Below are positions 1 to 64,000 of a DNA stretch of 64,000 bases, one piece after another. Where the stretch lies: the NCBI RefSeq assembly GCF_021401125.1, contig NZ_JACBFQ010000014.1:1-64000 (forward strand), given 5' to 3'. The translations under genes were made by a program, and so were the position numbers. The stretch comes from Xanthobacter sp. NM-59 (GTDB lineage: Bacteria > Pseudomonadota > Alphaproteobacteria > Rhizobiales > Xanthobacteraceae). Below the pieces are notes generated by a model that saw only the letters and a list, made by a program, of their open reading frames with translations, was not told the DNA's origin and ran no database searches. Numbering within the stretch: the first letter of the stretch is position 1; each line of letters begins with the position of its first letter.

Positions 1-77
1 TGCTCATGGAGCACGGCATCATGAAGGCCGTCGACGAGAGCCAGGTCGGCAAGACCGCCGCCGAGCTCACCGCCTGA
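1..77 (+). CDS. nifH: nitrogenase iron protein NifH, C-terminal end (partial)
   Basis: Only the last 24 codons are inside the window, read from the third base. The tail LMEHGIMKAVDES followed by QVGKTAAEL matches the conserved end of dinitrogenase reductase (LLMEFGIM...DES.VGKTAAE in many NifH proteins). NifH is the ATP-dependent electron donor to the MoFe protein. Its position directly upstream of fixABCX supports the call. The stop codon is TGA. Whether nifD follows a different nifH copy elsewhere cannot be judged here. Confidence 0.82.
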   Translation, partial: LMEHGIMKAVDESQVGKTAAELTA

Positions 78-623
78 GTGTGATGACGCCGGCCGGGACG
101 CTCCGCGACCCGGCCGGGACGCTTATTTCAACCGGCCCCTGATATTCTTTTCCCCGTTACTCGGCTGGCCGGACTGTTCCAAAATTCTTCAAGACTTATT
201 TCGCCTTTTCATCCGACCCCAGATTGATCCCTGGTCCCCCGCCGCGAGGCGGGGGACGTTTTTTGATCAGGGCGTTTCGGGTCACCCCCTCTGCGGCGAT
301 ACCCGCAGCTGCGACGATGGGCTTTTTCCCGCCCTGCGTCGTCTCCACGACATCGCCCCTACCCCGCCATTGCACGGTGCGGTCCCGGTCCCCCTCGACA
401 GGCCCGCTGCATCGAAATGTCAGTGCCCGCCGCGACACGACAAAGCATTGGACGCGCCCGAGCGTGTCGACCTCATTCCACGTGAAGACTTCGCGACACG
501 GATCCTTCCGCCGGCGCACATCCACGGCCATGGTGGCGCCCCTGCCCCCCATCTTCTGTGCCGGGCCGCCAACCACGACTTGCCGCGCTCTTCCGCGGCC
601 ATGCGACAGGGCTTCTGCGAATC

Positions 624-639
624 TGTCGCGTTCCCGACA
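624..639. promoter_or_regulatory. NifA upstream activator site for fixABCX
   Basis: TGT-N10-ACA (TGTCGCGTTCCCGACA) is an exact match to the NifA binding consensus. It lies about 100 bases before the -24 element, the normal distance for a sigma-54 enhancer. One such match is expected by chance every few kilobases, so the support comes from its position. Confidence 0.8.
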
Positions 640-735
640 TGCCCTGTGCGCGCCCGTGGCCCTGGGGAATGGAAGATCCTTCAAAGCGCCTATCAGTTCA
701 TTGTTTTATTTCCAGAATCCGACGCGACACCACAT

Positions 736-751
736 TGGCACGGTGCTTGCT
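736..751 (+). promoter_or_regulatory. sigma-54 (-24/-12) promoter of fixABCX
   Basis: TGGCACGGTGCTTGCT fits the RpoN consensus TGGCAC-N5-TTGCW at every defined base, with GG and GC separated by exactly 10 bases. It lies about 40 bases before the fixA start codon. With the NifA site upstream it predicts expression only under nitrogen-fixing conditions. Confidence 0.93.
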
Positions 752-792
752 GATTGCTGTGCGGAGCCAAGGGAAGGGCTCGGAGCAATCTC

Positions 793-1641
793 ATGCACAT
801 CGTCGTCTGCATCAAACAAGTCCCGGATTCGGCGCAGATCCGCGTCCATCCCGTCACCAACACGATCATGCGGCAAGGCGTGCCGACGATCATCAATCCG
901 TACGATCTCTTCGCCCTCGAAGAAGCCATGCGCCTGCGCGACAAGTTCGGCGGCGAAGTGACCGTGCTGACCATGGGCCCGCCCTCCGCGGAAGACTCGC
1001 TGCGCAAGGCGCTCACCTTCGGCGCCGATCGCGCGGTGCTGCTCACGGACCGCTTCTTCGCCGGCTCCGACACGCTGGCGACCTCGTTCGCTCTCGCCAC
1101 CGCCATCAAGAAGATCGGCGAGACGTGGGGCAAGCCCGAACTGGTCTTCACCGGCAAGCAGACCATCGACGGCGACACCGCCCAGGTCGGCCCCGGCATC
1201 GCCAAGCGGCTCGGCCTGATGCAGGTCACCTACGTCGCCAAGGTCGCCGAGTATGACGGCGCCGAAGGCACGGTGACCCTGGAGCGGCGCGCCGAGGGCG
1301 GCACGCAGGTGCTGAAGAGCAAGCTGCCGTGCCTCGTCGCCATGCTGGAAGGCACCAACGAGATCCGTCGCGGCACCATGGCTGACGCCCTGCGCGGCGC
1401 CCGCGCCGAGATCATCAAGTGGAGCGCCAAGGACGCTGGCGTCGAGGACCTCACCAAGTGCGGCCTCAAGGGCTCCCCCACCATCGTGAAGCGCGTGTTC
1501 GCGCCGAGCCCGCGCGCCGAGAAAGCCAAGTTCATCGAGGTCGCCGAGGGCGCTTCGCTGCCCGACGCGTTGATCGAAGAGATCTTCACCCGTCAGCCCG
1601 CTCTCGAGGCCGACCTGACAGAGCTCGCACGCGGGTTCTGA
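793..1641 (+). CDS. fixA: FixA, electron transfer flavoprotein beta-type subunit
   Basis: A protein of 282 residues beginning MHIVVCIKQVPDS, the hallmark start of FixA/ETF-beta. With FixB it forms the flavin-containing half of the FixABCX complex, which bifurcates electrons from NADH to quinone and to ferredoxin/flavodoxin for nitrogenase. An in-frame upstream start exists at 754, but family alignment and position relative to the promoter favour the internal ATG. It is first in the fixABCX operon; fixB follows after 42 bases. Identity is secure. Confidence 0.97.
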   Translation: MHIVVCIKQVPDSAQIRVHPVTNTIMRQGVPTIINPYDLFALEEAMRLRDKFGGEVTVLTMGPPSAEDSLRKALTFGADRAVLLTDRFFAGSDTLATSFALATAIKKIGETWGKPELVFTGKQTIDGDTAQVGPGIAKRLGLMQVTYVAKVAEYDGAEGTVTLERRAEGGTQVLKSKLPCLVAMLEGTNEIRRGTMADALRGARAEIIKWSAKDAGVEDLTKCGLKGSPTIVKRVFAPSPRAEKAKFIEVAEGASLPDALIEEIFTRQPALEADLTELARGF

Positions 1642-1683
1642 GGTTCCGGGACACCACGAGGCATCAAAAAGAAAGAAGCACCC

Positions 1684-2793
1684 ATGAGTGAGCCGAAAAA
1701 AACCCCCGCCCCCGCCGCTGGCGGACGCGCAGCCACCAAGAAGGAGCTGCCGGAACACTTCAAGGCGTATAAGCACGTCTGGGTGTTCGTGGAGCAGGAA
1801 CGTGGCCAGGTCCATCCCGTGTCCTGGGAGCTGATGGGCGCCGGCCGCCGGCTCGCCGACAAGCTCGGCGTCGAGCTCGCCGCCGTCGTGGTGGGTGCTG
1901 AAGGCGAGACCATCCGCAATGCGGTGGCCGAATCCTTCTGCTACGGCGCCGACCTCGCTTATGTGTGCGCCGACCCGGCTCTCACGGACTATCGCAACGA
2001 GGCCTATACGGCCGCGATGACGAACCTCGTCAACACCTACAAGCCGGAAATCCTGCTGCTGGGCGCCACCACCCTCGGCCGCGACCTCGCGGGTGCCGTC
2101 GCCACCACGCTGCTCACCGGCCTGACCGCGGACTCCACCGAGCTCGACGTGGACACCGACGGCTCACTGGCGGCGACCCGCCCGACCTTCGGCGGCTCCC
2201 TGCTCTGCACCATCTACACCCTGAACTATCGCCCGCAGATGGCCACCGTGCGCCCGCGCGTGATGCCCATGCCCGATCGCGTCGAGAAGCCGATGGGCAA
2301 GGTGATCGAGCTGCCGCTCGGCATCACCGAGGCCGACATCGTCACCAAGGTGCTGAACTTCATCCCCGATCGCGAGTCGTCCAAGTCCAACCTCGCTTAT
2401 GCGGACGTGGTGGTGGCCGGCGGCATGGGCCTCGGCTCGCCCGAGAACTTCCAGCTGGTGCGCCAGCTGGCGCAGGCCATGGGCGCCGAATATGGCTGCT
2501 CCCGCCCGCTGGTGCAGAAGGGCTGGGTGACCTCCGACCGCCAGATCGGCCAGACCGGCAAGACCATTCGCCCGCGGCTCTACATCGCCGCCGGCATTTC
2601 GGGCGCCATCCAGCATCGCGTGGGCGTGGAGGGCGCGGACCTGATCGTCGCCATCAACACCGATAAGAACGCTCCGATTTTCGACTTCGCCCATGTGGGC
2701 ATCGTGACCGACGCCATCCGCTTCCTGCCGGCGTTGACCGAAGCCTTCCGCAAGCGCCTTTCGGCGCACTCCCGTGACAAGCTGGCCAGCTGA
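1684..2793 (+). CDS. fixB: FixB, electron transfer flavoprotein alpha-type subunit
   Basis: A protein of 369 residues. The C-terminal third has the ETF-alpha FAD-binding signature, with segments such as [34 protein letters not shown] and [12 protein letters not shown] in order. The first 30 residues are Lys/Ala/Pro-rich, a known feature of rhizobial FixB extensions. It pairs with FixA and carries the electron-transferring FAD. It sits between fixA and fixC with 10 bases before the fixC ATG, indicating translational linkage. Confidence 0.97.
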
Positions 2794-2803
2794 GGATACT
2801 CCA

Positions 2804-4111
2804 ATGATCGACGAAAAATTCGACGCGATCGTGGTTGGCGCCGGCATGGCCGGCAACGCCGCCGCGTACACCTTGGCCAAGCGCGGCCTCAAGGTGCTTC
2901 AACTGGAGCGCGGGGAGTATTCCGGCTCCAAGAACGTGCAGGGCGCCATTCTCTACGCCGACATGCTCGAGAAGATCGTGCCGGACTTCCGCGAGGACGC
3001 GCCCCTGGAGCGCCACCTCATCGAGCAGCGCTTCTGGATGATGGGCGACACCTCCCATGTGGGGCTGCACTATCGTTCCGATGAGTTCAACGAAGAAAAG
3101 CCGAACCGCTACACCATCATCCGCGCCCAGTTCGACAAGTGGTTCTCCTCCAAGGTCCGCGAAGCCGGCGCCCTGGTGGTGTGCGAAACCACCGTCACCG
3201 AGCTGGTGCAGGACGCCTATGGCAAGGTGATCGGCGTCAAGACCGATCGCGGCGGCGGCCAGATCCATGCCGATGTGGTGGTGCTGGCCGAAGGCGTGAG
3301 CGGCCTGCTCGGCACCCGCGCCGGCCTGCGCAAGATCCCCAAGCCCACCGATGTGGCGCTCGCGGTGAAGGAGATGCACTTCCTGCCGCAGGAAGTCATC
3401 GAGGAGCGCTTCAACATCAAGGGCAATGAAGGCGCGGTCATCGAGGCCGCCGGCACCATCTCCAAGGGGATGACCGGCATGGGCTTCATCTACACCAACC
3501 GGGAGTGCATCTCGCTCGGCATCGGCTGCCTGGTGTCGGACTTCCAGAAGGGCGGCGAAAGCCCCTATACCCTGCTGGAGAAGTTCAAGAAGCACCCGTC
3601 GGTGGCGCCCCTCATCGAAGGCTCCGAGGTGAAGGAATATGCCGCCCACCTCATTCCCGAGGGCGGCTACAAGGCGATCCCGCAGCTGTTCGGCGACGGC
3701 TGGGTGGTGGTGGGCGACGCGGCCCAGCTCAACAACGCGATCCACCGCGAGGGCTCGAACCTCGCCATGACCTCCGGCCGCATCGCCGCCGAGGCCATCT
3801 TCCAGGTCAAGTCCCGCAAGGACCCGATGACCGCAGCGAACCTCTCGCTGTACAAGAAGATGCTGGAAGAGTCCTTTGTCATGAAGGACCTCAAGAAGTA
3901 CAAGGACATGCCGCAGCTTCTGCATGTCCAGTCGCAGAACTTCTTCCTCACCTATCCGCAGCTCGTCAACAAGGCGATGCAGAACTTCGTGCGCGTCGAC
4001 GGCACGCCGAAGAAGGAGAAGGAGAAGCTGACGATGAAGTCGTTCACCTCCGCGCGGTCTTGGGCGGGCCTGTTTGGCGATGCCTTCAAGCTCGCCCGGG
4101 CGTGGCGCTGA
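2804..4111 (+). CDS. fixC: FixC, ETF-quinone oxidoreductase-like flavoprotein
   Basis: A protein of 435 residues starting [17 protein letters not shown], with the dinucleotide-binding GxGxxG near residue 12. A second FAD motif [12 protein letters not shown] lies about 300 residues in. FixC couples the FixAB flavoprotein to the membrane quinone pool with FixX. The reading frame is open 10 codons further upstream, overlapping fixB, but the ATG chosen here gives the conserved N-terminus. Third gene of the operon. Confidence 0.96.
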
Positions 4112-4224
4112 GGCGGGGCTGATCGGTAAACCTGTCCGCGTCGGGCGAAACCCCCCGGCGCGGACGAGCTGGAACAGCCGGCGCTCAAACCGGTTCACGC
4201 CGGCGGCTCCAGCAGTTGTGACGA

Positions 4225-4270
4225 CGCGTTTTCTTCTCGCGAACCGGTATCCACTTCGCTTGAAAACGCT
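4225..4270 (+). repeat. dispersed AACCGGT-type intergenic element before fixX
   Basis: A 46-bp element containing CGCGAACCGGTATCC, ACTTCGCT and GAAAACGCT ends three bases before the fixX ribosome binding site. Related copies occur near 9794-9830, 61771-61800 and, inverted, 62683-62715. The pattern resembles dispersed intergenic repeats known in Hyphomicrobiales. It makes the fixC-fixX spacer unusually long (about 174 bases). Confidence 0.55.
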
Positions 4271-4285
4271 TTAGGGGAGATGGAC

Positions 4286-4585
4286 ATGGCAAGCACGGAA
4301 CCCGCGGTCCGCGTCGAGGACAAACTCTTCCAGAACCGCTATCTGGTGGACGCCGGACGCGCCCACATCAAGGTTCGGTCCCACACCGAGCCGACCCCGG
4401 CCCTGAAGGCGCTTCTGACCGCCTGCCCGGCCCGCTGCTACGAGCTGAACGACAAGGGGCAGGTGGAGATCACCGCCGACGGCTGCGTGGAATGCGGCAC
4501 CTGCCGCATCATCGGCGAGCCCTCGGGCGACATCGAGTGGAACTATCCGCGCGGTGGCTACGGCGTTCTGTTCAAGTTTGGCTGA
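4286..4585 (+). CDS. fixX: FixX, ferredoxin-like subunit of the FixABCX complex
   Basis: A protein of 99 residues with five cysteines: CPARC near residue 50 and the cluster motif CVECGTC about 20 residues later. The end [19 protein letters not shown] is the diagnostic FixX/ETF-QO ferredoxin tail. There are two in-frame ATGs six bases apart; the second is chosen because AGGGGAG lies six bases before it, whereas the first would touch the ribosome site. It carries [4Fe-4S] electron transfer from FixC toward nitrogenase reductase. Confidence 0.95.
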
Positions 4586-4751
4586 CCCCGACACGGCCAG
4601 CCCCCCACAATTGCCAGACCACGCCGCGCGCCATTGAAACGTGCGGCGTGGCGTCGAGTTGCCCGATCCGCTCCTCACGGTGAGACGCCGTTATTTCAGT
4701 CTCAAACCGCAGCGGATCATATGAATTGCAATGAAACGTTCATGCATTGTT

Positions 4752-4792
4752 TCAGCCGCACCGGGCACCTCGCCGGGTGCGGCTGATTTTTT
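4752..4792 (+). terminator. rho-independent terminator of fixABCX
   Basis: TCAGCCGCACC (4752-4762) pairs perfectly with GGTGCGGCTGA (4776-4786), followed at once by six T residues. It lies about 165 bases after the fixX stop and marks the operon end. Confidence 0.9.
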
Positions 4793-4801
4793 GCCCCCCA
4801 G

Positions 4802-4837
4802 GCGACGCCGAATGCGACGCCGAATGCGACGCCCAAG
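4802..4837. repeat. three 12-bp tandem repeats
   Basis: Units GCGACGCCGAAT, GCGACGCCGAAT and GCGACGCCCAAG lie end to end. Read on the minus strand the phase gives a hydrophobic G-V-A-F repeat, but no credible gene surrounds it. The rest of the 4586-5063 gap holds only terminators. Confidence 0.7.
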
Positions 4838-4940
4838 GCGAGACCAAAGACCACGCGGAAGACCTGGCCAAGGTGATGTTCCGCGCTCGACCATCGACGC
4901 CTTCCGCCCGCCGACACCGCGACAAACGAGACACGAAAAT

Positions 4941-4979
4941 GCAAAGAGCTGCGACGACAAAGTCATCGCAGCTCTTTGC
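4941..4979 (-). terminator. strong hairpin at the end of the minus-strand group
   Basis: GCAAAGAGCTGCGA (4941-4954) and its exact complement (4966-4979) enclose an 11-base loop. On the minus strand the stem is followed by ATTTTCG. It lies about 85 bases beyond the last minus-strand gene, so it probably terminates that operon; the T tract is short. Confidence 0.6.
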
Positions 4980-5063
4980 TGATGCAATCCCGGCCTGAAG
5001 GCCCCATGCCCGTGCGCGTCAGCGACGGCGGCCCGGCTCAGCGCACTCCGCCGCCAGCTGGCC

Positions 5064-5381
5064 TCACTCGATGCCTTCGGAGCGGGCGCGCCACATCATG
5101 GCGATGCGGAAGCGTTCATTGATGGCGGCGGGGCTCGCCAGAATCTCGGCTTCCGCCAGATCGAAAGCCGCCTTCACCTTGTCCGCCTCTTCCTGGGTCA
5201 GCGTCACCCGGCCGGCCATGTGGGTGGCGTCCGGCGAGACGTCCCAGATCTTGCGGCGATTGGGATGCAGCTTCACCTCCATGAGGTCGAAGGCTTCCAG
5301 GGTTCCATCCAGCATGATGGCGAGGCCGACGACCTCGAGCTTGCGTCCATCCGCAGTGGTCTTGATCAATGTAGTCGCCAT
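5064..5381 (-). CDS. small conserved-looking protein next to fix genes, unknown function
   Basis: A protein of 105 residues, MATTLIKTTADGRK, with predicted beta-strands in the first half and a C-terminal helical part (EEADKVKAAFDLAEAEI). No cysteine cluster, signal peptide or membrane segment is seen, and I do not recognise the family. An alternative GTG at 5390 overlaps the stop of the preceding gene (GTGA). Either start implies translational coupling with that gene. Its position between fixX and the sulfurtransferase suggests an accessory role in nitrogen fixation, by context only. Confidence 0.7.
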   Translation of the reverse strand: MATTLIKTTADGRKLEVVGLAIMLDGTLEAFDLMEVKLHPNRRKIWDVSPDATHMAGRVTLTQEEADKVKAAFDLAEAEILASPAAINERFRIAMMWRARSEGIE

Positions 5382-5386
5382 GGTGA

Positions 5387-5650
5387 TCACCCGTCTTGAA
5401 TGGCCAGCCAGCTATAGCCCCCCTGGTCCCAGAGCTGAGCCAGCATCTGGTCACAGGTCCAATCTGGATATTGCGCCTTCACGGCATCAAAATCCGAACG
5501 AAAACGTTCCGCGTCCTCGCCCTCGATGGCCGCAGTCATCTGCTCCGCCTTAAAGCGAAGCACATAATGTGCCCCGTCGGCGCTGGCCTGAAGGGAATAC
5601 TCCTCCCCTTCGCAAACCAGCTCCAAAGCATCACCTTGCTCGCCACTCAT
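5387..5650 (-). CDS. small acidic protein, unknown function
   Basis: A protein of 87 residues, MSGEQGDALELVCEGEEY, rich in Asp/Glu, ending YSWLAIQDG. The start is chosen because GGGAGC precedes it at a normal distance; the frame stays open upstream without a ribosome site. The gene lies downstream of the sulfurtransferase on the same strand (59-base gap) and overlaps or abuts the next gene. No motif is recognised. It may be a partner of the neighbouring 105-residue protein, judged only by coupling. Confidence 0.65.
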   Translation of the reverse strand: MSGEQGDALELVCEGEEYSLQASADGAHYVLRFKAEQMTAAIEGEDAERFRSDFDAVKAQYPDWTCDQMLAQLWDQGGYSWLAIQDG

Positions 5651-5709
5651 CTCAGCGCTCCCGGCTTGCCCATCGCTGGCTTGGATCGCGTCTTCCGTTG
5701 CCGGCGCCG

Positions 5710-6564
5710 TCAGGCGGCCGCCGGCGTGTCCTCGGCCAGGCCCCATTCGGCCCAGGAGCCGTCATAGACCGCTGCCGCCTTGCACCCGATCACGTACAGA
5801 GCGAGCGCCAGCACGCACGACACGGTCGCCGAGGCGCAGGTGACGACGATAGGCTTTGCCACATCGAGGCCCGCCGCCGCGAACCGCGCCGCAATGGCCT
5901 GCGGCGACACCAGCTCCCCGGTCTCGGGTACGATGAGGTCGCCCCATGGCAGATTCACGGCATTGGGAATGTGGCCGTGCTTCTTGGCCGGGAATAGATC
6001 TTCCTGGCTGCCGTCGAACTTGGCCGGGCCGCGCGCGTCCACCACCTGCTCGGTAACGGAGGCAAGGTTCGCGCGCATCTGCGCGATGGTGCGCACCAGC
6101 TCCGGCGAGAAGGTGGAGCTGAAGCTCTTGGGCTCCGGCCGCACCGGCGACATTTCGGTGGCCCGCTTCTCGGCGGTCCACTTGCCATAGCCGCCATCGA
6201 GCACGACGACCTTGTCGTAGCCGAACACGCGGAACATCCACCACACGCGCGCCGCGGCGGAACCGCCGCAATTGCGGTCATAGACCACCACGGTGTCTCC
6301 GTCGCCGATGCCCAGCAGCCCCACCTTCTTGGCGAAGTCGGCAGCCGAGGGCAGCATATGCGGCAGGCCCGTGGACTTGTCGGCCACATGGTCGATGTCG
6401 AAATGAACGGCGCCCGGCAGGTGGCGACCGCGATATTGGGTGCGGCCGTCGAGATTGGTACTCTCGTGGTGCCAGGTACAGTCGAGAATCTTGAGATCCG
6501 GGTCCGAAAGATGCTCGGTCAGCCATTCGGTGCTGACCAGGGCCCCGGGAAGTGTGGTGGTCAT
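5710..6564 (-). CDS. two-domain rhodanese-type sulfurtransferase
   Basis: A protein of 284 residues with tandem rhodanese domains. The N-terminal inactive domain carries HLPGAVHFDID near residue 48; the C-terminal domain carries VVDARGP near 174 and HIPNAVNLPW near 198. The catalytic cysteine is residue 243, in the loop CASATVS rather than the usual CGSGVT (mercaptopyruvate) or CRKGVT (thiosulfate) loop. The donor substrate is therefore uncertain. It transfers sulfane sulfur to a thiol acceptor. Its place among fix/nif genes suggests sulfur supply for Fe-S work, but that is inference. Confidence 0.9.
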   Translation of the reverse strand: MTTTLPGALVSTEWLTEHLSDPDLKILDCTWHHESTNLDGRTQYRGRHLPGAVHFDIDHVADKSTGLPHMLPSAADFAKKVGLLGIGDGDTVVVYDRNCGGSAAARVWWMFRVFGYDKVVVLDGGYGKWTAEKRATEMSPVRPEPKSFSSTFSPELVRTIAQMRANLASVTEQVVDARGPAKFDGSQEDLFPAKKHGHIPNAVNLPWGDLIVPETGELVSPQAIAARFAAAGLDVAKPIVVTCASATVSCVLALALYVIGCKAAAVYDGSWAEWGLAEDTPAAA

Positions 6565-6672
6565 GAGATCACGGGCTCCTTCTCGGCGGGCCGGCACCGC
6601 GCCCTTCGCGCGCGCCGGAGATCACGACTGCAGCCGCGCCGGCCCCGAAGGGCGCGGCGCGGGACCTTGACC

Positions 6673-7134
6673 TCAGCGAACCTTCGGCATCTCGAAGCCG
6701 GGACGCGGATGGCTGTCATAGTAATCCGCGCGCTCCGGCCAGCCGCCTTCGGGGTTGAACTTGAAGCTCACCACCTTCACCGGCGCATTGGTGGAGACGG
6801 ACACTTCGGTGAACTTGATCTCGCGCGGGCCCGGACCGCAGGAGAAATCGGCCACCACGGTGCCGTCGGCGGTGGTGGCGCGGGCGAAGCCGGGGGTGCC
6901 CACGTCATGGCCCGGAACCGGGTTGGCGACGAAGCTGGGAACCTCGGAGCCGTCCTCGGACGGGGTGTTGAAGGCCGGAGTGGCAAAGGTGAAGGTGGCG
7001 AGCTTGCCGCTGCGGTCCACCGCCATGTCGGCGGAAACGGGGCGGGCCACGGAATAGACCGTCAGGGTGCCGCCAGCCAGCAGCTCCTTGATCTCGTCCA
7101 GCGACTTCTGGGCGAATTGGGACGCGACGTTCAT
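6673..7134 (-). CDS. beta-rich protein of unknown function
   Basis: A protein of 153 residues, MNVASQFAQKSLDEIKELLAGG, then mostly beta-type sequence (GTLTVYSVARP, ATFTFATPAF) ending PRPGFEMPKVR. The LLAGGTLTVYS...ADMAVD pattern resembles small phage tail or capsid-associated proteins, but the resemblance is from memory and weak. The start is supported by GGAGAGC four bases upstream. It lies 108 bases before the sulfurtransferase gene on the same strand. Function not assigned. Confidence 0.65.
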   Translation of the reverse strand: MNVASQFAQKSLDEIKELLAGGTLTVYSVARPVSADMAVDRSGKLATFTFATPAFNTPSEDGSEVPSFVANPVPGHDVGTPGFARATTADGTVVADFSCGPGPREIKFTEVSVSTNAPVKVVSFKFNPEGGWPERADYYDSHPRPGFEMPKVR

Positions 7135-7524
7135 CTTGCTCTCCAAAGGCAAAAGGTTCGCCTTCAGATGATCAAATTCCATGCCAATTCGCCGTCGCCC
7201 CTCATGCCCACCGAGGCCGAACCAGCGCGAGCCCTTGCGCCGACAGGAGCGGACGAGGCGCGACCCGGGGCCATCGCCCGGCAGCCCCATGGCGCGGGCG
7301 CCGCGCCGGGCGCCGGAGCCATGTCGGGAAGCTGCCGCAATCCGTAAGAATACGACGTTGTCCGTGTCCGCTTGTCGCCCCTCGGCGCCCACATTGTCAG
7401 GAGCGCTCACCGGAGGCGACCTGTTTCCCTTTCGGGCGAAGGCTTTGCGCCGATTGTCCGGCCGCCGGCGCGGGTGAGCGCGAATCTTGCAAGGCTTCCA
7501 AGGACGCAATGCGAAGGACAGTCC
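7135..7524. other. divergent intergenic region, nothing specific
   Basis: Separates the minus-strand 153-residue protein from the plus-strand FAD oxidoreductase. It is very GC-rich. I find no convincing -24/-12 promoter, NifA site or terminator. A weak GG-N10-GC on the minus strand is too close to the start codon to serve. Confidence 0.5.
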
Positions 7525-9150
7525 ATGCTCGACACAGCGATCATCGGCGGCGGACTTTGCGGCCTGGCCCTGGCCCGGCACCTGAAGCGGCAGAACCGCG
7601 ATTTCGCCATCTACGAGGCGCGCCCCCGCCTTGGCGGTCGCATCCTCACCGTGGTTTCCGCCACCACGGGCGAGGCGCTCGATCTCGGCCCCACCTGGTT
7701 CTGGCCGGACACCCAGCCCCTTATCACCGCCTTCCTCTCGGACCTGGGCCTGCCCACCTTCGCCCAGCATGACGAGGGCGCGGTGCTGCACCTGGCCGAG
7801 GCCGACAAGGCCGCCCAGGCGCTCGCCACGCCGAACGTCCATGGCGGCGCCCGCCGCGTTGAGGGCGGCGTGAGCCGGCTCATTGCCACCCTGGCGGAGG
7901 ACCTGCCCGAAGAGGCCATCCACCTTTCGCATGTGCTGGTGGCGGTGGCCGATGCCGGCGACCATGTGAAGCTCACCTTCCGCGCCAACGACGTGCTGAT
8001 GGTGGTGGAGGCGCGCCATGTGGTGATCGCCCTGCCGCCGCGGCTGGTGGCGGAAACCGTGCGCTTCGAGCCCGAGCTCGATGCCGCCACCCGCGACGCC
8101 ATGGGCGCCGCCCCCACCTGGATGGCCGCCCAGGCCAAGGTGGCCATCGCCTATAACAAGCCCCATTGGCGCGAGGCGGGCCAATCGGGCAACGCCTTCG
8201 TCACCCATGACCAGGCCGTGGTGGGCGAGATCTTCGACGCCTGCGATGCCAGCGGCACCAAGGCCGCCCTCGGCGGCTTCCTCTCCTTCCCCCCGGAGCT
8301 GCGCGAGACCTTCGCCGTGGGCCTGCCCATGCTCATGAAGAGCCAGATGGTGCAGGTGTTCGGCAGCACCCTCGACGGCGACGGCGAGCTGCACTTCCAG
8401 GACTGGGCGCGCGAGCCCTTCACCTGCAGTGCCCGCGACCGGGCCGAGCCGGCGGGCGAGCACGTGGCTTTCTCCAATCCCCTGCTGCGGCGCCCCCTGT
8501 GGGACGGCCGGCTGCTGCTCGGCGGATCGGAAACGGCGACCCAGGGCGCCGGCTATCTGGAAGGGGCAATCGAGGCCGCCCGGCGGATCGAGCGCTCATT
8601 GTCGCGCCTGCGCGCCGCGGAAGCGGAGGATGACGGATTGCCGACCGTCGGCGGCTCCGTCAATGCGGTCAGCCTCGCCCGGTTCGCCGCCTGGGTGGCG
8701 GGCCAGAACGATGCCGCCTTCGACGCTTATCGCGTCCGCCTCAACCGGGCGCTGGCGGCGCAGGAGCGCGACCAGCTGGCCCAGCGCGCCATCCTCGGCG
8801 CGGTCGAGGACATTTACGACCGCGCCCTCGACATGCTGGACACCCTGCCCCTCGACATGCGCGAGGTGAGCGTGGACAAGGGCCGCTCGGCGCTGATGCC
8901 GGACGTGCAGCAGCCGTTCCGCGATTTCATCCAGACCCTCATCGACGATGTGGTGGCGTTCAACCGCACCTCCTGCGCCCTGTCCAATTTCCCGGACGAG
9001 CACCACTTGTCGAAGGAGTACATGCAGACAATCTTGAGGGATATCGCCGCCGCATGGCGGGATTTCTCCCTCGCCGCCAATCGCCGCCTGCTGGCCAAGG
9101 CCGAAATGGGACGGACGGAACAGGCGGCGCGGCCGGAGCTGGCATCGTGA
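7525..9150 (+). CDS. FAD-dependent oxidoreductase, flavin amine oxidase-like
   Basis: A protein of 541 residues. IIGGGLCGLALARHL at residues 6-20 is a Rossmann FAD motif, followed by YEARPRLGGRI, the ADP-ribose end of amine-oxidase-type flavoproteins; GGSETATQGAGYLEGAIEAA near 330 is the C-terminal FAD-contact motif of that family. The last 170 residues are an added helical region not typical of amine oxidases. The substrate is unknown. A Rieske ferredoxin gene follows within about 50 bases and is the likely redox partner. The start is chosen because AAGGA lies six bases upstream. Confidence 0.85.
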   Translation: MLDTAIIGGGLCGLALARHLKRQNRDFAIYEARPRLGGRILTVVSATTGEALDLGPTWFWPDTQPLITAFLSDLGLPTFAQHDEGAVLHLAEADKAAQALATPNVHGGARRVEGGVSRLIATLAEDLPEEAIHLSHVLVAVADAGDHVKLTFRANDVLMVVEARHVVIALPPRLVAETVRFEPELDAATRDAMGAAPTWMAAQAKVAIAYNKPHWREAGQSGNAFVTHDQAVVGEIFDACDASGTKAALGGFLSFPPELRETFAVGLPMLMKSQMVQVFGSTLDGDGELHFQDWAREPFTCSARDRAEPAGEHVAFSNPLLRRPLWDGRLLLGGSETATQGAGYLEGAIEAARRIERSLSRLRAAEAEDDGLPTVGGSVNAVSLARFAAWVAGQNDAAFDAYRVRLNRALAAQERDQLAQRAILGAVEDIYDRALDMLDTLPLDMREVSVDKGRSALMPDVQQPFRDFIQTLIDDVVAFNRTSCALSNFPDEHHLSKEYMQTILRDIAAAWRDFSLAANRRLLAKAEMGRTEQAARPELAS

Positions 9151-9202
9151 CCCCCACGCGCCAGCACAGCCGCAAAGGATCGGAGCCGTGAACGAGGACG
9201 CA

Positions 9203-9667
9203 ATGGAAACCGAAGTCGCACAGAACGAAGCCACAGGCGAAGTCGTCGCCTACGCCATCTGCAGCATGAGCGACATCCCGAGCCAGAGGGCGCGGGGGTT
9301 TCAACTGGTGCGCCTCGACGAGAACGGCCAGGAGCAGCCGTTCAACATCGTCGTGGTGCGCTGGGGCAAGCAGGTGTTCGGCTATGAGAACATCTGCCCC
9401 CACCAGCAGGTGAACCTGGACTGGGAGCGAAACCAGTTCATGGATCCGAACGGCATCCGCCTCATGTGCGGCAAGCACGGCGCCCTGTTCGAGATCGGCA
9501 CCGGCACCTGCCTCGACGGCCCCTGCAAGGGCGAGGGCCTCACCCCCGTGCCCCTGGCGGTGCTCGACAACGACATCTGCGTGGTCGGCATCCCCCTCGC
9601 GGAGGACGTGGATGACGACGACGAGGAGGAAATCACCTCCTGCTCGGACGAGGGCGGCGGCGTCTGA
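9203..9667 (+). CDS. Rieske-type [2Fe-2S] ferredoxin
   Basis: A protein of 154 residues with cluster ligands C65-P-H67 and C89-G-K-H92. The tail is strongly acidic (DVDDDDEEEITS). An in-frame GTG five codons upstream is possible; the ATG has GAGG at better spacing. It is paralogous to the minus-strand Rieske protein at 27.4 kb, sharing VYAIC/AYAIC, FNIVVVR/FRIVVVR, CGKHGALF/CGRHGALF and GPCK. Probably a soluble electron carrier for the adjacent flavoprotein. Confidence 0.9.
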   Translation: METEVAQNEATGEVVAYAICSMSDIPSQRARGFQLVRLDENGQEQPFNIVVVRWGKQVFGYENICPHQQVNLDWERNQFMDPNGIRLMCGKHGALFEIGTGTCLDGPCKGEGLTPVPLAVLDNDICVVGIPLAEDVDDDDEEEITSCSDEGGGV

Positions 9668-9793
9668 GCGCCCGCGCGAACCGGATCCGGATGGGCCGCG
9701 CTCGTCCGGATCGAAGGCCTCGGCGAGGCCGTCCAGGCTGTTTCAGCGTTTCTATGAATACTGAAACCGTCGACTTTTTACCGCACTTCATTC

Positions 9794-9830
9794 CCGGCGC
9801 ACCGGTTCCCACCTCGCTCGGAAGCATCCG
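9794..9830 (+). repeat. degenerate AACCGGT-type intergenic element
   Basis: GCACCGGTTCCCACCTCGCTCGG is a diverged copy of the element seen before fixX. A weak inverted repeat (GTTTCAG/CTGAAAC, 9740-9767) lies just upstream. The rest of the 357-base convergent gap holds only the terminator for the minus-strand gene. Confidence 0.4.
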
Positions 9831-9964
9831 CGGTCAATGTGATATCCGGCGCGAATGGCCTAAGGCCGGCCGGCATGACGGCGGCAGTGGCAGCGTCACT
9901 TCCGGTGCGGCCGCGGCCGACAGCACGCCCCTCTTTCCCAACCCCTTCGCGACACGCCGCCCAA

Positions 9965-9993
9965 AACGAAACGGGGGTGCCAGGCACCCCCGT
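9965..9993 (-). terminator. rho-independent terminator of the minus-strand 195-residue gene
   Basis: ACGGGGGTGC (9971-9980) pairs with GCACCCCCGT (9984-9993) around a three-base loop. On the minus strand it is followed by TTCGTTTTGG. Confidence 0.8.
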
Positions 9994-10024
9994 CGTCCGC
10001 GTCGGAGACCGCTTTCGGCGTGGT

Positions 10025-10612
10025 TCAGACCGGCCGGTTCTCGTTGCGGTTCTTCACCGGCTCCATGACCGAGAGGCCCTGCTCATAGGTGATGGGCTCG
10101 AAATTGTCGCTCCAGGCCTGCGCGGCGGCCAGCACCACCTCGGTCTTGCCGGCGGTGTCGAGCTTCTTGGTGTCGTTCTTGTCGATGCTGAGGAGATCGG
10201 TCATCTCCTTCCACACGGTGGATTCATCGCACGGCAGCACATAAAACTTCTTATCGCCGACGGAAACGAGATACTTCTTCAGAAGGTCGATGTTGTTGGC
10301 GAAGATGAAGTACTTGCCGTCGGGGCCGAGCGCGTCGCCGAGCACATCGGCCACGTCCTTCAGGAAGGCGAAGTTCTGCAGGTAGCCGGCAAGCACCGGA
10401 ATGGTGTCCTTGCCTTCCTCGCCCACGGTGATCACCTGCTCCATGACGGTTTCCGGCGGGCGCTTCTCATCGGCGAGCTGGGCCTGGAACTTCAGGGCGA
10501 TGTCCCCACGGAAGCCGAAACGGCCCGGCTTCGTCTGCTGCTTCAGCACGGCGTTGAGCAGGCGGCCTTCCTTTTCCAGCCGGCCGAGGGGGGTTTCGTC
10601 GATCGCGGTCAT
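10025..10612 (-). CDS. unknown protein with its own nif-type promoter
   Basis: A protein of 195 residues, MTAIDETPLGRLEKEGRLL. It is a mixed alpha/beta sequence with patches such as FGFRGDIALKFQAQL, KYFIFANNIDLLKKYL and KKFYVLPCDES. It has a single conserved-looking cysteine and no signal peptide or membrane helix. I do not recognise the family. It is monocistronic, bounded by a strong terminator, and divergent from the iscA-nifU-nifS operon; a sigma-54-like promoter lies 86 bases upstream. This suggests a nitrogen-fixation-specific function not yet named. Confidence 0.75.
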   Translation of the reverse strand: MTAIDETPLGRLEKEGRLLNAVLKQQTKPGRFGFRGDIALKFQAQLADEKRPPETVMEQVITVGEEGKDTIPVLAGYLQNFAFLKDVADVLGDALGPDGKYFIFANNIDLLKKYLVSVGDKKFYVLPCDESTVWKEMTDLLSIDKNDTKKLDTAGKTEVVLAAAQAWSDNFEPITYEQGLSVMEPVKNRNENRPV

Positions 10613-10697
10613 GTCTGGTCTCCGAGTTGTCACGCACGACGCTTCTTGGCACAGGTGGCGCGGCGCACGGCCTGCGCGGACGCAAGCGCGATCCTCA

Positions 10698-10713
10698 TGC
10701 AAGTGCTTTGCCG
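10698..10713 (-). promoter_or_regulatory. candidate sigma-54 promoter for the divergent 195-residue gene
   Basis: On the minus strand CGGCAAAGCACTTGCA has GG-N10-GC and TTGCA. It differs from the consensus at position 1, and by A for C in CAC. The NifA site at 10896-10911 could serve it as well as the plus-strand operon. Confidence 0.6.
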
Positions 10714-10895
10714 AAGCCGAATGTCGCAAAGACGAAAACGTCGCCCGCTCGCACCGGGCACCCCCTCAATCCCGCCGACGACACGGCACCACGCGGCCAA
10801 CCCCTTGCCGGCTCGCGGTTTCGGGCCCGCCGCCGTCCGCGCACGGGCTGCGACATCGCGCCTCGCACGGACGCCGCGCCGCATCATCCCGGAGC

Positions 10896-10911
10896 TGTCC
10901 GAAACCCAACA
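10896..10911. promoter_or_regulatory. NifA upstream activator site in the divergent iscA-nifU-nifS control region
   Basis: TGTCCGAAACCCAACA is an exact TGT-N10-ACA. It lies 61 bases before the plus-strand -24 element and about 185 bases from the minus-strand promoter. Confidence 0.78.
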
Positions 10912-10945
10912 CGCGTCGGAAACGCAACAGCTGCGTTCCAAAAAA

Positions 10946-10959
10946 TTGATATAAATCAG
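10946..10959. promoter_or_regulatory. FNR/FixK-type box
   Basis: TTGATATAAATCAG matches TTGAT-N4-ATCAA at 9 of 10 defined bases. It lies 12 bases before the -24/-12 element, inside the NifA-promoter loop, an unusual arrangement that could add oxygen control. Confidence 0.6.
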
Positions 10960-10971
10960 TTCATTGGCGAA

Positions 10972-10987
10972 TGGCACGCGGTTTGCT
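10972..10987 (+). promoter_or_regulatory. sigma-54 promoter of the iscA-nifU-nifS operon
   Basis: TGGCACGCGGTTTGCT is a perfect RpoN promoter, 43 bases before the iscA start codon. Confidence 0.93.
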
Positions 10988-11029
10988 TGACCTCAACCCA
11001 AAGCGTACCAAGCACCGAAGGTCGAGCCG

Positions 11030-11350
11030 ATGATCAATTTGACCGACAGCGCACTGCATGCCGTCCGCGAGGCCATCAGCAGCGCCCCAGAACCCATGGG
11101 TGGTCTGCGCATCATGGTCGAGGCGGGCGGATGTGCCGGATACAAGTACATGATGGGCCTCGTCAATGACGGAGAGCCCGACGACACCGTGATCGAGCGC
11201 GAAGGCGTGAAGGTGTTCGTGGACATGAACAGTCACGACCTCCTGGCCGGCACCACCATCGACTTCGTGGTGGCCCTGGAAGGCTCGGGCTTCACCTTCG
11301 AAAACCCGAACGCCACCTCCAGCTGCTCCTGCGGCAAGTCTTTCGGCTGA
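11030..11350 (+). CDS. IscA/HesB-type Fe-S assembly protein, nif-specific
   Basis: A protein of 106 residues with the canonical A-type carrier cysteines C35 (GGCAGYKY), C99 and C101 (SSCSCGKSFG). A-type carriers accept clusters or iron from the NifU/NifS machinery and pass them to apo-targets. As first gene of the NifA-controlled operon ahead of nifU and nifS it fits the role called IscA-nif. Length and motif spacing are normal. The start is the only ATG that gives the full domain. Confidence 0.93.
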   Translation: MINLTDSALHAVREAISSAPEPMGGLRIMVEAGGCAGYKYMMGLVNDGEPDDTVIEREGVKVFVDMNSHDLLAGTTIDFVVALEGSGFTFENPNATSSCSCGKSFG

Positions 11351-11431
11351 GCCCGAACCGGCCGCCCGGCCCCGCCGGGCGCGTCCACCAGAGCCTGAAC
11401 GAAACGAACCCCTTACGAAGAGGACAGTGCG

Positions 11432-11779
11432 ATGTTGGCCGAGACCGAGGCGCTCAAGACCGAAGAGCACAAGACCAAGTCCGACCGTCAGGCCGAGCGC
11501 GAGGCGATCATCCGCGCCGTCATCGACGAGGTTCGCCCGAACTTGAAGCGCGATGGCGGCGACTGCGAGCTGGTCGAGATCGACGGCAACAAGGTCATGG
11601 TCAAGATGACCGGCGCCTGTGTCTTCTGCAAGCTGGCCAGTGAGACCATCGAGGGCATCCAGTCGAAGATCGTGGAGCGCCTGGGTGAGTTGGTGCGCCT
11701 TATCCCGGTGGCTGGCAGCCTGAACAAGCCGCTGGTGAACCTGAAGGCCCCCACCCCGGCCCCGACCCCGGCGCAGTGA
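11432..11779 (+). CDS. nifU: short NifU: Nfu-type C-terminal domain only
   Basis: A protein of 115 residues, carrying the Nfu domain: REAIIRAVIDEVRPNLKRDGGD then the cluster motif GACVFCKLAS (C63, C66). Azotobacter-type NifU has an N-terminal IscU-like scaffold and a central [2Fe-2S] domain of about 200 further residues; both are absent here. This short form is known in several alphaproteobacterial nif clusters. It probably acts as a [4Fe-4S] carrier downstream of NifS. The tail is Pro/Ala-rich. Confidence 0.9.
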   Translation: MLAETEALKTEEHKTKSDRQAEREAIIRAVIDEVRPNLKRDGGDCELVEIDGNKVMVKMTGACVFCKLASETIEGIQSKIVERLGELVRLIPVAGSLNKPLVNLKAPTPAPTPAQ

Positions 11780-11819
11780 GCTCCGGGCCGTCCACCGCAG
11801 GATCATGAGGGGAGTTGCC

Positions 11820-13013
11820 GTGTCGCCCGTCTATCTCGACAACAATGCGACGACCCGGACCGATCCGGCGGTGGTTCAGGCCATGCTGCCGTTCTTTTCG
11901 GAGCATTTCGGCAACGCCTCCTCCACCCACGTCTTCGGCGAGAAGGTGGGCGAGGCGCTGCGGGCCGCGCGCAAGCAGCTGCAGGCCCTGCTCGGCGCCG
12001 CCTATGATCACGAGATCATCTTCACCTCGGGCGGCACGGAATCCGACAATGCCGCCCTCCTCTCCGCCCTTGAGGGTCAGGAGGGGCGCGACGAGATCGT
12101 GACCACCAAGGTGGAGCACCAGGCCATCCTCGCCGTGGTGGCGCACCTGGAAAAGACGCGCGGCATCAAGGTCCACCAGATCGGCGTGGACCGCCAGGGC
12201 CGGCTGGACATGGACGCCTATGCGGCCGCCCTCGGCCCGCGCACAGCCCTTGCCTCGGTGATGTGGGCGAACAACGAGACCGGCACCCTCTTCCCCGTGA
12301 ACGAGCTGGCCCAGATGGCCCATGCGGCTGGGGCACTGTTCCACAGCGACGCCGTGCAGGCCGTGGGCAAGGTGCCCATGGACCTCAAGTCCATGGAGAT
12401 CGACATGCTGTCGCTCTCCGGACACAAGCTGCATGGTCCCAAGGGCATCGGCGCGCTCTATGTGAAGAAGGGCGTGAAGTTCAAGCCGCTCATCCGCGGC
12501 GGACATCAGGAACGCGGCCGGCGCGGCGGCACGGAGAATGTGCCGGGCATCATCGGCCTCGGCGCCGCGGCGGAACTGGCGCTGGCGCACTTGGAGGAAG
12601 AATCCACCCGGGTGAAGGCCCTGCGCGACCGGCTGGAACAGGGCGTGCTGCAGCAGATTCCGCACACTTTGCTCAATGGCGAACCCGGCAACCGCCTGCC
12701 CAACACCGCCAATATCGCCTTTGAATATCTGGATGGCGAAGCGGTCCTCACCCATCTCAACCGGGCCGGCATCGCCACCTCCACCGGCTCCGCCTGCACC
12801 TCCGGCTCGACCGAGCCTTCCCATGTGCTGCGGGCCATGGATCTGCCCGCCACCGCGCTCCACGGCGCCATCCGCTTCTCGCTGTCGCGCGAGAATTCGG
12901 GGGAGGATGTGGACCGCGTGCTGGAGGTGCTGCCGGACATCATCACCAAGCTTCGGGACATGTCCCCGGCATGGAAGAACCGGCAGGGCGAGCCTGCCTC
13001 CTCCCATGCCTGA
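11820..13013 (+). CDS. nifS: NifS cysteine desulfurase
   Basis: A protein of 397 residues beginning VYLDNNATT. The PLP lysine is K203 in LSGHKLHGPKG. The persulfide cysteine is C326 in GSACTSGS, the short class I loop of true NifS. It takes sulfur from cysteine for nitrogenase Fe-S clusters. A GTG start is chosen because AGGGGAG lies five bases upstream; an in-frame ATG five codons earlier overlaps that ribosome site. It lies between nifU and nifT. Confidence 0.96.
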   Translation: MSPVYLDNNATTRTDPAVVQAMLPFFSEHFGNASSTHVFGEKVGEALRAARKQLQALLGAAYDHEIIFTSGGTESDNAALLSALEGQEGRDEIVTTKVEHQAILAVVAHLEKTRGIKVHQIGVDRQGRLDMDAYAAALGPRTALASVMWANNETGTLFPVNELAQMAHAAGALFHSDAVQAVGKVPMDLKSMEIDMLSLSGHKLHGPKGIGALYVKKGVKFKPLIRGGHQERGRRGGTENVPGIIGLGAAAELALAHLEEESTRVKALRDRLEQGVLQQIPHTLLNGEPGNRLPNTANIAFEYLDGEAVLTHLNRAGIATSTGSACTSGSTEPSHVLRAMDLPATALHGAIRFSLSRENSGEDVDRVLEVLPDIITKLRDMSPAWKNRQGEPASSHA

Positions 13014-13029
13014 TCCCCTTTTCCCCTTC

Positions 13030-13062
13030 GCGCGCGGCCGTGCCTCCACGGGCACCGCGCGC
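13030..13062. other. intercistronic hairpin between nifS and nifT
   Basis: GCGCGCGG and CCGCGCGC enclose an inner GTGCC/GGCAC stem. There is no T tract, so it is more likely an mRNA stability or processing element than a terminator. Confidence 0.55.
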
Positions 13063-13145
13063 TTCCGGAATGACCGCCAGGGGCGCGCCGCGCGCTCCGG
13101 CCATGGTCGCAGCGGCGAGTTGAACTCGATCCAGGAGCCCAACGT

Positions 13146-13361
13146 ATGAAAATCATGATTCGCCGTTCCCCGGAGATGGGTCTGTCGATCTATGTCCCGA
13201 AGAAGGACCTCGAGGAGCCGATCGTGGAGAGCGAGCACGAAACCCTGTGGGGCGGCTGGATCAAGATCGCCAACGGCTGGGTGCTGGAGCTGCCCGAGAT
13301 GGCGGCTGACACCTCCCTGCCGATCACCGTGAACGCCCGCAAACGCGGCGAAGACGAGTAA
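13146..13361 (+). CDS. nifT: NifT/FixU family protein
   Basis: A protein of 71 residues: [24 protein letters not shown] then the family-typical [18 protein letters not shown]. NifT/FixU is a small soluble protein of unknown biochemical role, found beside nif genes. AGGAG lies eight bases before the ATG. Only five bases separate it from the SIR2-like gene, so the two are probably co-translated. Confidence 0.95.
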
Positions 13362-13366
13362 GCACC

Positions 13367-14242
13367 ATGAACCTGCCCCTCCCCCCCGGGGACATCCTCA
13401 AGCTCGCCGATGCGGAAGCGGTTCTCGCGGACGTGGCGCGCGAGCTGCCTTCGGGCAACATCGTCCCCTATCTCGGCCCCGCCATCAGCGAGGGAGTCAA
13501 TCCGGCCGTCCCCATGACTCCGGACGCCCTCGCGGCCTTCTTCGCCACCAAGGTGGCTCTGCCGAAGCGCGCCAAGGGCAACCCCTGGGCCTCGGCGCAG
13601 CACATCGAGGGCACGAAGCTCCGGGCCACCGTGGTCGCCTTGATGACGGAAGCCTTCACGCCGAAGGTGGAGCCCACCGCGCTCCATCGCCTTCTCGCGT
13701 CGCTGCCGCTGCCGGTCATCGTGGACACCTGGTATGACGGGACCATGCGCACGGCGCTCGCCGGGCGCTCGGACTGGGGTGAGGTGCAGGGCATCAGCCG
13801 CGCCGGCATCGGCGAGGACCGCTGGTATCGCTTCTACGATGCCGCCGGCGCCGAATCCAACCGCGATGCCGCCGAGAGCTGGAGCACCATTCTCTACACG
13901 CCCCACGGCAGCGTCGCGCCCGCCAAGAACTACCTCATCTCCGACGCGGACTATGTGGAAGTTCTGACCGAGATCGACATCCAGACGCCGATCCCCGACA
14001 TCATCAAGCACCGCCGCACGGAACGGACCTTCCTGTTCCTCGGCTGTCGCTTCCACGACCAGATGCTGCGCAACTATGCGCGGCAGATTTCCAAGCGCTC
14101 GCGCACACCTCACTTCGCGCTGGTGAACCCGGACGAGCTCACCAAGAACGAATTGAAGTTCCTGCTGGAGTACGCCATTACGCCCATCGCCGTTCCCACG
14201 CCCCGCGCCATCGAGATCATCATCGAAAACGCCAAGGCCTGA
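13367..14242 (+). CDS. SIR2-like fold protein in the nif operon, probably without normal NAD chemistry
   Basis: A protein of 291 residues with the layout of a SIR2-like (SIR2_2-type) domain. VPYLGPAIS (33-41) stands where GAGAS is expected, VDTWYDG (119-125) where T-N-Y-D is expected, a kept HGS (180-182), ISDADY (191-196), and [18 protein letters not shown] where FLGYSLDDP is typical. The catalytic-site Asn is thus Trp122, and the Gly-rich NAD loop is altered. It follows nifT by five bases and ends at a strong terminator. Assignment is by motif order; a role in nitrogenase maturation or protection is inference. Confidence 0.72.
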
Positions 14243-14258
14243 ACGCGAAGCTTCCATC

Positions 14259-14296
14259 GCGGGGCCCGTCTGCGCAGACGGGCCCCGCTTTCTTTT
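14259..14296 (+). terminator. very strong terminator ending the iscA-nifU-nifS-nifT-SIR2 operon
   Basis: GCGGGGCCCGTCTGC is followed immediately by its exact complement (14274-14288), then TTTCTTTT. A 15-bp uninterrupted stem with a T-rich tail. Confidence 0.93.
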
Positions 14297-14410
14297 GGCG
14301 CCTGCCCTTCGGGCCCCGCCGGCCGCCTCCGTATTTTCCCGGAATGGCGGCGGGCCTTGCGATGAAGTAGAGGGTGCAGTGTCGTGCGCTCCGTTCACTT
14401 CCGACGCACG

Positions 14411-14426
14411 TGTAACTTTTCCAACA
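14411..14426. promoter_or_regulatory. NifA site 1 of nifB
   Basis: TGTAACTTTTCCAACA, exact TGT-N10-ACA, about 95 bases before the -24 element. Confidence 0.82.
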
Positions 14427-14448
14427 TGTCATGACCGCCCTGCCCCGC

Positions 14449-14464
14449 TGTTTGGAACGCGACA
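14449..14464. promoter_or_regulatory. NifA site 2 of nifB
   Basis: TGTTTGGAACGCGACA, a second exact TGT-N10-ACA, 38 bases after the first. Two consensus sites in tandem make chance unlikely. Confidence 0.8.
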
Positions 14465-14519
14465 GAGCCGCATTGACATAACCCACTGACAATTTAGACG
14501 AATTCTCCGCCGCCCAAGC

Positions 14520-14535
14520 TGGCACGCGAGTTGCT
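14520..14535 (+). promoter_or_regulatory. sigma-54 promoter of the nifB operon
   Basis: TGGCACGCGAGTTGCT, a perfect -24/-12 element, 55 bases before the nifB ATG. Confidence 0.94.
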
Positions 14536-14589
14536 CCACAAGGCCCAGGATAAGTTTTTGGGATCCTGCTGAGAGCAAGGAGCAGAACC

Positions 14590-16152
14590 ATGGACGCGAC
14601 GACACAGCACGAGGGCGATGCCATTGGCATGTCCGACAAGCTCGCGGAGATCATGCAGTCGAAGGCCGAGCACCAGGGTTGCGGCACCTCCGGTGGTTCG
14701 GGCAAGGCCAGCTGCGGCTCGTCCGCCGGCCAGGGCGACCTGCCCACCGAGATCTGGGAGAAGGTGAAGAACCATCCCTGCTACTCGGAAGAGGCGCACC
14801 ATCACTACGCCCGCATGCACGTTGCCGTGGCCCCCGCCTGCAACATCCAGTGCAACTACTGCAATCGCAAGTATGACTGCGCCAATGAGAGCCGCCCCGG
14901 CGTCGTCTCCGAGAAGCTGACCCCTGAGCAGGCCGCCAAGAAGGTGCTGGCCGTGGCCTCCACCATTCCGCAGATGACCGTGCTCGGCATCGCCGGCCCG
15001 GGCGACCCGCTCGCCAACCCGGAAAAGACCTTCAAGACCTTCGAGCTGATCAACAAGACCGCTCCGGACATCAAGCTCTGCCTCTCCACCAACGGTCTGG
15101 CCCTGCCTGACCATGTGGAGACCATCGCCGGCTTCAACGTCGACCATGTAACCATCACCATCAACATGGTGGACCCGGAAGTCGGCGCGAAGATCTATCC
15201 GTGGGTGTTCTGGAAGCACAAGCGCTATACCGGCTACGAGGCGGCCAAGATCCTCACCGATCGCCAGCTTCAGGGCCTGGAAATGCTCACCGAGCGTGGC
15301 ATCCTGTGCAAGATCAACTCGGTCATGATCCCCGGCATCAACGACAACCACCTGGTTGAGGTGAACCGGGCCGTGAAGTCGCGCGGCGCCTTCCTGCACA
15401 ACATCATGCCCCTCATCTCCTCGCCCGAGCACGGCACCGTGTTCGGCCTCAACGGCCAGCGCGGCCCGACCGCCCAGGAGCTCAAGGCGCTCCAGGACCG
15501 GTGCGAAGGCGAGATGAACATGATGCGTCACTGCCGCCAGTGCCGCGCCGACGCCGTGGGCCTCCTGGGCGAGGACCGCTCGGCCGAGTTCACCACCGAC
15601 AAGATCATGGCCATGGAGGTCAATTACGACCTTGAGAGCCGCCAGGCCTACCAGGCCCTGGTGGAGGAAGAGCGCGTCGCCAAGGTGGCCGCCAAGCAGC
15701 AGGAGCTTGAGAGCCTCGCCGGCGAGCAGAGCGACATCAAGCTCCTGGTCGCGGTCGCCACCAAGGGCTCGGGACTGGTGAACGAGCACTTCGGCCACGC
15801 CAAGGAGTTCCAGGTGTGGGAGCTCTCCACCGCCGGTGCCAAGTTCGTCGGCCACCGCCGCGTGGACCTCTACTGCCAGGGCGGCTACGGCGAGGAAGAC
15901 TCGCTGGAGACCATCATCCGCGCCATCAACGACTGCCACGCGGTGTTCGTGGCGAAGATCGGCGGATGCCCGAAGGCGGACCTCATCAAGGCCGGCATCG
16001 AGCCCGTGGACCAGTTCGCCCACGAATTCATCGAGAAGTCGGCCATCACCTGGTTCAAGGACTACCTGGCCAAGGTGAAGAGCGGCGAGATCGAGCACAC
16101 CGTGCGCGGTGACGCCGAGATCCGCCAGGGCGCCCTCATCAGCGCCGCCTGA
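14590..16152 (+). CDS. nifB: NifB, radical SAM NifB-co synthase with NafY/NifX-like C-terminal domain
   Basis: A protein of 520 residues. The SAM cluster motif is C84-NIQ-C88-NY-C91 in [16 protein letters not shown], followed by family motifs [15 protein letters not shown] and [10 protein letters not shown]. From about residue 390 a C-terminal cofactor-binding domain starts ([25 protein letters not shown]). NifB builds the 8Fe-9S-C precursor of FeMo-co. The first 50 residues are Cys/Gly/Ser-rich. AAGGAG precedes the ATG. First gene of the long operon. Confidence 0.97.
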
Positions 16153-16171
16153 AGCTTCCCATCGGATCGGA

Positions 16172-16198
16172 CCGGGGCATTCCGCGCGAATGCCCCGG
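16172..16198. other. hairpin between nifB and fdxN
   Basis: CCGGGGCATTC pairs with GAATGCCCCGG across a five-base loop. There is no T tract. Probably an mRNA processing or stabilising element rather than a full terminator. Confidence 0.6.
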
Positions 16199-16229
16199 CT
16201 CCAGCGCAAAGCCAACAGAGGACCAAGCC

Positions 16230-16454
16230 ATGGCGCTGAAGATCGTCGCCTCGCAATGCACCAGCTGCTCGGCCTGCGAGCCGGAATGCCCCAACGTGGC
16301 CATCTTCGAGAAGAACGGCACGTTCGTGATCGATCCCGCGAAGTGCACCGAGTGCATCGGCCACTATGACGCGCCCCAGTGCGCCGCGGTGTGCCCCGTG
16401 GACGACACCTGCATCATCGACAATTCCTACCCCCGCTATCAGCCGCCCGCATAG
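16230..16454 (+). CDS. fdxN: 2[4Fe-4S] ferredoxin FdxN
   Basis: A protein of 74 residues with two cluster motifs: [12 protein letters not shown] at residues 9-20, and [18 protein letters not shown] near 37-54, where the extended loop between the second and third cysteines is typical of nif-linked FdxN. It is a small electron carrier, required with NifB in cofactor synthesis in other diazotrophs. Immediately downstream of nifB. Confidence 0.95.
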
Positions 16455-16465
16455 GATCCGCGCCG

Positions 16466-16783
16466 ATGAACTTCTCTCTCACGCCCGCCGCCAAGCGCTT
16501 CATCCGCCTCATGATCATGAGCGACGGCGGCCCCGGCGCCGGGTTCCGCATGGCGGTGTCGCCGGGCGGATGCTCGGGCCTCAATGCCGAGATCGCGGTG
16601 CTGCCGGAACCCACCCCGGGCGACGCCGTGGTGGAGCGCGAAGGCCTCAAATTCTTCCTGCCGGCCGAAAGCCGGCTGCTGCTGGACGGCGTGACGGTGG
16701 ACTTCACCGACACCCCCGCCAAGACCGGCCTCGTGTTCCACGACCCGAAGGCCACCGGCACCTGCTCCTCGCACGCGCACTGA
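16466..16783 (+). CDS. IscA/HesB-like protein with an altered C-terminal ligand motif
   Basis: A protein of 105 residues, clearly A-type (SPGGCSGLNAEI for the first cysteine). The usual C-terminal C-x-C is replaced by TGTCSSHAH: one cysteine with two histidines. This could give a different metal site or a carrier of other specificity. It begins 11 bases after the fdxN stop and is co-transcribed with nifB-fdxN. Paralogous to the canonical IscA at 11.0 kb. Confidence 0.9.
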   Translation: MNFSLTPAAKRFIRLMIMSDGGPGAGFRMAVSPGGCSGLNAEIAVLPEPTPGDAVVEREGLKFFLPAESRLLLDGVTVDFTDTPAKTGLVFHDPKATGTCSSHAH

Positions 16784-16817
16784 GCGCGGCGGGATCAGCG
16801 GATCGACGAGGATGGGG

Positions 16818-17369
16818 ATGAAGGCGGCCGAGTTGGACGACGATCCGGACGCCCTCACCCCCGAGGCGCTGCTGGCCAGCGCCGTGATGGGTGGGGGTCT
16901 GCCCGCCGCGGCGCAGGAGCACCTGGAACAGGCCGGGCTCTCCTACCAGCACTCCGAGGTGGCGCTGCGCCATCTGATGGCGGCGCAGGACATCGCCCCG
17001 GATCATGCGGCGGTGCTCATCGGGCTCTACCGCTTCTATTTCTACAAGGGCCGGCTGCAGGAGTGCCTTGGCGTCGCCCGCCAATGCCTCGCCAAGGCTC
17101 AGCGCGAAACCAACCTGCCGGCCGACTGGCGCGACATTCGGCCGACGGACGCGGAGTTCAACCGGTATGACCGGCTGATGCCGCGCTTCTTCATGTTCAC
17201 GTTGAAGGGCTACGCCTACCTCAACATGCGCCTGGGTGAGCTGGAGGAAGGTCGCGCGGCGGCCGAGAAGCTCCTGGAACTCGACCCTTCCGACAAGATC
17301 GGGGCCCGCCTGTTGATCGACGTGCTGAACCGGGCCGAAGCCGCCCGAGCGGAGCAGGACGATGACTGA
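16818..17369 (+). CDS. TPR-like protein of the nif operon (copy 1)
   Basis: A protein of 183 residues, mostly helical, with TPR-like helix pairs: HLMAAQDIAPDHAAVLIGLYRFYFYKG near 55-80, and FTLKGYAYLNMRLGELEEGR before the LELDPSD end of a repeat. It is paralogous to the minus-strand protein at 30.5 kb, sharing the order LY+...YQ/YKG, A+..L, W..W/DWRDI, RF.+.TLK..A+..+R. The second of two close ATGs is used because GAGG lies six bases before it. TPRs bind protein partners; the partner is unknown. Confidence 0.8.
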   Translation: MKAAELDDDPDALTPEALLASAVMGGGLPAAAQEHLEQAGLSYQHSEVALRHLMAAQDIAPDHAAVLIGLYRFYFYKGRLQECLGVARQCLAKAQRETNLPADWRDIRPTDAEFNRYDRLMPRFFMFTLKGYAYLNMRLGELEEGRAAAEKLLELDPSDKIGARLLIDVLNRAEAARAEQDDD

Positions 17370-18135
17370 CGACATCGACGAGGCCAAGAACTGGCTCGGT
17401 GACGACATCGACTGCGCGCGCTGCGCCCATGTGGACATGGTGGCCACGGGCAAGTGCCGCCTGAAGCACGCCTGCGTCAATGACCGCTACGCCCGGCGCA
17501 TCGACCGCTTCTTCAACTGGAACCCCGAGCTCGCCAACGGCTATGTCCGGCATGAGCATTTCGAGGTGCGCGCCATTTCCGCCAAGCATGCGGACGTGTT
17601 CGTGCTGCCGCCCTTGCTGGACGACCCCGAGGAGACGGTGCGCTGGAACGCCGCGCGACGTCTGCCCAAGCGCCTGATCCTACGCCTGCGCAACGATCCG
17701 CACCGCGAGGTGCGCATTCGCCTGGTGTCCCTGCTGGAAGATTCCGAGCTGATCCCCATGCTGGCGGATCCGGATTACTATGTGCGCCTGGTCGTGGCCC
17801 GCCGCGTCGCCCCGCCTCTGCTCTCGCGCCTCATCAATGACGAGGAGGAGCAGGTACGCAAGGTGGTCGCCCAGCGCCTGCCAGCCGAGTGGCTGCCGAA
17901 CATGATGACGGACCCCAATCCCATGGTCCGTCTGGAAGTGGCCCAGCGCCTGCCGGCGGACCTTCTCTCCGGGCTGATCCGCGACCCCGATTGGCGGGTG
18001 CGCCATGAGGTGGCCAACCGCATCGGCCTCGACCACATCGAGCCGCTCCTGGAAGACCCCGACGATTTCGTTCGTGAAGTGGCCCGCACGCGCCAGGCCG
18101 GCGGGCAGCCACTGATGAAGGAGATGCCACGATGA
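17362..18135 (+). CDS. LRV (leucine-rich repeat variant) 4Fe-4S protein, copy 1
   Basis: A protein of 257 residues. N-terminal cysteines C18-x2-C21-x10-C32-x5-C38 are the Fe-S module known from the Azotobacter vinelandii nif-region LRV protein. About eight repeats of about 24 residues follow (LLDDPEETVRWNAARRLP, MLADPDYYVRLVVARRV, MMTDPNPMVRLEVAQRLP). It overlaps the TPR gene by eight bases and nifZ by four, so the three are tightly coupled. The molecular role of LRV proteins is not established. Confidence 0.93.
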   Translation: MTDDIDEAKNWLGDDIDCARCAHVDMVATGKCRLKHACVNDRYARRIDRFFNWNPELANGYVRHEHFEVRAISAKHADVFVLPPLLDDPEETVRWNAARRLPKRLILRLRNDPHREVRIRLVSLLEDSELIPMLADPDYYVRLVVARRVAPPLLSRLINDEEEQVRKVVAQRLPAEWLPNMMTDPNPMVRLEVAQRLPADLLSGLIRDPDWRVRHEVANRIGLDHIEPLLEDPDDFVREVARTRQAGGQPLMKEMPR

Positions 18136-18449
18136 GCAATATTGTTCGCGACAGCGACGTTGTGGAGATTTCCGAGCCGCCTTACTTCTCCTTCGGAGAG
18201 AAGGTCAAAGCCAAGCGGGTCATCCGCAACGACGGCACCTATGCCGGAAAGGAGATTGGCGAGATCCTCGCGCGGAAAGGCGAGATCGGCTACGTCGTCT
18301 CCATCGGCACATTTCTCCAGCAATTCTACATTTATGGCGTTGAATTCACCGAGAGCGGCAACCGCGTCGGCATGAAGCGCAAAGAGCTTGAGCCCACCAC
18401 CCCGCGGGATGAAGAAGACATTCCCCTGCCCGGAGTACCCAGCGCATGA
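18132..18449 (+). CDS. nifZ: NifZ family protein, copy 1
   Basis: A protein of 105 residues with the NifZ fold pattern: FSFGEKVKAKRVIRNDGTYAGKE then GEIGYVVSIGTFLQQFYIYGVEF. NifZ assists late maturation of the MoFe protein P-clusters in other diazotrophs. The start overlaps the LRV stop (ATGA), and the stop overlaps the next gene in the same way. Confidence 0.92.
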   Translation: MSNIVRDSDVVEISEPPYFSFGEKVKAKRVIRNDGTYAGKEIGEILARKGEIGYVVSIGTFLQQFYIYGVEFTESGNRVGMKRKELEPTTPRDEEDIPLPGVPSA

Positions 18450-18688
18450 TGTTCGACACCCGCCTTCCCAAGTATGACTGGGGCATGAAGGTCAAAACCC
18501 TCATCGAGCTGCGCAATGACGGTTCCTTCCCGGACGCCCCGGCGGATGCGCTGCTGGTGGGCCTTGGCTCCGTGGGCGAGATCGTCCAGGTGGGCAACCA
18601 TACGGAAACCAACACGCCCATCTACCTGGTGGAGTTCAACGAGCACATGGTGATCGGCTGCCTTGAGGAAGAGATCGAGCCGGCGTGA
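18446..18688 (+). CDS. NifZ family protein, copy 2
   Basis: A protein of 80 residues: PKYDWGMKVKTLIELRNDGSFP then GSVGEIVQVGNHTETNTPIYLVEF and the end VIGCLEEEIEPA. It is a second NifZ domain, divergent from the first and shorter. The genes overlap by four bases, so they are co-translated and may form a heteromer; in some species a single NifZ carries the function. The first codon may be either of two adjacent ATGs. Confidence 0.88.
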   Translation: MMFDTRLPKYDWGMKVKTLIELRNDGSFPDAPADALLVGLGSVGEIVQVGNHTETNTPIYLVEFNEHMVIGCLEEEIEPA

Positions 18689-18737
18689 GCGGCCGATCCC
18701 CTTAAGCGCACCGCGAGAGAGGCGCGAGAGTGCGGCC

Positions 18738-19067
18738 ATGACGCAGTCCCCTCATCCCAACGATTTCGATCGCCGGAGGATCGAGCGGACGATCCAGGGC
18801 CGCAAGCGCTACCGCTATGTGGAACCGCGCGTGCTCGCCGTGGCCGAGGGCTACCGCATCGAGAGCGCCTGCTGCTCGCGCAACGTGGACCCGGAGGGCG
18901 GTGTCGTGGACATCGCCCTGCTCCGCTTCGATGCCGACAACGGCACTTGGCATCTTTTTCGCAAGAACCACCAAAGCAAGAGTTGGGAACTCGACAGCAC
19001 CCATGCGCGGCTCATCGAGCTGCTCCAGCTCCTGAACGAAGATCGTGAGCGCAAGTTCTGGCAATAG
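18738..19067 (+). CDS. DUF3024-like small protein
   Basis: A protein of 109 residues: DFDRRRIERTIQGRKRYRYVEP then SACCSRNVDPEGGVVDIALL, the pattern I associate with DUF3024 proteins found in nif regions. The double cysteine and the D-P-E-G-G loop are the notable conserved residues. It shares the nifB operon. No activity is known. The start is the ATG after a GAGAG-type ribosome site. Confidence 0.8.
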   Translation: MTQSPHPNDFDRRRIERTIQGRKRYRYVEPRVLAVAEGYRIESACCSRNVDPEGGVVDIALLRFDADNGTWHLFRKNHQSKSWELDSTHARLIELLQLLNEDRERKFWQ

Positions 19068-19122
19068 GCGCGCCGCCTGTTGCCATCCGGCGGCTTTCCC
19101 CGCCACAGCGGAGTGTTGGGAC

Positions 19123-19383
19123 ATGGCAGTGAGCGACACCGATTTGTCGGAAATCGAAAAGGTGCTGACGGCGGAGGAGCTCACCGCGTCCGCCTTCTCC
19201 GAGCTGCGCCAGCGCCTGCCCAAGCTCTCCTGGACCCGCTGCGACGCCACCGACGTGACCGAGGAGCCGTTCCGCAGCTTCCCGGTCTACGACATCCACC
19301 TCATCGACACCGCCGACCATTGCGTGGTGCTCACCACCGATCCCAGCCGCGCCACCGGCGTCATCCTGGCCAAGAAGAACTGA
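19123..19383 (+). CDS. small acidic nif-operon protein, unknown function
   Basis: A protein of 86 residues: helical start (DLSEIEKVLTAEELTASAFSELRQRLP), then beta-strands (YDIHLIDTADHCVVLTT) and the end ATGVILAKKN. It may belong to one of the nif-linked DUF families (DUF6129 comes to mind), but that is from memory and unsure. It sits between the DUF3024-like and DegT-like genes in the same operon. Confidence 0.75.
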   Translation: MAVSDTDLSEIEKVLTAEELTASAFSELRQRLPKLSWTRCDATDVTEEPFRSFPVYDIHLIDTADHCVVLTTDPSRATGVILAKKN

Positions 19384-19413
19384 CAATAAAAACGGACAAA
19401 GGAGACCGGTGCG

Positions 19414-20622
19414 ATGATGGACATGGACGACGATCTTGTCGCAGACCTGACGGACGACACCGAGGAGAGTGGCGCGGAAGCCGCCGCCATTCCGCTGTCG
19501 GACCCCGACATCACCGTTAGCGAGCTGGAGGCGGTCAATCTCGCGCTGCAGGCGCCGCGCCTGTCGTCCGGCCCCACGGTCGAGGCGTTCGAGCACGCCT
19601 TTTCCTCCTATCTCGGCCGCAAATATGCGGTGGCCGTGCCCAGCGGCACCATGGGCCTGCTGCTGACCCTGCACGCCTATGGGATCGGGCCCGGCGACGA
19701 GGTGATCGCCTCGCCCTATTCCTTCCGCGAGACCACCCACGCCATCAGCCTCGCCGGCGCGCGGCCCGTGTTCGCCGACATCGACTACTGGGCCGGCACC
19801 CTGGTTCCTGAAAAGGCCGCGGCGCGGATCACCGAGAAGACCAAGGCCATCGTCGCCTCCAACAATAACGGTCATCCTGCCGCGTGGGACGGGCTGAAGG
19901 AGCTCGCCAAGGCCAACCATCTCATCCTGATCGAGGATTCCACGGAGGCCATCGGCTCGCGCTACAAGGACGCGCTGGTGGGTACGTTCGGCGACACGTC
20001 GGTGTTCGATTTCTCCCAGCCCTCGCCCCTCATCTGCGGCGAAGGCGGAATGGTGGTGACCGACGACATCGACGTGGCGGTGGCCCTGCGGCGCTATCGC
20101 TCGCACCGCCTCGACGAGCGCTCCTCGGTGGTGGTGAGCATGACGGCGCCATACCAGGCGCCCATGAGCAACATCACCGCCGCCCTCGGCCTGGCCCAGC
20201 TCGAGCGCCTGGAAGAAATTCTGGAGCGGCGGCGCTATGTGGAGCACCTCTACTACAAGTATGTGCAGTCTTTCGAGGGCATCAAGCCGCCCTTTACCGC
20301 CCCCGAGGTGACCGAGGTGCATTGGTTCCTGTTCCTGGTGCACCTGGGAACGCGCTTTTCCAAGTCCAGCCGCGACGCCATCGTCGACGACCTGAAGGTC
20401 GAGAAGGTGGAATCCGCGGCTTATTCCAACCCGCTGCACCTCCAGCGCCACTATTTCGATCTCGGCTATCGCCGGGGTGACTTTCTCGTCACGGAAAAGG
20501 TCGCGGACCGCGCCATCGCGCTGCCGTTCCACACCCACCTCACCGAGGACGAAATCGAGTTCATCGTCGCAACGATGAAGGATGCCTCAATCAACGTAGG
20601 GGCGGGATCCGCCATCTACTAG
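19414..20622 (+). CDS. DegT/DnrJ/EryC1-fold protein lacking the PLP lysine
   Basis: A protein of 402 residues with the fold-type I sugar aminotransferase layout: VPSGTMGLLLTLHAYGIGPGDEVI (75-98), VFADID (119-124), LIEDSTEAIGS (172-182), and GEGGMVVTDD (209-218). In active DegT enzymes the Schiff-base lysine lies six residues before the Glu of GEGG (S-F-x3-K pattern). Here that place is S204 in DFSQPSPLICGEGG. It cannot form the usual internal aldimine. PMP-dependent 3-dehydrases of this family also lack the lysine, so dehydrase-like chemistry or a non-catalytic role are both possible. Genes on both sides are nif-linked. Confidence 0.88.
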   Translation: MMDMDDDLVADLTDDTEESGAEAAAIPLSDPDITVSELEAVNLALQAPRLSSGPTVEAFEHAFSSYLGRKYAVAVPSGTMGLLLTLHAYGIGPGDEVIASPYSFRETTHAISLAGARPVFADIDYWAGTLVPEKAAARITEKTKAIVASNNNGHPAAWDGLKELAKANHLILIEDSTEAIGSRYKDALVGTFGDTSVFDFSQPSPLICGEGGMVVTDDIDVAVALRRYRSHRLDERSSVVVSMTAPYQAPMSNITAALGLAQLERLEEILERRRYVEHLYYKYVQSFEGIKPPFTAPEVTEVHWFLFLVHLGTRFSKSSRDAIVDDLKVEKVESAAYSNPLHLQRHYFDLGYRRGDFLVTEKVADRAIALPFHTHLTEDEIEFIVATMKDASINVGAGSAIY

Positions 20623-20671
20623 GCACCAACAACACGCACCCAATAATATTTGGAAATGACAGGAGTCGTTG

Positions 20672-20989
20672 ATGTCCAGCGTGAGCATTAAGGTTATGCC
20701 CCTCGGAAAGACGGTCGAAGCCACCGAAGGCGCGAACCTGTTCGAGATCCTCGCCACGGTCGAGCCGCGCCTGCTCGACCGCCAGAAGGATGACAAGGAC
20801 GGCAGCTATTCTCACGTCTTCGTTCAGGAGGGCCGCAAGGGCCTCTCGAAGACCAGCCGCGAAGAAAATGAGAAGCTGGACACCATCGTTGGCGTCGGCT
20901 CCAAGTCTCGCCTCGCCTCGATGATCACCGTGCTCGGCACCGAGAATGTCACGGTGGAGCTGCTCGGCTTCGACTACGCCGGCCTTTGA
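20672..20989 (+). CDS. cysteine-free ferredoxin-fold protein
   Basis: A protein of 105 residues that tracks the [2Fe-2S] ferredoxin (adrenodoxin/ISC type) pattern: PLGKTVEATEGANLFEIL, HVFVQEG, LSKTSREENEKLD, SRLASM, and the end VTVELLGF. All four ligand positions are lost: the loop DKDGSYSHVFV has no cysteine where C-G-x-C-H-V-x-V is expected, and SRLASM replaces SRLACQ. The whole protein contains no cysteine. AGGAG lies six bases upstream. It is the last gene before the operon end, directly after the DegT-like gene. A scaffold or decoy role is inference. Confidence 0.82.
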   Translation: MSSVSIKVMPLGKTVEATEGANLFEILATVEPRLLDRQKDDKDGSYSHVFVQEGRKGLSKTSREENEKLDTIVGVGSKSRLASMITVLGTENVTVELLGFDYAGL

Positions 20990-21625
20990 GTCCGGCTCTC
21001 CGACAGGCCAGCCGGCGGACGCCGAAAGCGCCCCCGGCTGAGCCGGATGGCTCCCGATCGGGGCCGCACGCTACTTGACATGACCGCCTCGCGCCGCAGG
21101 CGCCCGGTATCCAGGAGCGGGACTCCTATGGGGCCCCAAGCTCCTGGCGCCGGACCACATCCGGAGTCGAGCCCCCCGGACAAACGTCGGCGCGCATTCA
21201 GCTTCGCCGCCATCGCCCTGGTCTAGATTTTGCTTGGAATTCTTCTGCGGGACCGACCGCTGCCCGTCCCTACGGGCCGTCGCATTGCTGCTTCACGAGT
21301 GAAACGAAGGTCGAGAGCGTTTTGCTTCAGCGCCCTTCGCGTCAGGAGCTTTGTTCGCGTCAGGAACTTGCTTCGCGTCAAGAACCTGAGACGTTCAGGA
21401 GGCGCAAACCCCGCGGCCGCGCCACGCATATTTTAAGACCGCGGACCGTCACCGGGATGCTTGCACCCGCCGGCCCATCTGAACCCCGGAGGCTTCCGAG
21501 CGGGCGTTTTTTGGAAAGCGCCGAAACCTGACAAGGCCTTGGCCGCATCGAGACAAACCACACCTCCGTACCGGAGGCATGTACCAAAGTCTACACCCGT
21601 CGAACCACCACCACGGAGACGACAC
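20990..21625. other. intergenic region with tandem repeat, promoter unclear
   Basis: About 636 bases without a credible gene. It holds the three 18-bp repeats described separately and a minimal GG-N10-GC/TTGCT match at 21219-21234, which lacks the CACG part of the -24 box and lies 390 bases from the next gene. A TGT-N10-ACA at 21580-21595 is too close to the next start codon to act in the usual way. No clear terminator for the nifB operon is visible. Confidence 0.5.
21336..21389. repeat. three 18-bp tandem repeats
   Basis: Three contiguous units beginning TTCGCGTCA(G/A)GA at 21336, 21354 and 21372, differing at a few bases. The period is a multiple of three, but no ribosome site or typical coding pattern surrounds it. 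Confidence 0.8.
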
Positions 21626-21850
21626 ATGGACAATCAGAAGGTCATCATCCACGCCCGCTTCAACCCGAGCGGCGTCGTCATCGAGATCAGCGAGCGCCCC
21701 GAGGCTCTCTCGCCGCAGGATTGGTTCAACTACCTCTCCGAGCACGCTGCCCTGAGCTATCAGGCCCTGGCCGGTGGCCGTGGCGTGTTCCGCCTGGATC
21801 CGGCGCAGCTTGCGGAATTCAAGTCCCCCTTCGACTCAAAGGCCGCGTGA
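21626..21850 (+). CDS. small soluble protein, unknown function
   Basis: A protein of 74 residues: MDNQKVIIHARFNPSGVVIEI then a helical centre (SPQDWFNYLSEHAALSYQAL) and GRGVFRLDPAQLAEF. The arrangement strand-strand-helix-strand suggests a small alpha/beta fold. No cysteine. GGAG lies eight bases before the ATG. It stands alone between the nifB operon and the second LRV gene. I do not recognise the family. Confidence 0.7.
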   Translation: MDNQKVIIHARFNPSGVVIEISERPEALSPQDWFNYLSEHAALSYQALAGGRGVFRLDPAQLAEFKSPFDSKAA

Positions 21851-22094
21851 GCGTACGCTCCGTTGTTACGGCACCCCCTTAGCCGAAACAATCCGGACAA
21901 CTACGTAGGCTTCGCCCCGCCCCCAGGCGTGGGGCGAAGCCCACCATCACCGCCCCCGTCACGCTTTCGCGATCACATGCTGAGCCGGCAACCCTGGCGC
22001 TTTGACGAAACCGTGACTAGCTTTGCTGTGAGGAGGCCCGGATGCGGTCGCTCGCAGAAGGCGGCCCTCCGGAGTGACGGAGGAGGTTCCGGCG

Positions 22095-22862
22095 ATGGTG
22101 GCCAGCAGCGAAATGCAGGTCGAGGCCCTGGATTGGCAAGGGCGGCCCTTGCGGTGCCAGGATTGCCCCCATGAGGATATTCGCGCCGAGGGACGATGCG
22201 ACCTGGGCGTGGTGTGCGTGGCGGATCGACGCCACAAGCGCATCGACAATTTCTTCCGCCGCAACAACGAATTAGCCGCCCGCTATCTGACCCACCCCTA
22301 TTTCGAGGTGCGGGTGCTGGCGGCCAAGCATGCCAGTGTCTTTGCCCTGCCCGCGCTTCTCGGCGACACCGAGCCTGATGTGCGCGCCATGGCAGCAAGC
22401 CGCCTGCCGGTGGCCCGCATCGCGCCCCTGAAGGCCGACCCCGACCCCGCCGTGCGCATCGCTGTGGCCCACCGGCTGGAAGGCGCGGCCCTGGTTCCAT
22501 TTCTCTCTGATGAGGACTACCGGGTCCGCATGGCCGCCGCTCAGCGCGCGCCGCTGGACGCGTTGACCTTCTCGCTGCGCGATCCGGAAACGGAGGTGCG
22601 CCGCGAGATCGCCCGCCGCGTGGAAGAGCCCTCGCTTTCCCGCATGGCTGCGGACGAGGACCCCATGGTGCGCGTGATCGTGGCCGAGCGGCTGGCGCCC
22701 GCTCGCCTGCATCTGCTGCGTGATGATCCCGACATGCGCGTGCGCTTCGCCGTCGCGGAGCGTGCCGGCAACGCGGATCTCGAACACCTCAGCAAGGATC
22801 CCGTCCCCGAGATCGCGGAGCTGGCCCGCCTGCGGCTGGATGCACCGCAGGCTGAAGCGTAG
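22095..22862 (+). CDS. LRV 4Fe-4S protein, copy 2
   Basis: A protein of 255 residues. The N-terminal cysteines C21-x2-C24-x10-C35-x5-C41 have exactly the spacing of the copy at 17.4 kb. After them come FFRRNNELAARYLTHPYFEVRVLAAKHASVFALP (compare FFNWNPELANGYVRHEHFEVRAISAKHADVFVLP) and repeats such as FLSDEDYRVRMAAAQRAP. The ATG after AGGAGG is preferred to an upstream GTG. It is a clear paralogue of the nifB-operon LRV protein. Confidence 0.92.
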   Translation: MVASSEMQVEALDWQGRPLRCQDCPHEDIRAEGRCDLGVVCVADRRHKRIDNFFRRNNELAARYLTHPYFEVRVLAAKHASVFALPALLGDTEPDVRAMAASRLPVARIAPLKADPDPAVRIAVAHRLEGAALVPFLSDEDYRVRMAAAQRAPLDALTFSLRDPETEVRREIARRVEEPSLSRMAADEDPMVRVIVAERLAPARLHLLRDDPDMRVRFAVAERAGNADLEHLSKDPVPEIAELARLRLDAPQAEA

Positions 22863-22935
22863 CCATTCCAGACGTTTCATGCAGAAAAAGAAGATATTTT
22901 CCGTCTGACATATCTGAATACGTAACCACATCTTC

Positions 22936-22970
22936 ACGGGAGCGCCCTGTCGGCGCTCCCGTCTTGCTTT
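22936..22970 (+). terminator. terminator after the second LRV gene
   Basis: ACGGGAGCGCC (22936-22946) pairs with GGCGCTCCCGT (22952-22962), then CTTGCTTT. Confidence 0.78.
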
Positions 22971-22985
22971 GGCATCGTCTCTGCA
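22970..22985 (+). promoter_or_regulatory. candidate sigma-54 promoter of the dienelactone hydrolase-like gene
   Basis: TGGCATCGTCTCTGCA has the invariant GG-N10-GC but three mismatches to the wider consensus. No NifA site is visible upstream. It starts within the T-rich tail of the preceding terminator. Confidence 0.35.
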
Positions 22986-23060
22986 TCGGCACATCAGTGC
23001 TGAATGGCAGACCGAGCGGACCTGCCCCTTTCCCGATTCCGCTCGAGAAACGAGGATGCC

Positions 23061-23813
23061 ATGATCCAACTCTCCGCCGGAGATGAGAGCTTCTCCGCCT
23101 ATCGCGCCGACCCAGCCGGGCCGCCCAAGGGTGCCGTCATTGTTCTTCATGACGTGTTCGGCGTGGACGACCACATCCGCAAGATTGCCGATGACCTCGC
23201 GGCCGCCGGCTATGTGGCGATCGCCCCCGCTTTGTTCGACAAGGTGAAGGCCGACACCACCCTTTCCCCCGCGCAAGAAAACGATGGCCGCGCCCTCGCC
23301 GCGCAGGTGGGCACCGACTGGTCGCTGAGCGCCATCCAGGCCGCCGTCGATGCGGCGAAGGCCGCCGGCAAGGTGGCTGTGGTGGGCTATTCCTGGGGCG
23401 GCTATCTCGCCTATCACTGCGCGAACCGGGTGAAGGGCGTGGCCTGCGCCATCGGCTATTATGCGGACGGCGTGCTGGATGGCTCCCGCGAGAAGCGGCG
23501 GGTGCCGACGCTGCTGCACTTCGCGGAAGAGGACGCACTGCTTCCGGAAGGCGACATCGACCAGTTCCGCGCGGCGCGGCCGGATGTCTCCACCTATCTT
23601 TATCCCGGCACCACCCACGGCTTCTTCTTCGGCCCAGCTTATGATGCCGATGCCGCCCAGCTCGCCCAGGAGCGCACTCTGTTCTGGATTTCCCAGCACG
23701 TGGTGGGCCAGCCGCCGGTGCAGCTGAAGAATGCCGGGGCCTATGCCCAGTCGAAAACAGAACGCAAGGCCAAGAAAAGCGCAGGGGAGGATGTCGGCCC
23801 ACCGGAATCCTGA
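23061..23813 (+). CDS. dienelactone hydrolase family protein
   Basis: A protein of 250 residues with an alpha/beta hydrolase core: VIVLHDVFGVDDHIRKIADDLA near 26, nucleophile elbow GYSWGG with Ser111 where classical dienelactone hydrolase has Cys, acid residue in FAEEDALLP, and the histidine in YPGTTHGFFF. The substrate is unknown; serine at the nucleophile position suggests esterase-like activity. A lysine-rich tail follows the domain. GAGG precedes the ATG. Its location inside a nif island is unexplained. Confidence 0.9.
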   Translation: MIQLSAGDESFSAYRADPAGPPKGAVIVLHDVFGVDDHIRKIADDLAAAGYVAIAPALFDKVKADTTLSPAQENDGRALAAQVGTDWSLSAIQAAVDAAKAAGKVAVVGYSWGGYLAYHCANRVKGVACAIGYYADGVLDGSREKRRVPTLLHFAEEDALLPEGDIDQFRAARPDVSTYLYPGTTHGFFFGPAYDADAAQLAQERTLFWISQHVVGQPPVQLKNAGAYAQSKTERKAKKSAGEDVGPPES

Positions 23814-23831
23814 CGGCGAGCCCAGGACCAC

Positions 23832-23864
23832 CCGCCCCTCTCCGCCCCCTCGGGGAGGGGCTTT
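23832..23864 (+). terminator. probable terminator of the hydrolase gene
   Basis: GCCCCTC and GAGGGGC stem with an inner CCCCTCGGGG alternative, followed by TTTC. Close to the stop codon. Moderate evidence. Confidence 0.5.
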
Positions 23865-24052
23865 CGGATGCACGAAGCCCGCGCGGGCCCTTTTGGCCAC
23901 GCGGTCGCACCAATCATTGGCCGGCTTGATTTCGGCGGAACGCGATTTTACCGTGTCGGGCGTGCAACGCACAAGAACTGGCGCCCGCGTTCCCGGCGGC
24001 GGACAGTTGTCGCGTTCTGCTTTTCATTGGATGCGCTTCAGCGAGGCCTGAC

Positions 24053-24376
24053 ATGAGTGTGATCACGCATGACTTCGGCGCCGACAAGCGCCGCACCACG
24101 CGGCGGTTCCGCCAGCTTCTGAGCCTGGATGCCCTGCACGAGGCCAATGTGCAGGCCAATCCGCTACCTTATCTCGAGCGGGCGAGCGAGCGCATCTTCC
24201 AGCTGGAAAAGGCCCTCTTTGAAGCTGTCTTGGCAGGCCGCTCCGCCCCGGGTGAGACCCCGAGCGGCAAAACCATCACCGTCGATGCGGATGAATACCG
24301 GCGCCTGAAGGCCGCCATGGCGCTCGTCGAGGAGGCGCACGACCAGTTTTCCGGGACGGATGAGGAGAACGTCTGA
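24053..24376 (+). CDS. small helical protein, unknown function
   Basis: A protein of 107 residues: MSVITHDFGADKRRTTRRFRQL, then a long helical stretch (YLERASERIFQLEKALFEAV) and a second one (DADEYRRLKAAMALVEEAHDQF). No cysteine or membrane segment. It has a short interval before a minus-strand terminator, so the two transcripts converge. Family not recognised. Confidence 0.65.
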   Translation: MSVITHDFGADKRRTTRRFRQLLSLDALHEANVQANPLPYLERASERIFQLEKALFEAVLAGRSAPGETPSGKTITVDADEYRRLKAAMALVEEAHDQFSGTDEENV

Positions 24377-24470
24377 GACCCCTTCGCAGGATGCGGCGAT
24401 CTTTCGCGAAACCCGCGCGGCGCTCGAGCGCCGCCGTGGAACCGGTCGAGGAGCAAGGCCCATGGTCCGA

Positions 24471-24512
24471 ATAAAAAGGCGGCGCGGAGCGCGATCGAGA
24501 GCTCCGCGCCGC
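24471..24512 (-). terminator. rho-independent terminator of the minus-strand GNAT-like gene
   Basis: GCGGCGCGGAGC (24479-24490) and its complement (24501-24512) frame a 10-base loop. On the minus strand TTTTTATT follows. The 24377-24684 gap otherwise shows only a short GGCGCTCGAGCGCC palindrome. Confidence 0.88.
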
Positions 24513-24684
24513 GAGGTGCGCGCCACCTGGACGGCACCCCCGCCCAGGCATTGGATGAACAGAACTCCGGCGAACCGGAGCCGCGCGACATCCGGCTACG
24601 CCACAAACACATCCCGTCGTCCGCCGGCGAGGCGGAGCCGGCCGGCCACCGCCCGAACCCGGCGCGCGGTCATCGCCACAGCGC

Positions 24685-25176
24685 TCATTGCGCGGTGTCC
24701 TTCGCGGCGGACGGCGTCCATTGATAAAGGTCGCCCCAGCCGCTCAAGGCTGTGATTTCGTGGGTGAAGCCCTGCTCGCCCAGCGCCGCGGCAAAGCCCT
24801 GCTGCTCCCCCGCCTTCACGCTGGCGAAGACCGGCACCCGCCGCCCCTTCACCTCGCCAAGCAGGCGGGCGAAAAGGTCTGTTTGCCGGAAGCTCGGCGC
24901 CATGGCGGCATAGGCCACGTGGATCGCGGGGCTGTTGCGCAGCCCCCATTCCAGGTCGTCCCGCCGCGCCAGCAGCGCGCCGACGATCCCCCGCTCATTG
25001 TCGATGGCGATGGGCGAAAGCCCCGACGTGCAACACGCCATCAGCTCCGACAGGATGCTCTCCTGCTCGCCCTCATTGTCGGCGGCGAAGGGAACGTCCT
25101 GGCAGACCTGGCGCAGCAGGCCCCAAATGCCATTCACATCGGCGAGGCATGCCATGCGCTGAGTCAATTCAGCCAT
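24685..25176 (-). CDS. GNAT-like acyltransferase-fold protein
   Basis: A protein of 163 residues: QRMACLADVNGIWGLLRQV then IAIDNERGIVGALLARRDDLEW, AIHVAYAAMAP and a C-terminal GFAAALGEQGFTHEI. The order of helices and strands fits a GNAT fold, but the acetyl-CoA loop (Q/R-x2-G-x-G/A) is not clear, so activity is doubtful. It has two cysteines in a row in ACCTSG. It is divergent from the 81-residue gene across a region of TTTGAT half-sites. Confidence 0.6.
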   Translation of the reverse strand: MAELTQRMACLADVNGIWGLLRQVCQDVPFAADNEGEQESILSELMACCTSGLSPIAIDNERGIVGALLARRDDLEWGLRNSPAIHVAYAAMAPSFRQTDLFARLLGEVKGRRVPVFASVKAGEQQGFAAALGEQGFTHEITALSGWGDLYQWTPSAAKDTAQ

Positions 25177-25242
25177 CACGCGCTCCCAACAATTCCAAAA
25201 AATAATGCACGCAAGCTAAGCCGCAGGCCACGCTCTTTCAAG

Positions 25243-25280
25243 ATCAAAAATTTGATTTGTCGCAAATCAAAAGGTTTGAT
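25243..25280. promoter_or_regulatory. array of ATCAAA/TTTGAT half-sites, candidate operator
   Basis: Alternating half-sites ATCAAA (25243), TTTGAT (25251), ATCAAA (25266) and TTTGAT (25275). The centre is a perfect inverted repeat TTTGATTTG-TCG-CAAATCAAA. The spacing does not fit the FNR box (TTGAT-N4-ATCAA). It lies between divergent genes, so a shared repressor or activator site is plausible. Confidence 0.55.
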
Positions 25281-25337
25281 GTAGACTTTCCACCTGTGAC
25301 GAAATGAACCGCGGCTCACCCTCTCCGTGCCCGCATA

Positions 25338-25353
25338 TGGCAAGAACCTTGCT
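25338..25353 (+). promoter_or_regulatory. sigma-54 promoter of the 81-residue gene
   Basis: TGGCAAGAACCTTGCT matches the RpoN consensus at all but one defined base (A for C in CAC) and lies 51 bases before the start codon. A TGT-N10-ACC near 25296 is a one-mismatch NifA site. Confidence 0.75.
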
Positions 25354-25404
25354 CCGCTCCGCAGATCCGGCCCGCGGGTGCGGGCATTTTTCTGGAGAAG
25401 GTGC

Positions 25405-25650
25405 ATGTCGAACCCGGAAGGCTTCTTTGTGGATTGGGACGGCAATGTCCGCAGCACCGTGGACCCGGGCGGCGGCTATCTGTGCGAAACAGACACCGTG
25501 GCCCGCTATGTGGCCATCACCACCAAGACCGGCACGCTGGTGCACGAAGCCACCTTCTACAAGAGCCTGGGCGATGTGGAGAAGGCCGGCATCCGCGCCA
25601 CTCTGGTGCCCGGCTCGCACCCCTGGGGCAAGCGCGAGGATGGATTCTAG
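25405..25650 (+). CDS. small protein with nif-type promoter, unknown function
   Basis: A protein of 81 residues: MSNPEGFFVDWDGNVRSTVDPGGGYLCETD, then VAITTKTGTLVHEATFY and the end GSHPWGKREDGF. Predicted mostly beta. GGAGAAGG precedes the ATG. The sigma-54-type promoter close upstream indicates nitrogen-fixation or nitrogen-stress control. I do not recognise the family. Confidence 0.72.
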   Translation: MSNPEGFFVDWDGNVRSTVDPGGGYLCETDTVARYVAITTKTGTLVHEATFYKSLGDVEKAGIRATLVPGSHPWGKREDGF

Positions 25651-25843
25651 CCCCCTGCGGGCAAAACGGAATTCCGATTCCCGAAGCCCGCGCGCCTGAA
25701 AGCGGCGCGTGACATTATCCGCCTCCCGGTCGGCGCCAGCGAAAGCTTCGCACCGGGAGGCACGGCACAATGGAGGAGATGCGGCGGATCAGCCCCGCTT
25801 GCGCCCTTCACGCGGCGAAAGCCGCCCAGCACAGAGGTGATCG

Positions 25844-26083
25844 ATGCTCCCGACGACCATTCTCATCGACGAAGCGCCCCGGTGCGTCGTGCGCCCCAAC
25901 GACATGAAGGCCCTCAACCGCTTCATCAAAAACGGCCGAACCTTCCTGCTCGCGGAGAAGCCCGACGGCAAGATCACCCACCGCAGCGCCTCCGAGCCGG
26001 AAATGGCCAAGTGGCAGGAGGCATTCGCACTGCATAAGGCCTGGGGCGGCGAGGATGAGGACTTCTTCGGCGTGCCCCTGTAG
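25844..26083 (+). CDS. small basic-acidic protein, unknown function
   Basis: A protein of 79 residues: MLPTTILIDEAPRCVVRPNDMKAL then FIKNGRTFLLAEKPDGKITHRSAS and the end GGEDEDFFGVPL. AGAGGTGA lies before the ATG. It follows the 81-residue gene on the same strand with a gap of about 190 bases and may share its promoter. Family not recognised. Confidence 0.68.
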   Translation: MLPTTILIDEAPRCVVRPNDMKALNRFIKNGRTFLLAEKPDGKITHRSASEPEMAKWQEAFALHKAWGGEDEDFFGVPL

Positions 26084-26124
26084 CGCACGCCCCAGCCGCC
26101 GGCCCGCCCCATCCCGGCGCGGCG

Positions 26125-26559
26125 TCAGGGATGCGCGGCGTGGCCCACGGTGTCGTGCGGATTGCCTTCCTGGTTCCGCATCCAGTCGGCCAGTTTGGCA
26201 ATGGCGCCATACAGTTCGTCACGCGCGCGCGTGTCGGCCACGGTCTCGTCCAGTGCGCCGCGCATGCACAGCAGCCAGGCATCACGCTCGGCATTGCCGA
26301 TGGGAATGTGCATGTGGCGCTGGCGCATGCGGGGGTGGCCCTTGTGGGGCGAATACAGCTTGGGGCCGCCGGTCCATTCGGTGAGATACTGCTTCAGGTC
26401 CACCTTCAGCGGACCCAGGTCCGGAGCGTGCAGCCGGCGGATGTCGCGGGCCTCGGGCAGCCGGTCCATGCGTGCGTAGAATTCCTCCACCAGGCGGTCG
26501 ATGGCGACCGCGCCGCCGATGCGCTCGAACATGGTGGGGGTCGCGACAGCTTCGGACAT
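26125..26559 (-). CDS. group 2 truncated haemoglobin
   Basis: A protein of 144 residues. TMFERIGGAVAIDRLVEEFYARM is the truncated-haemoglobin start. The segment HPRMRQRHMHIPIG carries the proximal His (about residue 82), and DAWLLCM holds the Trp (residue 95) typical of group 2 proteins. Such globins bind O2 or NO; in a nitrogenase island, oxygen or NO handling is the natural guess. A start with MSEAVATP is chosen; the upstream frame has no ribosome site. A sigma-54-like promoter lies 80 bases upstream. Confidence 0.92.
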   Translation of the reverse strand: MSEAVATPTMFERIGGAVAIDRLVEEFYARMDRLPEARDIRRLHAPDLGPLKVDLKQYLTEWTGGPKLYSPHKGHPRMRQRHMHIPIGNAERDAWLLCMRGALDETVADTRARDELYGAIAKLADWMRNQEGNPHDTVGHAAHP

Positions 26560-26638
26560 CTTGCTCCTCGACCTTTGGGCGGGGACCAGCCCCGGTTGGC
26601 ATGACGAAACCAGCTCCCGCGCCAAGGCGCAACTCCGG

Positions 26639-26654
26639 CGCAACTCCGGCGCCA
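26639..26654 (-). promoter_or_regulatory. candidate sigma-54 promoter of the truncated haemoglobin gene
   Basis: On the minus strand TGGCGCCGGAGTTGCG keeps TGGC, TTGC and the 10-base spacing. It lies 80 bases before the start codon. No NifA site is seen nearby. It partly coincides with a tandem duplication of GCGCAACTCCG. Confidence 0.5.
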
Positions 26655-26767
26655 GCGGCCCGGCGACGCAGCGGCGCGCGGCCGCGTCTCGACCGTTTCA
26701 GCTTTTCGCGGGCACGCCGAAACAATCTATCACTTTGCTTTTGCGACATCTTTCACGCGCAAGCGCT

Positions 26768-26935
26768 CTATTCTTCCATATTGGGCAGCAGGATCACTTC
26801 CGCCGGCGCGCCCGGCCCCTGCCCGTCCACGAAATCCAGGGCGCTAACGAGGGAGAGGCCCCCATCCGCCTCCATGAGCACCACCGCCTCGGCCGGCATC
26901 CTGGCCAGGGCCTCGATGAGCTGCGCAACCGTCAT
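26768..26935 (-). CDS. 55-residue small protein
   Basis: Reads MTVAQLIEALARMPAEAVVLME, then ADGGLSLVSALDFVDG and AEVILLPNMEE. The beginning T-V-A-Q-L-I-x-A-L-x-x-M-P-x-x-A-x-V resembles small conserved proteins of that size in other bacteria. It lies 36 bases after the 113-residue gene on the same strand and fills the space before the haemoglobin promoter. The frame has good codon usage for this genome. Confidence 0.6.
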   Translation of the reverse strand: MTVAQLIEALARMPAEAVVLMEADGGLSLVSALDFVDGQGPGAPAEVILLPNMEE

Positions 26936-26971
26936 GGCCAACTCCCTGGCTTGTCCCGCTGCCCCTCCCTC

Positions 26972-27313
26972 TCAGGCGGAGAGGGGCGCGCCCGCTTCGT
27001 CGAAAGCGAGGATCACCGTCTCCTCGTCCATGGTCACCTCGGCGCGGCGCAGGACCCCATTGGGGTGGTAGTCATAGCGGTGCGCCAGCTCCACCTCGCC
27101 ATACACCATCTTGTCGAAGCCGCTCAGCTGGCCCGCCGCATCAAAATAGGCGCGGATGAAAGTGTTGCGATGGGTGAGATGCTCCTCGGCTATGGGTTCC
27201 ACCAGCTTGAAGGGCAACTTCACGCCAGTATAGGTGATGAAATAGCGGCAGGTGGGCTCGCCGCCCGCCGTCTCCTCCGGCGCATCGGGCGCCGTCGCGT
27301 CGCGTGAAGTCAT
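26972..27313 (-). CDS. small protein following the Rieske gene, unknown function
   Basis: A protein of 113 residues: GEPTCRYFITYTGVKLPFKLVEP, then NTFIRAYFDAAGQLSGFDKMVYGEVELAHRYDYHPNG in pieces, and VTMDEETVILAF. The R-A-Y-F-D...G-x-L repeats suggest a beta-meander. It may belong to a nif-linked DUF family (DUF6156 is my recollection, unconfirmed). It is 61 bases downstream of the Rieske gene and probably co-transcribed. An in-frame ATG four codons upstream is an alternative start. Confidence 0.75.
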   Translation of the reverse strand: MTSRDATAPDAPEETAGGEPTCRYFITYTGVKLPFKLVEPIAEEHLTHRNTFIRAYFDAAGQLSGFDKMVYGEVELAHRYDYHPNGVLRRAEVTMDEETVILAFDEAGAPLSA

Positions 27314-27374
27314 GAATACCTGCATCGCCAGTTGAAGTTCCAAAACGCGCGCGTCGCGCGCCGCGGCAGCGCCT

Positions 27375-27824
27375 TCAATCGGGCGAGATCATGATCTCCA
27401 TGGTGTCGTCCAGCTCGTCATAGGGGAAGGGACGGTTCTCTTCCTCCACCAGCGCCACGCCGCACAGGCAGACATCGTCGCCCACCACCACCAGCGCGAT
27501 CGGCTCCAGAGCCTGGTCCTTGCACGGCCCCTCGGTGCAGGCGCCGCTTTCGATGTCGAACAGGGCGCCGTGCCGGCCGCAGCGCAGCATCGTGCCATCC
27601 TTGTTGAAGAACTCGCCGCTGCCGACATTGAGCCAGGTGCCCTGGTGGGGGCATGCGTTCACATAGCCCACCACCTCCTTGGCGCCGGTGCGCACCACCA
27701 CGATGCGGAAGGGCCGCGCCTCCCCATCCTCGCCCACGCGGGACAGGTTGAAGGCTTTCGCCTCGCCCGGGTCGATATCCTCGACCTCGCAGATGGCATA
27801 GACCTCGATTTCATCAGCCGACAT
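27375..27824 (-). CDS. Rieske-type [2Fe-2S] ferredoxin, paralogue of the 9.2-kb protein
   Basis: A protein of 149 residues with ligands C58-P-H60 and C82-G-R-H85. It shares VYAIC, RPF+IVVVR, HGALF, GPCK and a long acidic end with the Rieske protein beside the FAD oxidoreductase. The start is the ATG giving MSADEIEVYAIC; the long upstream frame has no ribosome site. It heads a minus-strand group with the 113- and 55-residue genes. Confidence 0.9.
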   Translation of the reverse strand: MSADEIEVYAICEVEDIDPGEAKAFNLSRVGEDGEARPFRIVVVRTGAKEVVGYVNACPHQGTWLNVGSGEFFNKDGTMLRCGRHGALFDIESGACTEGPCKDQALEPIALVVVGDDVCLCGVALVEEENRPFPYDELDDTMEIMISPD

Positions 27825-27902
27825 GGTGCCCGTCCTGCTGTTCTTCTTGTCCGCGAGACAGAACTTCCGCACCCGATCCCGTGGCGATGGCTGCGGCAAT
27901 CT

Positions 27903-27918
27903 TGTCGTGAATGGAACA
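27903..27918. promoter_or_regulatory. NifA-type site between the Rieske and GST-like genes
   Basis: TGTCGTGAATGGAACA, exact TGT-N10-ACA. On the plus strand a -24/-12-like sequence TGCCCCGATATTTGCA (27963-27978) follows at 45 bases; it has TTGCA but GC instead of GG, so the promoter itself is doubtful. Confidence 0.45.
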
Positions 27919-27972
27919 GCGATGTCGGGTTGTGATCCCGACAAGCTGCGGAAACTCCGAATTGCCCCGATA

Positions 27973-27990
27973 TTTGCATGAACCATGCCG
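27973..27990. repeat. TTTGCAT-N5-ATGCCG palindromic motif, copy 1
   Basis: TTTGCATGAACCATGCCG contains the inverted repeat GCATG-AAC-CATGC. The same frame of bases recurs at 30181-30198. It also provides a GG-N10-GC on the minus strand. Confidence 0.5.
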
Positions 27991-28049
27991 CCGGACAGGA
28001 GCGGCGGCCGCGGCCGCCTTCGCCCCCGGATGAAAGCAGGACAGGCCCC

Positions 28050-28709
28050 ATGGCGAATATGAAGTTCTACATGACCCCCGGATCATGCTCGACGGCGATC
28101 CACATCATCCTCGAGGAGCTGGAGGAGGTGTTCGAGGCCCATATCGTCAACCTGCCGGCGGGGGACCATTTCAAGCCGGACTATGTCGCCATCAACCCCA
28201 AGTCGACCATTCCCACTTTGGTGCGGCGCGACGGCAGCGTGCTCACGGAGATGGTGGCCATCGGCTTCTGGCTGGGCAAGAGCCAGCCGCGCGCCGCCCT
28301 TTGGCCGGCCGACCTGGAGGCCGAAACACGCGCCCTCGAAACCATGGCCTATGTGGTGAATACCGTGCACGGCCAGGGCTTTGCCCGCATCTTCGCAACC
28401 CCCAGTTTCGCTGGCACCACCACCGACCAGGACCGCATGAAGGCGCTCGGGCGCGACATCGTCACCCAGGGCTTCGGCATTCTCGACAAGGTGCTGGAGG
28501 GCCGGGACTATGTGGCCGACACCTTCTCGGTGGCGGACCCGTTTTTGTTCTATGTGGAGTTCTGGGCCGACAAGACCCAGATCCCCCTGCCCCCCAACGT
28601 CGCCGCCCATTATCGCCGGCTGCTGGAGCGGCGTGCCGTGCAGCAGGTGCTGCGCGAGGAAGGCTACAACACCGCCAATTTGGGCGCCGCCGCCCGCGTG
28701 CTCAACTGA
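28050..28709 (+). CDS. glutathione S-transferase-like protein
   Basis: A protein of 219 residues: MKFYMTPGSCSTAIHIILEE is a GST thioredoxin-fold start with Ser/Cys at the active-site turn. NPKSTIPTLV gives the cis-Pro motif near residue 58. The C-terminal helical domain has FSVADPFLFYVEFW. GST-like genes occur in nif clusters such as that of Azotobacter, with unknown function. It is followed by a small unknown gene and a third Rieske protein. Confidence 0.9.
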   Translation: MANMKFYMTPGSCSTAIHIILEELEEVFEAHIVNLPAGDHFKPDYVAINPKSTIPTLVRRDGSVLTEMVAIGFWLGKSQPRAALWPADLEAETRALETMAYVVNTVHGQGFARIFATPSFAGTTTDQDRMKALGRDIVTQGFGILDKVLEGRDYVADTFSVADPFLFYVEFWADKTQIPLPPNVAAHYRRLLERRAVQQVLREEGYNTANLGAAARVLN

Positions 28710-28749
28710 GCCCGGCGAAGCCCATTCACCGCAGCAAGGATAGCCCACC

Positions 28750-29040
28750 ATGCCACAAGCCGAACTTCTGGTGGTCGACGACGCCAACCGGGACGACCTC
28801 TCCCGCAAGGCCGGGATCTTCCTCTACATCGACACCCAGCTGTGGCTGGAGGACGGGGTGGTGCATCGCGCCGATGGCCGCGCCCTCCTCTCACCCGACG
28901 GGGTCGAGCGCTGGTACCTGCACGGCAGGGAGCTGACGCGCGCGGTGAAGACGCTGTTCAGCCAGCAGGGCTGGCCGCTCGCCTGCGGGCTCGACACGGC
29001 GGCAAAGCAGAGCGCCTTCAACGCCCATTTCGCCCTGTGA
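28750..29040 (+). CDS. small protein, unknown function
   Basis: A protein of 96 residues: AELLVVDDANRDDLSRKAGIFLYIDTQLWLEDGVVHRADGRALL in short strands, then a helical end with ELTRAVKTLFSQQGWPLACGL. A W-L-E-D-G-V-V-H core suggests a compact beta-sheet. It is 40 bases after the GST-like gene and the same operon is likely. I do not recognise the family. Confidence 0.7.
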   Translation: MPQAELLVVDDANRDDLSRKAGIFLYIDTQLWLEDGVVHRADGRALLSPDGVERWYLHGRELTRAVKTLFSQQGWPLACGLDTAAKQSAFNAHFAL

Positions 29041-29158
29041 CGCCAAAGGCCTGTGACGTGAGCTCGTGAGTCTTTCGCCCCCCTGCGCGGGGTTCGAGCC
29101 CGCCCATTGACAGCCGGCCGAAGACCGAGAGTGATGGCCCGACCCGAATGAGGCCCTG

Positions 29159-29488
29159 ATGTATGTGAAGCTGTGTGATCTGGCGGACCTGGAAGAGGGG
29201 GCCATGCTGCCGGTGGGCATCGGCTACACGCTGGTGCTGGCGGTGTGGCCCCTGGGCGGAGAACCCCGCGCGCTGCAGGGCATCTGCCCCCATGCCGGCC
29301 ATCTGCTGATGGACGCGCGCTTCGACGGCCGTCACCTCACCTGCCGCGCCCATGACTGGGTGTTCGATTCCACCAACGGCCTGTGTACCGTGGGCGGGCT
29401 GTGTACGCTGGTGGAGTATCCCTCGCAGGTCCGCAACGGCGAGCTGCACGCGGACCTCGATGTCCACCCCAACCGCCTCTATCGCTGA
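29159..29488 (+). CDS. Rieske-type [2Fe-2S] ferredoxin, third copy
   Basis: A protein of 109 residues with ligands C43-P-H45 and C62-R-A-H65. It is more compact than the other two Rieske proteins and lacks the acidic tail, closer to the ferredoxin subunits of multicomponent oxygenases. GAGG lies six bases before the ATG. It ends the GST-like gene group. No oxygenase genes accompany it. Confidence 0.9.
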   Translation: MYVKLCDLADLEEGAMLPVGIGYTLVLAVWPLGGEPRALQGICPHAGHLLMDARFDGRHLTCRAHDWVFDSTNGLCTVGGLCTLVEYPSQVRNGELHADLDVHPNRLYR

Positions 29489-29671
29489 GGTTCGCGCGCC
29501 CGGCGCAAGGCCGAGCAAGCGGCCGCCGCCCCTGCGGCGGGGCACACCTAAGGGGGAGACTGCCCCGAGCGTCATCCGGCACAGTGGCGCCGTATCGCGC
29601 GAAGGCATGCGGTCAACGTGGTGAGCCAAAGCATTTCCCCATTGGCGTGCAACGGGGCGATGCTCCCCCTG

Positions 29672-30073
29672 TCAGAGCAGGCCGAGTTCCAGCTGCACTT
29701 CCTCGGACATGCGCGACTTGTCCCATGGCGGATCGAACACCAGGTTCATCGTCACGCCGCTCACACCCTCGACCTTGCTCACAGCGTCCTGCACCCAGCC
29801 CGTGAGCGTGCCGGCCACCGGGCAGCCGGGGGCGGTCAGCGTCATGTCGATTTCCACCATGCCGTCCGCCTTCAGGTTGATGCGGTAGACGAGGCCGAGA
29901 TCGTAGATATTCACCGGGATTTCCGGATCGTTGACCGTGCGCAGCGCGCTGACGATGCCCTCCAGGCGTGTCGCGTCCGTCGGCGCGAAATCAACATAGG
30001 CTTTCGCCTCTCCCTCCGCATACAGCGCCGGAGCGGAAGGGGCCTCGAAGCCGTAATCAATGTTCTCCGTCAT
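29672..30073 (-). CDS. SufT/DUF59 (MIP18-type) Fe-S assembly factor
   Basis: A protein of 133 residues: RTVNDPEIPVNIYDLGLVYRI is the DUF59 signature, TLTAPGCPVAGTL carries the conserved cysteine, and the C-terminal FDPPWDKSRMSEEVQLELG is the SufT-specific end. SufT aids Fe-S cluster maturation when cluster demand is high. It is monocistronic here, outside any suf operon. The start giving MTENIDYG is used. Confidence 0.93.
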   Translation of the reverse strand: MTENIDYGFEAPSAPALYAEGEAKAYVDFAPTDATRLEGIVSALRTVNDPEIPVNIYDLGLVYRINLKADGMVEIDMTLTAPGCPVAGTLTGWVQDAVSKVEGVSGVTMNLVFDPPWDKSRMSEEVQLELGLL

Positions 30074-30487
30074 CTGACAGTCGCCTCCAGCAACCAATCC
30101 AGTCACGGGCCTGCATCATCCCTGCTGATGTAGGCTTTCACGCATAGCTGCGACAGAGGCCCGCCCCGCCACATCGCGCATTTGCATTCCCAATGCCGCG
30201 AGGGTGCGCCCACCCACGGCCAAGCCGGTCATTGCGGACGCACGCGCCCTTGCCGCCTCAAGGTCCACGACCTGAGGCCGCCCGCCGCATCGCCCGCTCG
30301 TGAAGCCGCCCCCGGGCCGGCAGCGCGCCTGCCGAAGGCAAATGGAATCCTCTTATCTCTGCGCCGCTTCGCTAATGCGACGCAATCGTCATACGACTTT
30401 GCGCACAATTTGCGACCCTCGGGCCATGGGAGAGCCTTACGGCGGCCCTCCCCTTCAGCCGTGCAAGCGCGGTGCCAATGGCGGATA
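30074..30487. other. intergenic region upstream of the SufT gene
   Basis: About 414 bases. The only ordered feature I see is the TTTGCAT-N5-ATGCCG palindrome (30181-30198), about 110 bases before the SufT start and giving GG-N10-GC in the minus direction. No NifA site is present. Confidence 0.5.
30181..30198. repeat. TTTGCAT-N5-ATGCCG palindromic motif, copy 2
   Basis: TTTGCATTCCCAATGCCG contains the inverted repeat GCATT-CCC-AATGC. It shares the 13 outer bases with the copy at 27973, while the inner bases differ in a palindrome-preserving way. Confidence 0.5.
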
Positions 30488-30967
30488 TCAGGCAAGGCCC
30501 TCGGCCAGGGCCGCCACCACCGGCCAGCCCACGGCACCGCTCGGGTCCAGAACCTTCAGGGCCTCGAGCTTCTCGGCGGCGGCCGACGGCAGGTTCTGCC
30601 GCAAGTGGATGAAGGCGAGCGCTTTCAAAGTATAGAGCGCGAAGCGGCCGGCCCCGTCCGGAAACGGATCTTCCGGAACCCAATTGTGCCAGTCCGTATC
30701 CCAGCCGGCCTGGATGGCGGCTTCCTTCAGCCCGCCTTCGGCGGCGCGCTGGGCCTCATCCAGATTCCCCTGGTAGGTGTGGATCTTGTAGAGGCAGAAA
30801 TAGGTGGGCAGCTCGTGCGGCGCCGCCGCCAGGGCCTGGCGAAACAGCTGGTCCGCCCGCTCCCGATCCCGCCGATAGGCAATCACGCCTTGCTGAAGCA
30901 GGGCATTGATGCCGGGGGGAAGGTCACCAAAATTGATGACGTCGGTGTTGGGAAACAATTCGATCAT
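30488..30967 (-). CDS. TPR-like protein, copy 2
   Basis: A protein of 159 residues with TPR-like helices: INALLQQGVIAYRRDRERADQLFRQAL, then TYFCLYKIHTYQGNLDEAQRAAEGGL and FALYTLKALAFIHLRQNLPSAAAEKLEAL. It is paralogous to the nifB-operon TPR protein at 16.8 kb. It follows the EF2563/YqeB-like gene by 47 bases on the same strand and is probably co-transcribed from the NifA/sigma-54-like promoter upstream. Its function is unknown; TPRs point to a protein partner. Confidence 0.82.
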   Translation of the reverse strand: MIELFPNTDVINFGDLPPGINALLQQGVIAYRRDRERADQLFRQALAAAPHELPTYFCLYKIHTYQGNLDEAQRAAEGGLKEAAIQAGWDTDWHNWVPEDPFPDGAGRFALYTLKALAFIHLRQNLPSAAAEKLEALKVLDPSGAVGWPVVAALAEGLA

Positions 30968-31014
30968 GAACGACGGCCTCTGTGGCGACCGACGGACACA
31001 GAGACGAAGGCCCC

Positions 31015-31875
31015 TCACTTCACGGGAAGCGAAGCCCCCCTCTCCGCCGGCTTGACTTTACGGAAGGACAAGGCCCGCGTGACCGCCTTCGCGATGATGA
31101 GCGCGCGGGCATCGAGACCCGTCCAATTGGCGTTGCGGCCGCGCGGATCCAGCTCCAGCAGCTTCACCCCCGCGGGCACCTCGGTTCCGTCGCGCACCAC
31201 GCCGCGCACCACGCCGTCGAACGGCGCGCGCACCGTCTCTCCGCCGAGCTGCCCGACGAGGAAATCCTTATAGACACGGGTGCCGATCTCGATGGCCGTG
31301 TGCCAGCGGCCCGGCACTTCCGCATGCACGAAGCGCTCGGAGCGGCTGTTGCCGAGGGGGCGCGCCACGCCGTCCGGCGCGTCGGTCGGGCCATGCTGGA
31401 TGATCCGCCCCTCCTTGCCCGGCCGCGTCTCGATGGCAAGGTCGCAATTGGCGCCGCCGCTGAAGCCCGGACCAAGGCCGATGGTGACACCGGCGAGACG
31501 GCGCAGATCGGGCGTGACTTGATACTTGTTCATCCGCGCATCCACCAGCAGGTCGATGCTACCGATAACGATGAGATCCAGCAGGCCGAGATTGGTGACC
31601 ATCACGCCGTCGCGGCGCGCAAGGCCGCTGCGGATGGACATGGAGCTATCCGCCAGCGTCGCAAAGACGCCATCCACCTCCACCAGATCGTCGAAGAGGG
31701 CATCGTGAAAGGCCATCTTGCGGCGAATGACGGGCGGGACGGGATCGTGAGACAAAACAACGCCGTAGCCGGAGCGATGCAGATGCACCGCCACCGCCGA
31801 GGCAATCTCATTGGTCCCGAGGATGACCGCGAAATGCGGTGTCCGGCGAGGGCCCTCGTGTCGTGTTTCGCTCAT
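31015..31875 (-). CDS. EF2563/YqeB-type molybdenum hydroxylase accessory protein
   Basis: A protein of 286 residues. FAVILGTNEIASAVAVHLHRSGYGVVLSHDP is a Rossmann-like start (GAGDLATG in relatives), followed by VLVDARMNKY, GLGPGFSGGANCDLAIETRPG, GRIIQHG, VRAPFDGVVRG and a closing DPRG. That motif order is the selenium-dependent molybdenum hydroxylase accessory family. No xanthine dehydrogenase-type gene accompanies it here. Upstream are a sigma-54-like promoter and a NifA site, suggesting a role in molybdenum handling for nitrogenase. The function of the family itself is poorly known. Confidence 0.85.
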   Translation of the reverse strand: MSETRHEGPRRTPHFAVILGTNEIASAVAVHLHRSGYGVVLSHDPVPPVIRRKMAFHDALFDDLVEVDGVFATLADSSMSIRSGLARRDGVMVTNLGLLDLIVIGSIDLLVDARMNKYQVTPDLRRLAGVTIGLGPGFSGGANCDLAIETRPGKEGRIIQHGPTDAPDGVARPLGNSRSERFVHAEVPGRWHTAIEIGTRVYKDFLVGQLGGETVRAPFDGVVRGVVRDGTEVPAGVKLLELDPRGRNANWTGLDARALIIAKAVTRALSFRKVKPAERGASLPVK

Positions 31876-31909
31876 GATCCGTCTCTCATCACGGAAGCTG
31901 AGACTGGTA

Positions 31910-31925
31910 AGCAAGAGCTGGGCCG
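31910..31925 (-). promoter_or_regulatory. candidate sigma-54 promoter of the EF2563-like/TPR operon
   Basis: On the minus strand CGGCCCAGCTCTTGCT has GGC, TTGCT and GG-N10-GC. It differs at positions 1, 5 and 7. The start codon is 35 bases downstream. Confidence 0.62.
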
Positions 31926-32055
31926 ATTTCAACGAACCGCCACATTTTCCCCACCACATCCGCAACGGGCACCATGAGCACCTGGGAACACCCGCGCACC
32001 GGCGCGAGCGGCTTCGTCCGTTGAAATCCCGGCCCGGCGACCCAGCGACGCGGCC

Positions 32056-32071
32056 TGTCGCAAAGGTGACA
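32056..32071. promoter_or_regulatory. NifA-type upstream site of the EF2563-like gene
   Basis: TGTCGCAAAGGTGACA, exact TGT-N10-ACA, about 130 bases upstream of the candidate -24 element. No other gene nearby would use it except, less likely, the BolA gene. Confidence 0.6.
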
Positions 32072-32214
32072 GGATGGTTGGCGCGAACGCGCCGGTTCAC
32101 CCCCCTTCACTCCGTCCATCTCCCGCAGCCGCGCGGACGAAACTCCTGTGAACACGAGCCGACGCCACTTGGTGCCGACCTTGCATGAGGGCCTGCGAAA
32201 GAGGAGCACAGACC

Positions 32215-32448
32215 ATGGCCATGGACGGAGCCGAAATCGAACGGCTGGTGAAAGTCGCCCTTCCGGACGCCCACGTTGTGATCGTGGACCTTGCCGGAGA
32301 CGGCGACCATTACGCCGCCCGCGTCACGTCCGAAGCATTCAAGGGCAAGAGCCGCGTGCAGCAGCACCAGATGGTTTACGCCGCCCTTCAGGGACAGATG
32401 GGCGGGGTGCTCCACGCTCTCGCGCTCGAGACCATCGTTCCGAAATAA
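32215..32448 (+). CDS. BolA family protein
   Basis: A protein of 77 residues: [23 protein letters not shown], then [26 protein letters not shown], the BolA helix-turn motif with the conserved R-V-x-x-H, and GGVLHALAL. BolA partners CGFS glutaredoxins in Fe-S trafficking, and that partner gene follows at once. GAGGAG lies eight bases before the ATG. Confidence 0.95.
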
Positions 32449-32557
32449 GCCGTTCCCCGCGCCCACCGCCGCCCCTTCCCCGGCCCGGCGCAGCCCCAAA
32501 GGCGGGACCGCCCGCCCTCTCCCCTGTCAACGCCTGATCACCGCAAGGATCGCCCCG

Positions 32558-32890
32558 ATGGCCAACACCGCCGAACGCATCAAGGATCTCATCGAGAATA
32601 ACGACGTCGTGCTCTTCATGAAGGGCGTGCCGCAGGCGCCGCAGTGCGGCTTTTCCTCTGCCGTGGTGCAGGTGCTGGCCCAGGTCGGCGTGCCCTACGC
32701 CGCCGTGAACGTGCTGGAGGATCCCTTCATCCGCGAGGGCATCAAGGCCTATTCCAACTGGCCGACCATTCCCCAGCTCTACGTCAAGGGCGAATTCGTC
32801 GGTGGCTGTGACATCGTGCGCGAGATGTTCCAGGCGGGCGAGCTGGCCACGCTGCTCAGCGAAAAGGGCATCCTCGCCCCGGCCTCCTGA
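32558..32890 (+). CDS. grxD: monothiol CGFS glutaredoxin
   Basis: A protein of 110 residues: [17 protein letters not shown] gives the CGFS active site with C30, [20 protein letters not shown] the glutathione-binding segment. Grx4-type proteins carry a bridging [2Fe-2S] cluster with BolA. Pairing with the upstream BolA gene is the standard alphaproteobacterial arrangement and marks the return to core genome. Confidence 0.96.
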
Positions 32891-32960
32891 GCCCCCTCGC
32901 GCCCGGCACCCGGCGCGCACAGGCCAACCAAACCCGCGCGCCCAGCACGCGGGCCGCAGG

Positions 32961-33016
32961 GCTAGACCGCTTCAACTCCGTGTAGAAACACGGAAGCGGT
33001 CTAGCCTTTTGTTTTT
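32961..33016 (+). terminator. terminator after the glutaredoxin gene
   Basis: GCTAGACCGCTTC (32961-32973) pairs with GAAGCGGTCTAGC (32993-33005), with a CCGTGT/ACACGG inner stem, followed by CTTTTGTTTTT. Confidence 0.93.
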
Positions 33017-33524
33017 ACACATTTCCTTCACCCGCATGGCCCCCGCTCCGCCGGGAAACGCTCCAGCCGTGTGCCCGCCTAGTGACGCGCGTCGAGGGGA
33101 ATGCAGCGCACCGAAAGCGGTCGCCGCTCCAGGGAAGCGAACAGCCCCGTAGAAACAGCATTCATTCAATGATTTAAGCAGTTGCCAGGTTCTACGGAAC
33201 AGGCGCAGGCGCCCTTGGCCCGCAGCCACCGCCGTCTCTGCACCGAAAGCGCGCGCCCGCGCGTGCCCGGGCCCATACGCCCTTGCGGCATGCCGAAGTC
33301 GGAAGAAGCTCAGGCGGTCCGCGCCTGCGATCCGCCACGCTTTCGCACAAGGGCCTGCCCCACGGCGGACGCCTTGATCCCTGCGAAAAGGTGGGGCCAC
33401 GCGCCGAGCCTCACCCGGTGAAATTGCTTCACCGGGCGCCCGACAATCGCCCGCTTTCACATCGCCAGCCCGCCAAGGGGTTGGCGATGTCTCTGCGACG
33501 CACGATCTCAGTTCGCGCGAAAGC
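33017..33524. other. intergenic region with two hairpins
   Basis: No gene is seen. CCCGGTGAA-N5-TTCACCGGG near 33415-33437 and ACATCGCCA...TGGCGATGT (33461-33492) are clear inverted repeats at the 3' side of the minus-strand secreted protein gene. Neither has a good T tract. Confidence 0.55.
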
Positions 33525-34019
33525 TCACTTCGCCTGGGCGGCGGTGGTGACCACGCCGGCCAGCCATTCCTGCTGGCTCACGCCACCGGCGCGGGCCTTG
33601 GCATTCACCGCGTCCACGACCGACGGCGGCAGCGTCACGTCGAGAATGATCTTGTCGGCGGATTCCAGCGCATAGACCAGACGCACGGTGCGGGCGGCGA
33701 AGGCCTGCATGCGGGCGGTCTTCTGCTCGTCCGTATAGGAGGCGCTGGCCGCCACGGTGGGGCAGTAGGCGCTCATGAGCCCATCGATGATGAGGGCCGG
33801 ACGCAGGCCGCTGGCCTTGAGCTTGTCCACCGCGGCGTTGAGCACCGGCGGGTTATCGAGGGGATCGCCCGCCGCGAGAAGGGCGGCCACCTCGGCAGAC
33901 GGCTTCTGCCCGGCCGGCAGCCAGGCGCATTCGAATTTTCCGGTCTGCGCCAGACCCATGCGGGGCATCGCACAGAGCGCGAGCGCGGCGACGGCAGCGA
34001 ACAAAGACGCTTTCTTCAT
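33525..34019 (-). CDS. secreted protein of unknown function
   Basis: A protein of 164 residues with a clear signal peptide (MKKASLFAAVAALALCAMPRMGLAQ). The mature part has two cysteines (FECAWLP and SAYCPTVAA) that could form a disulfide, then a C-terminal helical region. No enzyme motif. Presumed periplasmic. It is divergent from the dehydrogenase gene that follows. Confidence 0.8.
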   Translation of the reverse strand: MKKASLFAAVAALALCAMPRMGLAQTGKFECAWLPAGQKPSAEVAALLAAGDPLDNPPVLNAAVDKLKASGLRPALIIDGLMSAYCPTVAASASYTDEQKTARMQAFAARTVRLVYALESADKIILDVTLPPSVVDAVNAKARAGGVSQQEWLAGVVTTAAQAK

Positions 34020-34238
34020 GACGAATCCTGCCCATGGAAGCCAATCGGCCAAATCGGGCAAAGCTCTGGCACGCCGCACTCACGAATGCAACGCGGCGGA
34101 TGCGCTCGCCACCGCGCGGAACGCCGACGAACCGCGTGCAACACCGCCCGAAGCGGGCTGCGGCCCGGTCCGGTTTGTGACAATGTGGCCGGCCTCGCGG
34201 CGGCTCAGACGGCCCCGCCTTCATTTTCGGGATTCCCT

Positions 34239-35189
34239 ATGGCCCCTTCGTCCGCCACCCCCGTCATGCTCTGGGCCTGCACCGACATTGACCCTGCACC
34301 GTGGCTCGCGGTTTTCGCTCAGGAGATGCCTGAGCTGGACATCCGCCAATGGCCGGACATGGGGCGGGTGGAGGACATCACCTATGCCTTCGTATGGAAG
34401 GTTGCGCCGGGCGTGCTCGCGGGCCTGCCGAATCTCAAGGCGGTGTTCTCACTCGGCGCCGGAGTGGATCGGCTGGTCGCGCCCCAAGTGGTGCCGCCCC
34501 ACCTGCCACTGGTGCGCATGGCCGATCCGGGTCTGAAGGCGGGCATGAGTGAATTCGTGCTCATGCAGGCGCTTCACTATCATCGTGCCATGCCGAGCTT
34601 CGCCGCGCAGCAGGCCCGGCGCGAATGGCGCGAGCTGGCGGTGCCCCTGGCGCGCCATCGGGTGGTGGGCCTGATGGGCCTGGGCGAGCTGGGGCGGGCC
34701 TGCGCGGAGCATCTGCTGCGCCTCGGCTTTTCGGTGCGCGGCTGGTCCCGCTCCGCCCGCGCGCTGCCGGGCGTCACCGGCTTCCACGGCAGCGAGGGCT
34801 TCGGCCCCTTCCTTTCGCAAACCGAGATCCTGGTCTGCCTGCTGCCGCTGACCCCGGATACGCGCGGCATCCTGAACGCCCACACCTTCGCGCAAATGCC
34901 GAAGGGCGCTCACATCATCAATGTGGCGCGCGGCGGCCATCTGGTTGACGAGGATCTGCTGGCGGCCCTGGCGAGCGGCCAGATCGCAGGCGCCAGCCTC
35001 GACGTCTTTCATGAAGAGCCGCTGCCGCCGGAGCACCCGTTCTGGGCCCATCCGCGCATCATCGTCACCCCCCACGTCGCGGCGCCCACATACCCGGAAA
35101 CGGCGGCGCCCATGGTGATCGAGGGCATCCGCCGCCACCGCGCCGGCCTGCCGCTGTTGAACGTGGTGGATCGCGCCACCGGCTATTGA
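34239..35189 (+). CDS. ghrA: glyoxylate/hydroxypyruvate reductase A-like dehydrogenase
   Basis: A protein of 316 residues of the D-2-hydroxyacid dehydrogenase superfamily. The NAD(P) motif is GLMGLGELG near 140-150; LLPLTPDTRGILN, INVARGGHLVDEDLL, DVFHEEPLPPEHPFW and the catalytic-His segment VTPHVAAPT follow in order. It reduces glyoxylate or hydroxypyruvate. The ATG giving MAPSSATPV is used; upstream frame is unsupported. Confidence 0.9.
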   Translation: MAPSSATPVMLWACTDIDPAPWLAVFAQEMPELDIRQWPDMGRVEDITYAFVWKVAPGVLAGLPNLKAVFSLGAGVDRLVAPQVVPPHLPLVRMADPGLKAGMSEFVLMQALHYHRAMPSFAAQQARREWRELAVPLARHRVVGLMGLGELGRACAEHLLRLGFSVRGWSRSARALPGVTGFHGSEGFGPFLSQTEILVCLLPLTPDTRGILNAHTFAQMPKGAHIINVARGGHLVDEDLLAALASGQIAGASLDVFHEEPLPPEHPFWAHPRIIVTPHVAAPTYPETAAPMVIEGIRRHRAGLPLLNVVDRATGY

Positions 35190-35465
35190 CGATCCGCCGG
35201 GCGCCGTTGCCCTGGCTTCGGCCCCGCGGGGCACAAGGCGACGCAAGCCAGGCTCCGACGCAGCCTCGCCAAGCATCCGGTGGAACCCGGCCCTCAGCCG
35301 CCGCCGCCCGCACATCGGAAAGCCGAGCCGGGAATCGGCGGCAGGTGCACCGATGCATTCAGGCGACGACGACAGCCGCAGATCCTTTGCGAGAGAGCAA
35401 CTGATCCCACGCCTCGCTCGCCGTGGGATCAATAGACATTCGAGAGACACGGGTGCCCCGCTGGG

Positions 35466-35566
35466 CTCGTTCCCTCGCCCGCGAGCGGGAGGGCGGAGGA
35501 GCCGTTCGTGCCTCTCAGATGCAGGATCTCGCCTCGTTCCCTCGCCCGCGAGCGGGAGGGCGGAGG
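35466..35566. repeat. 34-bp perfect direct repeat pair
   Basis: Identical 34-bp units at 35466-35499 and 35533-35566, start-to-start distance 67 bases. Each contains CCCTCGCCC and GCGGGAGGG, so each can form a hairpin. This type of Ser/Pro-less GC palindrome is often dispersed in such genomes. Confidence 0.85.
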
Positions 35567-36025
35567 CGTGGCGAGAACCGCCCTTGTGTGCGGAAAGCGG
35601 CTTCAAGGCGCCGGCCTTCCCGCGGAGGACCCTTCAGCGCCGCTGCAGAATCCCCAGGCTCAATATTCGTCCTCCCCCGCAAGTGGGAACGGGGCGGCAC
35701 CAGCACCCCGGTGGCGGAACATGGGCCGCGCTCCATGCGCTGAATGGCGATGAACCTTGGAGCGTTTTCGAACGAGCCGGAGACCGGCAGGCGAACAAAA
35801 AGCGACTCAGCTCCGGGGACTAGGAGCTACCGACATCCAGCGCACGGGGCGCGGATATACCCCACCACCGTGGTCCTCATGGCGCGGCCCCATCTCCCGC
35901 TTGGGGGGGATGGCTGGGGTGGGGGCAAAATGTCGGGTAGGTGGCCCCGGCAGCGCAGCGAAGGGCAACGCCTCGAAAGGCTCAAAAGCCTTGCATCCCC
36001 TGGCTCTGCACCACTGGGCGGTGCT

Positions 36026-36076
36026 GGCCCAGCTGCGGTCCCGGCCCAGCTGCGGTCCGGGCCAAGGTTCGGTCCG
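36026..36076. repeat. three 17-bp imperfect tandem repeats
   Basis: Units GGCCCAGCTGCGGTCCC, GGCCCAGCTGCGGTCCG and GGCCAAGGTTCGGTCCG, with a fourth partial unit after them. Confidence 0.75.
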
Positions 36077-36484
36077 GGCCAAGGCGGCCCTGCCTGCCCC
36101 CTCACCCTCCCCCGCAGGCCGGAGAAGGACCGAGTCGCCGGCAAACCGTGCCTCTTAAATGTCGATCGGGCGTCGAGCGTGTTCCTGCTCCCAGGCGGGA
36201 GGAGTCGTCTCAAAACAGAAGTACCGACGGCCCGGACAGGGCACGCAGTTGCGTTGCCCTGTTGATTGGCATTCCGCGGGGCGCGCTCACGCGCCGCCGT
36301 GCGCCGTGGTGCGAGGTGGCCGGTGTCGTGAATAAAGGAAACACGCCCGAATGGGCTCGGGCCTTTGCCGCCCTATTGCGCGGGGCATTCCGGCCCCTCG
36401 CGGCAAGTCCTTTGGCACACGCCACGGTGTCCGATGCCGCAGCCAGCCGTGGACGACCACGTGCCACAGACCGACAGCACACCG

Positions 36485-36526
36485 CGCAAAACACAAAGCC
36501 CGGCAAAGCGCTTGCGCCAGCCGGGC
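36485..36526 (-). terminator. terminator of lpxC
   Basis: On the minus strand GCCCGGC and GCCGGGC form a stem followed by TTTGTGTTTTG, 60 bases after the lpxC stop. Confidence 0.7.
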
Positions 36527-36584
36527 CATGGCAAAATCTCGATTTCAGCTCGGCCCGAAACAAGCGCTCCGGGTCGCGAAAGCC

Positions 36585-37517
36585 TCACAGATCGGGAGCG
36601 AACACCGGCACCGGGGTGGCACCGGCGATTTCGGCGCCCACGGTCTCGCGCACCGGGCGGGCCTCGTCCACCACCGCATAGGCGGAGCGGTCGGCCAGCA
36701 AAGCGTTGACCATCTGGAAATTCAGCTTGTGGCCGCCGCGGAAGGAGCGATAGCGGGCCAGCAGCGGCAGGCCGGCGAGGGCGAGATCACCCACCGCGTC
36801 GAGGGCCTTATGGCGCACGAACTCGTCGGAGAAGCGCAGGCCGTCCGGATTGATGACGCCACCCTCATCCAGGCACACGGTGTTTTCCAGCGCGGCGCCA
36901 CGGGCATAGCCGGCGGCGCGCAGGCGCTCCACATCCTTCAGGAAGCCGAAGGTGCGGGCCTTGGCCAGCTCGCGGCGGAACACCGAGGGGGACATGGTGG
37001 CGGCGAAGCGCTGGCGGCCGATGGCCTCGTGGGTGAAGTCGATTTCCACTTCCAGGCGGAAGCCGGCGTCATAGGGCAGCAGCTCGCCGAAGGCAGCGCC
37101 ATTTTCCACCCGCACGGGCTTCAGAATCTTGAGATACTTGCGACGGCCATTGAGGGTGGAGATGCCGGCGGCGTCGATGGCCGCGACGAATTCCACCGCG
37201 CTGCCGTCAAGGATCGGCACTTCCGGCCCGTCAATCTCCACCACAGCGTTGTCGACACCGAGGCCGTTGAAGGTGGCCAGCAGGTGTTCCACCGTCGAGA
37301 CCAGCGCGCCGGAGCGGTCGCCGAGCACGGTGGCGAGGTCGGTAGCCTGCACGGACTTATGGGAAACGGTGGCCTTGCGAGGGGCGCTGTCGGCGAAGGA
37401 ACGAACGAAGACGATTCCAGTGTTCGCGGCTGCCGGCTTCAGAGTGAGGGTCGCCTCGACCCCGGCGTGAACGCCGGCCCCCTTCAGGGCAATCTCGCGA
37501 GCCAGAGTGGTCTGCAT
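36585..37517 (-). CDS. lpxC: UDP-3-O-acyl-N-acetylglucosamine deacetylase LpxC
   Basis: A protein of 310 residues: QTTLAREIALKGAGVHAG start, TVEHLLATFNGLGVDNA with the first zinc histidine region, EIDGPEVPILDGSA, and RHKALDAVGDLALAG with the second His/Asp zinc site; GGHKLNFQMV follows. It catalyses the committed step of lipid A synthesis. The short MQTTL start is preferred over an unsupported upstream frame. Downstream of ftsZ, as is usual in alphaproteobacteria. Confidence 0.97.
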   Translation of the reverse strand: MQTTLAREIALKGAGVHAGVEATLTLKPAAANTGIVFVRSFADSAPRKATVSHKSVQATDLATVLGDRSGALVSTVEHLLATFNGLGVDNAVVEIDGPEVPILDGSAVEFVAAIDAAGISTLNGRRKYLKILKPVRVENGAAFGELLPYDAGFRLEVEIDFTHEAIGRQRFAATMSPSVFRRELAKARTFGFLKDVERLRAAGYARGAALENTVCLDEGGVINPDGLRFSDEFVRHKALDAVGDLALAGLPLLARYRSFRGGHKLNFQMVNALLADRSAYAVVDEARPVRETVGAEIAGATPVPVFAPDL

Positions 37518-37746
37518 AATCGGTGTCGTCCCATGCGCGGGGGCGCGGACCACGAAACGGTCCCCAACCTTCCCCCAAAGCTCCACCTTGCCTTCCCACT
37601 TTCGCCGCGGTTGTCCAAAGAAACTGTCAACGCGCAGCGTGTGGGTCGATCAGGATTGGGGGCACCCTAGTCCCCGCGCGTGGCTGCGCCAAATCACGCT
37701 TGCTTACCGCCTGTTACTGTCCTGAAATAGGTTATTTTCCTTATTT

Positions 37747-37785
37747 AACAAAAGCTTAAGGCCGGCCATGACGGCCGGCCTTAAG
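37747..37785 (-). terminator. terminator of ftsZ
   Basis: CTTAAGGCCGGCC (37755-37767) pairs exactly with 37773-37785. On the minus strand CTTTTGTT follows. It separates ftsZ from lpxC transcripts. Confidence 0.88.
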
Positions 37786-37822
37786 GCTCTTGTTACAGGG
37801 TCGGAGCGCGTTCCGGCGCGAC

Positions 37823-39553
37823 TCAGTTGGCCTGGCGGCGCAGGAAGGCGGGGATTTCGAGGTGATCGTCCTCATCCCCACGCTGCGGCGCGGGACGGGT
37901 GGGCACCTCCATCACGGGCCGGCTCTGCGGGCGCTTGGCGAACTCGGAAACCGCCTCGCCGGGATGACCGCCGACCACGGGGCGCTGGTCCTGGTAGCCG
38001 CGCGGCTGATCCTGGTAGCGGGGCTCCGCGGGGCGACGCTCGGGAGCGCGCATGCTGGGCTGGTCACGACGCACCGGCTCGGGTTCCGGCTCCTCGCGGC
38101 GGCCCACATGGGCGAGACGCTGAAGCAGGGTCATGCGCTTCTTGTCGGGCTGGGCCTGCTCCACCGGCGGCTCGCCGCGCTGGGCGCGGATCTGGTTCTG
38201 GGCGGGCAGCGGCAGCTCGTCCACGCGCGGCATGCGGGTGGTGCGCACGCGCTGGCTCGGCGGCGGGATATAGGGGGCGAAGTCGTCCTCTTCCTGCACC
38301 TGGGCGGGCGCGGGAGCCGGCTCCGGCTCGGCCAGATAGGACTGGCGCGGCGCGGCGGCGCGAATGGTCACCTCGTCGATGGCCACGGGCTCTTCCGGCA
38401 TCGGCGCGGGCGCCGGCTGCTGGGAAACGGGGGCGAAATCCTCGAGGCCGATGAGGTCCTCGGCGGAGATGGAGGCCACCGCCGAATGGATCTGCGCCTC
38501 ACGGGCGGCTTCCACGGCCACGCGGCCGGCATTGGACATCTTGCGCCCGCCGAGATCGGCCGGCGGCTGGATCTGGTCCGGGATGGAGAGCGGATCGATG
38601 CCGGTGGCCACCACGGACACGCGGATGATGCCGTCCAGCATCTCGTCGAAGGTGGCGCCGAGGATGATGTTGGCGTCGGGGTCCACTTCCTCGCGGATGC
38701 GGGTCGCCGCTTCGTCCACCTCGAACAAGGTCATGTCCTTGCCGCCGGTGATGGAGATGAGGAGGCCGCGGGCCCCCTGCATGGAGGTTTCGTCCAGCAG
38801 CGGGTTGGCGATGGCGGCCTCGGCGGCCTGCAGCGCGCGCTTCTCGCCCGATGCCTCGCCGGTGCCCATCATCGCCTTGCCCATGTCGCGCATCACGGCG
38901 CGCACGTCGGCGAAGTCGAGATTGATGAGGCCTTCCTTCACCATCAAATCGGTGATGCAGGCCACGCCCGAATAGAGCACCTGGTCGGCCATCGCGAACG
39001 CGTCGGCGAAGGTGGTCTTCTCATTGGCCACCCGGAACAGGTTCTGGTTCGGGATGACGATGAGGGTGTCGACGCTCTTCTGGAGCTCGGTGATGCCGTG
39101 CTCGGCCACGCGCATGCGGCGCAGGCCCTCGAAGTGGAAGGGCTTGGTCACCACGCCCACGGTGAGGATGCCGAGCTCGCGGGCGGCGCGGGCCACCACG
39201 GCGGCAGCGCCGGTGCCGGTACCGCCGCCCATGCCGGCGGTGATGAACACCATGTGCGAGCCGGACAGGTGGTCACGGATCTCGTCGATGACCTCTTCCG
39301 CGGCGGCGCGGCCGACTTCCGGCTGGGAGCCGGCGCCGAGGCCTTCCGTCACCGCCACACCCATCTGCACCACGCGCTCGGCCTTGGTGAGGGTGAGGGC
39401 CTGGGCGTCGGTGTTCGCAACCACGAACTCCACGCCGCTCAGCCCCGAGGCGATCATGTTGTTGACAGCGTTGCCACCGGCACCGCCCACACCGAACACC
39501 GTGATCCGCGGACGGAGCTCACGAATGTCGGGCATCTGAAGGTTGATCGTCAT
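37823..39553 (-). CDS. ftsZ: cell division GTPase FtsZ
   Basis: A protein of 576 residues. The tubulin signature GGGTGTG follows [20 protein letters not shown] near residue 20 and [14 protein letters not shown] are further family motifs. The domain ends near residue 320; a long variable linker rich in Pro, Gln and Arg follows, and the C-terminal anchor peptide [12 protein letters not shown] binds FtsA. The length is typical of alphaproteobacterial FtsZ with a long linker. Forms the cytokinetic ring. Confidence 0.98.
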
Positions 39554-39642
39554 GTTTTAGCTCCGTCGAACCCGCTCGGCTCAGACCGCCTGTCGATGAA
39601 TCCCGTTGACCACTTTGTTACTGCTGATTTGGTTAACCATGT

Positions 39643-40968
39643 CTAAAAGCTGTCCTTCAGCCAGCGCCCAACGCGGCCGAAATAACCCTGGGGCTCGGCG
39701 CCCACGGCCTGCCGCCGGCGCGGCTCGAAGTGTTCAAGGCCAGCGGCTTGCGGGTAGACGAGCAGGCCCGCCGTGACCGCAAACGCCGCCCCGCGCGCCG
39801 CTTCCGGCAGGCGCGAAACTCCTAACGGACGGCCGATGCGCACCTGCGGCCCGATCACCCGCGCCACCAGGTCCGCGAGCCCCTGCAGCTGCGCCGCGCC
39901 GCCGGTGAGGACGATGCGCCGGCCGGCATCCCCGGCATGACCGGAAGACTTCAGTCGCTCGCGAATCAATTCCACGATTTCTTCCGCGCGCGGACGCACG
40001 ATGGTGACGAGGCGCGATTTGGGCACCATCTGCGCCTGGTCGCGGGAATCTCCCGAGAGCGGCGGCACGGTGAGCATGTCGTGCTCGTCGGAGGAGACGG
40101 CCACCACCGCCCCGTGCAGGGCCTTCAGGCGCTCCGCGTCGGCCAGGCGCGCCGGCAGGCCGCGCGCGACATCGTTGGTGATGTGGTGGCCGCCGAGGGC
40201 GACCCCGTCCACATAGACGCAGTGCCCGCCATCCACGATGGCGAAGGTGGTGGTGCCGGCCCCCATGTCGATGAGGGTGACGCCCAGCTCCATCTCATCA
40301 TCGGTGAGGGAGGAGAGCGCGGCCGCGTAGGGCGCGGCCACCATGGCCTCGATGGAGAGGTGGCAGCGCTCCACGCACAGCACCAGATTCTTCAGCGCCG
40401 TGAGGTCGGCGGTGATGACGTGCATGTCGGCGCCAAGCTCGCGGCCCAGCATGCCGCACGGCTCGCCGATGCCCGAGCGCCCGTCCAGGGAATAGCCCAC
40501 CGGCAGCGCGTGCATCACGGCCCGCCCGTCGCCCACCGCATAGGTGGACGCGGCCTCCAGCACGCGGCGGATGTCGAATTCCTCCACCGCCGGCGCGGTC
40601 AGGCGCACCGCCGCTTCATAATGTTGCGAGGCGAGCCGGCCGCCGGAAACGCCCACCACCACCGAGGCGATCTGCACGCCGGAGGCGCGCTCCGCCATGT
40701 CCACGGCTTGGCGGATGGCGAGCTCGGCCTTGGCCATGTCCACCACCGCGCCGCCCTTGATGCCATAGGCGCGGGTGTGGCCGATGCCGAGAACGTCGAT
40801 GGAATGGGTGCGCCGGCTCAGCACGTCCGACGCGCCACGGGGCTTCAGCTTGGCGATGGCGCACACCACCTTGCTGGTGCCGATGTCGAGCACGCCGACA
40901 ATGCCACCCTTGCGCGGCGGCAACGGACGCATCTTCGGCGCGAACCCCTGGGCGAGCCGGGACCTCAT
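39643..40968 (-). CDS. ftsA: cell division actin-like protein FtsA
   Basis: A protein of 441 residues: VGVLDIGTSKVVCAIAKL is the phosphate 1 loop of the actin fold; GVTLIDMGAGTTTFAIVDGG the phosphate 2 loop; RIVLTGGAAQLQGL the adenosine motif. A C-terminal amphipathic end (YFGRVGRWLKDSF) is the membrane-targeting helix. It tethers FtsZ to the membrane. The start overlaps the ftsQ stop (ATGA). Confidence 0.97.
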   Translation of the reverse strand: MRSRLAQGFAPKMRPLPPRKGGIVGVLDIGTSKVVCAIAKLKPRGASDVLSRRTHSIDVLGIGHTRAYGIKGGAVVDMAKAELAIRQAVDMAERASGVQIASVVVGVSGGRLASQHYEAAVRLTAPAVEEFDIRRVLEAASTYAVGDGRAVMHALPVGYSLDGRSGIGEPCGMLGRELGADMHVITADLTALKNLVLCVERCHLSIEAMVAAPYAAALSSLTDDEMELGVTLIDMGAGTTTFAIVDGGHCVYVDGVALGGHHITNDVARGLPARLADAERLKALHGAVVAVSSDEHDMLTVPPLSGDSRDQAQMVPKSRLVTIVRPRAEEIVELIRERLKSSGHAGDAGRRIVLTGGAAQLQGLADLVARVIGPQVRIGRPLGVSRLPEAARGAAFAVTAGLLVYPQAAGLEHFEPRRRQAVGAEPQGYFGRVGRWLKDSF

Positions 40969-41951
40969 GCGGGGCCTCCTTTTTTGGCCTTGGCCTTCGC
41001 CTTCAGCATTTCATCGCGGGCGGCGGCGGCGGCGTCCGACAGGCGCACCGCCACCCGATCGGGCAGGCGCATGTCGATGATGGTGATGTCTCGGGTGAGC
41101 AGCTTCTTGTCCCGATCAAGGGCGACCAGCTGCGTCAGCGCGCCTTCCATGCCCTTTTCGGGCAGGCGCACGTCGATGCCGTTGTGCATCTTCAGGGTCC
41201 AGCGGCGCTCGGCCACCAGGATGGCGGCGCGCACCTGGGCCTTCAGGTCCGGCAGGCGGGCCAAGGCGTCGACGATCTCGCCCACATGCTTCTGCGCGCC
41301 CTCGCCCACCACGATGGGCAGCTCCACATAGCGCGGATCGTCCGAATAGGGGGCGATGGGCGTGCCGTCACGGGAGATCACCTTGATCTCGCCATTCACC
41401 TGCCAGAGGGCGAAAGCCTGGCGCTCGACGACGGCGATGTCGATGCGGTCGGGAAACTGCTTGCGCACGCTCGCCGACTGAATCCAGGGCAGCTCCTCCA
41501 GCTTCACGCGCATCTCGTCCGCGTTCACGAACAGGATGGAGGTGGAGCCCTTGATGCCCGCCGCATCTAGGATCTGCTGCGGCGTGACGTGATTATGACC
41601 CGAGAGATTGACCTCGCGGATCTTGAAGCCGGCCACGTTGGCGGCGGCGTCGGCGAGGTCCATGCCCACGCCTTTCGCCTCTTCCATGTGGCCGCCGAGG
41701 GCGATGCCGTAGGCGGAGAAGCCGCCGATGACCACCGCCGTCAGCACCCCCGCGCCATGCCGGCCCAGCCGCGAGGCGCCGAGGCGCACCGTGAGCCGCC
41801 GCAGCAGGATGGCGGTGCGGCTCGCCGGGCGCGGCTCGACGGGCAGGCGCTTGTGCCGGCCGGGCGGCGGCGCGACCTTGGGCGTCGCACCATGCGGCGC
41901 CGTCCCCTTGCGGGGCCCTACCGATCCAGCGACGCGTCCTCCACCATCCAT
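40965..41951 (-). CDS. ftsQ: cell division protein FtsQ
   Basis: A protein of 328 residues: cytoplasmic Pro/Arg-rich N-terminus, one membrane helix near 80-100 (HGAGVLTAVVIGGFSAYGIALGG), then a POTRA domain (FKIREVNLSGHNHVTPQQIL) and the FtsQ beta domain (LPWIQSASVRKQFPDRIDIAVVERQAFALW). A divisome scaffold. The start overlaps the ddl end by 34 bases; a later start cannot be excluded. Confidence 0.95.
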   Translation of the reverse strand: MDGGGRVAGSVGPRKGTAPHGATPKVAPPPGRHKRLPVEPRPASRTAILLRRLTVRLGASRLGRHGAGVLTAVVIGGFSAYGIALGGHMEEAKGVGMDLADAAANVAGFKIREVNLSGHNHVTPQQILDAAGIKGSTSILFVNADEMRVKLEELPWIQSASVRKQFPDRIDIAVVERQAFALWQVNGEIKVISRDGTPIAPYSDDPRYVELPIVVGEGAQKHVGEIVDALARLPDLKAQVRAAILVAERRWTLKMHNGIDVRLPEKGMEGALTQLVALDRDKKLLTRDITIIDMRLPDRVAVRLSDAAAAARDEMLKAKAKAKKGGPA

Positions 41952-42838
41952 GTCACAAGCTCGCCGAATGAAATGCCCGCGTGGGCCGCCATGTCGGGCA
42001 CCAGGGACGTCTCGGTCATGCCAGGCTGGGTGTTCACTTCCAGGCAGACGAGCCCGGAGGCATCGCCCTTGGAAACATCGAAGCGGAAATCCGCGCGAGA
42101 CACCCCCCGGCAGCCGAGAGCTCGGTGCGCCGTTAGGCTTAACATCTGCACCTGCTCGTAAATTTCAGGTAAAATCCGGGCCGGAAGAATGTGACGGGAG
42201 CCGCCGGGCGCATACTTGCTTTCGTAGTCGTAAAACGGCTGCACCGCCTCGACCTCAATGACTCCCAAGGCTTTGTCGCCCATCACGCCGCATGTCAGTT
42301 CCATGCCGGGGATGAATTCTTCCGCCAAAAGGGTCTCGCCGAAGGCCCAATCTTCCCTGTGGAGTTCCTGGGGTGGATGGGCCTGCCCCTCGCGCACGAT
42401 GAACACGCCGATGCTGGACCCGCCGACCACGTGCTTCAAAACATAAGGCGGCTCCATCACATGGGCCTTGGCCGCCTCCGCGCGGCTCACGCTGCGCCCC
42501 TTCGCCACCGGCACGCCGGCCGCCGCCAGCATCACCCGCGCCTGGGCCTTGTCCATGGCCAGTGCGGAGGAGAGCACGCCCGAATGGCTGTAGGGAATGC
42601 GCAGGATCTCCAGCACGCCCTGAATGGTGCCGTCCTCGCCGGGATGGCCATGGAGCACGTTGAGCGCCGCATCCGGCTGCAGCCGCGCCAGCACCTCGGC
42701 CACGTCCCGCTGCACATCAACCCGGGTGACGCGATAGCCCGCGCCCTCCAGCGCCGCCGCGCAGGCAGCGCCCGAACGCAGCGAAACCTCCCGCTCGGAC
42801 GACCAGCCGCCCATCAGCACCGCCACATGTTTCGCCAT
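41918..42838 (-). CDS. ddl: D-alanine--D-alanine ligase
   Basis: A protein of 306 residues: VAVLMGGWSSEREVSLRSG start, VLHGHPGEDGTIQGVLE, the ATP-grasp segment PYVLKHVVGGSSIGVFIV, and SRADFRFDVSKGDASGLVCLEVNTQPGMTETSLVP in pieces. It forms the D-Ala-D-Ala dipeptide for peptidoglycan. First gene of the minus-strand ddl-ftsQ-ftsA-ftsZ group. Confidence 0.97.
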   Translation of the reverse strand: MAKHVAVLMGGWSSEREVSLRSGAACAAALEGAGYRVTRVDVQRDVAEVLARLQPDAALNVLHGHPGEDGTIQGVLEILRIPYSHSGVLSSALAMDKAQARVMLAAAGVPVAKGRSVSRAEAAKAHVMEPPYVLKHVVGGSSIGVFIVREGQAHPPQELHREDWAFGETLLAEEFIPGMELTCGVMGDKALGVIEVEAVQPFYDYESKYAPGGSRHILPARILPEIYEQVQMLSLTAHRALGCRGVSRADFRFDVSKGDASGLVCLEVNTQPGMTETSLVPDMAAHAGISFGELVTWMVEDASLDR

Positions 42839-43287
42839 GATCGCTCACTGCTCCTGAAACCCCGCCCGGAGCGGCGGGGTGTAGCAAAAATCCGGTCGCC
42901 GGCGCCAGGGTTCGCGCCTGCCGCACAGCGCGGCCAGTGAAGACCGGCTTCGGTGTGCAATTCCCTAAAGCCATGCCCATTCTTTCAGCACCTGCCGCAG
43001 GATTGTCCTGCAAAGACGCCGCCCCGCCGCCGCCCGCGCGCCTGCCACCCGCCTAAGGCGACCCCCGCAGACTGCCTCCTCCATGGGTTGCCGCGACTTC
43101 GGCCGGCCCGCCGCAATGCGAAAGAGTCCTGTGGTGGTAAGGACATAAGCTTAAGCCTCACCGTCTCAAAACCGTAGCGGTATGGGGTTAACTCCGTGCC
43201 CCCAGGGGTCCGCCTGCCCCCTCGCCGAGATCTGGCCCGGCTCTTGCTGGCGATCAATTCGTCAGCCTCCCTTACTGAGGTGGTCAA
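42839..43287. other. divergent intergenic region ddl / chemoreceptor-like gene
   Basis: About 449 bases; no gene supported. It presumably holds the promoters of ddl-ftsQAZ (minus) and of the chemoreceptor-like gene (plus), but I cannot mark -35/-10 boxes with confidence. Confidence 0.5.
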
Positions 43288-44343
43288 ATGAGCGCAGAAC
43301 CGGAACGGGTGGTGATGCTCTCCGAGCACATCGGCACCATTGCTCACGAGAAGATCGCTCTTATCAACGGCGTCACGCGGGAAACGCGAACCCTGGCTCT
43401 CAACGCGCTGATCGAGGCGGCGCGGGCGGGGGATGCGGGGCGCGGCTTCTCGGTGGTCGCCAACGAGGTAAAAGCGGTTTCGCAGCGGATCCAGGACATT
43501 TCCAGCGCCTTGTCCAGCGACCTTTCCCAGTCCATCGTCGAACTCACCGAGATCGGCCGCCGCATGGCCGAGCAGGTGCGCGGCCAGCGGCTGGCGGACC
43601 AGGCGCTGAACATGATCGAGATCATCGATCGCAACCTCTATGAACGCTCCTGCGACGTGCGCTGGTGGGCCACCGACAAAGCCGTGGTGGACTGCCTGGA
43701 AGCACCAAGCCCCGAGAACAGCCGCCACGCGGCCGAACGGCTCGGCGTGATCCTGCAGAGCTACACCGTCTATCTTGACCTCTGGATCGTCGACGCCGAA
43801 GGCCGGGTGGTGGCCAATGGGCGGCCAAAGCACTATCCCGGCGTGGTCGGCACCGACGTATCGCGGACCGAATGGTTCCGCGCCGCCATGGCCACCCGCT
43901 CCGGCGAGGACTTCTCGGTGGCGGACGTGGACACGGCGGGCCCGCTCGATCGTGCCCAGGCCGCGGTCTACAGCGCGGCGGTGCGCGCCGGCGGCGCGGT
44001 GAACGGCCGCCCGCTGGGCGCGCTCGGCATCTTCTTCGATTGGCGCCCCCAGGCCGCGGCCGTGGTGGGCGGGGGGCGGCGCAGCGACGATGAGCGCTCG
44101 CGCACCCGCTGCCTGCTGCTCGATTCCCATTACCGGGTGATCGCCGCCTCGGACAATGTGGGCATTCTCTCGGAAACCTTTCCCTTGCGGGCATCCGGCG
44201 AGAGTGGCCATTACACCGACGAAAACGGCGCCATGGTGGGCTTCGCCCTGACGCCGGGATACGAGACCTATCGCGGCCTCGGCTGGTACGGCGTCATCGT
44301 CCAGAACCGTGCCGGCCCGCGCAAGGACGCTGCCAGTCACTGA
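43288..44343 (+). CDS. soluble chemoreceptor-like protein: MCP hairpin first, Cache-like sensor after
   Basis: A protein of 351 residues. The MCP signalling tip lies near the start (TRTLALNALIEAARAGDAGRGFSVVANEVKAVSQR, residues about 34-68), then a helical link, then a Cache-like sensing region (LDLWIVDAEGRVVANGRPKHYPG, SRTEWFRAAMATRSGEDFSVADV, GALGIFFDW). No membrane segment and no long methylation helices. The order is reversed relative to normal receptors. It stands on the opposite strand between ddl and murB. The partner signalling system is unknown. Confidence 0.85.
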   Translation: MSAEPERVVMLSEHIGTIAHEKIALINGVTRETRTLALNALIEAARAGDAGRGFSVVANEVKAVSQRIQDISSALSSDLSQSIVELTEIGRRMAEQVRGQRLADQALNMIEIIDRNLYERSCDVRWWATDKAVVDCLEAPSPENSRHAAERLGVILQSYTVYLDLWIVDAEGRVVANGRPKHYPGVVGTDVSRTEWFRAAMATRSGEDFSVADVDTAGPLDRAQAAVYSAAVRAGGAVNGRPLGALGIFFDWRPQAAAVVGGGRRSDDERSRTRCLLLDSHYRVIAASDNVGILSETFPLRASGESGHYTDENGAMVGFALTPGYETYRGLGWYGVIVQNRAGPRKDAASH

Positions 44344-44394
44344 GGACCCCGCCAGTCACTAAGGGCCTCGCCCGGCTTCTCCGGCCGGGCGACG

Positions 44395-45384
44395 TCAGCG
44401 GGCGGGCAGGCCGATGCGCTTGATCTCCCACTGGAGCTCGATGCCGCTATGGGCCAGCACCCGGCGGCGCACCTCCTCGCCCAGCCCCTCGATCTCGGCC
44501 GCGGTCGCGCCGCCGAGATTGACCAGGAAATTGGTGTGCAGCTCCGACACCTGCGCCCGGCCCAGGGTGAAGCCCCTCAGCCCGGCCGCATCCACCAGCT
44601 TCCATGCGCTGGTGCCGGGGGGATTCTTGAAGGTGGAACCGCCAGTCCGGCTCTTGATGGGCTGCGTGGCCTCGCGGCTCTGGGTGATCTTGGCCATCTG
44701 CGCGGCGATCTCTTCCCGGTCTCCGGGCCGCCCCTCGAACACCGCGCGGGTGAAGATCAGGTCCGCCGGGGCATCGCAGTGGCGATAGCTGAAGCCCATG
44801 TCGGCGGCCTCGAGCACGACCTGCCGCCCGCCGCGCGTGACCGCCTCGGCGCGCACCAGCACGTCCTTAACCTCGCCGCCATAGGCGCCGGCATTCATGC
44901 GCAGCGCCCCGCCGATGGCCCCGGGAATGCCGCGCAGGAAAGCGAACCCGTCAAGCCCCGCATCCGCCGCCGCGCGGGCCACCTTCACGTCCGGCGCGCC
45001 GGCCCCGGCCGTGATGCGATGGCCCTCGACCTCGATCTGGGTGAACCCCTTGCCGAGCCGGATCACCACCCCGGGCACGCCGCCGTCGCGCACGATAAGG
45101 TTGGAGCCCAGGCCGACGACCATCACCGGCAGCTCGGCCGGCAGCGCCGCCAGCAGGGCCGCGAGATCCTCCGCGTCCGCTGGCTGGAACAGCACCTGGG
45201 CGGGGCCGCCAACGCGAAACCATGTCAACTCCGCCAGCGGCGCATTGGCCTCCAGCCGGCCGCGCAGGCCGGGAATGCGGGCCTTGAGCTCGGGAACAAG
45301 ATCCGCGAAGGGGGCCACGGAGACCTGCTCCGTTGCCTTCGGCCCTGAGGCCGGCTGCTGTTCCGCTAAGCTCATCCGCATCAT
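44395..45384 (-). CDS. murB: UDP-N-acetylenolpyruvoylglucosamine reductase MurB
   Basis: A protein of 329 residues: [39 protein letters not shown] (FAD motif), [20 protein letters not shown] with the active-site region, [14 protein letters not shown] and [12 protein letters not shown]. It reduces the enolpyruvyl group in muramic acid synthesis. Three in-frame ATGs lie within ten bases, so the exact start is uncertain. It would normally be adjacent to ddl and murC; here a divergent gene intervenes and murC is not next to it. Confidence 0.95.
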
Positions 45385-45639
45385 CCGGGTCGCAAAATCT
45401 CCGGCCCGCCGCCGGCCGGGCCGCTGCCTGTCCCACACGAACGCCGCCAGGGCAAGGCCGCGCAACAACGCTGACCTATCGGAAGACTCGCTCCCATGGA
45501 AGCAAGCTGTTAGGAGTCTCCTGACATGCTGCCGTTGCGTCCGCCGGCATTTCCGTCGGCTTCGCCGCGATATTGCCCCATGTGTGCGCTCTGTATATCT
45601 AGAGCCCGTCAGGGGCGGACAAGAAGAGGGCTGTGTTCG

Positions 45640-46128
45640 ATGCAGAAGACGACGCTCAAGATCGCGATGGTCGCCGTCGTGAGCGCCCTGTCCATCGCCA
45701 CCGCGTGGGCGGATTGCCAGAGCGACGTCACCGCCGCGCGCGCCGAGCTGGAGGAAAAGGGCAAGGCTTTGAACGAGGCCGGCAAGAAGAAGGCCGACCC
45801 GCAGACCCTGTGCCCCCTGTTCCGCGCCTTCTCCACCGCCGAAGCCAAGTGGGTGAAGTTCCTCACCGAGAACAAGGACTGGTGCCAGATTCCCGAGCAG
45901 GCCATCAAGCAGGCCGCCGCCAGCCATAAGAAGACCAACGAGGTTCGCGACAAGGTGTGCCAGGTGGCCGCCAATGGCGGCGCCGGCCCCAGCGGCCCGG
46001 CCAAGCCCCCGGCCCAGGGCTCCCTGTCCAGTGCGCTCGGCATCACTACCGGCTATTCCGCCACCAAGGCCTCGGACGGCAAGAGCGGCGTGTTTGACAC
46101 CCTGAGCGGCAACGTTCTGCAGAAATAG
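45640..46128 (+). CDS. secreted protein with conserved cysteines, unknown function
   Basis: A protein of 162 residues with a signal peptide ([24 protein letters not shown]) cleaved before DCQSDV. The mature helical domain has four cysteines (DCQ, TLCPLF, DWCQIP, KVCQVA), spaced as two helix-bridging pairs. The tail is Ala/Gly/Pro-rich. Presumed periplasmic. It ends nine bases before ubiA. Family not recognised with certainty. Confidence 0.82.
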
Positions 46129-46136
46129 GCCTCGCC

Positions 46137-47102
46137 TTGAGCACACAGCAGGGGGCCGTGGGTCCCACGGTCGCCGATGCGCCGCCGGACAATTGGGTCG
46201 ATCGCCACGCGCCGGCCCCGGTGCGTCCCTATCTGCATCTGGCGCGGCTTGACCGCCCCATCGGCTCCTGGCTGCTGCTTCTGCCCTGCTGGTGGTCCAC
46301 CGCGCTCGCCGGCATCGCCGCCGGCTCTCCCTATCCGGACCCCACGCTGCTCATCCTGTTCGCCATCGGCTCGGTGGCCATGCGCGGGGCGGGCTGCACC
46401 TGGAACGATATTCTCGATCGCAAGATCGACCGCGCGGTGGCCCGCACCCGCTCGCGCCCGCTCGCCTCCGGTGCCGTGAGCCTGCCCGGCGCCTTCGCCT
46501 TCCTTGCGCTCCAATGCCTCATCGGGCTCGCCGTGCTGCTGAGCCTGCCGCGCTTCGCCGTGGTCACCGGCATCGCCTCCCTGGGCGTGGTGGCGGTGTA
46601 TCCGCTCATGAAGCGCATCACGTCGGTGCCGCAGCTCACCTTGGGCATCGCCTTTTCCTGGGGCGCGCTGATGGGCTGGGCGAGCGTGTTCCGCACCATC
46701 TCCGACCCCGCCTTGCTGCTGTTCGCCGGCTCGGTGCTGTGGGTGTTCGCCTACGACACCATCTATGCTCACCAGGACAAGGAAGATGACGCCATCGTCG
46801 GCGTGCACTCCACCGCGCTCCTGTTCGGGCGCAGCACCCGCCTTGCGGTGGCGGTGTGCTACACGCTGGTGGTGGCACTGTTCGCGGGCGCCTTGATGCT
46901 GGTGCCGGCGGGCCTGTTCTCCGTGCTCGGCCTGATCGGCTTCGGCCTGCATCTGCGCTGGCAGGTGGTGAATCTGGACATCGACGATTCCGCCCGCTGC
47001 CTGGCTTTGTTCCGCTCCAATCGCGATGCCGGCCTCATCCTGTTCGCCGGCCTGAGCCTCGACATGGTGGTGCCCGCTTTGCTGCAGGTGCTGCTGCCTT
47101 AA
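46137..47102 (+). CDS. ubiA: 4-hydroxybenzoate polyprenyltransferase UbiA
   Basis: A protein of 321 residues with about eight membrane helices. The two Asp-rich prenyl-diphosphate motifs are NDILDRKID (about residue 98) and [12 protein letters not shown] (about 205). It attaches the polyprenyl chain in ubiquinone synthesis. A TTG start is proposed because the conserved region begins soon after and no closer ATG or GTG fits; this choice is tentative. Confidence 0.94.
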
Positions 47103-47281
47103 GCAGCGCCCAATGAAGATGCAGATTGAGGCAGGGTGCGGCGTAAATTCTTTCTTCGTTGTATACCAATGAATTGCACTGTGTTTCATCGACTGGAGCG
47201 CCCTCTCCCCCTTCATTTGCGGCACCGGGCAGACGGAAGGCCCATTGCCATCGTGTCCCGGGGCTCCTATGTGGCGGGGCC

Positions 47282-48148
47282 ATGAGCGTCGAGCCAGTCA
47301 GCGCCGCCGCCGGCGGGGCCAGCGCCCCTCACCCGGACGACGAAACCCTGGCCCGCCACCTCACCGATGTGGTGGCGGGTGCGGGCGAGCTTGCGCGCAC
47401 CATGGCAGCCGCCGGCGTGAAGGCCTGGACCAAGGGCAACAATTCCCCGGTGACCGAAGCCGACCTCGCGGTTGATCGCTTCCTGCACCAGCATCTCACG
47501 GCCCTCGCCCCCGATTATGGCTGGCTGTCCGAGGAGACCGCCGACGATCCTGCCCGCCTCGCGGCCCGCCGGCTGTGGATCGTGGACCCCATCGACGGCA
47601 CCCGCGGCTACATGAACGGCGCGCCCGACTGGGCGGTGTCGGTCGCCCTGGTGGAGAATGGCCGGCCCGTGCTGGCCGCCCTGTTCGCCCCCATGCTCGA
47701 CGAGATGTTCCTGGCCGCGCGCGCCGCCGGCGCGACCCGCAATGGCGCCGCCCTGGCCGCCAGCTCCCGCACCGCGCTCGAAGGCGCGCTGAGCGCCGGT
47801 CCGGCCGACGCCCTCGACACCCTGGCCCGCGCCGCCGCCATCACCCGCATGCCGCGCGGCCACTCGCTGGCGCTGCGGCTGGCGCGCGTCGCCACCGGCG
47901 AAGTGGACATCGCCCTTTCCCGCGCCGACAGCCACGATTGGGATCTGGCGGCGGCGGACCTGCTGGTGGAAGAAGCCGGCGGCCGCCTGACCACGCTGGA
48001 CGCCGCCCCCTTGCTCTACAATCGCGCCGTGCCGCGCCACCCCGCGCTGCTGTGCGCCGGCGGCGCGCTGCACCAGGTGGCGCTCGACGCCGCGAACGAC
48101 CCATCCGCTTTTTCTGCCCAGTCCCGGGCGGCCCAACCCCGACCGTGA
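47282..48148 (+). CDS. inositol monophosphatase / CysQ family phosphatase
   Basis: A protein of 288 residues: GNNSPVTEADLAVD and EETADD near the first metal site, IVDPIDGTRGYMNG (the central metal-binding motif) and DSHDWDLAAADLLVEEAGG at the C-terminal end. A Li-sensitive sugar phosphatase fold; the substrate may be 3'(2'),5'-bisphosphate or inositol phosphate. The ATG giving MSVEPVSA is used. Confidence 0.92.
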   Translation: MSVEPVSAAAGGASAPHPDDETLARHLTDVVAGAGELARTMAAAGVKAWTKGNNSPVTEADLAVDRFLHQHLTALAPDYGWLSEETADDPARLAARRLWIVDPIDGTRGYMNGAPDWAVSVALVENGRPVLAALFAPMLDEMFLAARAAGATRNGAALAASSRTALEGALSAGPADALDTLARAAAITRMPRGHSLALRLARVATGEVDIALSRADSHDWDLAAADLLVEEAGGRLTTLDAAPLLYNRAVPRHPALLCAGGALHQVALDAANDPSAFSAQSRAAQPRP

Positions 48149-48167
48149 CCATCCATCCGGACACGCC

Positions 48168-48413
48168 ATGACCAGCTCTTCCAAACAATTGCCCCACCTC
48201 GTCTTCGGCGGCGAGCTCACCGCCCTCGACGGGTCCGAGTTCAAGGACCTGTCCAAGCTCGACATCGTCGGCATCTTTCCCGACTATGCCAGCGCCGCGG
48301 CCGCCTGGAAGGCGAAGTCCCAGCAGAATGTGGACAATGCCATGATGCGTTATTTCGTGGTGCACCTGCACCGCCTGCTGGACCCGGAAACCGGCACCAC
48401 CCACGAGGTGTGA
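48168..48413 (+). CDS. DUF4170 family protein
   Basis: A protein of 81 residues: LPHLVFGGELTALDGSEFKDL then DIVGIFPDYASAAAAWKAKSQQNVDNAMMRYFVVHLHRLLDP in pieces. This is the pattern of the small DUF4170 proteins common in alphaproteobacteria next to lipid A genes. Function unknown. It lies 19 bases after the phosphatase gene and before the acyltransferase. Confidence 0.9.
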   Translation: MTSSSKQLPHLVFGGELTALDGSEFKDLSKLDIVGIFPDYASAAAAWKAKSQQNVDNAMMRYFVVHLHRLLDPETGTTHEV

Positions 48414-48567
48414 CCCATCGGGACACCGCGGAAAGCCAGCCAAAACGCCCGCTGACCGAGGCATATCCGCTCCCGCCCTTTGACTGGAGCCCGAGAGCGG
48501 CTATGGATGGCGCCGTGCGCGGCCGTCCATGGCCGCGTGCCTCTCACCACAGCGAGCAAAAAAAACA

Positions 48568-49284
48568 ATGTGGCGGCGACTGAGGACCAACCGCGCGTTC
48601 CAACTCGCGGCGGGAACGACCTTTGCTTCTTATTTCAAGCTCGTGGCCCACACCACGAGGTTCGTGATCGAACCCCCCGACGTTTTCGACAAGATCGATC
48701 CCCTGCTGCCGGCCATCCTGACCTTCTGGCACGGCCAGCACTTCCTCACGCCGTTCGCCAAAAAGCCCCACCACCGGGCCAAGGTGCTGATTTCCCGTCA
48801 TGCCGATGCGGAAATCAACGCCATCGCGGCCGAAAAACTGGGTGTCGGCACGATCCGCGGCTCCGGCGCCACCTCGCGCCGGGACTTCCACCGCAAGGGC
48901 GCCGTTTCCGCCACCTATGAGATGCTGGCCACCCTGGAGGCCGGAATCAACGTCGCCATGACCGCCGACGTGCCCAAGATCTCGCGCAAGGTCGGCCTCG
49001 GCGTCGTTACTATTGCACGGTACTCGGGACGGCCTATCATCCCGGTCGCAATGGCGACCCGACATCGCATCACCCTGAAAAGCTGGGATCGCGCCAGCCT
49101 TAACCTGCCGTTCGGGCAAGGCGCGGCTGTGGTCGGAGAACCGCTCTACGTGCCGCGCGACGCGGACGAAGCCGCCCTGGCCGCCGCCCGCGACGAATTG
49201 CAGACGCGGCTCGAAGCCGTCACCAAGCGGGCGGAGGCCCTGGCCCGCGGCCGCGCCAGCTCCACCCCATCGAGGCTCGCATGA
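48568..49284 (+). CDS. lysophospholipid acyltransferase family protein (DUF374)
   Basis: A protein of 238 residues: ILTFWHGQHFLTPF carries the H-x-x-x-x of DUF374, ISRHADAEINAIAAEKLG and IRGSGATSRRDF the glycine-rich part, and MTADVPKISRKVGLGVVTIARYSGRPIIPVAMAT the substrate end. The family acts in lipid A acylation or modification. Start at MWRRLRTN; an upstream in-frame start is possible. It overlaps waaA by four bases (ATGA). Confidence 0.88.
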   Translation: MWRRLRTNRAFQLAAGTTFASYFKLVAHTTRFVIEPPDVFDKIDPLLPAILTFWHGQHFLTPFAKKPHHRAKVLISRHADAEINAIAAEKLGVGTIRGSGATSRRDFHRKGAVSATYEMLATLEAGINVAMTADVPKISRKVGLGVVTIARYSGRPIIPVAMATRHRITLKSWDRASLNLPFGQGAAVVGEPLYVPRDADEAALAAARDELQTRLEAVTKRAEALARGRASSTPSRLA

Positions 49285-50579
49285 AGAAATCGCGCGCGCT
49301 GCCGATGGCCCTGCGGCTGTATCGCGGCGCCAGCTCCGCAGCCGCCCTGCTCACGCCCGCATGGCTCGGCTATCGCGTCCGCAAGGGCAAGGAAGATCCC
49401 GAGCGCCTGTCCGAGCGCCGCGGCTATGCCAGCGCGGAACGCCCCGAAGGCCCCCTCATCTGGGTACATGGTGCCAGCGTCGGCGAGGTGAGCTGCGTTC
49501 TGCCGCTGATCGAGCACCTGCGCGCCCATAATTATGAGGTGTTGCTGACCTCTGGCACCCTCACCTCCAGCAAGGTGGCGGCCCACCGCGCGCCGGAGGG
49601 CGTCATCCACCAGTTCTGCCCGCTGGATGCGGCCGCCTTCGTGCGGCGCTTTCTCGATCACTGGCAGCCTGACCTGGTGCTGCTGGCAGAATCTGAGCTG
49701 TGGCCGAACCTCCTGTCGGAGCTGAGCCGGCGGGACACGCCGGTGGTGCTGGTGAACGGGCGCCTGTCCAACCGTTCGGCGGAGCGCTGGGCCAAGCTGC
49801 CCGGCAGCGCCCGCGCTTTGCTCTCGCGGGTGGACCTTTGCCTGGCCCAGACCGAGGAGGATGCCCAGCGTTTCCGCGCCCTCGGCTCCGAGCGGGTGGA
49901 AGTGTGCGGCAACCTGAAGTTCGATGTGCCGCCCCCGGCCGCCGACCCCGCGGATTTCAGCGAGTTCAGCGAAACCATCGGCAACCGGCCGCTGCTGCTC
50001 GCCGCCTCCACCCATCCAGGCGAGGATCAAGTGGTGATGGCGGCCCATGCGCTGCTGTGCGAGCAGATCCCCGATCTGCTCACCGTCATCGTGCCGCGCC
50101 ATCCCGAACGCGGCCGCGCCATCGTCGCCCTGGCCGAGGCGGGGGGCTGGGCGGCGGCCCAGCGCAGCCACGACGAACTGCCGGCACCCGATGCCGACTT
50201 CTATGTGGCGGACACAGTGGGCGAGCTCGGCCTGTTCTATCGCCTGGCGCCCGTCTCCTTCGTGGGCGGCTCCCTGGTGCCCCATGGCGGCCAGAATCCC
50301 ATCGAGGCCGTGAAGCTGGGCAGCGTGGTCCTGCACGGCCCCCATGTGGAAAACTTCGCCGAGATCTACAGCCATCTCGACACCCATTACGGTGCCCTGC
50401 CGGTGAAGGACGCGGAGACGCTCGCGCGCACCACCTTCGCCCTCATGCGCGATCCCGACCTGAGGGCGCAGGCGGTGAGCCAGGGGCTGAAGACCATGGA
50501 AGCCCTCGGCGGCGCGCTGGAGCATACGCTGCGCGCCATCGAGCCCTATCTCATCCACATCCGCCTGCAGCATCGATGA
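49281..50579 (+). CDS. waaA: Kdo transferase WaaA
   Basis: A protein of 432 residues: LIWVHGASVGEVSCVLPLIEHL is the N-terminal acceptor motif with the catalytic Glu, LLTSGTLTSSKVA, RHPERGRAIVALAEAGGW and FVGGSLVPHGGQNPIEAVKLG the CMP-Kdo binding motif. It transfers Kdo to lipid IVA. Overlaps the acyltransferase gene upstream and lpxK downstream by four bases each, a tight lipid A operon. Confidence 0.96.
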   Translation: MKKSRALPMALRLYRGASSAAALLTPAWLGYRVRKGKEDPERLSERRGYASAERPEGPLIWVHGASVGEVSCVLPLIEHLRAHNYEVLLTSGTLTSSKVAAHRAPEGVIHQFCPLDAAAFVRRFLDHWQPDLVLLAESELWPNLLSELSRRDTPVVLVNGRLSNRSAERWAKLPGSARALLSRVDLCLAQTEEDAQRFRALGSERVEVCGNLKFDVPPPAADPADFSEFSETIGNRPLLLAASTHPGEDQVVMAAHALLCEQIPDLLTVIVPRHPERGRAIVALAEAGGWAAAQRSHDELPAPDADFYVADTVGELGLFYRLAPVSFVGGSLVPHGGQNPIEAVKLGSVVLHGPHVENFAEIYSHLDTHYGALPVKDAETLARTTFALMRDPDLRAQAVSQGLKTMEALGGALEHTLRAIEPYLIHIRLQHR

Positions 50580-51610
50580 GCGCCCGCGCGCCCGGCTTCT
50601 GGTGGCGTCCGCCGGGGCTCATGGCCGCGCTGCTGGCCCCCATCGGCGCCCTGGTGGGGGCGATCACGCTCCGCCGCATGGCGCGGCCCGGCGAGAGCGT
50701 ACCGATTCCGGTGCTCTGCATCGGCAATCCCACGGTGGGCGGCGCCGGCAAGACGCCGACCGCATTGTGGTGCCTCGACCGGCTGACGCAGGGCGGCCAC
50801 CGCCCGTTCGCTCTGCTGCGCGGCCATGGCGGCTCCGTCTCCGCCCCGGTCCGGGTCGAGCCCGATCTTCACGATGCACAGGCGGTGGGTGATGAGGCAC
50901 TGCTGCTGGCGGTGGCAGCCCCCACCATCGTGGCCGGCGGAGACCGGGCCGGCGGCGCGCGGCTTGCCGCCTCCCTGGGCGCCAGCCACATCGTGATGGA
51001 TGACGGCTTCCAGAATGCCAGCCTCGCCAAGGATGCAAGCCTGCTGGTGGTGGACGCGGCCGTGGGCGTGGGCAATGGCGCGGTGCTGCCCGCCGGCCCC
51101 CTGCGCGCGCCGCTCGCCCCGCAGATCGCCCGCGCCGATGCGGTTCTTCTGGTGGGCGAGGGCACTGCCGGCGACGCCGTCGCGCGGATCGCCGAGCGGC
51201 TCCGGCGACCGGTCCTGCGCGCCCGCCTCGCGCCCGCGCCGCAGGCGGTGGCCGCGCTCCGGGGCCGGCCGCTCCACGCCTTCGCCGGCATCGGACGGCC
51301 GGAGAAATTCTTCGAAACACTCACGGCTCAAGGGCTCGACCTGCGCCGCCGCACGGCATTCGCAGATCACCACCCCTATGACCGCCGGGAAATCGAGATG
51401 CTGCTGGGCGAGGCGCGGGCGGCAAACGCCACCCTGGTGACCACCGCCAAGGACATGGCGCGTCTCGGCACCGCGCCATTGAAGGACCTCGCGGCGCACA
51501 TCGCGGTCCTGCCCGTCACGCTGGTACCGGAAGCCCCCTCCACCCTCGACGCCCTGTTGCGATTGGCCGAGGAGCGCGCCCGCACACGCCTTGGCGCGGC
51601 GCGGGCATAG
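50576..51610 (+). CDS. lpxK: tetraacyldisaccharide 4'-kinase LpxK
   Basis: A protein of 344 residues: membrane-anchoring hydrophobic N-terminus (LMAALLAPIGALVGAI), P-loop GNPTVGGAGKTPTAL, ALLRGHGG, IVMDDGFQNASLAKD and FAGIGRPEKFFETL. It phosphorylates the lipid A disaccharide. Begins inside the waaA stop codon (ATGA). Last gene before the repeat-containing gap. Confidence 0.96.
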   Translation: MSARAPGFWWRPPGLMAALLAPIGALVGAITLRRMARPGESVPIPVLCIGNPTVGGAGKTPTALWCLDRLTQGGHRPFALLRGHGGSVSAPVRVEPDLHDAQAVGDEALLLAVAAPTIVAGGDRAGGARLAASLGASHIVMDDGFQNASLAKDASLLVVDAAVGVGNGAVLPAGPLRAPLAPQIARADAVLLVGEGTAGDAVARIAERLRRPVLRARLAPAPQAVAALRGRPLHAFAGIGRPEKFFETLTAQGLDLRRRTAFADHHPYDRREIEMLLGEARAANATLVTTAKDMARLGTAPLKDLAAHIAVLPVTLVPEAPSTLDALLRLAEERARTRLGAARA

Positions 51611-52604
51611 GCGGGCGGCAGCGATCCGCCAGCAGGCGCCCACCTCCCTGCTTGCGCCTGGAGGGGCAAAGCAGCGCGAACGCGGAGCCCGCGGCGCGGA
51701 CCACCTGCCCCGAAAAGCCGCAGAACCGTTACGCATGGAACGCCGATCTTCACCACCAACCGCAGCGACCGCCCCTCTAAGCGGAAAAGTGAACGCGCGC
51801 CTAGCCGCCCCTGGCGTATAGATGTCGATCCCTCTTCAGAGGCGGGCCTGGAGGGGAAAGCGTCCGGGCAGAGGCATGCGGGGCCTGCCACGCTCCTCAC
51901 CCAGGCAGGCGCAAGTCCGCGCGCACGGGGCTCACCTGTCCATCGTGCGCCCACAGCCGGGAGAGCACTGGTGAGCAAGGCGGCGCAGACCGCTTCCCTG
52001 GATGGCGATCACTCACAGGGGTGGCGCCCGGAGGCGGGAAGCTCCCGTGCAAAAGACCCGGCCTGCCCTGCTGCTCACGAAGACAGGCGCAAGTCCGTGC
52101 GAATGGGGCTCGCCTAGCCATCGGTGACCACAGCCGGAAGAGCATGGTGAACGTGGGCTGCTCGGCTCGCTGACGGCCTCCCTGGATGGCGATCGCTCAC
52201 AGGGACAGCGCTCGGAGGCGGAGGCCTCCGGCAAAAGGCACGCGGCCCGCCGCGCTCACCACGAAAACCGGCGCAAGTCCGCACCCATGCGGCCTGCCCT
52301 CCGGCTCACCACCGCCAGAAGAGCACTGCTGAGCGGCGCGGTTCCACGGCGTGGTCATTTCAGTCGCGGATGGCACGCCGGAGTCCGTGGCGAGAGGGCA
52401 CAGTGCGCCGCGCCTTTTGACTGAGGCGCAGGGCCCCCTGCCCTTGCGGAGACCCGAGCAGCCGGCTCAGGGGCGATCCCGGACGATCAGGCACGTGAAG
52501 GGGCTGAAGGGACGCAGGACGCGCTTACGCTCAGCGCCCACGCTCGATGCCAACGGTGTGGACCCGATGCCCGCTCGCTCCCCCCCCACGCGGAACGGCC
52601 GCGC
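51611..52604. other. 1-kb non-coding gap
   Basis: Bases 51611-51838 and 52346-52604 show no gene or clear site. The centre is filled by the three-copy repeat given separately. The frames open here are broken or low in coding character. Confidence 0.6.
51839..52345. repeat. three tandem imperfect repeats of about 180-190 bp
   Basis: Units begin with GAGGCG at 51839, 52031 and 52215. Shared blocks recur in the same order: GGCGCAAGTCCG (51908, 52086, 52270), ACAGCCGG(G/A)AGAGCA (with a variant GCCAGAAGAGCACTG in unit 3), and CCTGGATGGCGATC(A/G)CTCACAGGG in the first two. The third unit is shortened. The units have diverged, so the duplication is old or the blocks are under selection. Confidence 0.82.
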
Positions 52605-52832
52605 TCAGGGAACGGGGCGTCCGCGCTCCTGCATGCGCGTCTGCACGGCCTCGGGGCTGGCATAGGCCTCCTGCAGGTCCACGCTCCAATAGCGCAGGTC
52701 GTCGAGGGGGATGGACTGACCGGTCACCGCGCAGCGCACGAAACTGCCGGGACGGACAATGCGGAATTCCCCGTCGAGATAGCGCAGCTCCGCCTCGCCG
52801 TGGGGCTCGGGGAAGCGTTCAAATCGGTTCAT
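52605..52832 (-). CDS. DUF2093 family protein
   Basis: A protein of 75 residues: MNRFERFPEPHGEAELRYLDGEFRIVRPG in two pieces, then VRCAVTGQSIPLDDLRYWSVDLQEAY, the DUF2093 pattern seen next to xseA in alphaproteobacteria. Function unknown. It follows xseA on the same strand after 106 bases. Confidence 0.9.
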   Translation of the reverse strand: MNRFERFPEPHGEAELRYLDGEFRIVRPGSFVRCAVTGQSIPLDDLRYWSVDLQEAYASPEAVQTRMQERGRPVP

Positions 52833-52938
52833 CACTTTACGAAACGTCCTCAAGAGAGGCCTTAAGCATAATGCCTCCGTGAGGCGCGCGAAAGAGGCGC
52901 GGCCCGTTCCCGTTGAACGCGTGTCCGTCATCGGGTCC

Positions 52939-54570
52939 TCAATCGAACAGGGTTGGCCCCGGATCCGGCTTCTTGCGGCGGACGGGCGCACGGCGCGGCG
53001 ACGGTACGGGATCAGCCGCCCCCACATCGGCGACGGGCGACACGCCAGCATGCGCGGACGCGCCTGATGTTTGCGCCCCCACCCGGCCGTCAGCGAACTC
53101 GATCTCAATGACAGCGCCGGGCCCGAGGCCGCCGGCACGGCGCACGGCGCGGCCCTCCGCATCACGCACCAGGGCGAAGCCGCGCTCCAGGACACCGTGG
53201 TAGGACAAAGCGGAGAGAAGCTGCGCCAGGCCATCCAGTCGGCGGCGATCATCCCGCAGCCGGCCCGCCATGGCACGGCTGGCGCGCAGGCCGAAGGCGG
53301 CCACCCATTCCGCGCGGCGGGCGTTCAGCTCCCTTTGGGCGCGCAAATGGGCGCCGCGCGCCAGGGCGAAGCTCTGGCCGCTGCTCCGCAGCCGCTCCTG
53401 CGCCTGCCGCAGCGTCATTCCCGCCGCCCGCGACAGGCGGCCGGAGAGCCCATCCACCCGCTCGCCCACCCGCTCGAAGCGCGCGCGCAGGGTGAGGGGC
53501 GACAGCCGCGCGCCGGCCTGGAGCAGGCGCAGGCGATGGGCCGCCGCATTGGCCTTCAGCGCCAGCGGCAGCCGGTCCCCCACCGCATCGAGCCGCTGGC
53601 GGGGAATGGCGAACAGGTCCTCCGCGGTCGGCAAGAGCCGCGTGAGGCCGCGCAGGTCGGCCCGGCGGCGCTCCAGCATGCGCAACGGCGCGCTCGCGAG
53701 CCGGGCGCCAAGCCCCTCCACCGCCGCCACGAGGTCGGACCGCACGGGCACCACCATTTCGGCGGCGGCCGTGGGGGTGGGCGCACGCACGTCGGAGGCG
53801 AAATCGATCAGGGTCACGTCAGTCTCGTGGCCCACGGCGGAAACAAGGGGAATGAAACTGTCCGCCGCGGCCCGCACCACCGCCTCCTCGGAAAAGCCCA
53901 GCAGGTCTTCCAGCGAGCCGCCGCCGCGCGCCACCACGATCACGTCGGGGCGTGGGATGGGCCCGCCTTCGGGCAGCGCATTGAAGCCGCGAATCGCGGC
54001 CGCCACCTCCGCCCCGCAGGTTTCGCCCTGCACCCGCACCGGCCACACCACCACCCGGCGGGGAAAGCGATCCGCCAACCGGTGCAGAATGTCGCGGATG
54101 ACGGCGCCGGTGGGAGAGGTCACGACGCCGATGACCTGCGGCAGGTAGGGCAGCTCCTGCTTGCGGGCGGGATCAAACAGGCCTTCGGTGGCCAGCCGGC
54201 GCTTGCGCTCCTCCAGCATGGCCATGATGGCACCGGCGCCGGCGAACTCGAGCGACTCGATGATGATCTGGTAGCCGGACTTGCCGGGATAGGTGGTGAG
54301 ACGGCCGATGGCCACCACCTCCAGCCCCTCTTCCGGCCGCAGCTTGAGGCGCTGGAAGGTGCCCTTCCAGATCACCGCATCAAGGCGGGCGCCCGCATCC
54401 TTGAGGCTGAAATAAGCGTGGCCCGAGGAATGGGGGCCGCGATAGCCGGAAATTTCGCCGCGCACGCGCACATGCCCGTAGGCATCCTCCACCGTGCGCC
54501 GGAGCGCGGCGGAGAGCTCGGACACGCTCCATTCAGGCGCATTGCCGCGCGATTCGGGAAGATCGGCCAT
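52939..54570 (-). CDS. xseA: exodeoxyribonuclease VII large subunit
   Basis: A protein of 543 residues. The OB-fold start is [28 protein letters not shown], then [52 protein letters not shown] and [25 protein letters not shown]. It degrades single-stranded DNA with XseB. A C-terminal Pro/Arg-rich tail of about 60 residues follows. Divergent from purD. Confidence 0.97.
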
Positions 54571-54733
54571 CGAATCAATCCAACCGGAAATGGGTGCGGA
54601 GCATAGCCCGCGGCACCCCTATGCGGCGAGCGCAGAGCGAAGGGTCTTGTATGCGCGCGTCCGAGCCGATAGCCAATGACCCCTGCCAAGGAAGAATCCC
54701 AAGGACGATCACAGGCGCGGGGGTGGAGAGCCG

Positions 54734-55996
54734 ATGAACATTCTGCTGCTCGGTTCGGGAGGCCGCGAGCATGCGCTCGCTTGGAAGCTGGCGCAGAGCC
54801 GCGACATCGGCCAGTTCTATGCCATGCCCGGCAATCCCGGCATCGCCGAACATGCCGAGCTGATCGAGGGCATTCCCCTTTCCGCCCACGACACGCTGGT
54901 GAACTGGTGCAAGGACCACGGCATCGAGTTCGTGGTGGTGGGCCCCGAGGCGCCGCTGGTGGCGGGTCTGGTGGACCGGCTGCAGGCGGCCGGCATTCCC
55001 GCCTTCGGCCCCACCGCCGCGGCCGCGCGGCTTGAAGGCTCCAAGCTGTTCACCAAGGAATTGTGCAAGGCCAATTCCATTCCCACCGCCGCCTTCGCCC
55101 GCTTCGACAATGCCGCCGCGGCGGCGGCCTATGTGAAGGCCCAGGGCGCGCCCATCGTCGTCAAGGCCGACGGGCTGATGGCCGGCAAGGGCGTGGTGGT
55201 GGCCCTCACCGTGGATGACGCGGTGGACGCGGTGGAGCAGGTGTTCGCCAGCGGCGGCACCGAGGTGCTCATCGAGGAATTCATGGAGGGCGAGGAGGCC
55301 AGCCTGTTCGCTCTGGTGGACGGCGAGACCGTTGTGCCCTTCGGCAGCGCCCAGGACCACAAGCGCGCCTTCGACGGCGACCTTGGCCCCAATACCGGCG
55401 GCATGGGCGCCTATTCGCCGGCTCCGGTGCTGACGCCCGAGCTGGAGCGCCGCGCTATGGAAGAGATCATCCGCCCCACGGCCCGCGCCATGGTGGCGGC
55501 CGGCACGCCCTATCGCGGCGTGCTCTATGCCGGCCTCATGCTGACCAAGGACGGCCCGAAGCTGGTGGAATACAATTGCCGCTTCGGTGATCCCGAATGC
55601 CAGGTGCTGATGCCGCGCCTGGCCAGCGACCTCCTGGAGCTGCTCTACGCCACCGCCACCGGCAGCCTCGCCGGCGTGACCCCCCAATGGCACGACGCGA
55701 GCGCCATGACCGTGGTCTATGCGAGCCGGGGCTATCCGGGGCCGCACCAGACCGGCAGCATCATTTCCGGCCTCGACAAAGCGGGCACTGACGACGTCCT
55801 GGTGTTCCAGGCCGGCACCCGGCGCAAGGGCGCCGATCTCGTCTCCAATGGCGGGCGGGTTCTGAACGTCACCGCCACCGGCCCCACCTTGGCGGAGGCA
55901 CGCGAGCGGGCCTATGCCGCCATCGCCCGCATCGACTGGCCGGACGGCTTCTACCGTTCCGACATCGGCTGGCGCGCGCTGCGCCCGGTGCCGTAA
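54734..55996 (+). CDS. purD: phosphoribosylamine--glycine ligase PurD
   Basis: A protein of 420 residues: [56 protein letters not shown]-grasp [34 protein letters not shown] and [13 protein letters not shown] in order. Second step of purine synthesis. The ATG is preceded by GGAGAG. Normal family length. Confidence 0.97.
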
Positions 55997-56005
55997 GGTG
56001 TCGCG

Positions 56006-56449
56006 ATGACCGCACCCTCGAGCCCGCCTGAAAAGGCCCCGCTGCCCACGCTGGACGACTTCCCCCTGAAGTCGTTCGACACCATCCGCTTCGGCGACAC
56101 GGACAAGCAGGGCCATGTGAACAACGCCGTGTTCTCCAGCTATCTGGAGAGCGGGCGCTCGCAGATGCTGCTCGGCCCCGGCCACAGCGCGGCGCCGGAA
56201 GGCTTCGCCTTCGTTATCGTGCGCCTGGTGCTGGACTATCGCGCCGAGATCATCTGGCCGGGCACGGTGGATATCGGCACCCGTGTGTCCAATCTCGGCC
56301 GTAGCTCGGTGGGCATCGTCCAGGGGCTGTTCCAGGACGGCAAGTGCGTGGCCACCGCCGACACGGTGCTGGTGCTGTTCGACCCGCAGACCCGCCGCGC
56401 CGCCGAGCTGCCGCCGGAAAGCCGCGCGTTCCTGTCGCAATATATGTGA
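56006..56449 (+). CDS. 4-hydroxybenzoyl-CoA thioesterase-type acyl-CoA thioesterase
   Basis: A protein of 147 residues of hotdog fold: IRFGDTDKQGHVNNAVFSSYLE carries the D-x-x-x-H-V-N-N motif with the catalytic Asp. LVLDYRAEIIWPGTVDIGTRV follows. The acyl-CoA substrate is not predictable. Starts nine bases after purD. Confidence 0.9.
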   Translation: MTAPSSPPEKAPLPTLDDFPLKSFDTIRFGDTDKQGHVNNAVFSSYLESGRSQMLLGPGHSAAPEGFAFVIVRLVLDYRAEIIWPGTVDIGTRVSNLGRSSVGIVQGLFQDGKCVATADTVLVLFDPQTRRAAELPPESRAFLSQYM

Positions 56450-56545
56450 AGGGCATAGCGGGGCGCAGGTCTCTTTGCCCCGCCACGATTGTGCTCTACT
56501 GATGCGCGTCGCTCCCTCGCGGGGGAAAATAGCCGGAACGGTGCC

Positions 56546-57124
56546 GTGCGCCTCTTGCCTCTCGCCTTTACCCTTCTCGTCGCCATCGCGCTCGGGCTGG
56601 GGGTGACCTTGTTCATGGTCACCCATTCGCGCGGGCTCGACGTGGTGCAGGCGGGGCCCTGGCAGGGCTGGCCTCGCTCGGGCACGGTGAAGGCCGATCC
56701 GTATTCGCGCGCCGCCGTCGCCCGTTCTGGCGAGCTGCCGCTGGAGCTGGCGGACGGGCTGCTGTTCCTCGCCACCACCGACGACAAGGGCCGGCCCATC
56801 GACGGGCGATGCGAAACGCGCATCACCGGCACCCTACCCCAGGCCCGGCTGTGGACGCTGGCGGTGATGGACGAGGAAGGCCGTTTCATTCCCAACGACG
56901 CCGAGCGCTACGGCCTCACCAGCTCCGAGGCGCTCTATCGGGCCGACGGCGCCCTGGATATCCGCCTTTCGCCGCGCGCCCGGCCCGGCAACTGGCTGCC
57001 CACCGGCGCGCGCGGGCGGCTGCAGGTGGCGCTTCGCCTTTATGACGCGCCTTTCTCTTTCGCCTCGGGCGCGGGAGATGCCACCACGGTGCTGCCCCAT
57101 ATCGTGCAGGAGGCCTGCCCGTGA
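56546..57124 (+). CDS. DUF1214 family membrane-anchored protein
   Basis: A protein of 192 residues. N-terminal membrane helix LPLAFTLLVAIALGLGVTLFMV, then a DUF1214 domain (ETRITGTLPQARLWTLAVMDEEGRF, LTSSEALYRADGALDI, LPTGARGRLQVALRLYD). The GTG giving VRLLPLAF is chosen over a longer upstream frame. It overlaps the DUF1254 gene by four bases; the two DUFs commonly occur together. Function unknown. Confidence 0.85.
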   Translation: MRLLPLAFTLLVAIALGLGVTLFMVTHSRGLDVVQAGPWQGWPRSGTVKADPYSRAAVARSGELPLELADGLLFLATTDDKGRPIDGRCETRITGTLPQARLWTLAVMDEEGRFIPNDAERYGLTSSEALYRADGALDIRLSPRARPGNWLPTGARGRLQVALRLYDAPFSFASGAGDATTVLPHIVQEACP

Positions 57125-57777
57125 GCCTGTTCGATACCTTCACCGTGCGGGTGCCCCGGCCGGGCAAGGACGGCAAGGGGAGCGATGGGCGCGGCTGGTT
57201 CCGCCGCCAGCTGGCGCGGGTGAACTGGCTGTGGCCCGCCGGCCTGCTGCTGCCGGCGGCGGTGGCGCTGGTGCTGGCCGGCATCGCCCATATCGTGTCC
57301 ATCCTCGCCATGCCGGCGCTGGCGGAGCACAACGCCTTCGCGCGCCTCGCCGCGCTCACCGACAGCAATGAGATGAAGCTGTTGCCGGACCCCACCCCCT
57401 TGTCGGCGGTGCTGCCCATGCAGGACCCGGCCTTCATTTCGGCCGTGTGCCTTTATGATCTCAATGACAAGCCGCTGAAGGTGAGGGTGCCGGCCACGGC
57501 CGACTACACGTCCGTTTCGTTTTACACGGACCAGGCTCTGCCCTTCTACGCCCTCTCGGACCAGGCCGCCGGCAAGGTGATCGAGCTCGATCTCATGAAT
57601 GCCGACCAGAAGGCCGCGCTGCCGGAAGACGAGGAAATCACCGCCGCCGACCGGCTGGTGATCGAATCCCCCTCGGAAGAAGGCATCGTACTGGTGCGCG
57701 CCCATGTGCGTGATCGCAGCATGCGCGAGCTGGTGCGTCGCCAGCTGGAAGCGGCCACCTGCACGCCGGCCAACTGA
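57121..57777 (+). CDS. DUF1254 family membrane protein
   Basis: A protein of 218 residues: basic N-terminus, one membrane helix (PAGLLLPAAVALVLAGIAHIV), then a periplasmic part with TPLSAVLPMQDPAFISAVCLYDL and VRVPATADYTSVSFYTDQALPFYAL. The start is a GTG overlapping the DUF1214 stop. The pair is probably a two-subunit envelope protein. Confidence 0.85.
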   Translation: MSLFDTFTVRVPRPGKDGKGSDGRGWFRRQLARVNWLWPAGLLLPAAVALVLAGIAHIVSILAMPALAEHNAFARLAALTDSNEMKLLPDPTPLSAVLPMQDPAFISAVCLYDLNDKPLKVRVPATADYTSVSFYTDQALPFYALSDQAAGKVIELDLMNADQKAALPEDEEITAADRLVIESPSEEGIVLVRAHVRDRSMRELVRRQLEAATCTPAN

Positions 57778-57876
57778 CGCGGCGCCCCGCAGCTTGCCCG
57801 GCCGTTCAACCTGCCTCGGCTCAACCGCCCCGGGACTCGCTCAAGTGTCCAAGGGCTCTCTCGACGACCCAGGGGC

Positions 57877-58116
57877 TCAGTGCCGCCGCCCGGCCGGCTC
57901 CACGCCCCGCGGGGCACGGCCCGCATCCCTGCGCACCGACGCGCCAGGCCCCGCTTCCACATGCACGGGGTCAGCGGCCACCGGATCCGCGTGACGCTCG
58001 ATTCGCACCACCGGAAGAATGACGATTTTCGGTCCCGGCAGCTCCGCCCGCCGGTCTATGGGCGCTGACCGCGCCCGCGCTTCCCGCCTCGAGGGAAACG
58101 CAATGACAGTGCTCAT
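57877..58116 (-). CDS. possible small protein
   Basis: A frame of 79 residues: MSTVIAFPSRREARARSAPIDRR then PGPKIVILPVVRIERHADP. The I-A-F-P-S-R-R start is seen in small rhizobial proteins. The C-terminal third is low-complexity. No ribosome site stands out. Probable but unproven. Confidence 0.45.
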   Translation of the reverse strand: MSTVIAFPSRREARARSAPIDRRAELPGPKIVILPVVRIERHADPVAADPVHVEAGPGASVRRDAGRAPRGVEPAGRRH

Positions 58117-58290
58117 GCCCTGGTCCTCCAGTGCGACAGCCATGACCACAACGTCGATCGCGCTCTTATGGTTTCACGAAGCTTAACGCCCCGTTAATAC
58201 TCTCCTTGGGTGAACAGGCGGCGCACTGGATCATTCGCCGAAAGGCGTAAAGGCAAACCTTCGGGGCAAGCGCGCGGAGGCGACGCTGCG

Positions 58291-58635
58291 TCAAGGCTCC
58301 ACGACGTTAAGGAAATGCCGCCCCTGCCGGTCCTCGATCTCCACCAGATAGAGATCGGGGTCGAAGCGGATCTCCTTGGCCATGCGCGCATCGGCCTCCG
58401 CCTCCGGGCGGCCGGGGGGCACCAGCAGGCAGAACTTGCGGTCGCCGTCATCATCCTCGCCGAACGCGCTCTGCGGCGCCGGCCCATAGAGGGCGGCGGT
58501 GCCGTCCAGCGGCGTCACCTTGACGAAGACGGCGCCCGCCTCCTCCGAGCCGCGCCGGGCAACGACACCGAAGGCGCCTTCCACCTGGGCAAGGCGCAGC
58601 AGGGCCGAGACGAAAATTCCACTCTTGAGGCGCAT
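58291..58635 (-). CDS. DUF1491 family protein
   Basis: A protein of 114 residues: RLKSGIFVSALLRLAQVEGAFGVVARRGSEEAGAVFVKV in segments, and DPDLYLVEIEDRQGRHFL, the DUF1491 pattern of alphaproteobacteria. Function unknown. It lies 18 bases after the peptidoglycan-binding protein gene, the third gene of the kinase operon. Confidence 0.9.
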   Translation of the reverse strand: MRLKSGIFVSALLRLAQVEGAFGVVARRGSEEAGAVFVKVTPLDGTAALYGPAPQSAFGEDDDGDRKFCLLVPPGRPEAEADARMAKEIRFDPDLYLVEIEDRQGRHFLNVVEP

Positions 58636-58653
58636 GGCTGAATCGTTCGCCGC

Positions 58654-59439
58654 TCAGTTGATCGCGATGCCGGAAATGAGGCTCAGCTCGCGCACCAGCG
58701 CGTCGGTGGGCTCGCCATCCACCGGCATGCGGCGATCCCGCTCAAAGCGGCGGATGGTCTCGCGCGTTTCCACGTTCAGGACGCCTGTCGCCTTGAGCGG
58801 GCCATAGCCCAGCTTGTCGAGCGCCCGCTGCACCGAGGCCACGCGCGGCGAGGCGGGCACGTTCGCCGGCGGGCGAATGGGTGCGCCCGCGCCCGAGGCA
58901 CCGGCCCCGCTTGAGGATGTCGACACAGTCATGGGCCCGGTGGCGGAGAGCGGCCCCACCTTCAGCGGCGGCCGCAGGCTGGACACCGGCCGGGGCGCGG
59001 CGATGGCGCCAGCGGCCGCCTCCTCCGCGCTCACCGGCTTGAGCTGCGTGGTCATGCCGGTGACCGAGGTCTTGGACGCCAGATAGCCCAGCGTGCCATT
59101 GGTCTCCCCGCCGCCGGCGGTGGAACCGTGGCCATTGGGATTCACCGGCGGCAGGGGAATGGAGACCGGGCCGGAAGTGCCACGCGGCGCCTTGCCCTTC
59201 TCGCTCCCGGCCAGGGCCGCCGGGGCCCCCGGCATGGCCGCCAGGACGTGGGGCGGCGGCACCTGCATCAACAGCGCATTCGCCGCGACGGCACCGCCCG
59301 CTGCCACCACCACGGCGGCCACGAGGACGTCCAGCACCTTCAGCCGGCGCCCCCCGCGGGGCGGCGGCGGCGCGAACGGATCTCCGGGCCCGCCGATGGA
59401 GGGTGCCGCGGAAAGCGCGGCGGCGGTGTCGAGCGTCAT
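58654..59439 (-). CDS. membrane-anchored peptidoglycan-binding protein
   Basis: A protein of 261 residues. A membrane helix near 35-55 (VLDVLVAAVVVAAGGAVAANALL) separates a short cytoplasmic part from a Pro/Gly/Ser-rich linker. The last 70 residues form a PG_binding_1 domain (VQRALDKLGYGPLKATGVLNVETRETIRRFERDRRMPVDG in pieces). It overlaps the histidine kinase stop by four bases, so the two act together or are at least co-translated. Confidence 0.88.
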   Translation of the reverse strand: MTLDTAAALSAAPSIGGPGDPFAPPPPRGGRRLKVLDVLVAAVVVAAGGAVAANALLMQVPPPHVLAAMPGAPAALAGSEKGKAPRGTSGPVSIPLPPVNPNGHGSTAGGGETNGTLGYLASKTSVTGMTTQLKPVSAEEAAAGAIAAPRPVSSLRPPLKVGPLSATGPMTVSTSSSGAGASGAGAPIRPPANVPASPRVASVQRALDKLGYGPLKATGVLNVETRETIRRFERDRRMPVDGEPTDALVRELSLISGIAIN

Positions 59440-60962
59440 GCCATTCTCCTCACCCGGGGTTCGGCGCCGCGACGGGCCGGAAAGGCGGCCACCACGTCAC
59501 CCTCGCGGGCTGAATTCCGAACCGTCGCCTCATCCGACGCGGCGCGCGCGGGCGCCAGCGGCAGGGTCACGGTCACAGTCGTTCCACGCCCGGGCACACT
59601 GTCCACGCGGAAGGTGCCGTCATGCAGCTTCACCAGCCCCTTCACCACGGCGAGGCCAAGGCCGCTGCCACGGGCGCGCTGGGCCACCTCCCCGGTCTGG
59701 AAGAAGGGCTCGCCCAGGCGCGCCACGTCCTCCGGCCGGATGCCAGGACCGGTGTCGCGCACGCGAAGGGCCAGCCGGTCGCCCCGACGGCGCGCGGTCA
59801 ATTGCACGCGGCCGCCCTCGGGCGTGAACTTGACCGCATTGGACAGAAGATTGAGCACGATCTGGCGCAGGGCCCGCCGGTCGGCGCAGACCGGCGGCAG
59901 CGCGCTGGTCACCAGCGTGCGCACACGCACGCTCTTGCGCGTGGCCTCCAGCCCCACCATCTCGCCGCAGCCGGCCACCAGCTCGGCCATGTCGATGGTC
60001 TCCGGCTCCAGCGCGTAGGCCCCGGCCTCGACGCGGGAGAGGTCGAGAATGTCGTTGACGAGCCCCAGCAGGTGCTGGCCGCTCTCATGAATGATACGGG
60101 CGTATTCCGCCTTGCGCGCATCGTCCATCGGCGCGCCCGTGTCGGTCGCCAGCAGCTCGGAAAAGCCCAGTATGGCGTTGAGCGGCGTGCGCAGCTCATG
60201 GCTCATGGCGGCCAGGAAACGGCTCTTGGCGGCATTGGCCTGCTCCGCGTCGGCGCGGGCGCGGGCCTCCTCGTCCACCTCCTGGCGCGACACGCGGGCC
60301 TCACGCCAAACCAGGCGAGCCCGGCCCTCCGGCGCCGGCAGGCAGCGGATCTCCAGCGGCAGGAACGATGTGCCATCGGCCTCGGAGGCACAGCTCAGGC
60401 GGACGTCACACGCCACGGGCCTGCGCCCCTCGGCCGCCTCGCGCACCGCGGACATGAAAGCGGGGCGATCCGCCACCAGGACACGGCCGAACAGGCCCGG
60501 CCCCTGGAGCCCCTCGCGTGGGGCGCGGGCCAGCGCGCCATCCTGCAGTTCCACGCGGACCACATCGCCCTGGGCATCGTGAATGGTCACCAGCACGGCG
60601 CCGGAGCGCAGCTCCGCATCTGAAACACCGGTCGCGGCGCGGGCGACCCCGGCCGACATGGCCGCCAGCGTGCCGCACAACAAGCCGGCCGCCAGCAGCG
60701 ACAGCGCATCGGCGGGCTCTCCGGCGAACAGGCCGACGGCCTGGGCCACGAGCACCACACCGGCGCTCACCAGCGCCAGCACCCCGAGCACGCCCAGCAC
60801 CATGGCCATCACACGGCCGAGCACCGCCAGGCGCGGCAGGCCTTCAGCCTCGGCCTGCGACGTCGCGCGGGCCTGATCGCCGAGCCTGTCCAAACCGCGT
60901 GGCCGCACCATCTTCCTCTCAACCGCCGACATCTCAACCGCCGACATGGGAATGACCGACAT
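59436..60962 (-). CDS. membrane sensor histidine kinase
   Basis: A protein of 508 residues: two N-terminal membrane helices (about 48-70 and 83-105), a PAS-like region, then HisKA with the phospho-His in FLAAMSHELRTPLNAILGFSELL and an HATPase domain (LNLLSNAVKFTPEGG, DTGPGIRPEDVARLGEPFFQ, GSGLGLAVVKGLV). No response regulator gene is nearby. The N-terminus has a 15-bp direct duplication (repeated MSAVE); a later ATG at 60911 with AGAGGA upstream is an alternative start. The DivJ/PleC-like group is possible. Confidence 0.9.
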   Translation of the reverse strand: MSVIPMSAVEMSAVERKMVRPRGLDRLGDQARATSQAEAEGLPRLAVLGRVMAMVLGVLGVLALVSAGVVLVAQAVGLFAGEPADALSLLAAGLLCGTLAAMSAGVARAATGVSDAELRSGAVLVTIHDAQGDVVRVELQDGALARAPREGLQGPGLFGRVLVADRPAFMSAVREAAEGRRPVACDVRLSCASEADGTSFLPLEIRCLPAPEGRARLVWREARVSRQEVDEEARARADAEQANAAKSRFLAAMSHELRTPLNAILGFSELLATDTGAPMDDARKAEYARIIHESGQHLLGLVNDILDLSRVEAGAYALEPETIDMAELVAGCGEMVGLEATRKSVRVRTLVTSALPPVCADRRALRQIVLNLLSNAVKFTPEGGRVQLTARRRGDRLALRVRDTGPGIRPEDVARLGEPFFQTGEVAQRARGSGLGLAVVKGLVKLHDGTFRVDSVPGRGTTVTVTLPLAPARAASDEATVRNSAREGDVVAAFPARRGAEPRVRRMA

Positions 60963-61279
60963 GTGGACCCACAGGGGGATGAATCGGTCCCCGTTGTGAT
61001 CCGGAATGGGAGCACTCTGCCACGCCAGCCTTTAAGCGAACGCTAAGCCGGGACCGACACCAGCATTAACGATGTCTTGAAAAGACCCTGTGCGCGCATG
61101 CCGCCAGCGCTCACGGGGCGGCCCGGCGATGGTATGTTCGCGAGGCGTGCGGCGTCAGGCCTGGAAAGGGAGCATGAGGATCTCATCCGCCCCGCGGCAC
61201 GCCGGCAAGACCTTTGCCGTCCCGGCCCGCGGTGCCCTCACAAGGGGCGCGGGCGACGGCTCGATCTGACGAGGGCGCC
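60963..61279. other. divergent intergenic region kinase / DUF5330 gene
   Basis: About 317 bases. No gene or clear promoter can be marked. It presumably holds the promoters for both directions. Confidence 0.4.
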
Positions 61280-61702
61280 ATGTTCTTCCTGCTGCGTATG
61301 GCCTTCTGGATCGCCCTGGTGCTCCTGCTGCTGCCGCTCGGCCTCAAGGGAACCACCGGGCAGGATGTGAGCGTGTTCGACGCCTTCGGCGCGGTGCAGG
61401 CCGTGGTGGCGGACGCACGCGGCTTCTGCGAACGCCAGCCCGAGGCCTGCGCCGTGGGCGGGCAGATGGCGAGCCACCTGGTGGAGAAGGCCCAGGCCGG
61501 CGCGCAGTGGCTGTCGGAAACCCTCGGCTCCCATGATCCCCACGCGCCCGGCACGCCCCCGGCGGCAACGCCCGCCACCGGTGCCGCCGATGGCCAGGGG
61601 CTGACCCCGCAGGACCTCGCCCCCGCCTGGGGCAACGGAGACAAGGTGCAGCCCGCCAGTGCTCCCCAGGGTGCTCCCGCCCCCGCCAAGCGGCCGAGCT
61701 GA
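61280..61702 (+). CDS. DUF5330 family membrane protein
   Basis: A protein of 140 residues with an N-terminal membrane helix (MFFLLRMAFWIALVLLLLPLG), then DAFGAVQAVVADARGFCERQPEACAVG, the cysteine-pair motif of DUF5330, and a Pro/Ala-rich tail. Function unknown. Upstream of sufE as in other Hyphomicrobiales. Confidence 0.88.
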   Translation: MFFLLRMAFWIALVLLLLPLGLKGTTGQDVSVFDAFGAVQAVVADARGFCERQPEACAVGGQMASHLVEKAQAGAQWLSETLGSHDPHAPGTPPAATPATGAADGQGLTPQDLAPAWGNGDKVQPASAPQGAPAPAKRPS

Positions 61703-61952
61703 GCACGACCGGCGGGGTGGGTTTCCCCGTCGCACGCCCTCAGGGACACGCGCGCCTCTCGCGCTCGCGCGCGTTTTTAACGCGAACCGGTCTCCCCCAC
61801 GCCGGAACACGCACCAGGGTGCGCCGAGGTTCCTTTTGCCCCGCCGCGGGTCTCGCGATATGCTGGATGATGCATTGCACGCACGCCGCCTCAGCGGCGC
61901 CCATTGCTAGACCATCCATAGGCCCGGCGCATTGGACGAAGGGACCGGTTTC

Positions 61953-62378
61953 ATGACCACCAAGGACGACCTGATCTCCGATTTCGAATTCCTGGACAAT
62001 TGGGAAGACCGCTACCGCCACGTCATCGAGCTCGGCAAGGCCCTGCCGCCCTTCCCGGAATCGGAGCGCAACGAAGCCAACAAGGTGCAGGGCTGCGCCA
62101 GCCAGGTGTGGCTCATCAGCGAGCTGAAGACGACACCCAAGGGCACCGTTCTGGAGTTCCAGGGCGATTCCGACGCGCATATCGTGAAGGGGCTGGTGGC
62201 GGTTCTGCTCACCCTCGTTTCCGGCCATAGCCCCCAGGAGATCCTGGAAACGGACGTTCTCGCCATTTTCCGGCAGATCGGGCTCGAGGGGCATCTCACG
62301 CCCCAGCGCTCCAACGGCCTGCGCTCCATGGTGGAACGCATCCGCAACCACGCCCGCGCCGCTCTCGCCACGGCGTGA
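61953..62378 (+). CDS. sufE: SufE family cysteine desulfuration protein
   Basis: A protein of 141 residues: DLISDFEFLDNWEDRYRHVIELG, then NKVQGCASQVWL with the sulfur-acceptor C48, and SPQEILETD. SufE accepts persulfide from SufS. It is encoded apart from the suf operon here. The start gives MTTKDDL. Confidence 0.95.
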   Translation: MTTKDDLISDFEFLDNWEDRYRHVIELGKALPPFPESERNEANKVQGCASQVWLISELKTTPKGTVLEFQGDSDAHIVKGLVAVLLTLVSGHSPQEILETDVLAIFRQIGLEGHLTPQRSNGLRSMVERIRNHARAALATA

Positions 62379-63399
62379 CGCCAAGCGCTCGCCGGCCTCG
62401 CGAGAGGCGGGCCGGCCCTTCGTGGGCGCGCATGGGCACGGGCGGTCAAGGCCGCCCGTGTGTTCGCCTTCGGTCCTGCACACGACCCGTCCGACGGTTT
62501 TCGCGCACGGCCGCGCGGAGAGAATGCGCGAACTCAAGATGCCCGGGCATGTCCCGAATTGCTGAGACGGGAGTTGCCCAAAAGCCCCTGCGAGCGCCGG
62601 GTACGCAAGTTCGCTTCAGGACGGCGCCTTAACGCAATGATCCAGAGTCCTCCCTCAATCGCACGAGGGGGAGACGCTCGAGAGCGTCTTCGAGCGAAGG
62701 GGGAACCGGTTCGCGTGAAGGGCACGGGTCGAAACAAGAGCCCGGGCCGTTCGGCGTTTCCTTAGAAACTGAGATCGCGCAACCATACGCCCACCGTCGT
62801 TCACGCCCCCGTTCCACCGGCAGCAATGACCGGCGGCGCATCACGGTCGTGGAAGTCGGCCCCGCCCAGCCCTAGGGGCTGCGGGCTCCTCATCGGTTCC
62901 GCCCGGCCCGCTCGCGCAGCGCCCCTCAATGATGCTATCCAGGGCCACCGAAGCGCCCGGCGGGCGCCGGACGACCGCGACCGGCCACCCATTGGCCGTC
63001 GCCTTCGACGCATCATTCGAGAGGATGGCCCGTGCCCAGCCCCTTCGCCAAGCTGCTGCGCGCCAAAGGCATCCGCTCCGAAAACGGTCGTGCCAGCGCC
63101 GAAGCCAGCGCCCGCATGTCGCCTTCGCGGCCCGAGGCACGCGACCTGAAGCCCACCCCGGTGAAGCGACTGCGGACGCACGCGCCGAAGGCGTTTCATG
63201 GCAATGCGCCAGAGCATCGGGGGGACACCTTGAAACAGGGGGGCCCCTTCAGCTCCCACCCCGGCCATTCACCCAGGCGAGGCGCCCCCTGCGGCGCGCC
63301 TTCCGGTGCCCGCCCCATCGGCCCGATGGCAATGACGGCCGCAGCGCGCCCGCTTTCCGATGCCATCGGGGGTGGGGCCATGCGTGGGCCGGGCGCGCC
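62379..63399. other. 1-kb region without a supported gene
   Basis: A GGGCGG/CCGCCC hairpin (62437-62460) may terminate sufE. An inverted AACCGGT-type element lies at 62683-62715. A GTG-started frame at 63032-63403 is open but low in complexity and has no recognisable domain. Nothing else is seen. Confidence 0.5.
62683..62715 (-). repeat. AACCGGT-type intergenic element, inverted copy
   Basis: On the minus strand CGCGAACCGGTTCCC then TTCGCTCGAAGACGCT, closest of the copies to the element before fixX. An adjacent GAGCGTCT duplicate suggests a mosaic structure. Confidence 0.55.
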
Positions 63400-64000
63400 A
63401 TGACGCCGGGAACCGGAGAGGCGCGCGGGAAGGTGAGGCAGCAGTGGGCCATGGGGCTGGCCGCGCTGATTCTCGCCGTGAGCCCCGTGGCCGTGCTGGC
63501 GTTGCGCCCGCCGGGGCACAGCCCCGAGCCGGCCCTTGCTCCGGGAATCATCGCGGGAAATGTGCGAGCGAAGGATTCCTCGCCCCTTGAAGCGCCCGCC
63601 GAAGCCCCCCCCGCCCCGTCTGACACGACGCTTTCGGCGGAGGCGCAGCCTCTCGCGGAGGCCGGCGGGAGCGGTCCCTGCGCCCTGGACGCGGTGCCCG
63701 CCGTCGAGCGCAACCGCTGCCTCTACGATACCATCCGCACCAGCGAGCTGGCCCTGGAAGCCGAGTTGGCCAATGCGCTGCGGGTGATCGACGCGCGCAG
63801 TGATCTGGCCCCGGTGCAGCGCAACCGCTGGAAAAGCCTGCTGGACGAGGCCCAGTCGCGGTTCCTGCTCTATCGCAACTTCGACTGCCAGAGCGTCGCC
63901 CCCTTCGAGGGCAAAAGGGGCATCGGCAATTTCGAGGAGCGCGCCTTGTGCCTCATCACCGCCAATACGCGGCGCGCCGAGGCCCTGGCCGCCCGCTACG
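63400..64000 (+). CDS. secreted protein, LprI-like cysteine pattern (partial, runs off the window)
   Basis: Open from ATG to the window edge, 200 codons so far. A membrane/signal segment (MGLAALILAVSPVAVLAL) follows a short basic start; a Pro/Ala linker comes next. The domain after it has C-x-n pairs: GPCALDAVPAVERNRCLYDTI and FDCQSVAPF...ERALCLI. The E-R-N-R-C and Q-S-R-F-L-L-Y-R-N-F-D-C arrangement resembles LprI/DUF1311 lysozyme-inhibitor-like proteins. The stop codon is beyond the edge. Confidence 0.75.
   Translation, partial: MTPGTGEARGKVRQQWAMGLAALILAVSPVAVLALRPPGHSPEPALAPGIIAGNVRAKDSSPLEAPAEAPPAPSDTTLSAEAQPLAEAGGSGPCALDAVPAVERNRCLYDTIRTSELALEAELANALRVIDARSDLAPVQRNRWKSLLDEAQSRFLLYRNFDCQSVAPFEGKRGIGNFEERALCLITANTRRAEALAARY

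Follow-up and report, generated by a model that had tools for sequence, protein, structure and literature searches.

The window that we analyzed, a 64,000-nucleotide stretch of DNA from Xanthobacter sp. NM-59 (contig NZ_JACBFQ010000014.1), contains co-directional genes in the order nifB-Fdx-iscA-TPR-LRV-nifZ-nifZ-DUF3024-DUF6129-DegT, followed in the same direction by a gene for a ferredoxin-like protein, here called FDL, that starts 49 bases past the DegT stop codon (Table 1). A preliminary description had placed FDL in a nif operon, and the nifB and nifZ genes of the same run bear this out. It had also placed FDL at the end of the nifB operon. FDL does follow DegT, but the end may have been set one gene early, as a small conserved ORF lies behind FDL. 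This ORF, for which we found no family in Pfam or NCBIfam, is near FDL in Bradyrhizobium and about 640 bases off in the window. We compared the window with the best 80 of 262 relatives by nearness (81 loci in all). nifZ was present in 76 of the 80 and nifB in 63, with some loci cut by contig ends. Three other genes lie nearby: one for a second LRV protein with an FeS4 domain (LRV2, 22074-22862), close to the first; one for a SIR2-like (SIR2_2) protein (13367-14242), directly 5' of the nifB promoter region; and one for a bacterial-like globin (26125-26550, minus strand), close to the nif region.

Table 1. Features of the nifB operon and of FDL, in window coordinates.
Feature	Position	Strand	Basis or remark
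Two NifA-type sites, TGT-N10-ACA (14411, 14449)	14411..14464	+	motif; 9 matches in whole window
Sigma-54 type promoter, TGGCACG-N4-TTGCT, 5' of nifB	14520..14535	+	exact motif match
nifB	14590..16152	+	NCBIfam TIGR01290, E 2e-207, above cut-off
YfhL-type 4Fe-4S dicluster ferredoxin	16230..16454	+	NCBIfam NF033683, 86.1 bits vs cut-off 86
IscA/HesB-type protein	16454..16783	+	Pfam PF01521
TPR protein	16812..17369	+	domain search
LRV protein with FeS4 domain	17362..18135	+	PF05484
NifZ	18132..18449	+	PF04319
Second NifZ	18446..18688	+	PF04319
DUF3024 protein, start provisional	18738..19067	+	PF11225
DUF6129 protein, start provisional	19123..19383	+	PF19624
DegT/DnrJ/EryC1 homologue without catalytic lysine (S204); proposed partner	19414..20622	+	alignment
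Ribosome-binding site of FDL, AGGAG	20661..20665	+	sequence reading; six bases 5' of ATG
FDL, ferredoxin-like, cysteine-free, 105 aa	20672..20989	+	ATG start, TGA stop; orthologue in 14/14 Xanthobacter genomes
Former cluster loop of FDL, residues 36-47	20777..20812	+	C1, C2, C3 replaced by Q38, G44, S47
Retained family-specific part of FDL, residues 48-98	20813..20965	+	H48, GRKG, EN..LD, VG.GSKSR.A, LG.E
S83 codon of FDL, fourth-ligand place	20918..20920	+	K, A or S among zero-cysteine relatives
Small conserved ORF 3' of FDL	21626..21850	+	similar ORF in 72/80 named loci

FDL is probably expressed under nitrogen-fixing conditions, as judged from the sigma-54 type and NifA-type sites 5' of nifB. 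The sequence at 14520 and those at 14411 and 14449 match the consensus motifs of the two respective types. The window holds three exact matches to the sigma-54 type motif, and six with at most one mismatch compared to 0.69 expected.

FDL lacks cysteine altogether. The four places that are cysteine in four-cysteine orthologues (C-x5-C-x2-C and a distant fourth C; C1 to C4) are Q38, G44, S47, and S83, so that the ligand pattern is absent. This agrees with the preliminary description, which had every cluster ligand replaced, no cysteine elsewhere, and an intact frame behind a good ribosome-binding site. AGGAG precedes the FDL start in 15 of the 16 sequences compared, the exception being that of X. 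tagetidis (L022), and the FDL of X. agilis is 90% identical to that of the window. The cysteine-free state is not a sequencing artefact, because it is common to 12 of the 14 genomes of the genus.

FDL is a homologue of ISC/adrenodoxin-type [2Fe-2S] ferredoxins, a kinship that is real but weak when judged from the single sequence and that becomes firm with the family profile. The single sequence matched the NCBIfam model fdx_isc with E 1.2e-8 and 35.1 bits (below the equivalog cut-off of 132.1), had no hit in Pfam with an E of 1 or less, and gave a best E of 0.0048 with phmmer against the PDB. A profile of the 56-row FDL family alignment matched Escherichia coli IscFdx (1i7h) with E 6e-15 and Pseudomonas FdxB (3ah7) with E 8e-14. 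The AlphaFold2 model, predicted from an input alignment rich in four-cysteine relatives, had a mean pLDDT of 83.9 and a pTM of 0.75; the five models spanned 53-84, one of them being poor (53). It has a beta-grasp ferredoxin fold and its fold matches are [2Fe-2S] ferredoxins. The ferredoxin fold put forward in the preliminary description thus held in both profile and model, and a predicted structure of another type, which that description had named as counterevidence, did not turn up.

The fold matches include structures of the Azotobacter FeSII (Shethna) protein (5frt, 6yav, 9iez, and the MoFeP:FeP:FeSII filament 9cu1), and FDL might be a nitrogenase-binding protection factor of that kind, without the redox switch, for aerobic diazotrophs. 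Both Xanthobacter and Methylocystis, the second genus with degenerate FDL described below, have an aerobic lifestyle. The [2Fe-2S] cluster of FeSII is the redox switch, and FDL has no cysteine. We consider this explanation unlikely.

The loss of cysteines in Xanthobacter is derived and was then fixed. Each of the 14 Xanthobacter genomes has one strong copy of FDL. In 12 of them FDL has no cysteine, one (L021) retains three of the four ligands (C1, C3, and C4), and X. tagetidis retains C4 plus one stray cysteine. By comparison, a family sample of 198 genomes yielded 12 strong orthologues in other genera, and every one of these has all four ligands, which shows that the loss is derived. An FDL-like fragment of 61 residues with one cysteine, from another genus of the family (L048 in G139), was treated as truncated and left out of the counts; it is perhaps a pseudogene.

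Four cysteines are the prevailing state among relatives. The ligand places read CCCC in 64 of the 81 loci; the other 17 overstate the degenerate share, as the set was chosen by nearness to the window. The Xanthobacter rows of this set read QGSK (seven), QGSA (one), QGSS (one, the window), CGCC (one), and SGAC (one), four Methylocystis-type loci read FLWC, Roseibium marinum reads -DCC, and a Sphingobium MAG reads C-CC. The calls for X. tagetidis and Roseibium hinge on how the gapped loop is aligned. In all 11 Xanthobacter rows the C2 place is occupied by G, which makes C2 probably the first ligand to go, and C4 probably the last. The preliminary description had suggested aligning homologues to see whether the cysteine loss is conserved. 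It is conserved within most of Xanthobacter but not across the operon family, and the four-cysteine homologues in related nif clusters, which that description would have counted against its reading, show a derived loss and do not refute it. A plasmid collection had an FDL-like match in 3 of 72,556 records, at 44-51% identity (two Paraburkholderia and one Methylococcus).

Degenerate FDL was also found outside Xanthobacter. Among 39 Methylocystis genomes, 28 had a strong match and four had a copy with one cysteine, a count in which the second strong match of one genome (G234:C1:636812) was left out of the cysteine reading. The one-cysteine copy is the only strong copy in isolate B8 and in one small MAG, and it stands beside a four-cysteine copy in two other MAGs. 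At the four Methylocystis-type loci with one-cysteine FDL (L090, L092, L093, and L094), nifB is followed directly by nifZ-nifZ-DUF3024-DUF6129-DegT-FDL, with no Fdx, IscA, TPR, or LRV gene between; at three of these loci the contig end truncates nifB. A sample of 298 genomes of the sphingomonad family gave three strong matches, all with a similarly shortened three-cysteine loop; two of these contain a stop codon, which we took as the gene end. These three loci (L225, L226, and L227) represent a third kind of ligand loss, and two named Novosphingobium loci have four cysteines. Of two strong matches in 45 Roseibium genomes, one has three cysteines and one has four.

We compared trees of FDL and of the DegT protein encoded at the same loci. 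The FDL tree, which has long branches, groups Xanthobacter with the one-cysteine copies of Methylocystis (support 100/97). The DegT tree, from which the short sequences of L139 and L126 were left out, places the DegT of the one-cysteine Methylocystis loci beside that of the four-cysteine Methylocystis loci (100/99), and separates X. tagetidis from the rest of Xanthobacter, a split that is weakly supported. A single origin of degenerate FDL was rejected by the same-locus DegT (AU p 0.00016, 15 rows), also when X. tagetidis was removed (p 0.00046). FDL without its loop columns, in the 56-row alignment rather than all 81 loci, gave p 0.50 for joining Xanthobacter with the one-cysteine Methylocystis copies and p 0.30 for joining the one-cysteine and four-cysteine copies of Methylocystis, and so favored neither grouping. 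From these comparisons, the ligand losses in Xanthobacter, Methylocystis, the three sphingomonads, and Roseibium marinum were probably separate events. Transfer or conversion of FDL alone between lineages is possible.

The loss in FDL is surgical and is confined to the cluster site. Of the 35 positions that at least 95% of four-cysteine operons share, eight were lost in all nine zero-cysteine Xanthobacter rows (T7, C38, G40, A42, C44, C47, C83, and Q84), seven of them at the cluster site. In the same comparison, 11 neighboring proteins lost zero to two positions each: nifB 2 of 352, DegT 1 of 127, LRV 1 of 76, DUF3024 1 of 33, the two NifZ proteins 0 of 49 and 1 of 33, and the 4Fe-4S ferredoxin, IscA, TPR, DUF6129, and the small ORF none. 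This count omits LRV2, whose match in 57 of 60 loci is the paralogue LRV, and the dienelactone hydrolase was represented by too few rows for a comparison. For the 4Fe-4S ferredoxin, the single row from Methylocystis had lost 12 of 50 positions and is probably another paralogue. At the 90% level, in the 39 four-cysteine rows of the 56-row alignment, FDL keeps none of the eight positions in the loop and at the fourth ligand, and 26 of the 32 positions elsewhere, six being changed. Within residues 48-98, 22 of 26 conserved positions are kept in at least eight of the nine zero-cysteine rows, and FDL carries the motifs outside the loop that mark the DegT-linked group of nif-operon ferredoxins.

Rates of substitution indicate that FDL is under purifying selection outside the cluster site. 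By region, pN/pS was 0.56 for residues 36-47 and 0.165 for residues 48-99, which points to a relaxed loop in a protein that is otherwise held. The median dN/dS of zero-cysteine Xanthobacter FDL was 0.165 (36 of 36 pairs usable), compared to medians of 0.117 (26 of 28 pairs) for Bradyrhizobium and kin and of 0.136 (3 of 3) for Azospirillaceae. In Methylocystis it was 0.214 for one-cysteine FDL (six pairs only) versus 0.034 for four-cysteine FDL (three pairs only). FDL thus evolves somewhat faster where the ligands are gone. Nevertheless, the former loop has been partly re-fixed: Q38, D41, K42, D43, G44, and S47 are identical in 12 of 12 zero-cysteine sequences. An EF-hand-like reading of the DKDG loop was rejected because residue 39, where the first acidic side chain would be required, is K, T, or A. 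We conclude from these comparisons that the cluster site is relaxed and partly re-fixed, and that the remainder is held slightly less tightly than in four-cysteine relatives. The same rates, together with the long branches of the FDL tree and the relaxed loop, would suit a gene that has lost its function and decays slowly while the operon carries it along. However, the frame is open in 14 of 14 genomes despite synonymous distances such as 0.81 (window and L083), and the conserved positions of residues 48-98 are mostly kept, making decay very unlikely.

The gene upstream of FDL encodes a predicted pseudo-aminotransferase. DegT lies upstream of FDL in 77 of the 80 named loci, with a median gap of 35 bases, and is out of reach in the other three (L140, L145, and L153). 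Its closest matches among solved structures are entries for perosamine synthetase, in which the residue that falls on S204 is K in 3bn1 and A in 3dr4; the lysine of 3bn1 we take to be the catalytic one. In 78 of 78 DegT homologues, the window included, the S204 place holds S, G, F, L, A, M, or C and never K, which makes DegT a predicted pseudo-aminotransferase in four-cysteine and zero-cysteine operons alike. Within the FDFxQP motif, D199, Q202, and P203 are constant in all 78, and position 208 is cysteine in 77. This lysine-less, uncharacterised pseudo-aminotransferase is conserved alongside nifZ. In a search for coevolution, no DegT column had changed in step with cysteine loss in both the Xanthobacter and Methylocystis lineages, nor did any other protein of the operon show a column lost in the two lineages alike, giving no signal for a partner.

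The cysteine at DegT position 208 could be read as one supplied by a partner, in an FDL that still holds a metal or cluster through unusual ligands, be it this one, the carboxylates of DKDG, or H48. DKDG is invariant in the zero-cysteine sequences, H48 is kept in every row of the 56-row alignment, and the plant protein mFDX-like carries a single metal ion at its former cluster site (PMC10069907). The loop of FDL, however, has neither cysteine nor histidine, and that of the one-cysteine Methylocystis copies is wholly different, with F, L, and W at ligand places. Moreover, cysteine occupies the place of DegT position 208 in catalytic relatives as well, such as ArnB. Retention of a metal by such ligands is quite improbable in our view, and FDL presumably has no cluster in vivo.

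We think it rather likely that FDL is a metal-free scaffold or adaptor that docks on a complex, most plausibly with DegT, and that electron transfer is secondary or dispensable. FDL goes back to a [2Fe-2S] ferredoxin of ISC type that had four cysteines and belonged to a conserved nif operon, an ancestor that would already have docked on a maturation complex. The family-specific surface, residues 48-98, would be the docking face that selection keeps. Where a lineage had ceased to need electrons from FDL, the cluster site could drift and then be refitted; in Xanthobacter the ligands would have been lost in steps, and the loop would have turned hydrophilic around an invariant DKDG without loss of the docking surface. 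The adjacent DegT, a near-constant neighbor that itself appears to be without catalysis, would be the likeliest partner, with NifZ and NifDK as candidates for a larger complex. The homology, the synteny, the ligand loss and its confinement to the cluster site, the purifying selection, and the missing DegT lysine are well established at the level of sequence; from them we infer DegT as the partner, docking as the function kept, and a role in nitrogenase maturation.

Several results speak against docking as the function. The cluster evidently matters in the 64 of 81 compared loci that keep four cysteines. Where the ligands are lost, dN/dS is higher, the loop is relaxed, and six conserved positions outside it have changed. 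DegT is out of reach in 3 of 80 loci, and its columns show no change in step with cysteine loss. On the other side, the idea in the preliminary description that a partner recognizes the ferredoxin surface is supported by the conservation outside the cluster site, which is largely retained (26 of 32 positions). That description had also offered a decoy, and a surface retained without a cluster is what a protein that titrates the partner of an active ferredoxin would need. However, the 14 Xanthobacter genomes contain no second strong FDL orthologue to compete with, their other matches being generic ferredoxins (E 5e-7 or worse). We found no evidence for a decoy, regard it as extremely unlikely, and prefer to speak of a docking or scaffold subunit; a chaperone, which that description also named, is a possibility.

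Within the docking interpretation, a more specific and doubtful version is that the lysine-less DegT and an FDL that can dispense with its cluster structurally mimic the pair of cysteine desulfurase and ferredoxin. Together with NifZ they might form a scaffold or chaperone for the maturation of nitrogenase metal clusters; FDL would have given up its own cluster repeatedly because the docking surface suffices.

If docking is the function, then electron transfer is not the business of every "ferredoxin" that is tallied in a nif cluster, and the machinery that matures nitrogenase uses the ferredoxin fold for docking. The series from four ligands to none among relatives makes it testable whether the operon needs the cluster or the surface only. 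NifZ-NifZ-DUF3024-DUF6129-pseudo-DegT-FDL is an uncharacterised and widely conserved module that may matter when nif genes are moved into new hosts.

The four-cysteine orthologues of the same operon share the gene order and surface motifs of FDL and are 48-57% identical to it (39 rows), but keep the full ligand pattern, of which the window FDL has none. IscFdx (1i7h) and FdxB (3ah7), its best profile matches in the PDB, have the same fold and, unlike FDL, four cysteines; they are [2Fe-2S] electron donors in Fe-S assembly. FdC (FdIV) of Rhodobacter capsulatus (9i2a) is about 20% identical to FDL, carries its cluster, and has another gene neighborhood. FeSII shares the ferredoxin fold with FDL and has been solved in complex with nitrogenase components (9cu1). 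In photosynthetic bradyrhizobia, BRADO5410 (a ferredoxin) and BRADO5411 (DegT) are listed under nitrogen fixation (PMC3899966); by its gene order beside BRADO5411, we take BRADO5410 to be the FDL orthologue.

The closest precedent is mFDX-like of plant and algal mitochondria, a cluster-free ferredoxin-like subunit in the bridge of complex I (7aqq_O, 8bef_O). One of its ligands is gone and it does not bind a cluster, yet the assembly of complex I depends on it to an important degree (PMC10069907). Like mFDX-like, FDL combines a ferredoxin fold and lost ligands with conservation of the rest. The two differ in compartment and complex, are 13% identical in the fold alignment, and mFDX-like originates from a mitochondrial ferredoxin. 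For mFDX-like, the absent cluster and the structural place in a complex have been demonstrated (PMC10069907); for FDL both are predicted. A cluster-free ferredoxin as a structural part is thus already known, and an example in a nif operon would be new: among the literature matches listed, neither titles nor the starts of abstracts report a cysteine-free ferredoxin in such an operon. The precedent of mFDX-like shows the step from ferredoxin to structural part to be a possible one.
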